Positions 1 through 40,335 of a stretch of DNA of 40,335 nucleotides are shown here, one piece after another. Both the position numbers and the translations under genes were made by a program. The stretch is taken from positions 1-40,335 of the forward strand of contig NZHC01000029.1 in the NCBI GenBank assembly GCA_002689655.1, read 5' to 3'. Numbering within the stretch: position 1 is the first letter of the stretch; each line of letters opens with the position of its first letter. The notes beneath the pieces were generated by a model. The model did not search any database, was not told the origin of the DNA, and was given only the letters and a program-made list of their open reading frames with translations. This DNA comes from Rhodopirellula sp. Lineage in GTDB: Bacteria > Planctomycetota > Planctomycetia > Pirellulales > Pirellulaceae.

Positions 1-75
<75 letters not shown>

Positions 76-141
76 CAGTGCGTTTTTTACAAACGCTCGC
101 GTTTTCCCAACGCTTGACCCGATCAGTGATCGAGCCTTTCT

Positions 142-201
142 GAAAGCTATTCAGCTTTCTTGGTTTTTGTAACCAACGTTGTCTTGCTTTTTCGGCAAGA
201 C
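142..201 (-). terminator. paired hairpins downstream of rpsU
   Basis: Two perfect inverted repeats lie between rpsU and the tRNA: GAAAGCT/AGCTTTC (142-148, 153-159) and GTCTTGC/GCAAGAC (181-187, 195-201). They are placed where rpsU transcription should end or be processed. Neither is followed by a clear U-tract on the minus strand; the 142-159 hairpin is followed by TTGGTTTTT on the plus strand. They could equally be an mRNA-stabilising or processing structure. Confidence 0.35.
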
Positions 202-226
202 AGCAATCTCAGGTTAGCAAAACGTG

Positions 227-421
227 CTATCGACTGAGCATTCGGGTGCGGCGGGCGCGGCGCTCGGCTCGCAGGCGTGCGCGGCGGTTGGTTTCGCTCG
301 GCTTTTCGTAGTATTCCCGGCGGCGCATCTCTTTTTTGATGCCACTGCGCTCAACCAATTTACGGAATCGACGAACAGCTTCTTGGATCGTTTCCCGATC
401 GCGAACCACTAACTTGACCAT
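227..421 (-). CDS. rpsU: 30S ribosomal protein bS21
   Basis: The product is small-subunit ribosomal protein bS21, which binds near the 3' end of 16S rRNA and helps translation initiation. The 64 residues start [19 protein letters not shown], carry the family core [22 protein letters not shown] (split across residues 20-41), and end in the usual Arg/Ala-rich basic tail. The length is normal for the family. The ATG is preceded by GGAG at good spacing, one of the clearer ribosome-binding sites in the window. It stands alone upstream of the tRNA gene. Confidence 0.95.
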
Positions 422-754
422 TTTTGCTCCGAATACATTGCCAGATCATATCTCCCTTTGGAGGGATTTTCCTCTCAGGCAGGCCCTGTGCCGTGCCACC
501 GGAGGGGAAGTCTAACGATCAGGTCACCCCAATGGCAATGGCGGGACCCCGTTTCAGCCGTATTTCCCTGTGAAATTGCCCATCAATTTCGGCTCGTCAC
601 CTCTTGGAGGCTGTTTCCGCTCGGCGGCTTGACCTCGTTACCCTATTTTGAGGCCATCCGCTCGTAAGATGGGCTTCAGGGTTCGTCGAGTTCGATCGTC
701 TTGACTGCGGATGCGAACAGGCCGTTTTGACAACAGTCGCCAATCTCGACCTGT
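422..754. other. intergenic region upstream of rpsU
   Basis: About 330 bases with no ORF I can support. It should hold the rpsU promoter and leader. A short hairpin (CCCTTTGGAGGG, near 453-464) lies in the leader region. I recognise no regulatory element. Confidence 0.4.
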
Positions 755-934
755 TTAGACCACGTCCTCGTCCAAATCATCATCCAGGGTCACCCCAAGT
801 CCGCGAAGTACATCCTGTAATTGGGTGTCCAGAGCATCCAATTGTGCCAGAACGTCGTCTTGACGCTCCTCAAGCTCATTGAGAAGTTGCCCTGGTTCGA
901 GATCTGCGACTTGCGACGTCTGTGTTGGCGACAT
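755..934 (-). CDS. small acidic protein of unknown function
   Basis: A 59-residue reading starting MSPTQTSQVADLEPG and ending GVTLDDDLDEDVV. Most of it (residues 12-47) is an amphipathic, leucine-rich helix with heptad spacing (LLNELEERQ, LAQLDALDTQLQDVL), suggesting a short coiled coil, followed by a strongly acidic tail. The composition looks coding. The reading frame stays open upstream to 1075 (106 residues), but the extra N-terminus is low-complexity and Arg-rich, so I chose the internal ATG at 934. No Shine-Dalgarno site supports either start. No family is recognised; a role as a small adaptor or dimerising protein would be a guess. Confidence 0.5.
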   Translation of the reverse strand: MSPTQTSQVADLEPGQLLNELEERQDDVLAQLDALDTQLQDVLRGLGVTLDDDLDEDVV

Positions 935-1493
935 GTTGCTTTGCTGGTTGGCCTGAGTACTGCGTGGAGAACGCACGATTGCGTTTGGGTGCTCCAGCAC
1001 CGTTGGAAAAGCTCTCTGCTGGACTCTTTGAATCGGTACGATTCGAATCCTTCGCGAGCCAGCGTCCGGTCGCATCGGTCCGAGAAGTCAGGAAAGATGT
1101 GCGGCTCGCGGGGATAACGCCGGTCAGTCAGGTCGTGCGGCATGTTGAACCGAATACTTCATGCCCGAAATGTCGAGCCAGATCGCGAACTGGACCCCTG
1201 CAAAATTGAATCATCCAACAAGTTCGACTTGTTAGACGTGCAACCCCGAGAATGCATGTTGAGCAGCCACTTGCCATCGCAGATTGAGCCTCGCTCAGGA
1301 ATCTCGCCAGCGTTGCGAGACTGACGTGTGGAACAGCCAAGCTCAGGACCGCCATCGCCGTCGGTTACCCACTAAACCTGCGATGCTAGCAAGTGCCCGC
1401 GAGTGGCTTCGCTCTTGCTGTTTGAGTGCCAGATGGATAGTCTGCAGTTGGGTTCAGGGAAGGAACGCGTTTGTTGTCAGGGAGGGCAATCAC
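935..1493. other. divergent intergenic region
   Basis: About 560 bases between the small acidic protein (minus) and the histidine kinase (plus). Reading frames crossing it have no recognisable domain and disagree in composition with neighbouring genes. The kinase frame is open back to 1284 but its ribosome-binding site is at 1481. Promoters for both directions should lie here, but I could not identify convincing boxes. Confidence 0.4.
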
Positions 1494-3191
1494 GTGTTGA
1501 AACGAACGTCGATCAGGACGAAGCTCGCTGTCACACTGGCATTGTTGTCAGTTGTTTTCTGTTTGCTCGTTTCCGCGGTTGTCCTCTCACTCGGGGCATA
1601 TAAAAATCTGGCGTCGGAGCTGGCGCAGCATTCCCGAGAAGTTCAGCTAGTGAGCGATTTGCACATTACTGCGTACGAATTGAGAGGGAGTTTCGAAAGC
1701 CAGAAGGTTGTTGATTCGCAAAAACATGGGCTTTTGAGTTCTGATTCCAGCGAGAATCCTCTTACATTCTTTGCTCAGAGGGGTGATCGCTTTCAGTTTT
1801 TTGGTAACGAATTCGAGCGTAACCTTGAGGAGTGTTGTGGCTTGTCCAAGTCTCGGTCGACCACTTTGCTCATGTCGGAACTTGAGCGAGCTGATCGACT
1901 TGCTGTAATCAAGAGCCAGTTTGTTTCATTTAAAAAACTGGAGCCGTTCAGCAGTAAGCTCTACTTCATCCCCGAATACAATGGTGAAAAGTTGGATCAG
2001 ATCGGGGCGAGTCTGGGATCTTTGCGGGACGAATGCGTCAAGCATGCCGAAGAAACTCACAATGCATTCACCGCGTATAGCGATCGGACTCGTGTTCAGG
2101 CTCGCTTCTGGCGAAACATGGCTTGCGGATGTGCCGTCGCTACAGTGGCTCTGGTAGTGGCATGTTTTTGTCTCTTTAGTTCATACATCGCAAAGCCATT
2201 TCGCACCTTGATTGATGGCTCACGATTGGTTGCTGGTGGTGAGTTCGATCATCGAATTGATCTGGGGACTGAAGATGAGTTGAATGAGTTGGCACAAGCG
2301 ATGAACCGCATGACGGATCGTTTTCAGAGCACACTGGGGAAGCTGAATGCAACCTGCGAAGGTCTTGATCGTGAGGTCAAGGAAAGGACTCGTGAGGTAA
2401 TCCAGAATGAACAGCTTGCGAGTGTTGGGTTTCTGGCTGCTGGCGTCGCACACGAAATCAACAACCCTCTGGCCACGATCGCCATGAGTTCTGAAGTGTT
2501 GCAATCGCGTCTCTCTGATTTGGCCATGTTGCCGGCTGAGCAACGCGTGTTTGATGGTGAGTTGCAGCAGGAACTACCCAAAAATCTGCGTCGCATCGAG
2601 GACGAGGCTTATCGTTGCAAGGAGATCACAGAAAAGCTTCTCGACTTCAGTCGCCTGAGTGAAGTGCAGCGTGCCCCCACGAATGTCGTTGATGTCGTAA
2701 ACGAAGTGGTAGACATGGTAGGGCAACTAGGTGAGTTTCGTTGCAAAAAACTAACCACGCATGCTAAGCAAGTCGTTGTGGTTGAAGTGAATCCGCAGGA
2801 AATTCGTCAGGTGATTCTGAATTTGGTCACCAATGCCCTTGAAAGTGTGGATGCCGACGGTGCTGTTGATATTTATGTCAACATGCAAGGTGGCGAAGCG
2901 TCTGTCGTTGTCGAAGACACTGGCTGCGGCATGGATGTCGAAACGCAGCAGCATTTGTTCGAACCGTTCTTTACACGGCGTCGAGATGGAACAGGTACTG
3001 GGTTGGGATTAAGCATCAGTTATCGAATTGTATCCAAGCACGGTGGGTCGCTGGTTGCGAATAGCGAGGGGCCCGGTTGCGGGTCAAGGATGGTATTGAC
3101 GTTGCCATGTGTGGCATCGGAAGAAAAGAATCAGACAGCAAGTCCAGTGTTAATTGGGTTGAAGAATGAGTCGTATCAAGCAGCCGGCTGA
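1494..3191 (+). CDS. membrane sensor histidine kinase (NtrB-like)
   Basis: 565-residue sensor kinase that should autophosphorylate on His and pass phosphate to the response regulator encoded next to it. TM1 is at about 10-33, an extracytoplasmic helical sensor region follows to about 207, TM2 is at about 208-233, then HAMP (about 232-285) and a short coiled coil. HisKA has the H-box AAGVAHEINNPL with phospho-acceptor His320. HATPase_c shows N-box NLVTNALES, G1 DTGCGM and G2 GTGLGLSI. The frame is open from 1284, but GGAGGG at 1481-1486 lies seven bases before GTG 1494, directly before the basic residues of TM1, so I start there. The sensor region matches no ligand-binding family I know. Confidence 0.92.
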   Translation: MLKRTSIRTKLAVTLALLSVVFCLLVSAVVLSLGAYKNLASELAQHSREVQLVSDLHITAYELRGSFESQKVVDSQKHGLLSSDSSENPLTFFAQRGDRFQFFGNEFERNLEECCGLSKSRSTTLLMSELERADRLAVIKSQFVSFKKLEPFSSKLYFIPEYNGEKLDQIGASLGSLRDECVKHAEETHNAFTAYSDRTRVQARFWRNMACGCAVATVALVVACFCLFSSYIAKPFRTLIDGSRLVAGGEFDHRIDLGTEDELNELAQAMNRMTDRFQSTLGKLNATCEGLDREVKERTREVIQNEQLASVGFLAAGVAHEINNPLATIAMSSEVLQSRLSDLAMLPAEQRVFDGELQQELPKNLRRIEDEAYRCKEITEKLLDFSRLSEVQRAPTNVVDVVNEVVDMVGQLGEFRCKKLTTHAKQVVVVEVNPQEIRQVILNLVTNALESVDADGAVDIYVNMQGGEASVVVEDTGCGMDVETQQHLFEPFFTRRRDGTGTGLGLSISYRIVSKHGGSLVANSEGPGCGSRMVLTLPCVASEEKNQTASPVLIGLKNESYQAAG

Positions 3192-3201
3192 ACAATCATC
3201 G

Positions 3202-4551
3202 ATGCGAATTCTGTTCGCTGACGATGAGACGAATTTACAAGAACTAATGCGTGTTGAATTGCCCAGAATGGGTTACGCAGTCACGGTTTGCCCCGACGGT
3301 TTGACTGCCGTGGCGGCATTGGAAAAAGAACCCTACGACTGTTTGTTTGTGGACCTTAATATGCCAGGCCTTAACGGGCTGGAAGTGATCGCAAGAGCGC
3401 GGGAATTGCGACCGGAAATCGAAGCCGTTGTCATGACGGGTAAGCCCAGTCAGGAAACCGCGATTGAAGCGCTGCGGTATCAGGTCTTTGATTATCTCAC
3501 AAAGCCGGCACGGCTGGCAGAGATCTCTGGCATGCTTGGACGCGTCAACGAACGCCGTCACGCCCGGCGTCAACTGGCTGCCTTGGAGCACCGTCTGCGG
3601 CGGGCAGAAGGCGACTCGCAACTGGTTGGCACGGGGCCGGCCATGGAACGTGTGCTGAAGCTCATCTCCAAAGTCGCCCCGACTGACAGTTCTGTCTTGA
3701 TCCGTGGCGAAACTGGCTGCGGAAAAGAATTGGTGGCGCGTGCGCTGCACGACAGTAGCTTGCGGGCAGAGCAACCGATGGTTGCTGTGAATTGTGGCGC
3801 ACTTCCCGAAAACCTGATCGAGAGTGAATTGTTTGGGCATTGTCGCGGAGCCTTCACTGGGGCAGACACGGCACGGACTGGGCTTTTCGAAGTCGCCGAT
3901 GGCGGCACGATTTTTCTCGATGAAATTGGCGAGTTGCCTCTGTCCATGCAAGCTAAATTGTTGCGGGTGCTCGAAACCGGCGATATCCGACGTCTAGGTG
4001 ATAATCAAACAGTCAATGTGAATGTTAGAGTGGTGTGTGCCACGCATCGTGATCTCGAGCAGATGGTCGAAGAGGGAACCTTTCGCGAAGACCTGATGTT
4101 CCGCATCAACACGTTCGAGATTGGCGTACCAGCTTTGCGTGAGCGAACCGAAGATATTCCCGTGTTGGCAAGACATCTTTTACGAAGACACCGTAGTGAC
4201 GGCAGTGATGATGCACTCTTTACGGATCTGGCAATGCAAGAATTGCAGACGCACCAATGGCCGGGTAACGTTCGGGAGCTTGCCAATGTGGTTGAGCATG
4301 CCGCGATTCTCTGCGAGTCGATGCCGATTGGAAGTGACGACCTTCCTCGGCACTTTGGCAAACGACAATTGCGAAAAGAAATTCGAGAGGCCAGCCCCAT
4401 GACTCTGAGGGAATTGGAATCGCTGGCAATCGCCAAGGCAGTCGAGCGGCATGAGGGTAACAAACCGGCTGCAGCTGCCGAGTTGGGTGTGAGCCTGAAA
4501 ACACTCTACAACAAACTTAATGCTGCGGAAGAACGCCGACAAGCTGGCTAG
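3202..4551 (+). CDS. sigma-54-dependent response regulator (NtrC family)
   Basis: 449-residue NtrC-type activator and obvious partner of the preceding kinase. In the form extended to the ATG at 3166 (461 residues), the receiver has acidic pocket Asp19/Asp20, phospho-acceptor Asp63 (FVDLNMPG), Thr91 and Lys113. The AAA+ domain has Walker A GETGCGKE (181-188), the sigma-54 contact loop GAFTGAD (228-234), Walker B FLDEI and WPGNVRELAN. A Fis-type helix-turn-helix (NKPAAAAELGVSLKTLYNKL) closes the protein. I start at ATG 3202, which puts the first receiver strand (MRILFADDE) at the N-terminus as is usual; ATG 3166 would overlap the kinase by 26 bases. Targets are unknown and I found no convincing -24/-12 promoter in the window. 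Confidence 0.93.
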   Translation: MRILFADDETNLQELMRVELPRMGYAVTVCPDGLTAVAALEKEPYDCLFVDLNMPGLNGLEVIARARELRPEIEAVVMTGKPSQETAIEALRYQVFDYLTKPARLAEISGMLGRVNERRHARRQLAALEHRLRRAEGDSQLVGTGPAMERVLKLISKVAPTDSSVLIRGETGCGKELVARALHDSSLRAEQPMVAVNCGALPENLIESELFGHCRGAFTGADTARTGLFEVADGGTIFLDEIGELPLSMQAKLLRVLETGDIRRLGDNQTVNVNVRVVCATHRDLEQMVEEGTFREDLMFRINTFEIGVPALRERTEDIPVLARHLLRRHRSDGSDDALFTDLAMQELQTHQWPGNVRELANVVEHAAILCESMPIGSDDLPRHFGKRQLRKEIREASPMTLRELESLAIAKAVERHEGNKPAAAAELGVSLKTLYNKLNAAEERRQAG

Positions 4552-4634
4552 GTCGGTCCTCATGTCCACTTCCCGACTTTTATGTCGTGAAAAAATTGTG
4601 GCTTGGGGAGCACCAGAGACGCTGTTACCAGCGT

Positions 4635-4680
4635 CGTCATCGGATTCGGGACAGCAGCGTCATCGGATTTGGGACAGCAG
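4635..4680. repeat. 23-bp tandem duplication
   Basis: Two adjacent 23-base copies beginning CGTCATCGGATT and ending GGGACAGCAG (4635-4657 and 4658-4680) differ at one base. Decayed versions (ending TACAGCAG, then CGTCGTGGC) continue to about 4708. The unit lies between the convergent response-regulator and sulfatase genes and encodes nothing recognisable. Confidence 0.85.
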
Positions 4681-4719
4681 AGTCGTGGCGGTACAGCAGC
4701 GTCGTGGCTTGGTGGAAGC

Positions 4720-6210
4720 CTAACGATTTTGTGGTTGGTATTTATCAAACCAGCTTTGCACTTTCAGGCCAGCATGTTGCTGGTCCGGAATTGCTGCGGC
4801 GAGTTCACGCTTGATGTTCTGGTGCTCAGGTGAGGTTGCAAGATTTGTCCATTCATTAGGATCACTGGCGTGGTCATAGAGTTCTTCTGACCCGTCTTCG
4901 TATCGGATGTAACGCCATCGCTCTGAGCGGATCGCAGTATTGCCTTGTCCATAAGAAGAGATCACGGGTGAGCGTTTTATTGTTGGGTCTGCCAGTTGTG
5001 GCTTGATGGATTTGCCTTCTAGATGCTCAGGAACTGGTAGCCCAGCAAGGTCAACAAGTGACGGGAAAACATCAACGAGACTGACCGGTTGCATGCAGAC
5101 AGAACCCGGCTTGACGTTTGGGGCGCGAACCATGAACGGGATTCGCGTGGTCTGTTCCCAAATGGCTCCTTTGCACCAGTGTTTTTTTTCACCCAGATGC
5201 CACCCGTGGTCACTTACCAGCATCACGATGGTCTCCCGATTTCGAGGGTTGTTTTCGAGTGCTTTGGTGAAGCGACCAATCTGTCGGTCAACGAATGCGA
5301 TCGAGGCTTGATAGGCCTGGATTGTCGTTTCCCATTCCTTGATGGCCACAATGTAGTCGTGATCACTCAGGTCGGTTTGAACGTTGCCTTCCGGAGTTTT
5401 GCGAGAGTGAAGTGCTTTGTGCGCATGGCTTTTTGCCAAGCGTTTCGCAAAATCAGGCATGTCAGCCCAGTCGTCGATCGCTGGTTCCAGTGGCCTCTGA
5501 ATCGTCGCAAGCGGGAATTGATCGAAATATATTGAAGGGACTTGCAGGGGGCGGTGCGGACGGAAGAACCCGACAGACATGAAAAGCGGCTGTTCAGATG
5601 CCTGTTCCCACTGTTCAATCGCCCACTGAGCAACTTTGTAGTCGCTCATTTGTTCGTCGTTGACATCCAAAGCGTAACCATCGTTTGGCGGCCTTAAAGC
5701 TCCAAATTTATCTTCGCCTGCTGGAGGCTTGGGATCTCGAGGACGAGGTAATAGCGAGTCGCCTCGATTGCCCGGGCCACCATGATGAACTTTTCCACCG
5801 CTTGCGACACGGTAGCCATGGTTCAGGAAAAACTGCTGCAGCGAGGGAGTCGTAATCTTTTTCTCCCCTTTGAACTTGGCGTTGAAATAAGTGCCTGTTC
5901 GAAAGGGATAGACTCCATGGTTGAGGCTGGTGCGTGATGGACGGCATTGAGGTGCATTGCAGTAAGCTTGGGGAAACAGCATCCCACTTGCAGCCAATGC
6001 ATCAATGTTGGGGGACCGAGCATCAGGATGCCCCTTTAAGCATCCCAGCCAATCATTCAGGTCATCCACGATGATGAACACTATGTCGGGTTGCGCTTCC
6101 GTGGCCTGCAGTTTTGTCATGCTGTTGATCACAGTCACCAGTATGACAAAGGAGTAAAGGATAGCTGTTGGATGATATCGAGCGTGGTGGTTGGCCATGA
6201 AAGGTTTCAT
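4720..6210 (-). CDS. secreted sulfatase (iduronate-2-sulfatase-like)
   Basis: 496-residue sulfatase of the alkaline-phosphatase superfamily, expected to hydrolyse sulfate esters of polysaccharides outside the cytoplasm. A hydrophobic N-terminal signal (about 15-35) precedes the mature start. The metal-binding pair Asp49-Asp50 lies in FIIVDDLNDW, and Cys89 in CRPSR is the residue converted to formylglycine. GKVHHGGPGNR, PHRPLQVP and SDHGWHLGEKKHW are typical of the iduronate-2-sulfatase-like (S1_7) type. The end of the signature, TSLNHG, departs from the more usual LMTG. It is isolated, with large non-coding stretches on both sides; no formylglycine-generating enzyme is in the window. Confidence 0.93.
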   Translation of the reverse strand: MKPFMANHHARYHPTAILYSFVILVTVINSMTKLQATEAQPDIVFIIVDDLNDWLGCLKGHPDARSPNIDALAASGMLFPQAYCNAPQCRPSRTSLNHGVYPFRTGTYFNAKFKGEKKITTPSLQQFFLNHGYRVASGGKVHHGGPGNRGDSLLPRPRDPKPPAGEDKFGALRPPNDGYALDVNDEQMSDYKVAQWAIEQWEQASEQPLFMSVGFFRPHRPLQVPSIYFDQFPLATIQRPLEPAIDDWADMPDFAKRLAKSHAHKALHSRKTPEGNVQTDLSDHDYIVAIKEWETTIQAYQASIAFVDRQIGRFTKALENNPRNRETIVMLVSDHGWHLGEKKHWCKGAIWEQTTRIPFMVRAPNVKPGSVCMQPVSLVDVFPSLVDLAGLPVPEHLEGKSIKPQLADPTIKRSPVISSYGQGNTAIRSERWRYIRYEDGSEELYDHASDPNEWTNLATSPEHQNIKRELAAAIPDQQHAGLKVQSWFDKYQPQNR

Positions 6211-6599
6211 TGTGTTCGTGTGCTTAGGGCAATTTGTGGCCTTTGTCAGGCAATGAAGAAGTGTGCCCAGATTTTAACTTCCGTTGCACCAGAAGAATGG
6301 TGCGTGCCGAGGTGAACGCAGTTGATTGTGTTTGAAGTCTTCGTTTTGCCTTCGCGTTGCAAAATCAATGGCGTTCTTGAATCCCTCCGATTTTAATCTT
6401 CAGAAACCTGTTAGCAACTCGGGGTAACGTTCCCAAGTCGCTGGTCATGATGGTTTTGTTGCTGGCGTGCGAATTCGAAGGGTGGTCAACTTCGTACCGA
6501 ATCGGTCACTTCTCGGATCCAGGTTGGGGCAACTGGGTTTTAAATCAGGGCTGAATCTACTGTTCGGGTAACGGGGGACCCCCACCTTCGTCACCTTGC
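6211..6599. other. intergenic region, nothing recognised
   Basis: About 390 bases between the receiver remnant and the sulfatase start. Short reading frames here have no recognisable domain. The sulfatase promoter should lie in the left part. Confidence 0.4.
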
Positions 6600-6865
6600 C
6601 GGTACCTGCGGTCTGTGTGGGTTTGTCAGGCTCGCCGCTGTTTTTCAGTGCTGCGACTCGCTGCACTGGTAGCGAGTCCGCTCATCAAGGCTATAGGGAT
6701 GTCCATCAAGATCAGATCGAAATCACCTTGCTTGAAAGCTTCCCTCTGCCATTTACCATCGCGGACCATTTCCACATCAGCATTGAGTTTCCTGAGATTG
6801 AGTGCCAGGGGATCGTGATTGCCCTCGCTGTTTTCTACCTGCTTTCTGTCATTTCGATGGCTTGC
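6600..6865 (-). pseudogene. decayed response-regulator receiver domain
   Basis: Immediately after the aminotransferase TAG stop, in the same frame, the minus strand reads a receiver-like sequence: ENSEGNHDPLALNLRKLN, ADVEMVRDGK, then FKQGDFDLILMDI and ALMSGLAT. This matches a hybrid-kinase receiver from the acidic-pocket region through the phospho-acceptor Asp (LILMD) to the MSGLEAT loop, with one residue missing after the Asp. That frame then runs into other sequence and stops. Homology continues in another frame from about 6666 (QRVAALKNSGEPDKP, then TQTAG), which fits the next helix and strand (ALTA). An in-frame N-terminus is missing and a frameshift breaks it, so this is a remnant, not a gene. 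No intact parent is in the window. Confidence 0.7.
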
Positions 6866-8044
6866 CTAACCAGTGAGTTCAGTCAGCACTGAACCAAGAC
6901 GATCGATTTGGTGCACTTCGTTGTAGGCTTGCATTGATATTCGTAAGCACCAATGATCGGAATCCCAAAGCTGAAACACAGGTAGTTCGAGACGATGCTG
7001 TTGAAACAGTATTTGCTGCAACGCTGCTGGTGAGCATTCGTGCTTGGTGAATCGGGTCGCATCCAGTGGCACCGAGGCCATGGATCCGATCATTGCGTTA
7101 CTGGAAGGAGGTTCCGTTTGCAGTGCATGGCAAAGAACCTGTCTTGCCTTAACCGCCGCGTCATGATTTTTCTGATAGAGTTGGTCAAGGCCCTCTGGGT
7201 AGAGGGTCTCCAGAAACAGAATCGCGGCTGGTACAGCAAGCAACGGAGTGGGATCGTAGGTCCCCGTCCAGTCAAACTCTGTGATAAATCGAGACCGATT
7301 GCGGCATTTCCGATTCGCGCCGTGGCTGATCAAGTTCGGACGGACTTGCGTTTGTAATTCGGGTTGAACGAATAGAAAACCCGATGTTTTGGGGCCGCAG
7401 AGCCATTTGTGATGGTTGGCAGTGTAGTAATCTGGGGCCATCGCTGTCAGATTCAGTGGAATCATTCCGGGTGCGTGAGCCCCGTCGACAAGGACTTGAA
7501 TACCTTTGGCGTGTGCCAATGAAATGACCTGTTCGACAGGGAATATCAGTCCGGTCGGGCTCGTTACGTGGTCGATAAGGATAAGCCGTGTCTGCGGTGT
7601 TATCTGTTTTTCAATTTCGACAATCACATCTGTGTCTGAATCCAATGGAAACGGGATTTCAGCGACGGTGACTTCAGCACCTGTCTTTTCAGCAACATGA
7701 CGAGCTGCGTTGTTGCACGCGTTATAGCCATGGTTGGTGATCAGAATCTGGTCGCCCTCTTTTAGCGGTAAGGAATTCAAGACCGCATTGACCCCGTCGG
7801 TGGCGTTGCGGACAAATGCTAGGTCAGACGCAGGGACCTTGACCAGACTGGCAACCGTGTCCCTCACTTCGTCTAGTTTTGACGTGAGCTCCCGCTCGGG
7901 TGCAAGAAATCTTATGGGATCATTTTCGAGTTCGGAAATCAGGTTTTGTTGTTCTTGCAAGACGACACTTGGGCATGCACCAAATGAACCATGGTTGAGG
8001 AAGTCAATGTCCGGGTTGAGTTGCCAGTGATCGCGGATCTGCAT
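6866..8044 (-). CDS. class V PLP-dependent aminotransferase (isopenicillin N epimerase-like)
   Basis: 392-residue fold-type I PLP enzyme of the cysteine-desulfurase/isopenicillin-N-epimerase branch. N-terminal FLNHGSFGACP is typical of the CefD-like group. PLP-binding residues are Asp187 and His190 (VDGAHAPG) and the Schiff-base lysine, probably Lys213 in NHHKWLCGPK. The length is normal. No beta-lactam genes are nearby, so the true substrate (amino acid racemisation, desulfuration or lyase chemistry) is open. It begins 97 bases after queG and may belong to the same transcript. A receiver fragment follows its stop codon in frame. Confidence 0.88.
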   Translation of the reverse strand: MQIRDHWQLNPDIDFLNHGSFGACPSVVLQEQQNLISELENDPIRFLAPERELTSKLDEVRDTVASLVKVPASDLAFVRNATDGVNAVLNSLPLKEGDQILITNHGYNACNNAARHVAEKTGAEVTVAEIPFPLDSDTDVIVEIEKQITPQTRLILIDHVTSPTGLIFPVEQVISLAHAKGIQVLVDGAHAPGMIPLNLTAMAPDYYTANHHKWLCGPKTSGFLFVQPELQTQVRPNLISHGANRKCRNRSRFITEFDWTGTYDPTPLLAVPAAILFLETLYPEGLDQLYQKNHDAAVKARQVLCHALQTEPPSSNAMIGSMASVPLDATRFTKHECSPAALQQILFQQHRLELPVFQLWDSDHWCLRISMQAYNEVHQIDRLGSVLTELTG

Positions 8045-8141
8045 GAATCGATATTCCAGTTCTTAAAAGTGATCGTCATGGACTGGGGGGCATAACCTGC
8101 AGATCGACTGACGCGTTATTTTGAACTGCATGCAGGGCAGT

Positions 8142-9326
8142 TCAATGGTTCAGCATGGTCAGCGCGAAGTTGATTTCGGTGATGACTTCTGGATCTTGCT
8201 CGTGCTTCAGTTGGATTCTTAACGCGGTCTTCGCAGTCTCCCCTCCAATCTTACCCAACGCCCACGCGGATGCTCCCCGAACCAAGGGTTCCGTGTCCAG
8301 AAGTCCTTGATTCAGTGCCGGTAGCGAGGTCGGTTGCATCTGATTTCCCAGGACAATGGCCGCATTGCGTAGCACGCCTCTTCGGCGGGCACGCCAAAAT
8401 GGTGTTTTTCGAAAGCGTTGTCGAAACTGTTCATCATTGATTTTGAACAGTTCTGTCAAATCAATGTGATCGAATCGATCGGAAGTGGATTCCGGTCTGC
8501 TCGTCTGCGACTCGCTGGATTTCCGCTGTTCCTCTGCCGAGGCAATGCGGTTCGCGGCACGTGTTGGTTTGCGATTCCAAGGACATACTTCCTGACAGAT
8601 ATCACACCCATACAGCCAGTCGCCAATTCCTTCTCGAAGCGAAACTGGAATTGGACTCCTGTGCTCAATGGTGAGGTAGCTGATGCACCGCGATGCGTCG
8701 AGTACGCCCGGGCTGGGAAATGCATCAGTGGGGCAGGAATCGAGACAGGCTTGGCAGGTTCCACAGTGACTGTCATCGTGGCTGTCATCGTAAGGTAGAT
8801 CAGTGTTGCAAAGAATGCACGCCAAAAAGAAGTAGCTGCCTTTGTGTTTGTTCAAAAGCAAGGTGTTTTTGCCCTGCCATCCCAAGCCGGCTTGCTTTGC
8901 GATTTCACGTTCCATCAAGGGGGCGGTGTCAACCACGCCGCGTGCTTTAGCATCAGACGATTGTTGCGTGATTAGTTTGCAGAGTTGTTTCAGTTTTGGG
9001 TGAATGATGTCGTGGTAGTCGACCCCTGACCATACGTATTTGGCTATTCGTCCCATGCCATTTGAGCACGCATTCGCTTGCCCCGCATCATAAGGATAGG
9101 CCAATGCGATGATTGACTTTACTCCTTCCAGAACGCCATCAGGATGTTGGTAAGCCTGTTGGCGATGGGAAAAATAATCCATCTCGCCTGCGTATCCCGA
9201 GTTGATCCAAGCGACCAGATCAGAGTATCCCGAAAGTGAAATCGCAGGCGTGATTCCGAACTGTGAAAACCCCATGTCCGTCGCCGCTTGACGTAGGATT
9301 TCGGCAAGTTGGGTTGGATTGTTCAA
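8142..9326 (-). CDS. queG: tRNA epoxyqueuosine reductase QueG
   Basis: 394-residue cobalamin- and Fe-S-dependent enzyme that reduces epoxyqueuosine to queuosine at the wobble position of GUN-anticodon tRNAs. The family region VDTAPLMEREIAKQAGLGW, followed by GKNTLLL, carries the catalytic Asp. Two [4Fe-4S] cysteine sets follow (CGTCQACLDSCPTDA and CDICQEVCPWNRKP), and the C-terminal 100 residues form HEAT/PBS-type repeats, as in full-length QueG. The start is TTG 9326, overlapping the toroid stop as TTGA; it keeps the N-terminal helix (LAEILRQAATDMGF) expected in the family. It is translationally coupled to the ExbB/ExbD operon, probably without functional linkage. Confidence 0.94.
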   Translation of the reverse strand: MNNPTQLAEILRQAATDMGFSQFGITPAISLSGYSDLVAWINSGYAGEMDYFSHRQQAYQHPDGVLEGVKSIIALAYPYDAGQANACSNGMGRIAKYVWSGVDYHDIIHPKLKQLCKLITQQSSDAKARGVVDTAPLMEREIAKQAGLGWQGKNTLLLNKHKGSYFFLACILCNTDLPYDDSHDDSHCGTCQACLDSCPTDAFPSPGVLDASRCISYLTIEHRSPIPVSLREGIGDWLYGCDICQEVCPWNRKPTRAANRIASAEEQRKSSESQTSRPESTSDRFDHIDLTELFKINDEQFRQRFRKTPFWRARRRGVLRNAAIVLGNQMQPTSLPALNQGLLDTEPLVRGASAWALGKIGGETAKTALRIQLKHEQDPEVITEINFALTMLNH

Positions 9327-11242
9327 CGTTGAAATTTCTGCGTTGCCGGACGCGTTGCAATTCGGGCCTTGTTCTTCCGGATCGCATGGCGGTAATAGGT
9401 TTCAAGGCACAAGGCAGCCATCGAAGTTGTGTAGATTTCACCACCATAGCCACCCCATACAGTATTGGAAGACCAGCGACCGTCAGGTTGTTGTGTGGAT
9501 AATAAACGACGCTGCAGGGCATCGTTCCATAGATGCCATGCATCATCTTGAAGTTGGTGCAACGCGAGGGTCGCGTAATACCAGTAGTAGTAATTGTCGA
9601 CACCAATGCCCGGCGTTTGCTGCATTAGGAATCTTTCGGCTTCGGCGATTTCGGTATTGGGTACGATTTCACCAATGAGCAGGCGGGTTGCCAGAGCCTC
9701 GGATGTCATCGTACGTGTGGGGACCTCGCGAGGCCGGTAGGAAGCGAGGCCGCCTCGACCTGAACGCACGCTTCTGAGAAACCGTTGAATCCCGTTGACT
9801 GCTTGTGGGTCGATGGGGATTTTTGCACGGTGCCCCGCGTCCAGAACCATTGCCTGCCAGCCTAGTTGACTGAGGTCTCCATCGCGGTCATATCGCGTGT
9901 ATCGCCAACCACCTGTGGCTGGGATCTGCATTTGTCTGGTGTACGCGATTGCCCGTTCGGCGGACACAACGGCCGACGCGTCCTGGGTGATGGCGGCGGC
10001 TTCGCACATTGCCAAAGCTGCGATGCCGTGGCTGTAGGTTGCTGAGTAGGCAGAGGTGTTGGGTCCCGCCAACGAGCCCATGTTTTGGGGGGATCGGCTT
10101 TGCGAATTGATCAGAAATGCGAGGCCTCGATAAACATGATCAGCATACGGGCCTTGATGGTGCGTGTTCCCTGCCCCCATCATCGCCAGGAGAGCAAGTC
10201 CAGTGATTGCAGTTTCAGAGTTTCCGCCAGCGCCATGACGATTCACGCCTAGCGGTGCCCGCTCCACGCCGGCACCAGTGGTTCGGGGATTCCATGAGCC
10301 ATTGGGTTGTTGGGTCTTAGCTAAAAAACGCAAGGCAGAAGCAACTGCCGCTTCTGTTTCCGCACTACCGCCCGTCTCTGCCAACGCCGTGATCTTCGCC
10401 TCGCCGTTACGATTAGCAAAGTCATTTTGGTTCGGTTGGCTAGGAGCAACCAGCGGCGAAGTTTTGGCGGAGGCAAGTTGGGACGGCGTCGAGGGTGCTG
10501 TCTGTTGAGGATTGGGTTCACGTGCCGGTGACGAGTCGGTTTGTGTGGAAGCAACCGTGGGGGTCGCTGAGATCGGAGGCGTTGACGATGGGTTTTCAGA
10601 AAAAGCCGAGTCCAATAAAGAGTCCAATTGTGAAGTCATGCTCGCAGCAATGTTTGGATTTACATTTTGGGGGCTTGTATCAGTTGATACCGTGATTGCC
10701 TCTGTCTTCAGAAGTTCCGGGATCAACGACGCGATCGCAAGTGTTTCAAGCTGCGGCGGGGGATTGGTAACGGAGTTGGCAGATGACTCTGACGCAGTCG
10801 AGTTTTGCGTTGTATTAGCGGCCGCGTCTCTGCTCTGCACGGCTACCGTTTCTGCAGGGGGCGTTTCCGTGCTTGGAGGCTCCAGCAAGTCCGTCAAATT
10901 GGATAGTGGCAACGGACTGATCGGCGTGTCCAGTTCCACTTGGTCAGAGGCGAGTGCCGCGTCAGGATCAAAAAATTGAAAGGAAGCTATCGATTCTTCC
11001 GTTGACGTCGCAGAGTCGCTGGGAACCGTGGCTTGACCACGAAACATTGGCAACTTGGGAACCAAAATGATCAGGGTCAAGTGAAGTGCGATGGAAATCG
11101 ACAGGCAAATAACACCCGCTTGTCGCCCTTGCCGCTTTTTCCTTCCAAATAACCAGACAGCGGCAAGCAGTAGCAAAACGGCGAAGGCCGCAACCGTGTA
11201 GGTGAGTCGAGGATCTGCCCATAAAGGAGCCTGATCTATCAA
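9323..11242 (-). CDS. TonB-like membrane protein with alpha/alpha-toroid (squalene-cyclase-like) domain
   Basis: 639 residues. TM1 is at about 13-34, then a basic loop, and TM2 at about 43-62, which contains Ser50-xxx-His54 (SISIALHLTLII), the same spacing as the Ser16/His20 motif of TonB. A low-complexity Pro/Ser/Thr/Ala linker (about 70-290) could span the periplasm. Residues about 293-625 form a prenyltransferase/squalene-oxidase-type toroid with QQPNGSW (311-317) and QQPDGRW (584-590). I see no DXDD cyclase motif, so catalysis is doubtful. TTG start, overlapping the exbD stop as TTGA. Known: ExbB/ExbD energise TonB through its TM helix. Inferred: this protein is the force-receiving partner of the ExbB/ExbD encoded upstream, with the toroid as effector or ligand-binding end. 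Confidence 0.75.
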   Translation of the reverse strand: MIDQAPLWADPRLTYTVAAFAVLLLLAAVWLFGRKKRQGRQAGVICLSISIALHLTLIILVPKLPMFRGQATVPSDSATSTEESIASFQFFDPDAALASDQVELDTPISPLPLSNLTDLLEPPSTETPPAETVAVQSRDAAANTTQNSTASESSANSVTNPPPQLETLAIASLIPELLKTEAITVSTDTSPQNVNPNIAASMTSQLDSLLDSAFSENPSSTPPISATPTVASTQTDSSPAREPNPQQTAPSTPSQLASAKTSPLVAPSQPNQNDFANRNGEAKITALAETGGSAETEAAVASALRFLAKTQQPNGSWNPRTTGAGVERAPLGVNRHGAGGNSETAITGLALLAMMGAGNTHHQGPYADHVYRGLAFLINSQSRSPQNMGSLAGPNTSAYSATYSHGIAALAMCEAAAITQDASAVVSAERAIAYTRQMQIPATGGWRYTRYDRDGDLSQLGWQAMVLDAGHRAKIPIDPQAVNGIQRFLRSVRSGRGGLASYRPREVPTRTMTSEALATRLLIGEIVPNTEIAEAERFLMQQTPGIGVDNYYYWYYATLALHQLQDDAWHLWNDALQRRLLSTQQPDGRWSSNTVWGGYGGEIYTTSMAALCLETYYRHAIRKNKARIATRPATQKFQR

Positions 11243-11652
11243 CGATTCATCCTTTTCGTGGAAATGCCAATGTTCTCGATTCCACTGCGGCGAACTACCT
11301 GCAATACCTCGACCGTTCGCTGCAGTGAGCCTGATGCTTCACCACGCACGATGGCTTTTGCGTCAGGGTAATTGGTGTGGGACTGTTTCAGAGTCGTCGT
11401 CAAGTTGTCGAGTGACATTGTTTCTCCATTCAGAGAGACACTGTCATCGAAAGCGATTTCGATAAGCAATTCATCGGGGCCCCGTGTGATTGCTTGCATT
11501 TGGCCAGCTGTCGGGACATTCACTGGAATCTTGCTCTCGGCCTCACTGAACTCGCTTCCAACCATGAAGAAGATTACCAAGAGGAATACGACGTCGATCA
11601 TTGGGGTCAGGTTGATCGTTGCGTCTTCTGTCTTTTGTCGACCGGTCGTCAT
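11239..11652 (-). CDS. ExbD/TolR family proton-channel subunit
   Basis: 137-residue ExbD/TolR protein with one N-terminal TM (INLTPMIDVVFLLVIFFMV, about 13-31). It has the conserved Asp20 that carries protons through the ExbB pore and a periplasmic domain ending ENIGISTKR. The length is standard. It follows the exbB-like gene after a 118-base gap containing a hairpin, and overlaps the toroid gene by four bases. The gene order indicates a dedicated motor for the toroid protein rather than a generic TonB system; no tonB or TonB-dependent receptor gene is in the window. Confidence 0.92.
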   Translation of the reverse strand: MTTGRQKTEDATINLTPMIDVVFLLVIFFMVGSEFSEAESKIPVNVPTAGQMQAITRGPDELLIEIAFDDSVSLNGETMSLDNLTTTLKQSHTNYPDAKAIVRGEASGSLQRTVEVLQVVRRSGIENIGISTKRMNR

Positions 11653-11711
11653 CAGATCGCCACTAGCAAAGAGGATTGTGTTTTATGTTTTAAGGTGGGC
11701 AGGGTCCTGGT

Positions 11712-11739
11712 CAACCGGCCGCATTGATGCATTCGGTTG
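11712..11739 (-). promoter_or_regulatory. inverted repeat between exbB-like and exbD-like genes
   Basis: CAACCG (11712-11717) and CGGTTG (11734-11739) enclose a second stem GCAT/ATGC (11721-11730), giving a nested hairpin in the 118-base spacer. There is no U-tract. It could be an attenuation or RNA-processing element lowering exbD relative to exbB, which would fit the excess of ExbB in known complexes; that role is inference. Confidence 0.35.
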
Positions 11740-11770
11740 CCTTGATACCTGTCCCCGCTAGGAATCGTGA

Positions 11771-12769
11771 TCAGGCTGCTCTTCGTTTCCGATTCGATTG
11801 ATTTCCACCTGCATTTTCAAGCCCCTCGGCGGAGATACAGTCCACCACTCGTTGGCAAAGTTTGTCAATCTCGTTCAGGTAGCTGTCTGATTTACTGCTG
11901 AAGTACATGTAAGCAAGATAAGCTGGGATCGCCACTGTCAGGCCACCGGCTGTGGTCATGAGGGCGACGCTGATGCCTGACGCCAGTGATTCCGGTTGTC
12001 CAAGGGACGCTTGGGAACTGATGGTTTCAAACGAATCGATCATTCCAAGCACGGTACCCAATAAGCCGATCAGAGGCGCGACGTTACTGATCGCGTGAAA
12101 GACTCGCAGGAATCGCCGCAAGCCATCGGCAACGCGATCACCTGCGTCCATCACGGCCTGCTCGACTTCGAACATGGGGCGTCCCCAACGACGGACTGCT
12201 GCGCGGAACACCTCGGCAACAGGGCAATCGTACTCTTCGCAAAGTTCGGTTGCTTCTTCATAGCTCAGTTGTCCATCTTCAACACATTCCGTAAACCGAC
12301 GTACAAAAGGTCTTGGGATTACGCGTGCTCGACGCAGGGCAATCGTTCTCTCGATTGATAACGAGAAGACCACCAGGCAGCAAATCCCTAGCGGTAGCAT
12401 TAACCAGCCGCCTTCTGAGATTTTTGCAAAGAAACCAGGTAGTTCCCAGCCAGCTTCCTGTGCAGATTGCACAGGTGCTTCAGCAGCATTTGTCTGGAAT
12501 TCCGTTGATGGAATGGCTGATGCTGGAATAGAGGGGGCTGCGCCAGCGTTGAAATTTTGATTGATTGGCTGGAAGGGAGGTGCCGATGTCGTTGGCTGAT
12601 TTGGGAATTGCGCCATCGCAGGTCGAATCTCGATCATCCACCAGCTGGCGCCGAGTGCCAGAACGATCAATGGCAAAATTCGGGATAGCAGTTGCCATTG
12701 ATGACGGTTCGACTTCCCGTTGACGGGTAATAGCCGAGAGTGGGTTGGTTGGCGATGTTGTAGGGTCAT
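11771..12769 (-). CDS. MotA/TolQ/ExbB family proton channel with N-terminal extension
   Basis: 332-residue inner-membrane proton channel. An N-terminal hydrophobic segment (about 30-50, ending EIRPAMA) may be a signal or extra TM. It is followed by about 65 residues of Pro/Ala/Gln-rich extracytoplasmic sequence, then the ExbB core: TM at about 122-140 (GGWLMLPLGICCLVVFSL) and the hallmark channel TMs FHAISNVAPLIGLLGTVLG and ISVALMTTAGGLTVAIPAY. Such N-terminal extensions are common in planctomycete ExbB proteins. Its ATG overlaps the TPR gene stop (ATGA), so translation is coupled. It should assemble with the ExbD-like subunit. Confidence 0.92.
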   Translation of the reverse strand: MTLQHRQPTHSRLLPVNGKSNRHQWQLLSRILPLIVLALGASWWMIEIRPAMAQFPNQPTTSAPPFQPINQNFNAGAAPSIPASAIPSTEFQTNAAEAPVQSAQEAGWELPGFFAKISEGGWLMLPLGICCLVVFSLSIERTIALRRARVIPRPFVRRFTECVEDGQLSYEEATELCEEYDCPVAEVFRAAVRRWGRPMFEVEQAVMDAGDRVADGLRRFLRVFHAISNVAPLIGLLGTVLGMIDSFETISSQASLGQPESLASGISVALMTTAGGLTVAIPAYLAYMYFSSKSDSYLNEIDKLCQRVVDCISAEGLENAGGNQSNRKRRAA

Positions 12770-14679
12770 CGTCGTATCGTCGGTTGGGATGAAGAAGTGG
12801 GTGAAGAATTGTTGTTAGATGCCAAAGCTGCGATGCGCGTACTTGCTGAAGAGGCATAAGATGTGTCTGCGAAACGACTCAGGATGGCGCCGTAGCAGAG
12901 CGTTGCCTCTTTCACTCGGCCCATTTGCTCAAACGATTTACCAGCCTGCAGATAAGAAGCAGCTACCCAGATGCCAGTGGTGTCCATCGCTTCTACCTTT
13001 CGGTAGGCCTCAATTGCATCTTTGTGACGACGCTGCATGTACCAGGTTTCACCAATCAGCCACTGAGCTCTGGCTCGCAATTCTGCTGCGGTCTCGGCCG
13101 ATCGAACCACCTGTTCAAGAATACTGCGTGCTTTGTCAAAGTTCGACCTTCGGATCGCAAGTTCGGACTCCAACATCTTGGTCAAGGCAATGCTTGCGAC
13201 ATTGTCACCGGCAGCCTTCCGAGCTGACTCGATCCGCTCTTCCGCTTTGTCCGGGTCATTGCCAAACGCGGTTTCCGTCTCAGCACAGCGAATCAAAATG
13301 CGGAAATCTTCCGCGGATCTGACATCAGCCAAGTGAACCCACCACGCATAAGCTTGTTGCGTTTGTCCGGTTTGGGTGAGAGCTTCGGCAAATAGTCGCT
13401 CAATGGCGAGTGTCCGTGTGGGGTCAGCTGTACTCAACTCTTCCGATTCCGCAGCGATTGCGAGCATCGACCAGCGGGACGTACGGCCTGCCCATCGGCA
13501 CGCTGCTTCACGTGCTGCCGGGGTGACTGGTCGAGCGGAAGTGGAAGAAATCAATTTGACCGCCAATTGCTCAGCGTCTGATTCTCGTTTCGCGGTTTGC
13601 AATTGTCTCAGTGTTTCGGAAGTTTTTTGGCCTGTTGTATCAGTGACTGCCAAATGTTCAGACAGATTCGACCATGCAGTCAACTCTGAGGTCTCTGAGG
13701 CAATGACCAAGCCAAGCATGGTTGTGCTGGCGTCAAACGAGGCCAAGTCATTGGCACTCGCTTTTGCAATGATCCAATGCTTGACGGAACTCGGTATCAA
13801 TGCGGGTGAGAGCCCACAGTTTGTACGTACGACTGCAATCGCGGCTTCCGAATCCGGCCAACGATTCAGCAGGTCAGAGAGCATTGCGGTAGAATCCGTA
13901 TCTCGTCCCAACTGTTTCAAACATTGAGCGCATCCACGTGCCGCATTGGGTGCATCTTTATGATCTGGGTATTGGTCAACAAAATTGGCCAATTTGCGAA
14001 CGGCATCTGATGATCTTTCATTTTGTACAGCCGTAGCCCATGCATCACCAAGGAGAGCCAGCGGGCGTTGTTTCTGATCCGAGTGACTCAGCGCAATTGA
14101 GTAAGCCGTCGATGCATCCAGATAACTTCCGCGACTGAGGGATGCGGAACCAGCGCGAAGCAGAACCCAAACAGCTATCTTCTTGTGCTGCTCAGTGAGC
14201 TTAAATGCGGTGCTGGTTGAAGTGGTTGATTCGGATGGATTCGAAGAATCGCTTGAGGCTGAATCCGGGCTCATGATTGGTTTGAGCGTCGCAATGGCCT
14301 GCGGAATGTTTTGGTTTTGTACCATCACTTCGCTCGCCGCAAGACGGACAAGAACCTTGTCGCTATCGGACAGTCCGGATGCTAACGGTGTCTCTGATGC
14401 ATTGACTGCCAGTTGATAAAACTCAGTTGACTCTTGCACCTTTCCCGCATTTTGCAAACCACGTGCAAGCCTCGCGAGGGCGAAGGTCAAGTCCTCGTTT
14501 TGTGCGGGCTCGTTTGTGATGCTTCGCGCAAGTTTGACCGAAGCCTCCCAGTTTTTCTGTGAGGTGAGTTGGTCAAGTTTGGCCGCATCGCCCTCTGCTG
14601 ATCGCCCTTCCCGGGCCGGGATGAGCAACAGTGCAAAGATGGCGACAGCGGAAAGGATACGATTGGTTCTCGTGGGCAT
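12766..14679 (-). CDS. secreted tetratricopeptide-repeat protein
   Basis: 637-residue helical-repeat protein. The frame is open from 14808, but ATG 14679 is followed at once by a good signal peptide (RILSAVAIFALLLIPAREG, cleavage near GRSA), so I use it. The rest is TPR-like: alternating Ala/Leu-rich helices such as AKLDQLTSQKNWEASVKLAR, VLLRAGSASLSRGSYLDAST and ARAQWLIGETWYMQRRHKDA. The end is Ser/Asn-rich. It is the first gene of the coupled ExbB/ExbD/toroid operon. A periplasmic TPR partner for a TolQR-type motor recalls CpoB (YbgF) of Tol-Pal, though the gene order differs and no sequence kinship is claimed. Confidence 0.8.
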   Translation of the reverse strand: MPTRTNRILSAVAIFALLLIPAREGRSAEGDAAKLDQLTSQKNWEASVKLARSITNEPAQNEDLTFALARLARGLQNAGKVQESTEFYQLAVNASETPLASGLSDSDKVLVRLAASEVMVQNQNIPQAIATLKPIMSPDSASSDSSNPSESTTSTSTAFKLTEQHKKIAVWVLLRAGSASLSRGSYLDASTAYSIALSHSDQKQRPLALLGDAWATAVQNERSSDAVRKLANFVDQYPDHKDAPNAARGCAQCLKQLGRDTDSTAMLSDLLNRWPDSEAAIAVVRTNCGLSPALIPSSVKHWIIAKASANDLASFDASTTMLGLVIASETSELTAWSNLSEHLAVTDTTGQKTSETLRQLQTAKRESDAEQLAVKLISSTSARPVTPAAREAACRWAGRTSRWSMLAIAAESEELSTADPTRTLAIERLFAEALTQTGQTQQAYAWWVHLADVRSAEDFRILIRCAETETAFGNDPDKAEERIESARKAAGDNVASIALTKMLESELAIRRSNFDKARSILEQVVRSAETAAELRARAQWLIGETWYMQRRHKDAIEAYRKVEAMDTTGIWVAASYLQAGKSFEQMGRVKEATLCYGAILSRFADTSYASSASTRIAALASNNNSSPTSSSQPTIRR

Positions 14680-14869
14680 CTTCGATGAGCCTGATGAGCC
14701 GAGCCTACTAAGTCGAGCGGTTGGTGTGACAACAGCACGAACTGAAACCACGGGCAGATTCTGCCCAAGGATCCCTTGCAGATACCCCAAATCCCGTGGG
14801 TGACGCAATCCCGACTAGAGTGCCGAATTTTTGAGACGACTGATGTTCGCCATCTGAGGGGCAGCGTTG

Positions 14870-14884
14870 GAGAGGCCGCCTCTC
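14870..14884 (-). other. short hairpin after the giant secreted-protein gene
   Basis: GAGAGG (14870-14875) and CCTCTC (14879-14884) form a perfect six-base stem with a three-base loop just past the stop of the giant gene. No U-tract follows on the minus strand, so it may mark an mRNA end or processing site but is not a standard intrinsic terminator. Confidence 0.3.
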
Positions 14885-14892
14885 AATCACTG

Positions 14893-17800
14893 TTATTTCA
14901 GTCCGTCCATGAAACATGAATCTGCTAGCAACTGGTCAACACGCGCCGCCGTTGTGAAGTTTCGCTTGAATATAGGGGTTTGTTCGAGAGATTTCTGCGT
15001 TGTCGGGGGGGGGGCTGGGGCACTGGACACGAATGGCGCGTGTGAAACTTGTGGGGTTCCCGCGCCGAGACCCACGGTATTCGTCAAGCGGTCGTACTTG
15101 CGACCAAGAAATGCTTTGCCTTCCCCTTCTGCCGAATTTGTGGCAAGTTCATTCAGGATTAGAAGAGCATCCAACGTGGTGATAAAATTGCTGCCGTTCT
15201 GATCGAAATAAAAGCCGGGAAAAGTGCCCGTAGCGAGAGGGTCGTCAAGCTGGGAGGTGATCGGATCTGAGTATGCGTGCTGCCCAAGTTCGTTGATCAC
15301 GAGCAGTGCATCCAGCGTCGTCACCTGATTGTCACCGTTCACATCGCTTGGACGGAGGAAGTTCTTCCAAGGGCTGACGGGAAGGACATGGATGCTTGCA
15401 TTGGCCACCTGATGCGTTGCAATTTGCGTAAACGCATTGTTGATGACGCTCGATGGCCCCAAGTTCCAGTTTGTGAGGTCAGTGAAGTTGAGTTGGTCCT
15501 CATCGTTCAAAAGCACCAGCAGTTGATTTTCAACTGGTGACATCTTGTTAATTGCAGGAGCATCAAGTGTGATGTTTTGATTGACGGAATGGGTCAGGTC
15601 CAGCGTTTGGAAGTTTTCGATTGAGACAGCCGTGCCGGTCAGGTCCAGCGTTGCGTCGTTGCCAATAAGGCGTGCTGTGTTGCGACCACCACCACCGCGC
15701 AAGGTCAGACCAGAGGCGGGGAACACGGCCGTATCGACAAAATCGACGCTCAGCAATTGATCGATCTCGCGACCGGTGAGAGTCAGCGAACCGATGCTTG
15801 TCGTGTTCACTCTCAGTACTTCCGTGCTTCCTGTCTGTGCAACCAGTTGATCGTCATCAATGAAGACATTGGTTTCATTGCTCACGAGTTCAACGAGGAC
15901 GTCCTGCGGGTTCGTACCGTCCAGAAGAGTGATGAGATGATCTTCCACTTCACCGTCAGACGCTCCTCCCGTTGGCTCGAGTCCCCCTGTGGAACTGATT
16001 CGGAATCGTGCCGCTGTTGAACCGACAGTCGAGCCTGCAGGGATTAGATACGAAATCAGGTTGCTGCCAGACCTGGCATCGAGTGTATCTGCGATTTGCT
16101 CTCCCGGGTCAGACCAGTCACCATCCGCGTTGAAGTCGACCCACGCATCTACTTTACCAGCTTGAGATGCAATGATTTCGAAACTTGACCTCGTATCGGC
16201 AGTTGCCAAAGTGATTGCGTCGGCGATTTGCAGTACCCCATCCTCGTCAGTTCCGTCGCCAGAGGCATCTGAGGAAGCTTGGCCATCGATTTCTGCATCA
16301 ATGCTCGCTCCCAGTGTGAGCGTTCCTGTGATGTGTCTCGCTCCGTTGTCGGCGAGGCTGACGGGATAGGTTGCGGGAGCATCGCCGAAATCCTGTGCCT
16401 GCAACACATCAATATTAACTTGAACAGAGTTGTTCACGTAGTTGTTATTAGCGTCGGGGACGAAGGTCGTAGAAAGGATCTGATTGTTGCCAATTCCAAG
16501 AACGGTGCCTGCTTCCGGTGTGTAGGTGAATGCTCCAGGAACCTCGCTGGTCGCGTTCAGTTGAACTGCGCTTAATGGGGTGCCAACGGCAATCGCTAAC
16601 GGGTCGTTCCAGGTAATGGTCGGCGTGGCTTTGAGAACATCGATACTCACGCTCGCAGAAACGGGGTCAAACCCTGGGGTGCTAGGGTTGAATAGCACCT
16701 GGAGTTGTTGGCCAGGATTGGCATTCAAAAGAGTGCCTGAGACGGGTGTGTAGGTGAAGTTCCCTGACACGTTGGCTGACGCATTGAGTTGTGTAGCGGT
16801 CAATGGGGTGCCGTACACAATGTCGTTCGGTGGATTCCACGTGAGCGTTGGCGTACTCGTGGTGACATTGATTGTTGCCGTGGTGTCAGTCACGCTGTAC
16901 AGGTCTAAGTCGTCGGGTGTGAATGTGGCCGTCAGGGTTTGCCCTTGCCCGAGGCTGAGCACGGTTCCTGCTGTGGGCGAGTAGGAAAAACTCCCTGGGA
17001 TGTTTGCAGTGGCGTTCAGTTGTGTCGAACTCAAAGGCGTTCCCACGGCGATGTCCTGCGGGTTGGACCAGTCGAGCTGAAGTGGAAGTAGGGTTTCGAT
17101 CGCGCCTATGTCCAACGTGCTGCTAACTCGCTCTTGAGGTGCCCCCCGCTGGTCGTAATGAAGAGCAGGTGTGAAAAGCTGCGGGTCGAATTCAGGGTCT
17201 CCGGCGTCAATCAGCGGGCTACCCTGTTCAGGGCGGTGGCTTGGCGTGGGGCCGCCGTAGTCGCTCAGTGCCGACAGCATCGGGTCAATCACTCCACCAG
17301 CATTGGCATCTCCTACAAGATTTCCATACGTGGGGTCCGTGGTTTGTGATTCGGCCAAAGTGGTGCCTGTATTGTCGCCGACCAAGCTATAGCGTACGGC
17401 ATCCGCCAATATCAGAACGCCAGTACCTGTGAAGTCGGGAGCCGGGCCGCTGTCGGTGTTGTTGGCGATGACTGAGTTCTGAAGGGTCAGACTTGAGCCA
17501 CCCTCAGGGGTTAATGCAATGCCACCGCCCAAGCCACTTGCTGAATTGCTGACAATCGTGGAGTTGTCGATGGAGATCGTAGTGCCGCTGCCGTGAATGC
17601 CCGCACCGTCTCCTTCCAGAGTGTCGTTACCTGATACGGTGGTGTTGATTAGCTGAAGAGTTCCGCTTTCTAGCTGCAGACCGCCTCCTTGTGCGTTGGT
17701 GCCTTCGGTTGAGTTGCCAGAAATGGTGCTTGATCTAATGTGCACGTCGGTTTGTGACCAAATGCCTCCTCCGCCCGCTGCGTCTCCCGCAGTGAGGTTC

Positions 17801-19803
17801 GAATTGATCCATGAATCAACGATCGATAAATCCCCAAGGAGCATCTGAATACCAGCACCCGATGCTCCCGTTCCCGATGTTGTGTTGTTGATGATCCTCG
17901 TTCCATTGAGGGACAATTGGCCGGCGCTGTTGAATCGTATTCCTGCCCCACCCTCGGACGCGTTTTGGGTGTCACCTCCGCTGATCGTTAAGCCGTCGAT
18001 AACGGCATCAACATGACTGCCAACGATGTTAAAAACACGTGAGTTGCCTTGTGCGTCGATCACGGTGCTGTCGGCGCCCAAACCGTAAATTCCAAGGGGT
18101 TTAGTGACTTGTAGTGAGCCCAGTGAACCGTCCAGTGCAATGGTTCCAGTCAAACCTGTGTTGAATTGAAGCAGCGTGAAGTCAGCGTTTTGGTTCGCCA
18201 ATGCGATCGCTTCACGAAGACTCAGGTCACCCGGTGTGTTGCCCGCTGCAGCATCGAGTTCATCGTCGAGTGTCGTGATGAACAAGCTCGCGTCGGTTAC
18301 GGTCAAAGTTGACGAGGATTGGGCGGAATTGCCAGAGTCATCTGTGACGGTGAACGTTACCACGGTGTCCCCAATCGGAAACACATCAATGTCCGCAGAG
18401 ACGGTTAACGTGTCGTCTGCAATGTCATTCGCATTAGCCAAAATCAGATCGATCAGATCAGGATGTTCGAGATCGGCACCTGTGGGTGTGTTGGCATGAA
18501 TGGCCAAGGTAGGCGGTAGGCTGAATGCAGGTGAAGTTGTGTCAACGATGGTAATGACAGCCGAGGTGTTCGCTATGTTCCCCGAGAGATCAGTCGCTGT
18601 GAAAGTAATGACATTGTCGCCCATCGACAGCGTTTCTGCTTTGTCGTTCTCTAGTGTGGGGTTTGGATCGAAGACATCATCGGCGATGGCCTCGGCAATG
18701 AAGTTTAGGATGGCTTGGTTCGTACCAAAAAAACCATTGGTGGTATTGGCTTCTGTGGACATGTTTCGTGGTGTTGTCACCGTGGGCGGAACGTCTTCCC
18801 GCATCATCAGGCCAGTGTCAGCAAGAATAGCCTTTTCAAGCAGGGTCAACTCCTGAGGTGATCCACCGGTAACGGTTGCATGGCACATCAAGTGGGTGCG
18901 AGGGGAGAATTGATAGTTGCCATTCGGATAATTTTCGCTGTCCAAATGAGAAACACTGGAAGCCAACGAGAAGATCTCGGGTGAGTACAGCGGTACTCGA
19001 CCGCCATAGACAGCAGTGGCGGTAGGGCCATCAAAAAACAGCCCGGCGTTGGGACCCGCCCCACCGGTGCTGTGTGCGTTCCACTGAGTAACGTCCATTC
19101 GGTACACGGTGGGTGAATTGGGATCGGTATTGATGAAGCGGTTGCCATTGAGGTCCGATATGAAACGATCGTATGGCGCCCAAGTCCCCGGGGTTATGAT
19201 TCCGTTGTTTGAGTCATCTGATCCGTTGCTGCGCGTGTTGCTAGTGAAACCAAGCATGTGCACCAGTTCATGCTGGATGACTGCCTGAAGATCAATTTCG
19301 CCAACGCCATCGGCGTCGTCAGGATCGGTGGCATACGTGAAAGGATCACTACTGCTAAAGAAGAAAACCTCGACCGTTCCATCGACATCCGCGCCGTTGA
19401 GGTCTCCCTCGCCGAGGATTTTTGAAGGGACGACCCGATGCACAAAGCCGCCACCCTGAACGGCCGGCCCAACAGCAGAGGCAGCTTCAGCGATGCTGGT
19501 GCCGTTGAAAGTTTTTGAGGATACATCCAGAGAGATGGTGGCATCGTGCAGGATTTCATTGCCCAGGCGGCTGGCAGCAGATTCCATGGCTGCCCGGTAA
19601 TCAGCACCCAAAATAGGGTCGTTGAAGCCTACCGAATTGCCTCCAAGGAAATCTAATTCGAACGAAACAGCCAGCAGCCTGCGGTCTTCCAGTTGCTCTG
19701 CTCGTAATAAACGCTGTCGAGATGCTTTCTCGAGACACCGCTTTTTTCTATGACTTTGCAGCCGCTCGCGGTAGGAGCGATAAGGGCGATGACGTCTTAG
19801 CAT
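14893..19803 (-). CDS. giant secreted multidomain protein: metalloprotease-like, CSLREA/beta-helix, MBG-like repeats, GEVED, dockerin-like
   Basis: 1636 residues. The basic N-terminus ends in QLEDRRLLA (37-45), the planctomycete extracellular-protein motif. A zinc-protease-like domain (about 46-335) has HELVHMLGF (178-186); the third ligand position of HExxHxxGxxH is Ser, not His. Two HYR/Ig-like domains follow (about 339-421 and 423-505), then a CSLREA-like start (DLSLREAIALAN, about 526-537) and a right-handed beta-helix to about 900 with a choice-of-anchor ending. Three related repeats of about 75 residues (910-981, 985-1057, 1062-1134) share WxxPxxIxxGTPL. A GEVED-like domain (about 1138-1294) and a dockerin-like pair (DVNGDNQVTTLDALLVINEL; DQNGSNFITTLDALLILNEL) lie near the end. 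Probably cell-surface adhesion or matrix processing. The C-terminal 80 residues include a C10 tract in the gene. Confidence 0.88.
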   Translation of the reverse strand: MLRRHRPYRSYRERLQSHRKKRCLEKASRQRLLRAEQLEDRRLLAVSFELDFLGGNSVGFNDPILGADYRAAMESAASRLGNEILHDATISLDVSSKTFNGTSIAEAASAVGPAVQGGGFVHRVVPSKILGEGDLNGADVDGTVEVFFFSSSDPFTYATDPDDADGVGEIDLQAVIQHELVHMLGFTSNTRSNGSDDSNNGIITPGTWAPYDRFISDLNGNRFINTDPNSPTVYRMDVTQWNAHSTGGAGPNAGLFFDGPTATAVYGGRVPLYSPEIFSLASSVSHLDSENYPNGNYQFSPRTHLMCHATVTGGSPQELTLLEKAILADTGLMMREDVPPTVTTPRNMSTEANTTNGFFGTNQAILNFIAEAIADDVFDPNPTLENDKAETLSMGDNVITFTATDLSGNIANTSAVITIVDTTSPAFSLPPTLAIHANTPTGADLEHPDLIDLILANANDIADDTLTVSADIDVFPIGDTVVTFTVTDDSGNSAQSSSTLTVTDASLFITTLDDELDAAAGNTPGDLSLREAIALANQNADFTLLQFNTGLTGTIALDGSLGSLQVTKPLGIYGLGADSTVIDAQGNSRVFNIVGSHVDAVIDGLTISGGDTQNASEGGAGIRFNSAGQLSLNGTRIINNTTSGTGASGAGIQMLLGDLSIVDSWINSNLTAGDAAGGGGIWSQTDVHIRSSTISGNSTEGTNAQGGGLQLESGTLQLINTTVSGNDTLEGDGAGIHGSGTTISIDNSTIVSNSASGLGGGIALTPEGGSSLTLQNSVIANNTDSGPAPDFTGTGVLILADAVRYSLVGDNTGTTLAESQTTDPTYGNLVGDANAGGVIDPMLSALSDYGGPTPSHRPEQGSPLIDAGDPEFDPQLFTPALHYDQRGAPQERVSSTLDIGAIETLLPLQLDWSNPQDIAVGTPLSSTQLNATANIPGSFSYSPTAGTVLSLGQGQTLTATFTPDDLDLYSVTDTTATINVTTSTPTLTWNPPNDIVYGTPLTATQLNASANVSGNFTYTPVSGTLLNANPGQQLQVLFNPSTPGFDPVSASVSIDVLKATPTITWNDPLAIAVGTPLSAVQLNATSEVPGAFTYTPEAGTVLGIGNNQILSTTFVPDANNNYVNNSVQVNIDVLQAQDFGDAPATYPVSLADNGARHITGTLTLGASIDAEIDGQASSDASGDGTDEDGVLQIADAITLATADTRSSFEIIASQAGKVDAWVDFNADGDWSDPGEQIADTLDARSGSNLISYLIPAGSTVGSTAARFRISSTGGLEPTGGASDGEVEDHLITLLDGTNPQDVLVELVSNETNVFIDDDQLVAQTGSTEVLRVNTTSIGSLTLTGREIDQLLSVDFVDTAVFPASGLTLRGGGGRNTARLIGNDATLDLTGTAVSIENFQTLDLTHSVNQNITLDAPAINKMSPVENQLLVLLNDEDQLNFTDLTNWNLGPSSVINNAFTQIATHQVANASIHVLPVSPWKNFLRPSDVNGDNQVTTLDALLVINELGQHAYSDPITSQLDDPLATGTFPGFYFDQNGSNFITTLDALLILNELATNSAEGEGKAFLGRKYDRLTNTVGLGAGTPQVSHAPFVSSAPAPPPTTQKSLEQTPIFKRNFTTAARVDQLLADSCFMDGLK
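15005..15014 (-). repeat. homopolymeric C10 tract inside the giant gene
   Basis: Ten consecutive G on the plus strand (C on the coding strand) encode the Pro run near residues 1598-1600. Slippage would change only the last 36 or so residues, after the dockerin-like domain. Confidence 0.9.
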
Positions 19804-20358
19804 AGGTCAAATGATGTCAGTGACGATCGGGGGTGCACTGGGAAAGTACCGAAGCGTTTGGGACGTTTGAGACGACGTGGCAACTGCCACCATCTCAATG
19901 CGTGCAGATGTATTCAGTATTCGGACGGTTTGACAGTGTACAATGTTCCATCGATTCGAACTTTTTCCATCGTATTTGTGGCCGGAATATGAGGGAATTG
20001 GCCACGGGGGCGGGGTCAAATTGATCGCGACAGGGGAGCGTACGGTACGCCATTCAACGGTAAACTAAGGCTGCGTGGTAAGATAAGGTGGCGTGATAGG
20101 GCAGTTTTCGTTGCCTAAGGAGTCCGTGTATTGCAAACGGGTGGCTGTTCACGCCCGGTTTTTTACTCAAGCCAGGACGCTCACGGCAGCTGCGTTTTGC
20201 GGGAAGCTGGTGACTCGCAGCATGGGTGGGCGAACGAATGACTTATGAGGCGGCCCTGTCAGCTTCATGTTGGAAAGTGCCCGTGATATCGGTCCATCCA
20301 GTAACAACAATGTAAGCGTTAACCTGAAATCCTTTTCCCATATTCCTACGATTGGCTG
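19804..20358. other. divergent intergenic region with palindrome and candidate terminator
   Basis: About 555 bases between the giant gene (minus) and a sulfatase (plus). Frames here show no domain. It holds the inverted repeat GCGTAC-G-GTACGC (20038-20050) and a terminator-like hairpin followed by T6 (20138-20164). A short leader RNA upstream of the sulfatase is possible; no known RNA family is recognised. Confidence 0.4.
20138..20164 (+). terminator. possible intrinsic terminator or attenuator
   Basis: CGGGTG and CACGCCCG form an imperfect stem (two-base bulge) around GCTGTT, followed by GTTTTTT. It lies about 195 bases upstream of the sulfatase start with no plus-strand gene before it, so it would end a short leader or small RNA. 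The stem is weak. Confidence 0.4.
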
Positions 20359-21864
20359 ATGTTGAGCATGCGACGTTTTCAAATGACAGTTTTTCTTTTC
20401 TGTGTTCTTCCTCTGTTTGAATGCTCGCAGGTGGTTTCTGCGGCTGATCAAGGAAAGCCCAATGTAGTTTTTATACTCGCTGACGATCTTGGGTACCGAG
20501 AACTAGGGAGTTACGGTCAACAGTTGATCCGAACACCGAATCTTGATGAATTGGCGAAGCAGGGGATGCGTTTGACGCAACACTACAGCGGTAATGCTGT
20601 TTGCGCGCCGTCCCGTTGTGTGTTGATGACGGGTAAGCATCCTGGTCACGCATTTGTCAGAGCAAATAAATCGACACCCCCTGAAGGTCAGCAGGAAATT
20701 CCTGCGGATGAGATCACCTTGGCTGAGTTAATGCGGCAACAAGGGTACGTCACCGGTGCTTTCGGAAAGTGGGGGCTGGGAGGTCCAGATTCAACGGGTG
20801 CTCCGTTACGCCAGGGGGTTGATCGTTTTTTTGGATACAATTGTCAAGCACATGCGCACAGTTACTATCCATCATACCTTTGGGACGATGATCAGCACGT
20901 CGTACTCAACAACAACCCGCCCGTTCCCGGGCATGCATCTCTTGCCAAAGACGCTGATAAATCAAATCCAGCGAGCTACGATATTTTTAAGGGGCAGGAT
21001 TACGCACCTGACAGGATCAATGCGGCGGCGATGGAGTTTGTGAGGGATAACAAAGATCGACCATTTTTTCTTTATTACCCCACCGTCATCCCACATGTGG
21101 CATTACATGTGCCCGACGAGGATTTGAAACCCTACTGGGATCTTGGTTGGAAAGATCCTCCATTTACGCGGGGAAAAGGTTACGGGTACACCCCGCATTT
21201 CACACCACGCGCTGCCTACGCGGCGATGATTACCCGTTTGGATCGGTACGTGGGGAATTTGCTGGATCTTCTGGATGAACTGAAGCTGACTGACGACACG
21301 TTAGTGGTGTTTACCAGCGATAACGGAACAACGCACCTGGGTTTGGAAGTTGATTATACGTTCTTCAATAGTGTTGGTGAATTACGTGGGCTCAAGGGGT
21401 CACTTTACGAGGGTGGCGTGCGTGTACCGACGATCGTACGCTGGCCCGGTCATGTAAAGGCTGGGACGGTAAGTGATCGGGTGAGTGGATTCGAAGACTG
21501 GTTGCCGACTTTGATGGAAGCCGTCGGTGGAGGCGAAACGGTTTCCGATCAGGTTGATGGCATTTCGATGCTTGCGACACTGAAAGGAAAAAAACAGACC
21601 GAGCGTGAATATCTGTATCGAGAGTTTCCCAGTTACGGTGGACAGCAGACGATCCGGGTCGGTGATTGGAAAGCAGTTCGGCAGAACATGAGTAAAGGTA
21701 ATCTTGATATCGAACTCTACAATATTGCAGATGATATCAGCGAGAAAAACGATGTTGCAGCGAACCATCCCGCGGTCGTTGCACGGCTGGAGAAGATGAT
21801 GGGTGAAGTGCGAACACCTTCGAAGATGTTCCCGCTCAAACCATTGGATGGACCAGGCAGATAG
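20359..21864 (+). CDS. secreted sulfatase (arylsulfatase A-like)
   Basis: 501-residue sulfatase. A signal peptide (about 8-29, cleavage near VSAA) precedes PNVVFILADDLGYRELGSYG with metal ligands Asp42 and Asp43. Cys82 of CAPSR is the formylglycine site, with the full signature CAPSRCVLMTGKHPG. Downstream are GKWGLGG, PHVALHVP and FTSDNG, all typical of arylsulfatase A-like (S1) enzymes, and the length is normal. It is divergent from the giant secreted protein and unlinked to the other sulfatase. The substrate, probably an algal or animal sulfated polysaccharide, cannot be read from sequence alone. ATG 20359 is used; ATG 20368 is an alternative. Confidence 0.94.
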   Translation: MLSMRRFQMTVFLFCVLPLFECSQVVSAADQGKPNVVFILADDLGYRELGSYGQQLIRTPNLDELAKQGMRLTQHYSGNAVCAPSRCVLMTGKHPGHAFVRANKSTPPEGQQEIPADEITLAELMRQQGYVTGAFGKWGLGGPDSTGAPLRQGVDRFFGYNCQAHAHSYYPSYLWDDDQHVVLNNNPPVPGHASLAKDADKSNPASYDIFKGQDYAPDRINAAAMEFVRDNKDRPFFLYYPTVIPHVALHVPDEDLKPYWDLGWKDPPFTRGKGYGYTPHFTPRAAYAAMITRLDRYVGNLLDLLDELKLTDDTLVVFTSDNGTTHLGLEVDYTFFNSVGELRGLKGSLYEGGVRVPTIVRWPGHVKAGTVSDRVSGFEDWLPTLMEAVGGGETVSDQVDGISMLATLKGKKQTEREYLYREFPSYGGQQTIRVGDWKAVRQNMSKGNLDIELYNIADDISEKNDVAANHPAVVARLEKMMGEVRTPSKMFPLKPLDGPGR

Positions 21865-22145
21865 CGGGTAATTGGTGCGGGCTCAGAGCAGCAACTTCGG
21901 TGAGTCGTTCTTGCCGTCGGATTTGCCTTTTCAGCATCTTGGGCTGGTGCGAAAACAGGCTTGTGGGTTGCTGGGACGTGCGGCCGGTTATAGGGGCATC
22001 AGCGATTCGTCCGCGTGTAGCAGGCAAGGCAGACCGCGTTGTTGCGCTATCTGCGTTGTTTGTTCACTCATGGCCGTGTCGGCTTGCCCTCAATTGTAAC
22101 GCTCATCCGGCGAAGTGTTCCCTGGTGGATGGTGTGGTGTTCCAA

Positions 22146-22173
22146 GCTACCTGCAGTCGGCTACCTGCAGTCG
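22146..22173. repeat. 14-bp tandem duplication
   Basis: GCTACCTGCAGTCG occurs twice in direct succession, identical in both copies. Confidence 0.95.
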
Positions 22174-22186
22174 CATGCACTCCCCA

Positions 22187-22225
22187 AATGCTTGAAACAC
22201 GAAGCAATGCTTGAGACAACGAAGC
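22187..22225. repeat. imperfect 19/20-bp tandem duplication
   Basis: AATGCTTGAAACACGAAGC is followed directly by AATGCTTGAGACAACGAAGC; the copies differ by one substitution and one inserted base. Confidence 0.85.
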
Positions 22226-22302
22226 ACGGTCTCCCGCTGGTCCTGCCAATGCATGGGTGCCAGGAGCCCCTTGCGACAATTGTGGAAATTCACCACGGTG
22301 CA

Positions 22303-22338
22303 GGACTTTGCAGGGGTACTGAACTTTGCATGGGTATT
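22303..22338. repeat. imperfect 18-bp tandem duplication
   Basis: GGACTTTGCAGGGGTACT is followed by GAACTTTGCATGGGTATT, identical at 15 of 18 positions. Confidence 0.85.
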
Positions 22339-22395
22339 GAAGTTCCTTGGTCAGGAACAATGACTTTAATTGGTACACCTTGTGATTGGGTGTCT

Positions 22396-22425
22396 GCGAA
22401 TGTATCTGGAGCGAATGTATCTGGA
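22396..22425. repeat. 15-bp tandem duplication
   Basis: GCGAATGTATCTGGA occurs twice in direct succession, identical in both copies. Confidence 0.95.
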
Positions 22426-22555
22426 GGATGGAGTGCTGCTTGCCTGACAGGTAGCAGGGACTCGGCATATCTGACGGGAATGATTATCTTAAGGCAGCGA
22501 GATCGCTTGTGCGTTGACGGGCGTTGTTGGGGTCATCAATACGAGATGAGATGGA

Positions 22556-22945
22556 ATGAGAGAGCACGAGATCGAATTACGTGTTCGTTATGACGAGGTC
22601 GATGCAATGGGCTTCGTGCACCATTCCAATTACCTGCGATACTTTGAAATTGGCAGAACAGAATTGCTGAGGGTTTCAGGGGGGTGTTACCGTGATATGG
22701 AGGCGGCGGTCAAATGGGTTGTCGTTGTGCATGTCGACTGCAGGTATCGTAAGCCTGCTCGATACGATGACGTGATTAAAGTGCGAACCCGGATCGACAA
22801 GGTTACTGTTGGAAAAATTGTGCACGCCTATGAAATCTTGTGCAATGATGAACAACTAGTCACGGCTCTTGTCACACTCGTTGTGATTGACGAGCGGGGG
22901 ACCCCTCAACGCGTTCCAGAAGAATTGCTCGAGTTGTACGGCTAA
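22556..22945 (+). CDS. acyl-CoA thioesterase, YbgC/4HBT hotdog family
   Basis: 129-residue single hotdog-fold thioesterase. YDEVDAMGFVHHSNYLRYFE matches the YbgC/4-hydroxybenzoyl-CoA thioesterase signature, with the catalytic Asp in VDAMG. VVHVDCRYRKPARYDD and the C-terminal strand ALVTLVVID complete the fold. It should hydrolyse acyl-CoA or acyl-ACP in the cytoplasm; the substrate is unknown. In many Gram-negatives ybgC heads the Tol-Pal operon, but here it is far from the TolQR-like genes. ATG 22556 has a GATGGA element close upstream. Confidence 0.92.
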   Translation: MREHEIELRVRYDEVDAMGFVHHSNYLRYFEIGRTELLRVSGGCYRDMEAAVKWVVVVHVDCRYRKPARYDDVIKVRTRIDKVTVGKIVHAYEILCNDEQLVTALVTLVVIDERGTPQRVPEELLELYG

Positions 22946-23048
22946 ACTCAGGTTGTATTACAAGCAAACGCGACTTCAGTGGGATTCTGCGCAGGGGTAG
23001 GCGGCTTTTGATATCCGGTTTTCGCAAGATGCCGGTTGGGGGCTTTGA

Positions 23049-24140
23049 TCAGGCCGCTCTTGGTTCGCCGCCATCTGATGGGCGGTCGTGCTGAGTGCTG
23101 ATCGCCTCTTTTGGCAAGCGACTTGAGTAATCCCCAGTCGCGGTTGTGGTTTTGGGTTCGCCCGCGTGTCGACTGATGTCTTGCTGCGTTTGACGGGGCG
23201 GCATACTCGTGGTGGGCGAAGTCATTGCGTTTTGAGAAGGCAGACCCGAGTGTAATGGGGCGTTGACGAAAGTGGGAACGGGAGAGGTTGTGGCAGGTCG
23301 GGCTGGTTTGGCTGCGTTTGAGGTCAGCTTGGACGAAGGAAACGCGAAGGAGGATTCATCCATGTTCGCAGGTCGCCGCTTGGGGTACTGCACCGCTTCC
23401 ATTTTGTCGAAGACATTACCAATCAGTTTGGGGTGGTAGCAGATGTAGCACCAGCCTAATCCGACTGCCGCGGATCCAAACAAGTCACTCAAAAAGTGAG
23501 ACCCGCAGTACATCCTTTGCAGCATTGTGCCGATGCAGAAAGCAAGGAACAGAGGTCGACCGCGAGGAACGACAATCCACAATCCAACCGTCAGCGCCGT
23601 AGCGGTGGCAAGGTAGCCGCTGGGAAAGGCACGCATGCCTGCATCGTATTCGGCAATACGGGAAAGGGTCCAATCAAAAGACCAGATCCAAGCATGCTCA
23701 TTCGTTGCCAGATCGAGTTTCAAAGAGTTAGGACGTGGTCGAAGAACAAACATCTTGACCAGGGTTGCGACGGCACCACTTCCCAAAGCTAACGTTGCAA
23801 GTCGCGGCATTGTCCAGCGTTTTGTCGGAGCCATCATCAAAATGGCAACGAGGATTAAGAAAATACCACTGCCATGCGCATAGATCAGGGAGAGGTCAAG
23901 CATCTTGCCAACTTCCTGCGGCAACACGTCCTCCTGGCACCAACGGGCGATAGGAATATCCAAAAGGGTTGCCATCGGTACCAGCAGCAAGGAAATGACC
24001 GACAACCAAAGCAGAGCTGCAAGATGAAACTTTCTCGTCTCTTCACGAGGTGGTCTGTTTCTGCCGTCAGCACGCAGCCTTGAGTAATGAGGTTCGCTCA
24101 ATTCTCGATCGCCGCGGTCCGAGCGTACATTGTTAGCCAT
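23049..24140 (-). CDS. PAP2-family phosphatase with altered PSGH motif
   Basis: 363-residue integral membrane protein of the PAP2 (lipid phosphatase / vanadium haloperoxidase-like) family. Several TM segments occupy about 40-250. Motif 1 is K129-x6-RP, motif 2 reads PSGY where the family has PSGH (Tyr176 for His), and motif 3 is R209-x5-H215-x3-D219. A Pro/Thr/Ser-rich, probably disordered tail of about 110 residues follows. The nucleophile His of motif 3 is kept, but the motif 2 proton donor is missing, so activity may be low or altered. I use ATG 24140, which has GAGG five bases upstream; the frame is open to ATG 24209. The likely substrate class is lipid phosphates or undecaprenyl diphosphate. 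Confidence 0.85.
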   Translation of the reverse strand: MANNVRSDRGDRELSEPHYSRLRADGRNRPPREETRKFHLAALLWLSVISLLLVPMATLLDIPIARWCQEDVLPQEVGKMLDLSLIYAHGSGIFLILVAILMMAPTKRWTMPRLATLALGSGAVATLVKMFVLRPRPNSLKLDLATNEHAWIWSFDWTLSRIAEYDAGMRAFPSGYLATATALTVGLWIVVPRGRPLFLAFCIGTMLQRMYCGSHFLSDLFGSAAVGLGWCYICYHPKLIGNVFDKMEAVQYPKRRPANMDESSFAFPSSKLTSNAAKPARPATTSPVPTFVNAPLHSGLPSQNAMTSPTTSMPPRQTQQDISRHAGEPKTTTATGDYSSRLPKEAISTQHDRPSDGGEPRAA

Positions 24141-24446
24141 GCGAACCTCATTTTGGCCCGAATTGCTGGTGATTGTTTTCGTGTCGGTTGTTTTCGCCGA
24201 GCCGGACATAGCTCACAAACCAAATTATTAGTAGTGCTAGCTGGTCACTGTGGTATCTGCTTCGGGGCGTCGAAACAGTGCAGTCCACTGAGAGTAATGC
24301 TCGTAACAGTGCTGCCTTGGCAGGTGGCAGGGATACGACCTCTACTCTGTTAACGTCTTTCCGTGTCAACATTTCTGCTGCTCGACCAGCTCCGCTCAAA
24401 CCCTGCATGCAGGATGCCAAGTAGCACGACTAGCATGGCAGGTGAA

Positions 24447-24491
24447 GTCTGGGGCAAAGATGTCTGGGGCAAAGATGTCTGTGGCAACAAT
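24447..24491. repeat. 15-bp tandem repeat, three copies
   Basis: GTCTGGGGCAAAGAT occurs twice exactly (24447-24461, 24462-24476), then once with two changes (GTCTGTGGCAACAAT, 24477-24491). A more decayed fourth copy begins GTTTGGGG. Confidence 0.93.
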
Positions 24492-24742
24492 GTTTGGGGT
24501 TCAAAACAGACACCAAATGATCCGTGAGTCGAGTTGTCAATGCTGACGACGTTGGGAGGCTAGTAAAAATTCGTTGTTCAGAGGAAGAGAGGAAAAGTTG
24601 GCTGACTGTCCTCTGTCGAACGACTGAATTCCAGGGGGACTGGGTGGTCTGGGGGTGGTGCGGAGTCGCTGGGTTCACTTGTCGCTTCCCTGCCAAAGTG
24701 TGGTGGGGCGTCAATGTAGAGGTGACGTCAGCGGGAGGGGCC

Positions 24743-24833
24743 GTCAATGAGAGTGGGCGTCAATGAGAGTGGGCGTCAATGAGAGTGGGCGTCAATGAGA
24801 GTGGGCGTCAATGAGAGTGGGCGTCAATGAGAG
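24743..24833. repeat. 16-bp VNTR, five full copies plus a partial
   Basis: GTCAATGAGAGTGGGC is repeated five times without any mismatch or spacer (24743-24822), followed by an 11-base partial copy. The perfect identity suggests recent expansion. There are no spacers, so it is not a CRISPR array. Confidence 0.98.
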
Positions 24834-24986
24834 GCAGGGCAGCAGGAAGCTGAACGTGTGTGGCTTTGGGGCGCATTCAATCGTTCTCACTTTTCGCTGT
24901 CAGTTTTTCGATCTTGTGCTGGTCTACCCTTGCGGGCTAAAAGCGAATCTGAAATTTTTATTTTCCCACATTCATCAGGTTTAGGA

Positions 24987-26114
24987 ATGCGGTCACGCAA
25001 GCTATTCCAGACAATTATTCTATTCATCGGCTTCACGATGGGCTCGGTATTGAGTTACGCGCAACGCCTTGAAGTGACGCTTCCGGAGGACCCTGCGGCT
25101 GTCATTGCTGTGGTGGGAAAATCCAATATTTTGCTGGGTGACCTGCTGCCACAGGTCGATGCGAGGATCGCTCAAGTTGAGGCAAAAACTGGCCAAAAAA
25201 TTCCGCAAGCACAACTACGTGAGGCGAGGTTATCGCTCGTGCGGGGTTTGCTTGGAAAAACCATCCAAGCGAAGATGATGCGTGAGTCATTTCTTTTGGA
25301 GCAGGTTGGCGTTGAGAATGCGACTAAGCGGGAAGAAGCGGATGCAATGCTTTCCGGGCGTGCGCGTCAAATGTTCCACGACGCTGAATTACCAGAATTG
25401 AAGAAGCAATACGGAACCGAGGATCTTCGTAAGTTGGATAGCATGCTGAAAGAAAAAGGCAGCTCTTTGCTGGCCAGACAGCGAGGTTTCGTTGACCAGA
25501 TGCTGGGACACCTTTATTTGCGCGGCAATGTAAATCGCAAGCCAGAGATTTCGTTGTCGGAGATCATCACTGAATACGAAGCAGAGAAAGAAAGTTACTT
25601 CAGGGCGGAGCGGGCCCGCTGGGAACAGCTGACGGTACTAAACAGTAAATTCCCCGATGAGCAGGCCGCGCGTGCAGCGATTCAGGAAATGGGTCGGGAA
25701 GCGGTCTTTGGCGGCAGCATGCAAGCGGTAGCTCGAGCTCGAAGCCAAGAAGCCTTTGCAAGCAAGGGCGGCGTTCATGACTGGACGTCTCGTGGATCGC
25801 TCGCCTCAGAGCAGTTGGACAGCCAGATTTTCACTTTACCGCTAAACAAAATCAGTGGTGTGATTCAGGACAAGCGTGGATTTCATATCATTCGTGTCTT
25901 GGATCGTGAGCCAGCTGGCTACACGCCTCGCAGCGAATTACAAGATGAACTCCGAAGCAAGATTCGTGAACGGAAGATTGAAGATTCGCAGCGGGTCGCC
26001 CTTGATCGAATGCGGAAGAAAATCCCAGTGTGGACATTATTTCCGGACGACATTCCTGGTTCGAAGCCGTTACCGGTTAGTATCGCTCGACGAAATACCC
26101 CTGCGAATCGATAA
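24987..26114 (+). CDS. secreted parvulin-type peptidylprolyl isomerase
   Basis: 375-residue extracytoplasmic PPIase/chaperone of the SurA/PrsA type. ATG 24987 is chosen because it starts a classic signal peptide (MRSRKLFQTIILFIGFTMG, cleavage near SYAQ); the frame is open from 24858. An N-terminal helical chaperone-like region (about 35-200) precedes a parvulin domain (about 206-308) with FGGSM, GGVHDWTSRGSL, LPLNKISGVIQDKRGFHIIR and a basic helical tail. It probably assists folding of exported proteins. Its stop overlaps the ATG of the following lipoprotein gene (TAATG), so the two are translationally coupled. Confidence 0.9.
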   Translation: MRSRKLFQTIILFIGFTMGSVLSYAQRLEVTLPEDPAAVIAVVGKSNILLGDLLPQVDARIAQVEAKTGQKIPQAQLREARLSLVRGLLGKTIQAKMMRESFLLEQVGVENATKREEADAMLSGRARQMFHDAELPELKKQYGTEDLRKLDSMLKEKGSSLLARQRGFVDQMLGHLYLRGNVNRKPEISLSEIITEYEAEKESYFRAERARWEQLTVLNSKFPDEQAARAAIQEMGREAVFGGSMQAVARARSQEAFASKGGVHDWTSRGSLASEQLDSQIFTLPLNKISGVIQDKRGFHIIRVLDREPAGYTPRSELQDELRSKIRERKIEDSQRVALDRMRKKIPVWTLFPDDIPGSKPLPVSIARRNTPANR

Positions 26115-26809
26115 TGGACGGAAGTGATTCACGGCCACGAGAGAACCCTCAAGGCGTTTCTGCCCCTGCCGGCGGCCGCATGCTTTGTTGGTCACTTGTG
26201 TTTGTTCTGATTTTGGCGATTTTTTCTGGTGTTGGCTGTCGACAGTTTCGCTATCGTTTTCGGAATGCTCCGCCGGAGCAATTTGTCCCCAATCCTCTCG
26301 ATTTGCCTGCCGCACCTGATGCCTTTTTGTGGTCGCAGGTCATCGACGCAGTGGATGACTACTTTCGCATCGTTCGCGAAACTCCCGTCCAAAACGCGGA
26401 TGGATTCATTCTTGATGGGCGAGTAGAGACAGCTTATTCGATTGGTGCATCGTGTTTTGAGCCATGGCGCAAAGACAGTACGCCCGGTTTTGAACGTTGG
26501 CAAGGGACATTGCAGTCGATCCGTCGAAGGGCGATTGTGACCGTGAGGCCCCGAGGTCCTGGATACACCGTTGAGGTGGTGGTTCAGAAAGATCTTGAAG
26601 ATGTGAGCCGTGAGATATCCGCAACACAGGCTTCCGTCGGAATTCGTCACGATGCCAGTATTCAGAGACGTGGTCGGTTGGTGGAGGGCACCCCTGAAAC
26701 GCTGGGGTGGATTCCCTTGGGCCGGGACTCTTCGTTAGAACAGGTAATCTTGAGCGACATTTTCGGTCGTATCACTCAGAAGGACACTGAAGGATTACTT
26801 CATCACTGA
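26114..26809 (+). CDS. predicted lipoprotein of unknown function
   Basis: 231 residues. After a basic N-terminus and hydrophobic stretch (MLCWSLVFVLILAIF) comes a lipobox-like SGVGC with Cys42; starting at Met23 would give a more usual signal length. The mature part has PEQFVPNPLDLPA, WSQVIDAVDDYFRI and a beta-rich region (AIVTVRPRGPGYTVEVVVQK). The frame and composition are clearly coding. It shares a TAATG junction with the PPIase gene, so an envelope role with it is likely. I recognise no domain beyond the lipoprotein signal. Confidence 0.8.
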   Translation: MDGSDSRPRENPQGVSAPAGGRMLCWSLVFVLILAIFSGVGCRQFRYRFRNAPPEQFVPNPLDLPAAPDAFLWSQVIDAVDDYFRIVRETPVQNADGFILDGRVETAYSIGASCFEPWRKDSTPGFERWQGTLQSIRRRAIVTVRPRGPGYTVEVVVQKDLEDVSREISATQASVGIRHDASIQRRGRLVEGTPETLGWIPLGRDSSLEQVILSDIFGRITQKDTEGLLHH

Positions 26810-26960
26810 ACGGGCATTGGGAATTCGTAAGGTGGGCGTTGAAACCGCACAACCCGTACGCATTGCCTGTCTTCTTGCTGTTGCGACTATAGACTTTTTT
26901 GCAAGCTAAATATCAGCGTCTGGGTCGCCGATACCAACGCTGCCGGGGAAACGAATCAAC

Positions 26961-27302
26961 GTGTCCCTGCGGCTTGAACTGATTGCTCCGCCAGCCCTAT
27001 GGATGCAGATGATCGGCTTATCGCCTCGTAAGAATGATTTTTCGACACTGTGCGTCACCGTCGAAAAAAGACTCTGTGAAATTGGGCATCTCGTGCCCCA
27101 CCAATTCCCGATGACGCAGCGGGAAGTGGTTCGAAGTGGAGAAACCGTTGGTGTTTACTTTTGTGTCCATGGCCCCCGAAGTGTGAAACTCACCGCCATC
27201 TGCGACTTCTCCAAAAATACCGTCATCTTTTATGGTAGTGACGGAATTCGCCGCGAAAGCTTGCATGTTGCGGTTAATGAACCGGTTGCCGCCTCTGCTT
27301 GA
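26961..27302 (+). CDS. conserved-looking small protein of unknown function
   Basis: 113 residues from GTG 26961, ending VNEPVAASA. It has an alpha/beta pattern with VTVEKRLCEIGHLVPHQFP, then strands GVYFCVHGPRSVKLTAICDF and NTVIFYGSDGIRRES. No signal peptide or membrane segment is seen, so it is probably cytoplasmic. GGGGAA lies upstream of the GTG. It sits on the same strand between two lipoprotein genes. No family is recognised. Confidence 0.6.
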   Translation: MSLRLELIAPPALWMQMIGLSPRKNDFSTLCVTVEKRLCEIGHLVPHQFPMTQREVVRSGETVGVYFCVHGPRSVKLTAICDFSKNTVIFYGSDGIRRESLHVAVNEPVAASA

Positions 27303-27337
27303 TGGCAAAATTTATCGATCGAACTTGACTCTGACGG

Positions 27338-28387
27338 ATGGCAAACTTTAAACGGCAGAGCATGAAGTGCTATGTCCCTTTAATAACTTTGCTCGTCTGC
27401 AGCATGCTGGTATTTGGCAGCGGCTGTCGAATGTCCGCACCCATTCGTGCGTGGGCACCTCCGCAATTAGGTTCGGCTGTCGGTAAGCAGGTGGCCTTGG
27501 CAGGCGTCCAGGGCCCCAAGGAACTGGTGTTGCCTTTGCAGCGGCAGTTGCTCAACCAGGCTCCGAAAGATCCGGGACGACAACTGCACATGGTCAGTCG
27601 CAAGGAAATGGTGGCCTGCGAGTCACGTCATCGTGCACAATCGAACACTGGAATCCAGCTTGTTTCCGCCCTTGAAGAAATCCCCAATGATTTGGCCGTT
27701 GCAAGTATTGCGCGACATCAGGGAATTGATTATGTGTTACGCGGCGAAGTGATTCAGAAGCGACACGCCTCACAGCAAAACCAGGCCGACCTGGGTGCCC
27801 TCAGCGTTTCGTGGAGGCTGACTGGACTTGACGGTGAGTCGTCCGGAGGTGGGCATCCGATCATACTTGATGTCAAAAAGGCGAGGAAACTTTATCCTGA
27901 TCTTGCGTTTGTTTCAGACCTGAATGAGGTTTTGACACAGGCCATGGTAAGAGAGACCTTTCGGCTGATCACCCCATCGGTGGATCGGTACCAAGTCCAG
28001 TTGGAGATTCCGTACCTGTTGCCCGGCAGTGCCAAAATCAGAAGAGGAAATCGAGCGGCACGCGAGGGGCGATGGGGCGAGGCCGAGAAGCTTTGGTCCG
28101 ACGTACGAGAACGCCACCCAACTCAGCTCGCTGCTCTGCACAACTTAGCTCTCGCAGCAGCCGCGGGGCAGGAATTTTCTCGAGCAAAAAAATTGGCTCG
28201 AAAGGCCATACGCTATAACCCCAGTGAATTGCATCAGCAGACTCTTGTCTGGATCGAGTTGAAGCAGCGAGCCTACCATCAGGCTTTCTCGCTCCCAGAT
28301 CCGCCGGAAGGCTGGTTTTTGACCGTGACGCCCAGCGAGCTAGGGGCCCCAGAAGCAGTGATCGCGGAGTGGGGTAGTGAACAGTGA
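27338..28387 (+). CDS. predicted lipoprotein with C-terminal TPR-like region
   Basis: 349 residues. The signal MKCYVPLITLLVCSMLVFG is followed by the lipobox-like GSGC (Cys30). The middle region (about 50-220) alternates short strands and helices, including IARHQGIDYVLRGEVIQK, similar in style to proteins that test whether a component is present in an envelope complex. Residues about 235-310 contain two TPR-like helix pairs (RAAREGRWGEAEKLWSDV, ALHNLALAAAAGQEFSRAKK). ATG 27338 is used; ATG 27362 would also start the signal. Probably outer- or inner-membrane anchored and acting with the upstream PPIase and lipoprotein. Confidence 0.82.
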   Translation: MANFKRQSMKCYVPLITLLVCSMLVFGSGCRMSAPIRAWAPPQLGSAVGKQVALAGVQGPKELVLPLQRQLLNQAPKDPGRQLHMVSRKEMVACESRHRAQSNTGIQLVSALEEIPNDLAVASIARHQGIDYVLRGEVIQKRHASQQNQADLGALSVSWRLTGLDGESSGGGHPIILDVKKARKLYPDLAFVSDLNEVLTQAMVRETFRLITPSVDRYQVQLEIPYLLPGSAKIRRGNRAAREGRWGEAEKLWSDVRERHPTQLAALHNLALAAAAGQEFSRAKKLARKAIRYNPSELHQQTLVWIELKQRAYHQAFSLPDPPEGWFLTVTPSELGAPEAVIAEWGSEQ

Positions 28388-28517
28388 CACCGGGGAAACG
28401 CAGCCGCATCGCTGCAGTTGTCATCTCACATCGCTTGTCATGAAGAGTGTTGCTGCCTGACTTGTACCGTCATGGAGGCTCCTGCCTTGACGGTGGGGTG
28501 GTGTCCTGATTTCGCCT

Positions 28518-29267
28518 TCATTGCGCAGGTTCGATCATCGCCCACAAACGGGGGTCACGGATATTGTCCGCAATCAAGAATGCGCCGTCGAAGCTCTGGT
28601 CTTGTGTATGGATGCTGGGGATAGCCACAGTGCAGGCTCCGGACGCGATGGCCGCAGCACACCCGTTGCTACTATCTTCAAGAACAAGCATCTGCTCCGG
28701 TGAGATGTCAAGCAGAGTCGCGGCACGCAGGTACATCTCAGGGTGTGGCTTGCCATGCTTTACGTCATCTCCTGACAGGATGAAGGCGAGGTCCTGTTTC
28801 CACGCAATAGATTCAAACAGGATGTCGACAAATCTGCGACGGCTGCTTGTTGCCAGTCCAAACGGTACTTCATGCGTTTTCAAATGATCAATCCACTCAG
28901 GGACCCCAGCGATGGGAGGTACGCCAGTGGCAAGTTTTTCCGCGAAGAGTTCATCTGATTCCTCTAGCAGGCTCTCGGGGCTATCCTCAAGGCAATGAAA
29001 GTCAACCATTTGCTGCAACGCTGCTACGCCCACACGCCCCATCATCCGGGATTGCAATGCTTTGCTATATCGGAACCCTCTTCTTTGTAGCACCGTGTCG
29101 CCAACTTCCCAGTACAATCCTTCGGTGTCGAATAGAAGCCCGTCCATGTCCAATGCGACGCCGGAGATTTTGGGGTGCGATGACGTTTCTAGGAAAGATT
29201 CGGGTTGCGGTTCCCTTAGGGAATTGGAAACAGAACTGTCGGTTGGGTTGGAATGGGAGTGATTCAT
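28518..29267 (-). CDS. HAD-superfamily hydrolase (phosphoglucomutase/phosphatase-like)
   Basis: 249-residue HAD hydrolase of the beta-phosphoglucomutase/sugar-phosphatase subgroup. Motif I is ALDMDGLLFDTEG (nucleophile and acid-base Asp pair), motif II is GLATSSRRR, and motif III/IV is GDDVKHGKPHPEMYLRAA with VLEDSSNGCAAAIASG. An alpha-helical cap between motifs I and II gives substrate choice. I chose ATG 29267; the frame is open to 29336, but the extension is low-complexity and would run into the divergent gene. The ATG at 29267 and an ATG on the other strand at 29266 share the palindrome CATG. Confidence 0.9.
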   Translation of the reverse strand: MNHSHSNPTDSSVSNSLREPQPESFLETSSHPKISGVALDMDGLLFDTEGLYWEVGDTVLQRRGFRYSKALQSRMMGRVGVAALQQMVDFHCLEDSPESLLEESDELFAEKLATGVPPIAGVPEWIDHLKTHEVPFGLATSSRRRFVDILFESIAWKQDLAFILSGDDVKHGKPHPEMYLRAATLLDISPEQMLVLEDSSNGCAAAIASGACTVAIPSIHTQDQSFDGAFLIADNIRDPRLWAMIEPAQ

Positions 29268-29346
29268 GAATGGTTTGCTATCTGGTTTCACAATCGAAGG
29301 CGGAAGCACTGTGGGGCGGTCATTTTTTAATGCCACGACCGATGGG

Positions 29347-30669
29347 ATGATTCAGGATGATGCCGGCCATTGGTCCATCGAGCCATACATTCCGTTGAAG
29401 ACCGACACGCTTGCTGATTATCTGGTTCAGCGAGGTGAATTGTCGGCAACCTTGCAGGCTGAATTTCGACAACGCTGTGACATGATTGATAGGTTACACC
29501 ATGAACGCACCGGAGCGTATCACCGCCGGTTCACTTCGCTTTACGCATCGGTCGACCCGGATAGCGATTGTAAGCCTCTGCTCACCGAATCAGTCGACAG
29601 TTCTGAACATGCATTGAAGGATGTCTCGCGGGCAACGACGGATCAGAAAAGGCGGTCGCGGCAGTGCGCGGATTTGGAATCTTCCCAAGCAGGTCATGCA
29701 GAGATTTGCGTTTCCGCCGCTGCTGAAGCGGGTTCGGAGAAAGCCCCACGGATCGATAGGGAAAAATCAAGAACGCCAGAGCAAATGCAGCAGGTCATCG
29801 AGCTGTTTCGTCAGATCATGGACGATGCGGGATACAAAAAAGTAGAGCGTGCAGACATCGAGAAGTGTGTTGGAGTAGCCAGCCAATGGGGGGTCCCCTT
29901 GCACGTTGATCTCGAACTGTTCGAACAACTTGTGGTCTACGCCCGCGGTGACATCATGGGAACTCGCTTTCGACGCCGACTGCGAAAAATGTATCGCATG
30001 GAAACATTTGAAATTCCGGTCTATCAACGTATGGTCGTCGCCTTTCAGCTCAAGTCTGAGTTGCTGGGTGATGAGGCGTTGAGCACTGATAAGATGCATT
30101 TGCGAATGTTCAAGAATATTCCCAAGGAGGATGTTGACACCTTGTTGCCCGGTGCTCGGGTGCGGATTTCAGGGCTGGACCATGTGAAGATCATTGTTCC
30201 CAGCTTGGGAGGCTTCTTGATGTCACTTCGCAAAATAGCACAGTATGCGATTCTGTTCGCTGTGATTGCACTGCATTGGTCGTTGATCCTTATCGGACTG
30301 CTGATCGGATATTTGATCAAAAGCACGCTTGGCTATTTTGAAGCCAAAAAGAAAAGGGAGCTGAAGCTGACAAGAAATCTTTATTTTCAAAAATTGGATA
30401 CCAATGCCGGGGTTGGGCATCGCATCATTCAGCAAGCACACCGGCAGAGAACGTGCCAGTTAATTGTCGCTTGTTACGCGTTGCAAACTGCTGGTGAGCC
30501 GCTCAGTCCACGGCGTCTACGCCGTCGGTGTGAACGAATTCTCAGGGAAGCCATTGGCGTTGAAATTGACTTTCAGATTGAACGTGTGCTCAGTTCGTTG
30601 CAGCAGATGAATGCTGCGGTGAGTCATGGGAAACGATGGCGTTTGACACCGCTTGAATCACTCTCGTGA
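29347..30669 (+). CDS. DUF3754 (TMEM143-like) membrane protein
   Basis: 440 residues. The central and C-terminal parts match DUF3754: an N-terminal WSIEPYIPLKTDTLADYL, RRLRKMYRMETFEIPVYQRM, HLRMFKNIPKEDVDTLLPG, a hydrophobic hairpin of two TM segments (about 300-345), and KKKRELKLTRNLYFQKLDTN. This family includes the human mitochondrial protein TMEM143; its function is unknown. A variable, charged insert lies at about 75-160. ATG 29347 is chosen because family members start shortly before the EPYIP block; ATG 29266 is possible but would overlap the divergent HAD gene's start. Confidence 0.82.
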   Translation: MIQDDAGHWSIEPYIPLKTDTLADYLVQRGELSATLQAEFRQRCDMIDRLHHERTGAYHRRFTSLYASVDPDSDCKPLLTESVDSSEHALKDVSRATTDQKRRSRQCADLESSQAGHAEICVSAAAEAGSEKAPRIDREKSRTPEQMQQVIELFRQIMDDAGYKKVERADIEKCVGVASQWGVPLHVDLELFEQLVVYARGDIMGTRFRRRLRKMYRMETFEIPVYQRMVVAFQLKSELLGDEALSTDKMHLRMFKNIPKEDVDTLLPGARVRISGLDHVKIIVPSLGGFLMSLRKIAQYAILFAVIALHWSLILIGLLIGYLIKSTLGYFEAKKKRELKLTRNLYFQKLDTNAGVGHRIIQQAHRQRTCQLIVACYALQTAGEPLSPRRLRRRCERILREAIGVEIDFQIERVLSSLQQMNAAVSHGKRWRLTPLESLS

Positions 30670-30838
30670 TTTTGTGGCTGTGTGATAAGCACGATCTTAT
30701 CGAAGCACGGTTTTGCTGATATCTCAAAAGTTTTCAAGCTGCATGCCGTTGGGTTCGCGTTCACGTATTGCCCAGTTACAACCGATCATCCCGACACGAA
30801 CTCATCGCGAGATCACCACAGTCATCTTGAACGCAGGG

Positions 30839-31648
30839 CTATGATTCGCGGATGGCTTCGTCGACTTGAGGTAGATCTTCGAGCGTCTCCAGCCCAAAAA
30901 GCACTAAGAATCTTTCGGTGGGGTGATAATGAGGGACGGCACGTCCACCCTCGGGTGGCTTGATCCGCTCCATTCTCAGCAATTGACGTCTTACGAGTTG
31001 GTTCAGCAGAGGACCGCTCTCGCGACCACGTTGATCCTGAACTTTCTGGGCGGTGATCCCGGGTTGGTATGCGACCAGTGAAAGTACCTCGATTGCCATC
31101 TGGCTGAGGCGAGTTTCTCTGACCTTTCCAAAGAACGATCGACGTACTGCTTCCACCTCGGGTGCGATTGACATCCGATAACCTTGCTCATCACGCAAGA
31201 TCCGCAGGCCCTGGTCTGCTTCCTTGTAGGACTCATTAAGTTGGTCAATCAACGACACGACTTCCTCGGGAGCAACGCCTCGCATCAGCGATGCGAGGCG
31301 TTGCTCAGTGAACCGTTTGTTCTCTGGGTGTCCAACAAACAGGGCCGCTTCAACGATTGCCTCCGGTGTGACGCGGGCTTCGTCTTCATCTGGATTTTCC
31401 TGTTCTTCGTCTGAGATTTCTGCGTCAGACGACTCGTTCTCTGAAATGGCCTCTGTTGGTTGTGCAAAAGCTTCGGGGTCATGCTCGGCTGCGACACGAG
31501 CATAGGCCGCGCCGAGATCATCCATCGAAAGTCCATCGAGGTCTTCTGGGAAATCATCAGCGAGTTCATCGTTAGATTCCAAAGCAGCCTCATCCGAATC
31601 AGCCGGTTTGTCGTGGTCGGTCTGTTTCCGTTGTTCGTCGTCATTCAT
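30839..31648 (-). CDS. scpB: segregation and condensation protein ScpB
   Basis: 269-residue kleisin-associated winged-helix protein of the SMC-ScpAB condensin, needed for chromosome organisation and segregation. The core from about residue 95 shows AIVEAALFVGHPENKRF, LRILRDEQGYRMSIAPEV and LSQMAIEVLSLVAYQPGI, then GPLLNQLVRRQLL and the C-terminal FLVLFGLETLEDLP. The N-terminal 90 residues are a long acidic, probably disordered extension rich in Glu/Asp. scpA is not in this window, and the gene appears to stand alone. GCAGG lies close upstream of the ATG. Confidence 0.93.
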   Translation of the reverse strand: MNDDEQRKQTDHDKPADSDEAALESNDELADDFPEDLDGLSMDDLGAAYARVAAEHDPEAFAQPTEAISENESSDAEISDEEQENPDEDEARVTPEAIVEAALFVGHPENKRFTEQRLASLMRGVAPEEVVSLIDQLNESYKEADQGLRILRDEQGYRMSIAPEVEAVRRSFFGKVRETRLSQMAIEVLSLVAYQPGITAQKVQDQRGRESGPLLNQLVRRQLLRMERIKPPEGGRAVPHYHPTERFLVLFGLETLEDLPQVDEAIRES

Positions 31649-31682
31649 TTTGGCCTGCTCATCCTGCTCGATGACGGTTTTG

Positions 31683-31710
31683 ACAAGTCTGGCTTAACAA
31701 GCCTGGCTTA
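31683..31710. repeat. 14-bp tandem duplication upstream of scpB
   Basis: ACAAGTCTGGCTTA is followed directly by ACAAGCCTGGCTTA, one mismatch in 14. It lies 35 bases upstream of the scpB start, inside its likely leader. Confidence 0.88.
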
Positions 31711-31797
31711 GCACGGTCGAAGTTAATCAGGTTGAATCGAGACGGAAAGCTGCATGACGATTCAACCATTCGGTCATCGCGGGGGTTGTTTGATTGT

Positions 31798-32532
31798 TCA
31801 AACCCATTCCTGAATCGTGGGTTTGATGACCACTTCAGGTACGTTCGCACGCGGTGGTAGGGCACAGATGGTGACCACCACTGACGCGATGTCCTCGGGC
31901 TGTAGGATTGCATCTTTGTGTTCTTGCGAAACGGGGTTCGGGCGATTGTCGAGGATCGGCGTATTGACCTCTCCAGGATAGACATTCGTAATCCGAACGC
32001 CCTCCTCGCGGATTTCATTGGATACGGCAGTGCCAAGAGCCGTCATCGCAAACTTGCTTGCACAGTACACCACACCACCCAGCGTGATCGCGCGTTTGCC
32101 TGCGACAGATGAAATGTTGACCACGAGACCGTCTTTGCGTTGACGCATGGTGGGCAGCACTTCGTACATGCAACGGTAGGCTCCGCTCGCATTGATTGAC
32201 AACACGCGTTCCCAGTCTTCGGGTGACATCTCTGCCATGGTGCGCTTTTGGATGTTGACGCCGGCACTGTTGACGAGGATATCGACCTCGCCAACAGTTT
32301 CACGGATGTCAGCAAAGAATGCCTTCACGCTTTCTGCTTCAGCGACATCAATTGCATGGGCGCGAATCGCGTGCTCGCTTTTGACTTGATCTGACAGAGC
32401 TTGCAGTGGAGCGACACGTCGACCTCCAACGGTGACCTTGCAGCCCGCCTCCGCAAGTCCCCTGGCGATTCCTGCTCCAATTCCCGTTCCACCACCCGTG
32501 ATCGCGACGACTTTACCTGCTAACTGATTCAC
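31798..32532 (-). CDS. SDR-family oxidoreductase
   Basis: 244-residue classical short-chain dehydrogenase/reductase. The Rossmann motif is TGGGTGIGAGIA, with VNSAG downstream and the catalytic set Asn (SINASGAY), Ser (NVSSVAG), Tyr and Lys (VYCASKFAM). VGGRR after beta-2 suggests NADP(H) preference. The length is standard. GTG start at 32532 with GAGG about ten bases upstream. The closest well-known types are clavaldehyde-dehydrogenase-like/YdfG-type SDRs acting on small alcohols; the substrate is not predictable. It stands 150 bases upstream of scpB on the same strand. Confidence 0.92.
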   Translation of the reverse strand: MNQLAGKVVAITGGGTGIGAGIARGLAEAGCKVTVGGRRVAPLQALSDQVKSEHAIRAHAIDVAEAESVKAFFADIRETVGEVDILVNSAGVNIQKRTMAEMSPEDWERVLSINASGAYRCMYEVLPTMRQRKDGLVVNISSVAGKRAITLGGVVYCASKFAMTALGTAVSNEIREEGVRITNVYPGEVNTPILDNRPNPVSQEHKDAILQPEDIASVVVTICALPPRANVPEVVIKPTIQEWV

Positions 32533-32731
32533 TCTGAGACGTCCTCATATGCGTGTTCTTTACAAAAAAGGAGTGTAGCAGAGTCCAACAGTAACAACAC
32601 GACCAGAAAGCGACCGGTGATGCAGCCTTACACTGCCGATGCTGCTTCGTCTGGTTTCGATGGTGGCGACTTCGCTCCCTTGCCTTGGATCTAAACATCA
32701 CTTCTCGACACTTCCCGACGCGATTGGCCTG

Positions 32732-33295
32732 TTATTGAGGGTGGCTGCGAAACTGCCGCGTTTCCTTGAGATGTTGTCTCAGGTCCGCTCGACACTGATT
32801 GGCAAATTCCGCGACTGCAGCGGTGCGATAGGACGGATAGGTCCAGCGGTGATGCTGCCACGCTTTGCCCACATAGGTCAGGGTGACCTCCGCAAACATT
32901 CCATCACGGAGATACATTCGATGGTCTCGATCCTTGGTGGTCGCGAGTACTAATTTTGCTTGCGTCATGTAGCCTGGATCAAGGTTGAGGGGGCGTTCCT
33001 CTTCATGGTGAGATGATTCTGTGTATTGCTGCTCCCACTGATTGGTTTCGTTTTTCCAGTCCGCCAGGCCCCCGGGATCGGTGAAGCCGGCGACGGCAAT
33101 CAATGATTTTTGCAGTCCGGACCCCATGGATGCTGTGTAATAGCCACCCGCTTCAAATGGAATTTCGGGTGAATGAATTGTCGCTTGTCCCCATCGGTCG
33201 GCCAGACACGAAATGGCCCACTGACGGGCGGCCTCATGACGAGTGATCACAGCGCAGAAACGCACGACCGGTTCGATCAATCGAGTGGCAGACAT
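32732..33295 (-). CDS. DUF4416 family protein
   Basis: 187 residues matching DUF4416: FEAGGYYTASMGSGLQKSLI, KNETNQWEQQY, RPLNLDPGYMTQAKLVLATT, then HRMYLRDGMFAEVTLTYVGK and WTYPSYRTAA. The family is widespread in Planctomycetota and deltaproteobacterial lineages and has no established function; conserved Glu, His and Arg residues suggest an enzyme. GAGGAGGT about seven bases before ATG 33295 is the strongest ribosome-binding site in the window, suggesting high translation. Divergent from the aminotransferase gene. Confidence 0.88.
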   Translation of the reverse strand: MSATRLIEPVVRFCAVITRHEAARQWAISCLADRWGQATIHSPEIPFEAGGYYTASMGSGLQKSLIAVAGFTDPGGLADWKNETNQWEQQYTESSHHEEERPLNLDPGYMTQAKLVLATTKDRDHRMYLRDGMFAEVTLTYVGKAWQHHRWTYPSYRTAAVAEFANQCRADLRQHLKETRQFRSHPQ

Positions 33296-33491
33296 GAGTA
33301 GGACCTCCTCTGCGAATCGCTCAAGGCTTGGTAAACTGATGGAACATCAAGGGAGAGTGATCATAACCATCCTGATGGCGTTTCGTCTTGGCCCCATCGC
33401 GTTTCTCCTTTGCAAAACGCTGTTGACGCTGCAAAATCACCTGCCGCCGCTCGGTACTATCCCCTTTCTTACATGAACTTTGGTATTCCTC

Positions 33492-34601
33492 ATGCATCCT
33501 TGGATTTCTGACCGTGCTGATTCGTTCGATAGCAGTGGCATACGTCGTGTCTTTGACTTGGCGGCAAAGCTGAAGGATCCAATCAATTTATCGATTGGAC
33601 AGCCGGATTTTGACGTTCCAGATGAAGTCAAGCAGGCGGCGGTCGAAGCGATTGAGGCTGGAAAGAATGCTTACTCACCAACCCAAGGGATAGGCCCGCT
33701 GCGAGAACGTCTGCAACGGCAGGTGGGCGAGCAGTACCCTGATCACGATGACCGTGATGTGTTTGTCAGCAGTGGAACCAGTGGCGGTTTGATGCTGTCG
33801 ATGCTCTCGATGATCAATCCGGGCGATGAAGTGATTTATCTGGATCCGTTTTTCGTGATGTATCCTGCACTGGTGCAGATGTGTGGAGGAGTGCCGGTGC
33901 CAGTTGATTCCTATCCGGAGTTTCGACTTGATCCCGCAAAAATCGAGGCGGCCATTACACCTCGAACCAAGATGATTCTTCTCAATAGCCCTGCTAATCC
34001 AACGGGAGTGACCACCGCGGCAGCCGATTTGAAGCAGGTCGCTGAGTTGGCGGCAGAGAAAAATATCGCATTGGTATCAGACGAGATTTACAGCAATTTC
34101 CACTACGATGATGAGTTTGTGTCACCTGCGATCTATAATGATCAGACCATCGTGATTGATGGCTTCAGCAAGAGCCACGCGATGACTGGCTGGAGAGTTG
34201 GTTATGTACACGGACCAACCGAGGTCATGGCTGCGATGCTGAAGTTGCAGCAGTACTCGTTTGTTTGTGCACCACAACCGGCACAGTGGGGAGCAATCCG
34301 GGCCATGGAAGTCAGTCTTGATGGCTATCTGGAAGATTATCGACGGAAACGTGACCTGCTGGTCGAAGGGCTCAGCGATTGTTACGAATTGGTAAAACCA
34401 GGCGGAGCGTTCTATGTGTTTCCCAAAGCTCCCGTGGCAAGTGGAGCGGCCTTCGTTGAGGAGGCTATCTCCCGCGGATTACTGATCATTCCGGGCAACA
34501 TTTTCAGCCATCGTGATTCGCACTTTCGAATCAGTTTTGCAGCACCTGACGAAACGTTGCACCGTGGGATTGAACTGCTGCGAGAATTAGCCAAAAAGTA
34601 A
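33492..34601 (+). CDS. class I/II PLP-dependent aminotransferase
   Basis: 369-residue fold-type I aminotransferase of the aspartate/aromatic family (AspC/PatA-like). INLSIGQPDFDVP is the N-terminal substrate loop and FVSSGTSGGL the phosphate loop. Asn168 (NSPANPTG), Asp197 and Tyr200 (SDEIYSN) bind the cofactor. Lys227 (DGFSKSHAMTGWRVGY) forms the Schiff base and Arg235 holds its place. The C-terminal carboxylate-binding Arg is in HFRISFA. The frame begins at TTG 33480, but ATG 33492 fits the family N-terminus better. The amino donor cannot be assigned from sequence. Confidence 0.93.
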   Translation: MHPWISDRADSFDSSGIRRVFDLAAKLKDPINLSIGQPDFDVPDEVKQAAVEAIEAGKNAYSPTQGIGPLRERLQRQVGEQYPDHDDRDVFVSSGTSGGLMLSMLSMINPGDEVIYLDPFFVMYPALVQMCGGVPVPVDSYPEFRLDPAKIEAAITPRTKMILLNSPANPTGVTTAAADLKQVAELAAEKNIALVSDEIYSNFHYDDEFVSPAIYNDQTIVIDGFSKSHAMTGWRVGYVHGPTEVMAAMLKLQQYSFVCAPQPAQWGAIRAMEVSLDGYLEDYRRKRDLLVEGLSDCYELVKPGGAFYVFPKAPVASGAAFVEEAISRGLLIIPGNIFSHRDSHFRISFAAPDETLHRGIELLRELAKK

Positions 34602-34882
34602 ATCACAAACCACATCTAGCCCTGATCCCAATCCAGTCAACAGCTTATCGGTCCGACCACGATCGCAGCAAGAAGAAACACTGGCTCAGGATGCAGCTTG
34701 TGAACCGCTTGGAGATTTTCGATGGTTTTAGCGGTCTTAATCAATAGTCCCGTGCAAAAGACCCATCGATCATCCTCATCCGTTAACAGGCCTTACCTGG
34801 TGTCGAGTTCGGGGCTCTGAAGCGATAAACTGTGAGACATCGTTCATTCCAACAGCACTCGATCCCGGCAACAGAGTCGACC

Positions 34883-35518
34883 ATGGCTACTATCAGATTA
34901 TTTTTGCTTGCGATGTTAATGACGCTTGTCACGCAGGTCACTAGCCTGACCGCGGGGAAATATAACTTAACTTTAAGCCCCGGTGATGCTGCTCCCGCTT
35001 GGAACAATCTGCTGGCAGTCGATGGAAAAAAGTATTCCCTCTCGGACTTCGAGTCGTCGAAAGCCATTGTGGTTGTCTTTACCTGCAACAGTTGCCCTTA
35101 TGCGGTTGATGTTGAAGACCGTCTACTGGCCTTCCATCAGCAGTATGGCAAACAAGGCGTGGCTCTGGTTGCTATCAATGTCAATAACGTGGAGGCTGAC
35201 CTGATGCCCGCAATGAAGGAAAAGGCGAAAGAAAAGGCGTTTCAGTTTCCTTATCTGTTTGATGAGACACAGAAGATTGCGAAAGACTACGGCGCAAAAC
35301 GCACCCCTGAATTCTTTGTGCTCGATCAAGACAGAAAGATCGTTTACATGGGCGCCTTGGACGATAGCCCTGAGGGAAAAAACGTATCCAAGCGGTACGT
35401 CGAAGCAGCGGTCGATAGGACCCTCGCCGGCGAAAAGATCGAAGTTGCGGAAACCATTCCCGTCGGCTGTGCGGTGCGGTTTGAACGAACTCGACGAACC
35501 AGACGGGTACGCAATTAG
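34883..35518 (+). CDS. secreted thioredoxin-like redoxin
   Basis: 211-residue thioredoxin-fold protein of the AhpC/TSA-redoxin type. ATG 34883 starts a signal peptide (RLFLLAMLMTLVTQVTSL). The redox motif is Cys68-Asn-Ser-Cys71 (FTCNSCPYA), followed by KRTPEFFVLDQDRKIVYMGA with the cis-Pro. Close relatives usually end soon after a VGC(A/S)I(K/R)W segment. Here VGCAVRFE is followed by a short, very basic tail (RTRRTRRVRN), possibly a changed C-terminus. It probably acts in the periplasm, either reducing disulfides or as a thiol sensor. The frame is open from GTG 34832. Confidence 0.88.
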   Translation: MATIRLFLLAMLMTLVTQVTSLTAGKYNLTLSPGDAAPAWNNLLAVDGKKYSLSDFESSKAIVVVFTCNSCPYAVDVEDRLLAFHQQYGKQGVALVAINVNNVEADLMPAMKEKAKEKAFQFPYLFDETQKIAKDYGAKRTPEFFVLDQDRKIVYMGALDDSPEGKNVSKRYVEAAVDRTLAGEKIEVAETIPVGCAVRFERTRRTRRVRN

Positions 35519-35647
35519 GTGCTGAGCAAGCCAAGTGCTCGCACTGGAAATCAACGTAGCAACGACGTCTGGATTTGGGATTTGCCAACGGCTGATCACT
35601 GCCCGAGGCTGAGTGGCAGGATGAATCAAAGCGTTTGCGTTACTGCG

Positions 35648-36145
35648 TTACTGTTCTTCTTCGAACATGCCATCGAAGATGCCTTCTCCCATGAGAGTCT
35701 GCAAGATCACCGGACAGCCTTCTTCAAGCATGTCCAGAACCTGGTCAAAGCCGTCTTCCTCACCGTAATACGGATCTGGCACATCGCTCGGCCAGTTATC
35801 ATCCAGATAGTCACTGAACATTCGAATGTGAGGCATCAAGCCACCGGCAGTTTCAAGCAGGATTGCATGGTTTTCAGCGTCCATTGCTAAAACCAAGTCA
35901 AAACGGTCGGGGTTGAGATCCTCCGGCGTGACCTTGCGTGCCCGACTCGTCAATTCGTAGCCACGCGTCTCGGCAGCTGCCATCATTCGAGCGTCGGCCC
36001 CCTCGCCAACATGGTAGCCATGGGTCCCTGCTGATTCGACTACAGCATCGACACGGAATTCTTCCACAAATCTTTGCATCACAGCTTCGCCAGCCGGTGA
36101 GCGGCAAATGTTACCCATGCAAACAAATAGGATTTTCTTGGTCAT
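35648..36145 (-). CDS. low-molecular-weight protein-tyrosine phosphatase
   Basis: 165-residue LMW-PTP. The P-loop is FVCMGNICRSPAGE with nucleophile Cys9 and Arg15 (C-x5-R), and the general acid is Asp124 in DVPDPYYGEE. LAMDAENHA is also typical. It dephosphorylates tyrosine, often on bacterial tyrosine kinases that control exopolysaccharide, or related aryl phosphates; no such kinase is in the window. AAGGA lies eight bases upstream of the ATG. An 8-bp duplication, GCGTTACT twice (35637-35652), crosses its stop codon. Confidence 0.94.
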   Translation of the reverse strand: MTKKILFVCMGNICRSPAGEAVMQRFVEEFRVDAVVESAGTHGYHVGEGADARMMAAAETRGYELTSRARKVTPEDLNPDRFDLVLAMDAENHAILLETAGGLMPHIRMFSDYLDDNWPSDVPDPYYGEEDGFDQVLDMLEEGCPVILQTLMGEGIFDGMFEEEQ

Positions 36146-36214
36146 CGCGGCGTTCCTTCACTTTCACGCCAGCACGTTCACTCGGGGCTGGCAGGCATTG
36201 AACAGAAATAGTGC

Positions 36215-36246
36215 CCAGCAGGTGCGTTTACCAGCAGGTGCGTTCT
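36215..36246. repeat. 16-bp tandem duplication
   Basis: CCAGCAGGTGCGTTTA is followed directly by CCAGCAGGTGCGTTCT, identical at 14 of 16 bases. Confidence 0.88.
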
Positions 36247-36564
36247 ATCGGGTGCAAACAATATTTGCGGTCGTCAAAGGCCGAAAGCGGGCACCGCTTC
36301 GACCTTTACTTAAGTTAAGCGATTGTAGGCCATTCGTCACCGCGGGCTCAGTCGTTGGTGCGGACTAACTGTAATTTTTTGCAAGTGGCGGCACCACGTC
36401 TGGCGGCGGAATAGAACTTGTGAATCCGGTGCCGAGTCACTCCACGGCAAATCGCCAGGCGATGGCAAGACCATAAAGCTGATGATGCGGATTGGATCAA
36501 GGGGCACCGTTGCCGAACTGACTGATTCAATGCTTCGCTGTCGGCGATCTGGTTGCGGCGGTGA

Positions 36565-36588
36565 GCGTCTGTTTCTGCGTCTGTTTCT
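36565..36588. repeat. 12-bp tandem duplication
   Basis: GCGTCTGTTTCT occurs twice in direct succession, identical, followed by GCG. Confidence 0.9.
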
Positions 36589-37020
36589 GCGGCGATGGGG
36601 TAAGCTTGCGGCGGATACCGAGCCATTCAATTGGGGGCTCGATGGCAGCAGCGTCGATGGGGGGCTTTCTAGAGGCTGCAGAGGTTGGAAACGCCCGGGC
36701 CTGACCCGTCGTGGTCGGGCCGCCGCCTTGCATCTCAATTACGGGTTGTCGTGAATTGGGGCCTGAGTGCGAACCTGAACATTCGAAAAACGCTCCAGAT
36801 GGGTGAATACAGGACGACTTCGCGTACATGTTTGGTGATCTGGCGTGTTCTGTTCGAGGCGATTTTCGGGATGATAGCGGATTTTTCGATAAATTCCTGC
36901 GTTTGTGATGGGGGTGGGGAACTGGTTTTGGGATTGGTTTTTACGGCTGAAATACCGCTAGCCAATCCTCTGGATGGCCCTGGAGTCCTCATCGCAAATA
37001 GCCTCTACAGGAAATACAGC

Positions 37021-37049
37021 TTGCTTTGGGGGTGTTTAAGGGTTAATAT
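37021..37049 (+). promoter_or_regulatory. possible sigma-70-type promoter
   Basis: TTGCTT (37021-37026) and TAATAT (37044-37049) are separated by 17 bases and lie about 50 bases upstream of the zinc-ribbon start. Three of six and four of six bases match the E. coli consensus; planctomycete promoters are not well defined, so this is tentative. Confidence 0.3.
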
Positions 37050-37101
37050 CCTGCCATATCGGACGTCAGTTGCTTATCAAATGACCAACGGAGTTCTTTT
37101 C

Positions 37102-37353
37102 ATGTCACTACGTTTCACTCAATCTTGTCCGACCTGCGGCCGCCGAATCGAGGTCCGCGCTTCACTCATGGGATGCGATGTTCGTTGTCAGCATTGCGAC
37201 GCGGTCTTCGTTGCGCATCAAGACGTCGCTCAAGAAGATGAGACACATCGCCCAGTTCATTCACCATTGGCTGATGAATTCACATCAGATCCTTTGATGG
37301 ATCGCGTTGAGCAGGCTTTGAATCGAGCTGAGGAATCAGCGGCTGTCAGCTGA
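37102..37353 (+). CDS. small zinc-ribbon protein
   Basis: 83-residue protein. An N-terminal zinc ribbon has two Cys pairs, CPTCGRR and CQHC, about 20 residues apart (SCPTCGRRIEVR ... VRCQHCDAVF), followed by an acidic, probably helical tail (LMDRVEQALNRAEESAA). Such MJ0042-like or FmdB-like ribbons are found at the start of many planctomycete proteins, here as a stand-alone domain. ATG 37102 is preceded by GGAG at eight bases. The cytoplasmic role (RNA or protein binding) is unknown. The frame is open far upstream but that part has no coding character. Confidence 0.75.
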   Translation: MSLRFTQSCPTCGRRIEVRASLMGCDVRCQHCDAVFVAHQDVAQEDETHRPVHSPLADEFTSDPLMDRVEQALNRAEESAAVS

Positions 37354-37520
37354 GACAGCCTCTGATGAAAGCCTTTAGTCCGCTGGGATGCCCCAGAAGG
37401 CTGATTGCTGCAGAGTGCTCTCGGTGGGTGCCCGGTCACCCAGACCTTGATTCGATGAGTTCACTGGGGGCCGACAACTGCCCCTACGATTTTCGTGGCA
37501 TCAAGCCCTAGCAGGCAGGC

Positions 37521-38621
37521 TCACTCAGAAGAAGCATCTGGCTGAAGCAGATCGATATTCCCGCCCACAGCAACACCTTGCCAATTCGCAGCAAGCATCA
37601 CACTGTTGATCCCCGATCCAATGCCCAGCAGGGCGGTGCGGTCATTGGTGGCAATCTCGCCGGATTGGGCAGCCCAAGCCAAAGAGAGGGGCAGAGCTAC
37701 CGAACCCGTGTTGCCAAGTTTGGGAAATGTGATGCTGTCGCGTTGAGGATCCAGACCCATCGCTTCCAGCATTCCAGCTCGGTGTCGAGAGCCAACTTGA
37801 TGGCAGATCGAGCGATCAATCTGTTCTCGCGTCCACCCGGTCGTGTCGAGAAGACGCTCGAAGGCAGCGATCCCAGTCCGGATTCCCTCAGCCATCAGTC
37901 GTTCGGAATCTGTATCCATCAAAGGTTGCATTCCCGCTCCTGCCGCGTCATCGTCGCTCATGCAAAGGTCATGAAATTCGGTTCTTGCTTCCGCAACCGC
38001 AGTTTCGATAGGAGTTCCTCCCTGCGAATGCTTACGATGAGTCAAAAGCCAAGCGCAGCTACCCGATCCAATGGTCAGCGATGCAAATGCTGGTTTCACT
38101 GTTTTGCGTGTCAGCGACTGGTCTTGGTTTAAACTTTCGATGGTTTGAGTCAGCAAAGGCCTGCTGTTCTCAGTTCCAACGACAATGCCCGCGTCGATCA
38201 CACCTGATTCGATCAACATCGCGATCTGGATTGCCCCGTTGATTAAGCCCAGGCATGCGTTGGAAACATCGTAAACCCAACACTGATGGGGCAAGCCGAG
38301 CCCATGGTGCACTCGCGAAGCAGTGGCCGGTTCAAGAAAATCGCGACACACACTGGCGTGGATCAAGCAGCCAATCCGATCACGATCGATTCCTGCAGCC
38401 TCAATTGCGTGGTTCCCACTGCTAATACTGGGCCCGCTAGGGACTACACCCTCGGGCCAAACCCGTCGCTCGACGATCCCGCTCATCAACTCAAGACGAC
38501 CTTGTGGCAACTTTAGCCGCGAGTAAAGAGGCTCCAGGCGATCTTCGATGTCCTGACTGGTCCATATCTCCGTTGGAATCTCGGCACCAATCGACTCCAG
38601 ATAAACATTTTCGAATCGCAC
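37521..38621 (-). CDS. 3-oxoacyl-ACP synthase III family protein (FabH/OleA-like)
   Basis: 366-residue thiolase-fold condensing enzyme with the complete triad Cys123 (VSNACLGLING), His274 (ICHQVG) and Asn304 (LGNTGSVALP). Fatty-acid FabH normally has an ACAGF-type nucleophile loop; SNACLG is closer to OleA, which joins two acyl-CoAs by head-to-head condensation, and to related PKS-type KAS III enzymes. No oleB, oleC or oleD genes are in the window, so whether it makes long-chain olefins or ketones, or something else, is open. GTG start at 38621 with AGG seven bases upstream. No operon partner. Confidence 0.88.
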   Translation of the reverse strand: MRFENVYLESIGAEIPTEIWTSQDIEDRLEPLYSRLKLPQGRLELMSGIVERRVWPEGVVPSGPSISSGNHAIEAAGIDRDRIGCLIHASVCRDFLEPATASRVHHGLGLPHQCWVYDVSNACLGLINGAIQIAMLIESGVIDAGIVVGTENSRPLLTQTIESLNQDQSLTRKTVKPAFASLTIGSGSCAWLLTHRKHSQGGTPIETAVAEARTEFHDLCMSDDDAAGAGMQPLMDTDSERLMAEGIRTGIAAFERLLDTTGWTREQIDRSICHQVGSRHRAGMLEAMGLDPQRDSITFPKLGNTGSVALPLSLAWAAQSGEIATNDRTALLGIGSGINSVMLAANWQGVAVGGNIDLLQPDASSE

Positions 38622-39106
38622 TGATCGCCTGAGGTGTTGTTGGGTCTGTTTCGAGTTAGCTGCCTCAAAATCATCTGATTTCGGCGTGAGTATCGTAACC
38701 TAAACGACATAAACCCGCAGGTTGCTATCAAAAAAAGCCAATGCTAGCACTGCCTGTAGTGCTATCGCCTGCCTTGGCGTGAATATGTAGAAAAGGTTTG
38801 GGTAAAAGAAGGTGAGAGGCTAAATTTTGCACCAATCAAGGGTTAGGCGACGTTGCTTGACCCGACCAGACGTTTCCAAAGTGATTGCGAGAAGCGGCGT
38901 GAGCTGAAGAAATCGGTTTTTGTGAGGGCAATTCTGTGTTGATCACGGTTGCAACCACCGCCGGTCTTTCTCTTCGGAGCACCAGGAATGGAGTCTGAGC
39001 CCTTTGGTTAGGGAGCGGAGCTTCGAGCAAGCTAGGGTCAAGTTTGGCGATGCGGGACGAGTCTGCATCAACCTTTTCATTCGCGAATTCGAAGAGGACC
39101 TTTCGG
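38622..39106. other. divergent intergenic region, nothing recognised
   Basis: About 485 bases between the KAS III-like gene (minus) and the amidotransferase homologue (plus). No supported ORF or RNA is seen; the frame of the right-hand gene is open to 39044 but its upstream part has no family match. Promoters for both genes should lie here. Confidence 0.4.
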
Positions 39107-39856
39107 ATGTCGAATAAACCACTGATCGGAATGAACGCCGATTATCGGGCTGCCGCCCGTAGCATGCCTGCTTACAGTTATGTTGCGGCAGGGTATTTTC
39201 AGTCGATCATTTCGGCTGGGGGAATTCCGGTAGTGTTACCACCCATGGATGATTCCGCTGCAATTTCGCAGGTGCTGGATCAGCTCAATGGTTTTGTCAT
39301 GATTGGCGGTGCCGACCTTGACCCACGAAATGATGGTTTCATGCTTCACCCAAGTGTGCGACCTCTCGATCCTGTCAGGGAGGCCTGTGATCGGTTGCTC
39401 ATGGCAGATATCGCTGAACGACGGATGCCAGTCCTCGGGATTGGAACCGGCATGCAGCTCATTAATGTGCAGCAAGGTGGGAACTTGTTCCTGCACATCA
39501 AAGAAGATCTTCCCAATGCTGTTCCGCATCACGATCCGCAGGATGCAAGTCACCGACACACCCTCGATGTCGTGAGTGATTCCTTGATCGGTCGTGTCTA
39601 TGGTGATGGCGAGATTCGTGTCAGCAGCCGACATCATATGGCGATCGATGAAGTTGCTCCCGGTTTTCGCGTCACCGCGAAGTGTCCCGATGGAGTCATT
39701 GAAGCGATCGAAAGCGAAATGATGGATTGGTTCGCAGTGGGAACTCAGTTCCATCCAGAGTGTGGTGCAGCATCCGCTTTGGACATTCGAATCTTTGAAG
39801 AATTTGTTGATGGAGTAAATCAACGGATTGACCAAGATCTGCGTTTGGTCGCATAG
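39107..39856 (+). CDS. class I glutamine amidotransferase-like (peptidase C26) protein lacking the nucleophile Cys
   Basis: 249 residues of the gamma-glutamyl-GABA hydrolase/peptidase C26 family (PuuD-like): PLIGMNADYR, GFVMIGGADLDP, RMPVLGIGTGMQLINVQQGG, HRHTLDVV, SSRHHMAID and GTQFHPE. The nucleophile elbow, normally LGICRGxQ, reads LGIGTGMQ, with Gly113 (codon GGA) in place of Cys. His216 and Glu218 of the triad remain. By established chemistry it should not hydrolyse gamma-glutamyl amides, so it may be a binding or regulatory protein. ATG 39107 is preceded by GAGGAC; the frame is open to 39044. It stands directly upstream of the structured RNA candidate. Confidence 0.88.
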   Translation: MSNKPLIGMNADYRAAARSMPAYSYVAAGYFQSIISAGGIPVVLPPMDDSAAISQVLDQLNGFVMIGGADLDPRNDGFMLHPSVRPLDPVREACDRLLMADIAERRMPVLGIGTGMQLINVQQGGNLFLHIKEDLPNAVPHHDPQDASHRHTLDVVSDSLIGRVYGDGEIRVSSRHHMAIDEVAPGFRVTAKCPDGVIEAIESEMMDWFAVGTQFHPECGAASALDIRIFEEFVDGVNQRIDQDLRLVA

Positions 39857-39884
39857 CCAAATATGGTATGTTGTCAAAATCACA

Positions 39885-39903
39885 GTCGAAGCTAGGCTTC
39901 GAC
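39885..39903. repeat. perfect inverted repeat after the amidotransferase-like gene
   Basis: GTCGAAGC (39885-39892) and GCTTCGAC (39896-39903) form an 8-bp stem with a TAG loop, 29 bases after the stop codon. No U-tract follows. It could stabilise or end that mRNA, or be an operator for the downstream RNA. Confidence 0.6.
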
Positions 39904-39939
39904 GGGCGTTGACCAAGTGGTTGCGTTTTTAATCAAACC

Positions 39940-40262
39940 TTTCCAGCGAGCCAACCTTGCGAGCTGTTCAATTGATAGACCATTCAGCTGAGGAGAGTCG
40001 GATCACAAGGATGTGACACTAACCGAATCGTTTGTGAGTGTTTCGGTAGTCCAGTCACAGCCCCGCGCACGGATTAGCGCGTTTGCCGCAGGCAGGAAGC
40101 CAAGGCGGAAGTGACCGAACACACCACCGAAGCCCGTGATCACGGAAGATCGTGACCTGATGCAGGATGCAATGGGTCCGCAAATCGAATCGGATAGGCG
40201 AAAAGTCAGGATTGACTTTGAGGCCGGACGCGCGACGAGTCGAAGCGCGTCCGGCCTTTTTT
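39940..40262 (+). ncRNA. candidate CsrA/RsmA-sponge small RNA (CsrB/RsmZ-like)
   Basis: A gene-free stretch ending in a strong terminator contains eleven GGA triplets (starts at 39992, 40000, 40009, 40071, 40095, 40107, 40144, 40165, 40192, 40209, 40226). At least six sit in or at hairpin loops: TCACA-AGGA-TGTGA (40003-40016), GCGC-ACGGATTA-GCGC (40065-40080), GGC-AGGAA-GCC (40091-40101), TCAC/GTGA around GGAAG (40140-40155), TGCA-GGA-TGCA (40161-40171) and a 7-bp stem with loop GGAT (40202-40219). Within the first, ACAAGGAUGU equals the core of the known CsrA SELEX site (RUACARGGAUGU). A 9-bp stem (40018-40050) lacks GGA. Known family features: CsrB/RsmZ RNAs sequester CsrA by such loops. 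Strand and 3' end are well supported; the 5' end is a guess (weak TTGACC at 39909). It could instead be the 3'UTR of the upstream gene. Confidence 0.6.
40222..40262 (+). terminator. strong intrinsic terminator
   Basis: GGCCGGACGCGC (40222-40233) pairs perfectly with GCGCGTCCGGCC (40245-40256) around an 11-base loop, followed at once by T6 (40257-40262). This is the best intrinsic terminator in the window, and no protein gene ends within 360 bases upstream, pointing to an RNA gene or a long 3'UTR. Confidence 0.9.
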
Positions 40263-40308
40263 CGTTTTGTAGCTGTGCTGTTCGTTTCTTAAGTAACGAA
40301 CTTCTGAC

Positions 40309-40335
40309 GCTCGTTGTTCGCTCGTTGTTCGCTCG
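40309..40335. repeat. 11-bp tandem repeat running off the window edge
   Basis: GCTCGTTGTTC occurs at 40309-40319 and 40320-40330, followed by GCTCG to the last base. The array is cut by the window edge, so its full copy number is unknown. Confidence 0.85.

Follow-up and report, generated by a model that had tools for sequence, protein, structure and literature searches.

The DNA immediately downstream of a peptidase C26 gene in a Rhodopirellula genome probably encodes a CsrB/RsmZ-like, CsrA-sequestering RNA of the Pirellulaceae. Control of CsrA by sponge RNAs with GGA hairpins is established mainly in Gammaproteobacteria. We analyzed a window of 40,335 nt, which is the whole of one contig (C148) of a 7.09-Mb genome; the candidate RNA lies at 39940-40262, a segment of 323 nt with a more stable fold than 100 shuffled versions (z -4.67). 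The C26 gene directly upstream of it served as the syntenic anchor for comparison with related genomes. An original prediction of a sponge RNA at this locus, made from the letters of the window, is supported by the comparative sequence evidence presented here.

Results

All eleven of the predicted GGA triplets were found in the segment (at 39992, 40000, 40009, 40071, 40095, 40107, 40144, 40165, 40192, 40209 and 40226). The chance expectation of about four that had accompanied this count was too low, as dinucleotide shuffles contain 6.83 triplets (p 0.0245) and mononucleotide shuffles contain 7.26 (p 0.081). The raw count is modestly high and, with a p value of only 0.025, was rejected as sufficient proof; the placement of the triplets in hairpins is beyond chance. 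Between 39990 and 40221 there are five strict GGA-loop hairpins, defined by a stem of at least four pairs, against 0.49 in shuffles, and none of 2,000 shuffles reaches five. The prediction had placed at least six GGAs in loops, among them that of TCACA-AGGA-TGTGA, which is present as described (Table 1); five loops stand by the strict definition, while the hairpin at 40091-40101, which is needed to reach six, has only three pairs. No protein gene evidently fits the segment, as had been proposed: its open reading frames are short (41 to 110 amino acids) and overlapping, two of them are open at the contig end, and the orthologues of the candidate RNA differ by indels of many sizes.

Table 1. Features of the C26-side locus, with positions in the window and retention among 15 aligned orthologues
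Feature	Position	Strand	Evidence or retention
Peptidase C26/class I glutamine amidotransferase-like gene	39107..39856	+	ORF list, Pfam PF07722; start codon by inspection
Hairpin GTCGAAG..CTTCGAC, between C26 stop and RNA	39885..39903	+	Pairing retained despite base changes in close relatives (by eye)
Palindrome ACCA-AG-TGGT	39912..39921	.	Block retained in close relatives only (by eye)
CTGAGGAG, apparent 5' part of conserved RNA	39988..39995	+	GGA at 39992 outside called loops, kept 11/15
GGA hairpin 1, TCACA-AGGA-TGTGA	40003..40016	+	GGA kept 15/15
GGA hairpin 2, CGCGC-ACGGATTA-GCGCG	40064..40081	+	GGA kept 14/15; remaining row is a gap
GGA hairpin 3, GGC-AGGAA-GCC, 3 pairs	40091..40101	+	Stem kept; GGA 7/15, often AGA otherwise
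GGA hairpin 4, TGATC-ACGGAA-GATCG	40137..40152	+	GGA kept 14/15
GGA hairpin 5, TGCA-GGA-TGCA (40161-40171) within outer stem GACCT/GGGTC	40154..40178	+	GGA kept 11/15
GGA hairpin 6, AAAGTCA-GGAT-TGACTTT	40202..40219	+	GGA kept 14/15
Intrinsic terminator, 12-13 bp stem, 11-nt loop GACGAGTCGAA, T6	40221..40262	+	Sequence, 15-row alignment, RNAalifold

The perfect 12-bp terminator with its T6 was also found. Its stem pairs 40222-40233 with 40245-40256, is extended to 13 pairs by A40221-T40257, and is followed by the T run at 40257-40262; it is missing from our consensus scan because the scan allows loops of 3 to 8 nt and the loop here has 11. Within this loop, CGAGTCGAA (40236-40244) does not vary among the 15 orthologues, even though the flanking stem pairs do, and may possibly have a function beyond termination.

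The structure covaries among orthologues at the syntenic C26 locus, a check that the prediction had itself proposed. RNAalifold, applied to the 15-row alignment (A1), gave 40 pairs, 18 of them changed on both sides, and recovered five of the six GGA hairpins on its own; hairpin 2 was added to the consensus by hand for the covariation count. The 29 stem pairs outside the terminator are paired in 93.7% of cells, and 16 of them have changed on both sides yet still pair; among the pairs of the outer stem of hairpin 5, four of five have done so. On each of our five measures of covariation, all 500 shuffles fall short of the real structure, a comparison in which related rows of the alignment work in its favor. 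Sliding the partners by one to three columns lowers pairing to 20-37%, with the tested structure favored over the slid versions by its derivation from the same alignment. Row counts are not independent, since seven of the 15 rows come from close relatives.

The looped triplets are kept as Table 1 records. Outside the called loops, retention is 7 of 15 rows for the GGA at 40000 and 6 for each of those at 40107 and 40192, and the terminator-stem GGA is present in all 15. When 20 syntenic sequences were folded (18 from the genus and two from other genera), GGA ranked first of the 64 trinucleotides for placement in hairpin loops, at 0.41 versus 0.09 overall. Because the hairpin finder was keyed on GGA alone, the bases beside the triplet provide independent evidence for CsrA. 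Of the 79 looped GGAs in the 18 genus loci, 73 have the form A(N)GGA and 58 the form GGAU; the figures for the other GGAs of the same segments are 47 and 34 of 114, and those for 568 control GGA hairpins elsewhere are 37% and 27%. Twelve loci of other genera gave A(N)GGA at 50 of 61 looped GGAs, which is less independent evidence, as these loci were picked after their sequences had been inspected. Hairpin 1 contains ACAAGGAUGU; the CsrA consensus obtained by SELEX is RUACARGGAUGU, in which ACA and GGA are fully conserved (PMC4347634).

These flanks bear on a further idea, that the structured RNA binds a ligand different from CsrA or acts as an sRNA by pairing its GGA loops with UCC in mRNAs. 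Such an RNA could account for the invariance of the terminator loop, and looped GGAs could conceivably pair with UCC. However, the flanks follow A(N)GGA(U), which UCC pairing does not require, the stems beside the loops are freely variable, and csrA is present in all 60 genomes searched, that of the window included. We consider this explanation highly improbable.

The upstream gene matches PF07722 at 39110-39853 (E 2.2e-62), and the unit of C26 followed by the RNA occurs in the window genome and in 17 of 21 same-genus relatives, which makes 18 genomes for the genus; of the remaining four relatives, three have no C26 match and the fourth is cut by a contig end. A model of the 3' part of the RNA, built from 15 same-genus loci (R1), matched 27 of 241 genomes of the family and left 214 without a match. 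Eighteen of the matches are in the genus, including three genomes outside the model (G019, G015 and G006; E 8e-11 to 3e-9), and six, at E <3e-7, come from two other genera. The other three, at E 6e-4 to 0.002 (G082, G240 and G242; L226-L228), have no adjoining C26 gene and were set aside. Every one of the 24 matches at E <3e-7 adjoins C26, and each of these loci is a single place in its genome, antisense matches on the palindromic terminator aside. BLAST and R1 searches of the window genome likewise found no second copy of the RNA, the second matches being the antisense of the terminator. Elsewhere in the window, a weaker cluster of four GGA hairpins lies at 1430-1626 on the plus strand.

This constant position beside C26 raises the main alternative, namely that the GGA hairpins are the 3' UTR of the C26 mRNA and that CsrA controls this mRNA, with titration minor or absent. 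The first GGA hairpin starts 24 to 159 nt past the C26 stop in ten loci, all 24 strong R1 matches adjoin the gene, and a scan for terminators with loops of 3 to 8 nt found none on the plus strand between C26 and the hairpins in the window. Possible cotranscription with C26 weakens the picture of a stand-alone sRNA. On the other hand, five to ten GGA hairpins would seemingly exceed the need of one mRNA, and the block between C26 and the RNA, conserved by eye in close relatives, could be a promoter. We regard the 3' UTR explanation as rather unlikely. A consensus scan of the window detected no promoter for the candidate RNA; the block around the palindrome at 39912..39921 is a possible promoter or operator region. 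The hairpin that precedes it is lost in one relative (G008) and has no plus-strand T run. The last eight codons of C26, examined for an embedded promoter, have a synonymous-codon divergence of 0.45, compared with 0.44-0.68 elsewhere.

Clusters of GGA hairpins after C26 extend beyond the genus. At least five such hairpins per 350 nt, within 500 nt past C26, were counted at 11 of 18 genus loci and at 6 of 47 other C26 loci, as against 5 of 1,814 control segments; the antisense strands of the same 65 segments never carry four. The count, made by one rule for targets and controls, covers 65 of 67 C26 loci, L097 and L110 being too short. Dropped before this count were L056, in which the contig ends within the gene, and L070-L081, L084 and L107, whose genomes appeared to be represented already by other loci. 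A few of the 47 other loci belong to different families within the order, some form close pairs (L053/L121, for example), and both L109 and L092 (four GGA hairpins, apparently repeat arms) were retained. The six non-genus loci that reach five are in Laterigemmans (L101), Roseimaritima (L102 and L095), Aporhodopirellula (L090) and R. maiorica (L121), together with L109. Fewer than four GGA hairpins were found at 37 of the 47 other loci, and R. baltica BR-MGV has none after C26. The Laterigemmans locus has ten GGA hairpins, partly in tandem; the repeats, of the type GCTGCAC-ACGGAC-GTGCGGC, lie at about 3750-3890 directly after C26, suggesting growth by duplication.

The remaining 7 of 18 genus loci bear on an observation that the original prediction had named as counting against it, a terminator kept without GGA loops. 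Both elements are kept in the 15 aligned orthologues, in which four of the loops retain GGA in 14 or 15 rows; these seven genomes keep the terminator with two to three strict GGA hairpins, which comes close to that observation.

Clusters also occur away from C26. A scan of 1.6 Mb of the relative G003, both strands included, gave 11 clusters after merging, each with five or more GGA hairpins per 300 nt, and the C26-side locus is among them; a cluster alone was accordingly rejected as proof of a sponge. Of the remaining ten, nine fall within stop-to-stop frames of at least 167 codons, frames that are not proof of genes, and one of these nine turned out to be largely within a gene leader. This cluster count and the modest enrichment in raw GGA number would fit GGA hairpins that had accumulated by chance in the intergenic DNA before a terminator. 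Such an accumulation is contradicted by the covariation of the stems in 15 genomes, by the retention of looped GGAs, by the A(N)GGA flanks and by the recurrence after C26 in some other genera, and we find it scarcely credible. In the same relative, five GGA hairpins lie within about 130 nt on the minus strand (L137:10326-10454; G003:C1:310326-310454), mostly just upstream of an outer-membrane efflux frame (TolC/OprM-like by eye) and after a large RND-pump-like frame; from its sequence, this cluster is a candidate CsrA-controlled leader.

The window genome has five csrA genes, their presence being a further check suggested by the prediction, and one fliW. All five CsrA paralogues keep the MLVL[ST]R start and an R at the RNA-binding position. 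The paralogues (L001-L005) are divergent, and L003 and L005 lie in long open frames with C-terminal extensions. The fliW gene is on contig 73, some 280 bases ahead of one of the csrA genes, with a FliW match over the cutoff; FliW was found in 31 of 40 genomes, this one included. A UvrY-like query of approximate sequence gave 17 matches, of which two were near full length (26 and 28% identity), and no clear UvrY/GacA orthologue.

The prediction that the RNA need not fit the Rfam models of CsrB or RsmY/Z proved right, as it matches no Rfam family. A search of 37000-40335 at E values up to 10 gave nothing relevant, and the whole window at gathering score gave a tRNA only. A tRNA gene lies at the window start (2-75, minus strand). 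No CsrB or PrrB_RsmZ match at gathering score was present in the window or in ten relatives; at a relaxed threshold in eight relatives, there were subthreshold matches just after C26 to CsrB at L102 (19.3 of 71 bits, E 0.21) and to RsmZ at L093 in R. europaea (23.6 of 44 bits, E 0.17). TwoAYGGAY and Bacillaceae-1 were absent from the Rfam matches in the window and the scanned relatives.

Discussion

Our results suggest that the locus specifies a noncoding RNA of approximately 275 to 320 nt, ending at 40262. With its five to six A(N)GGA hairpin loops, this RNA would capture CsrA dimers and would titrate at least one of the five CsrA proteins away from its mRNA targets, as CsrB and RsmZ do. The RNA may come from its own promoter, just before or inside the end of C26, or may be a 3'-end product of the C26 mRNA. 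Transcription, CsrA binding and titration as a physiological effect are what we infer from the conserved features. Judged from sequence, these are features of the sponge class: looped A(N)GGA motifs, a conserved structure with a terminator and csrA in the genome. The putative RNA is CsrB/RsmZ-like in the features tested but falls outside those Rfam families, and two traits of the CsrB/RsmZ circuits are missing, namely, the absence of fliW and a clear UvrY.

RsmZ of Pseudomonas (RF00166), which has RsmY as its counterpart, is a small RNA with a terminator; the candidate RNA resembles it in its handful of A(N)GGA hairpins and its terminator and differs in having no Rfam match. With CsrB/CsrC of Enterobacteria (RF00018 and RF00084) it would share a noncoding nature, looped GGA motifs, an intrinsic terminator and the presence of csrA in the genome, whereas it comes from another phylum, matches no Rfam family and belongs to a genome with fliW and no clear UvrY orthologue. 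Its 11 GGAs are fewer than the 22 of E. coli CsrB (PMC7652899). Outside Gammaproteobacteria, TwoAYGGAY (RF01731) and reverse-strand Bacillaceae-1 (RF01690), of Clostridia and Bacillales/Lactobacillales, have been predicted to be CsrA-binding sRNAs, with two CsrA-motif matches per family (PMC4333381); there too, CsrA sequestration was predicted from GGA-loop motifs in another phylum. The Rhodopirellula-1 motif, a candidate from Planctomycetes and Proteobacteria, is graded an ambiguous RNA, probably cis-regulatory, and carries no Rfam number in its published table (PMC2864571); on that table description, it is unlikely to be the RNA described here. Among the matches listed from the open-license literature, in which Rhodopirellula-1 was compared by its description only, we found no CsrA-sponge RNA in planctomycetes.

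The FliW-CsrA partner switch of Bacillus and Campylobacter likewise antagonizes CsrA, and here one fliW lies near one csrA; FliW, however, is a protein antagonist, whereas our candidate is an RNA in a fliW-bearing genome. Species known to make CsrA-inhibitory sRNAs reportedly lack fliW (PMC4682653), and the window genome is unlike the gammaproteobacterial species with Csr sRNAs in having it. The same source proposed that Gammaproteobacteria use sRNA antagonists and that Planctomycetes, among others, may use FliW (PMC4682653). We tentatively suggest that the Pirellulaceae possess an independently evolved sponge family at the 3' end of C26, beside FliW, with each antagonist serving different CsrA paralogues.

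In summary, CsrA-binding sRNAs were predicted earlier in Firmicutes (PMC4333381), and hence sponges outside Gammaproteobacteria are not a new idea; the novelty here lies in the phylum, in how many sites there are, in the synteny and in the presence of FliW alongside. If our interpretation is correct, the same RNA solution would have arisen with a sequence that escapes the Rfam models. It was described as still to be determined whether FliW and sRNAs jointly act on CsrA in any species (PMC7652899, 2020). A sponge RNA in fliW-bearing planctomycetes would cross the division between sRNA and FliW antagonists and would make this question testable at one named locus.
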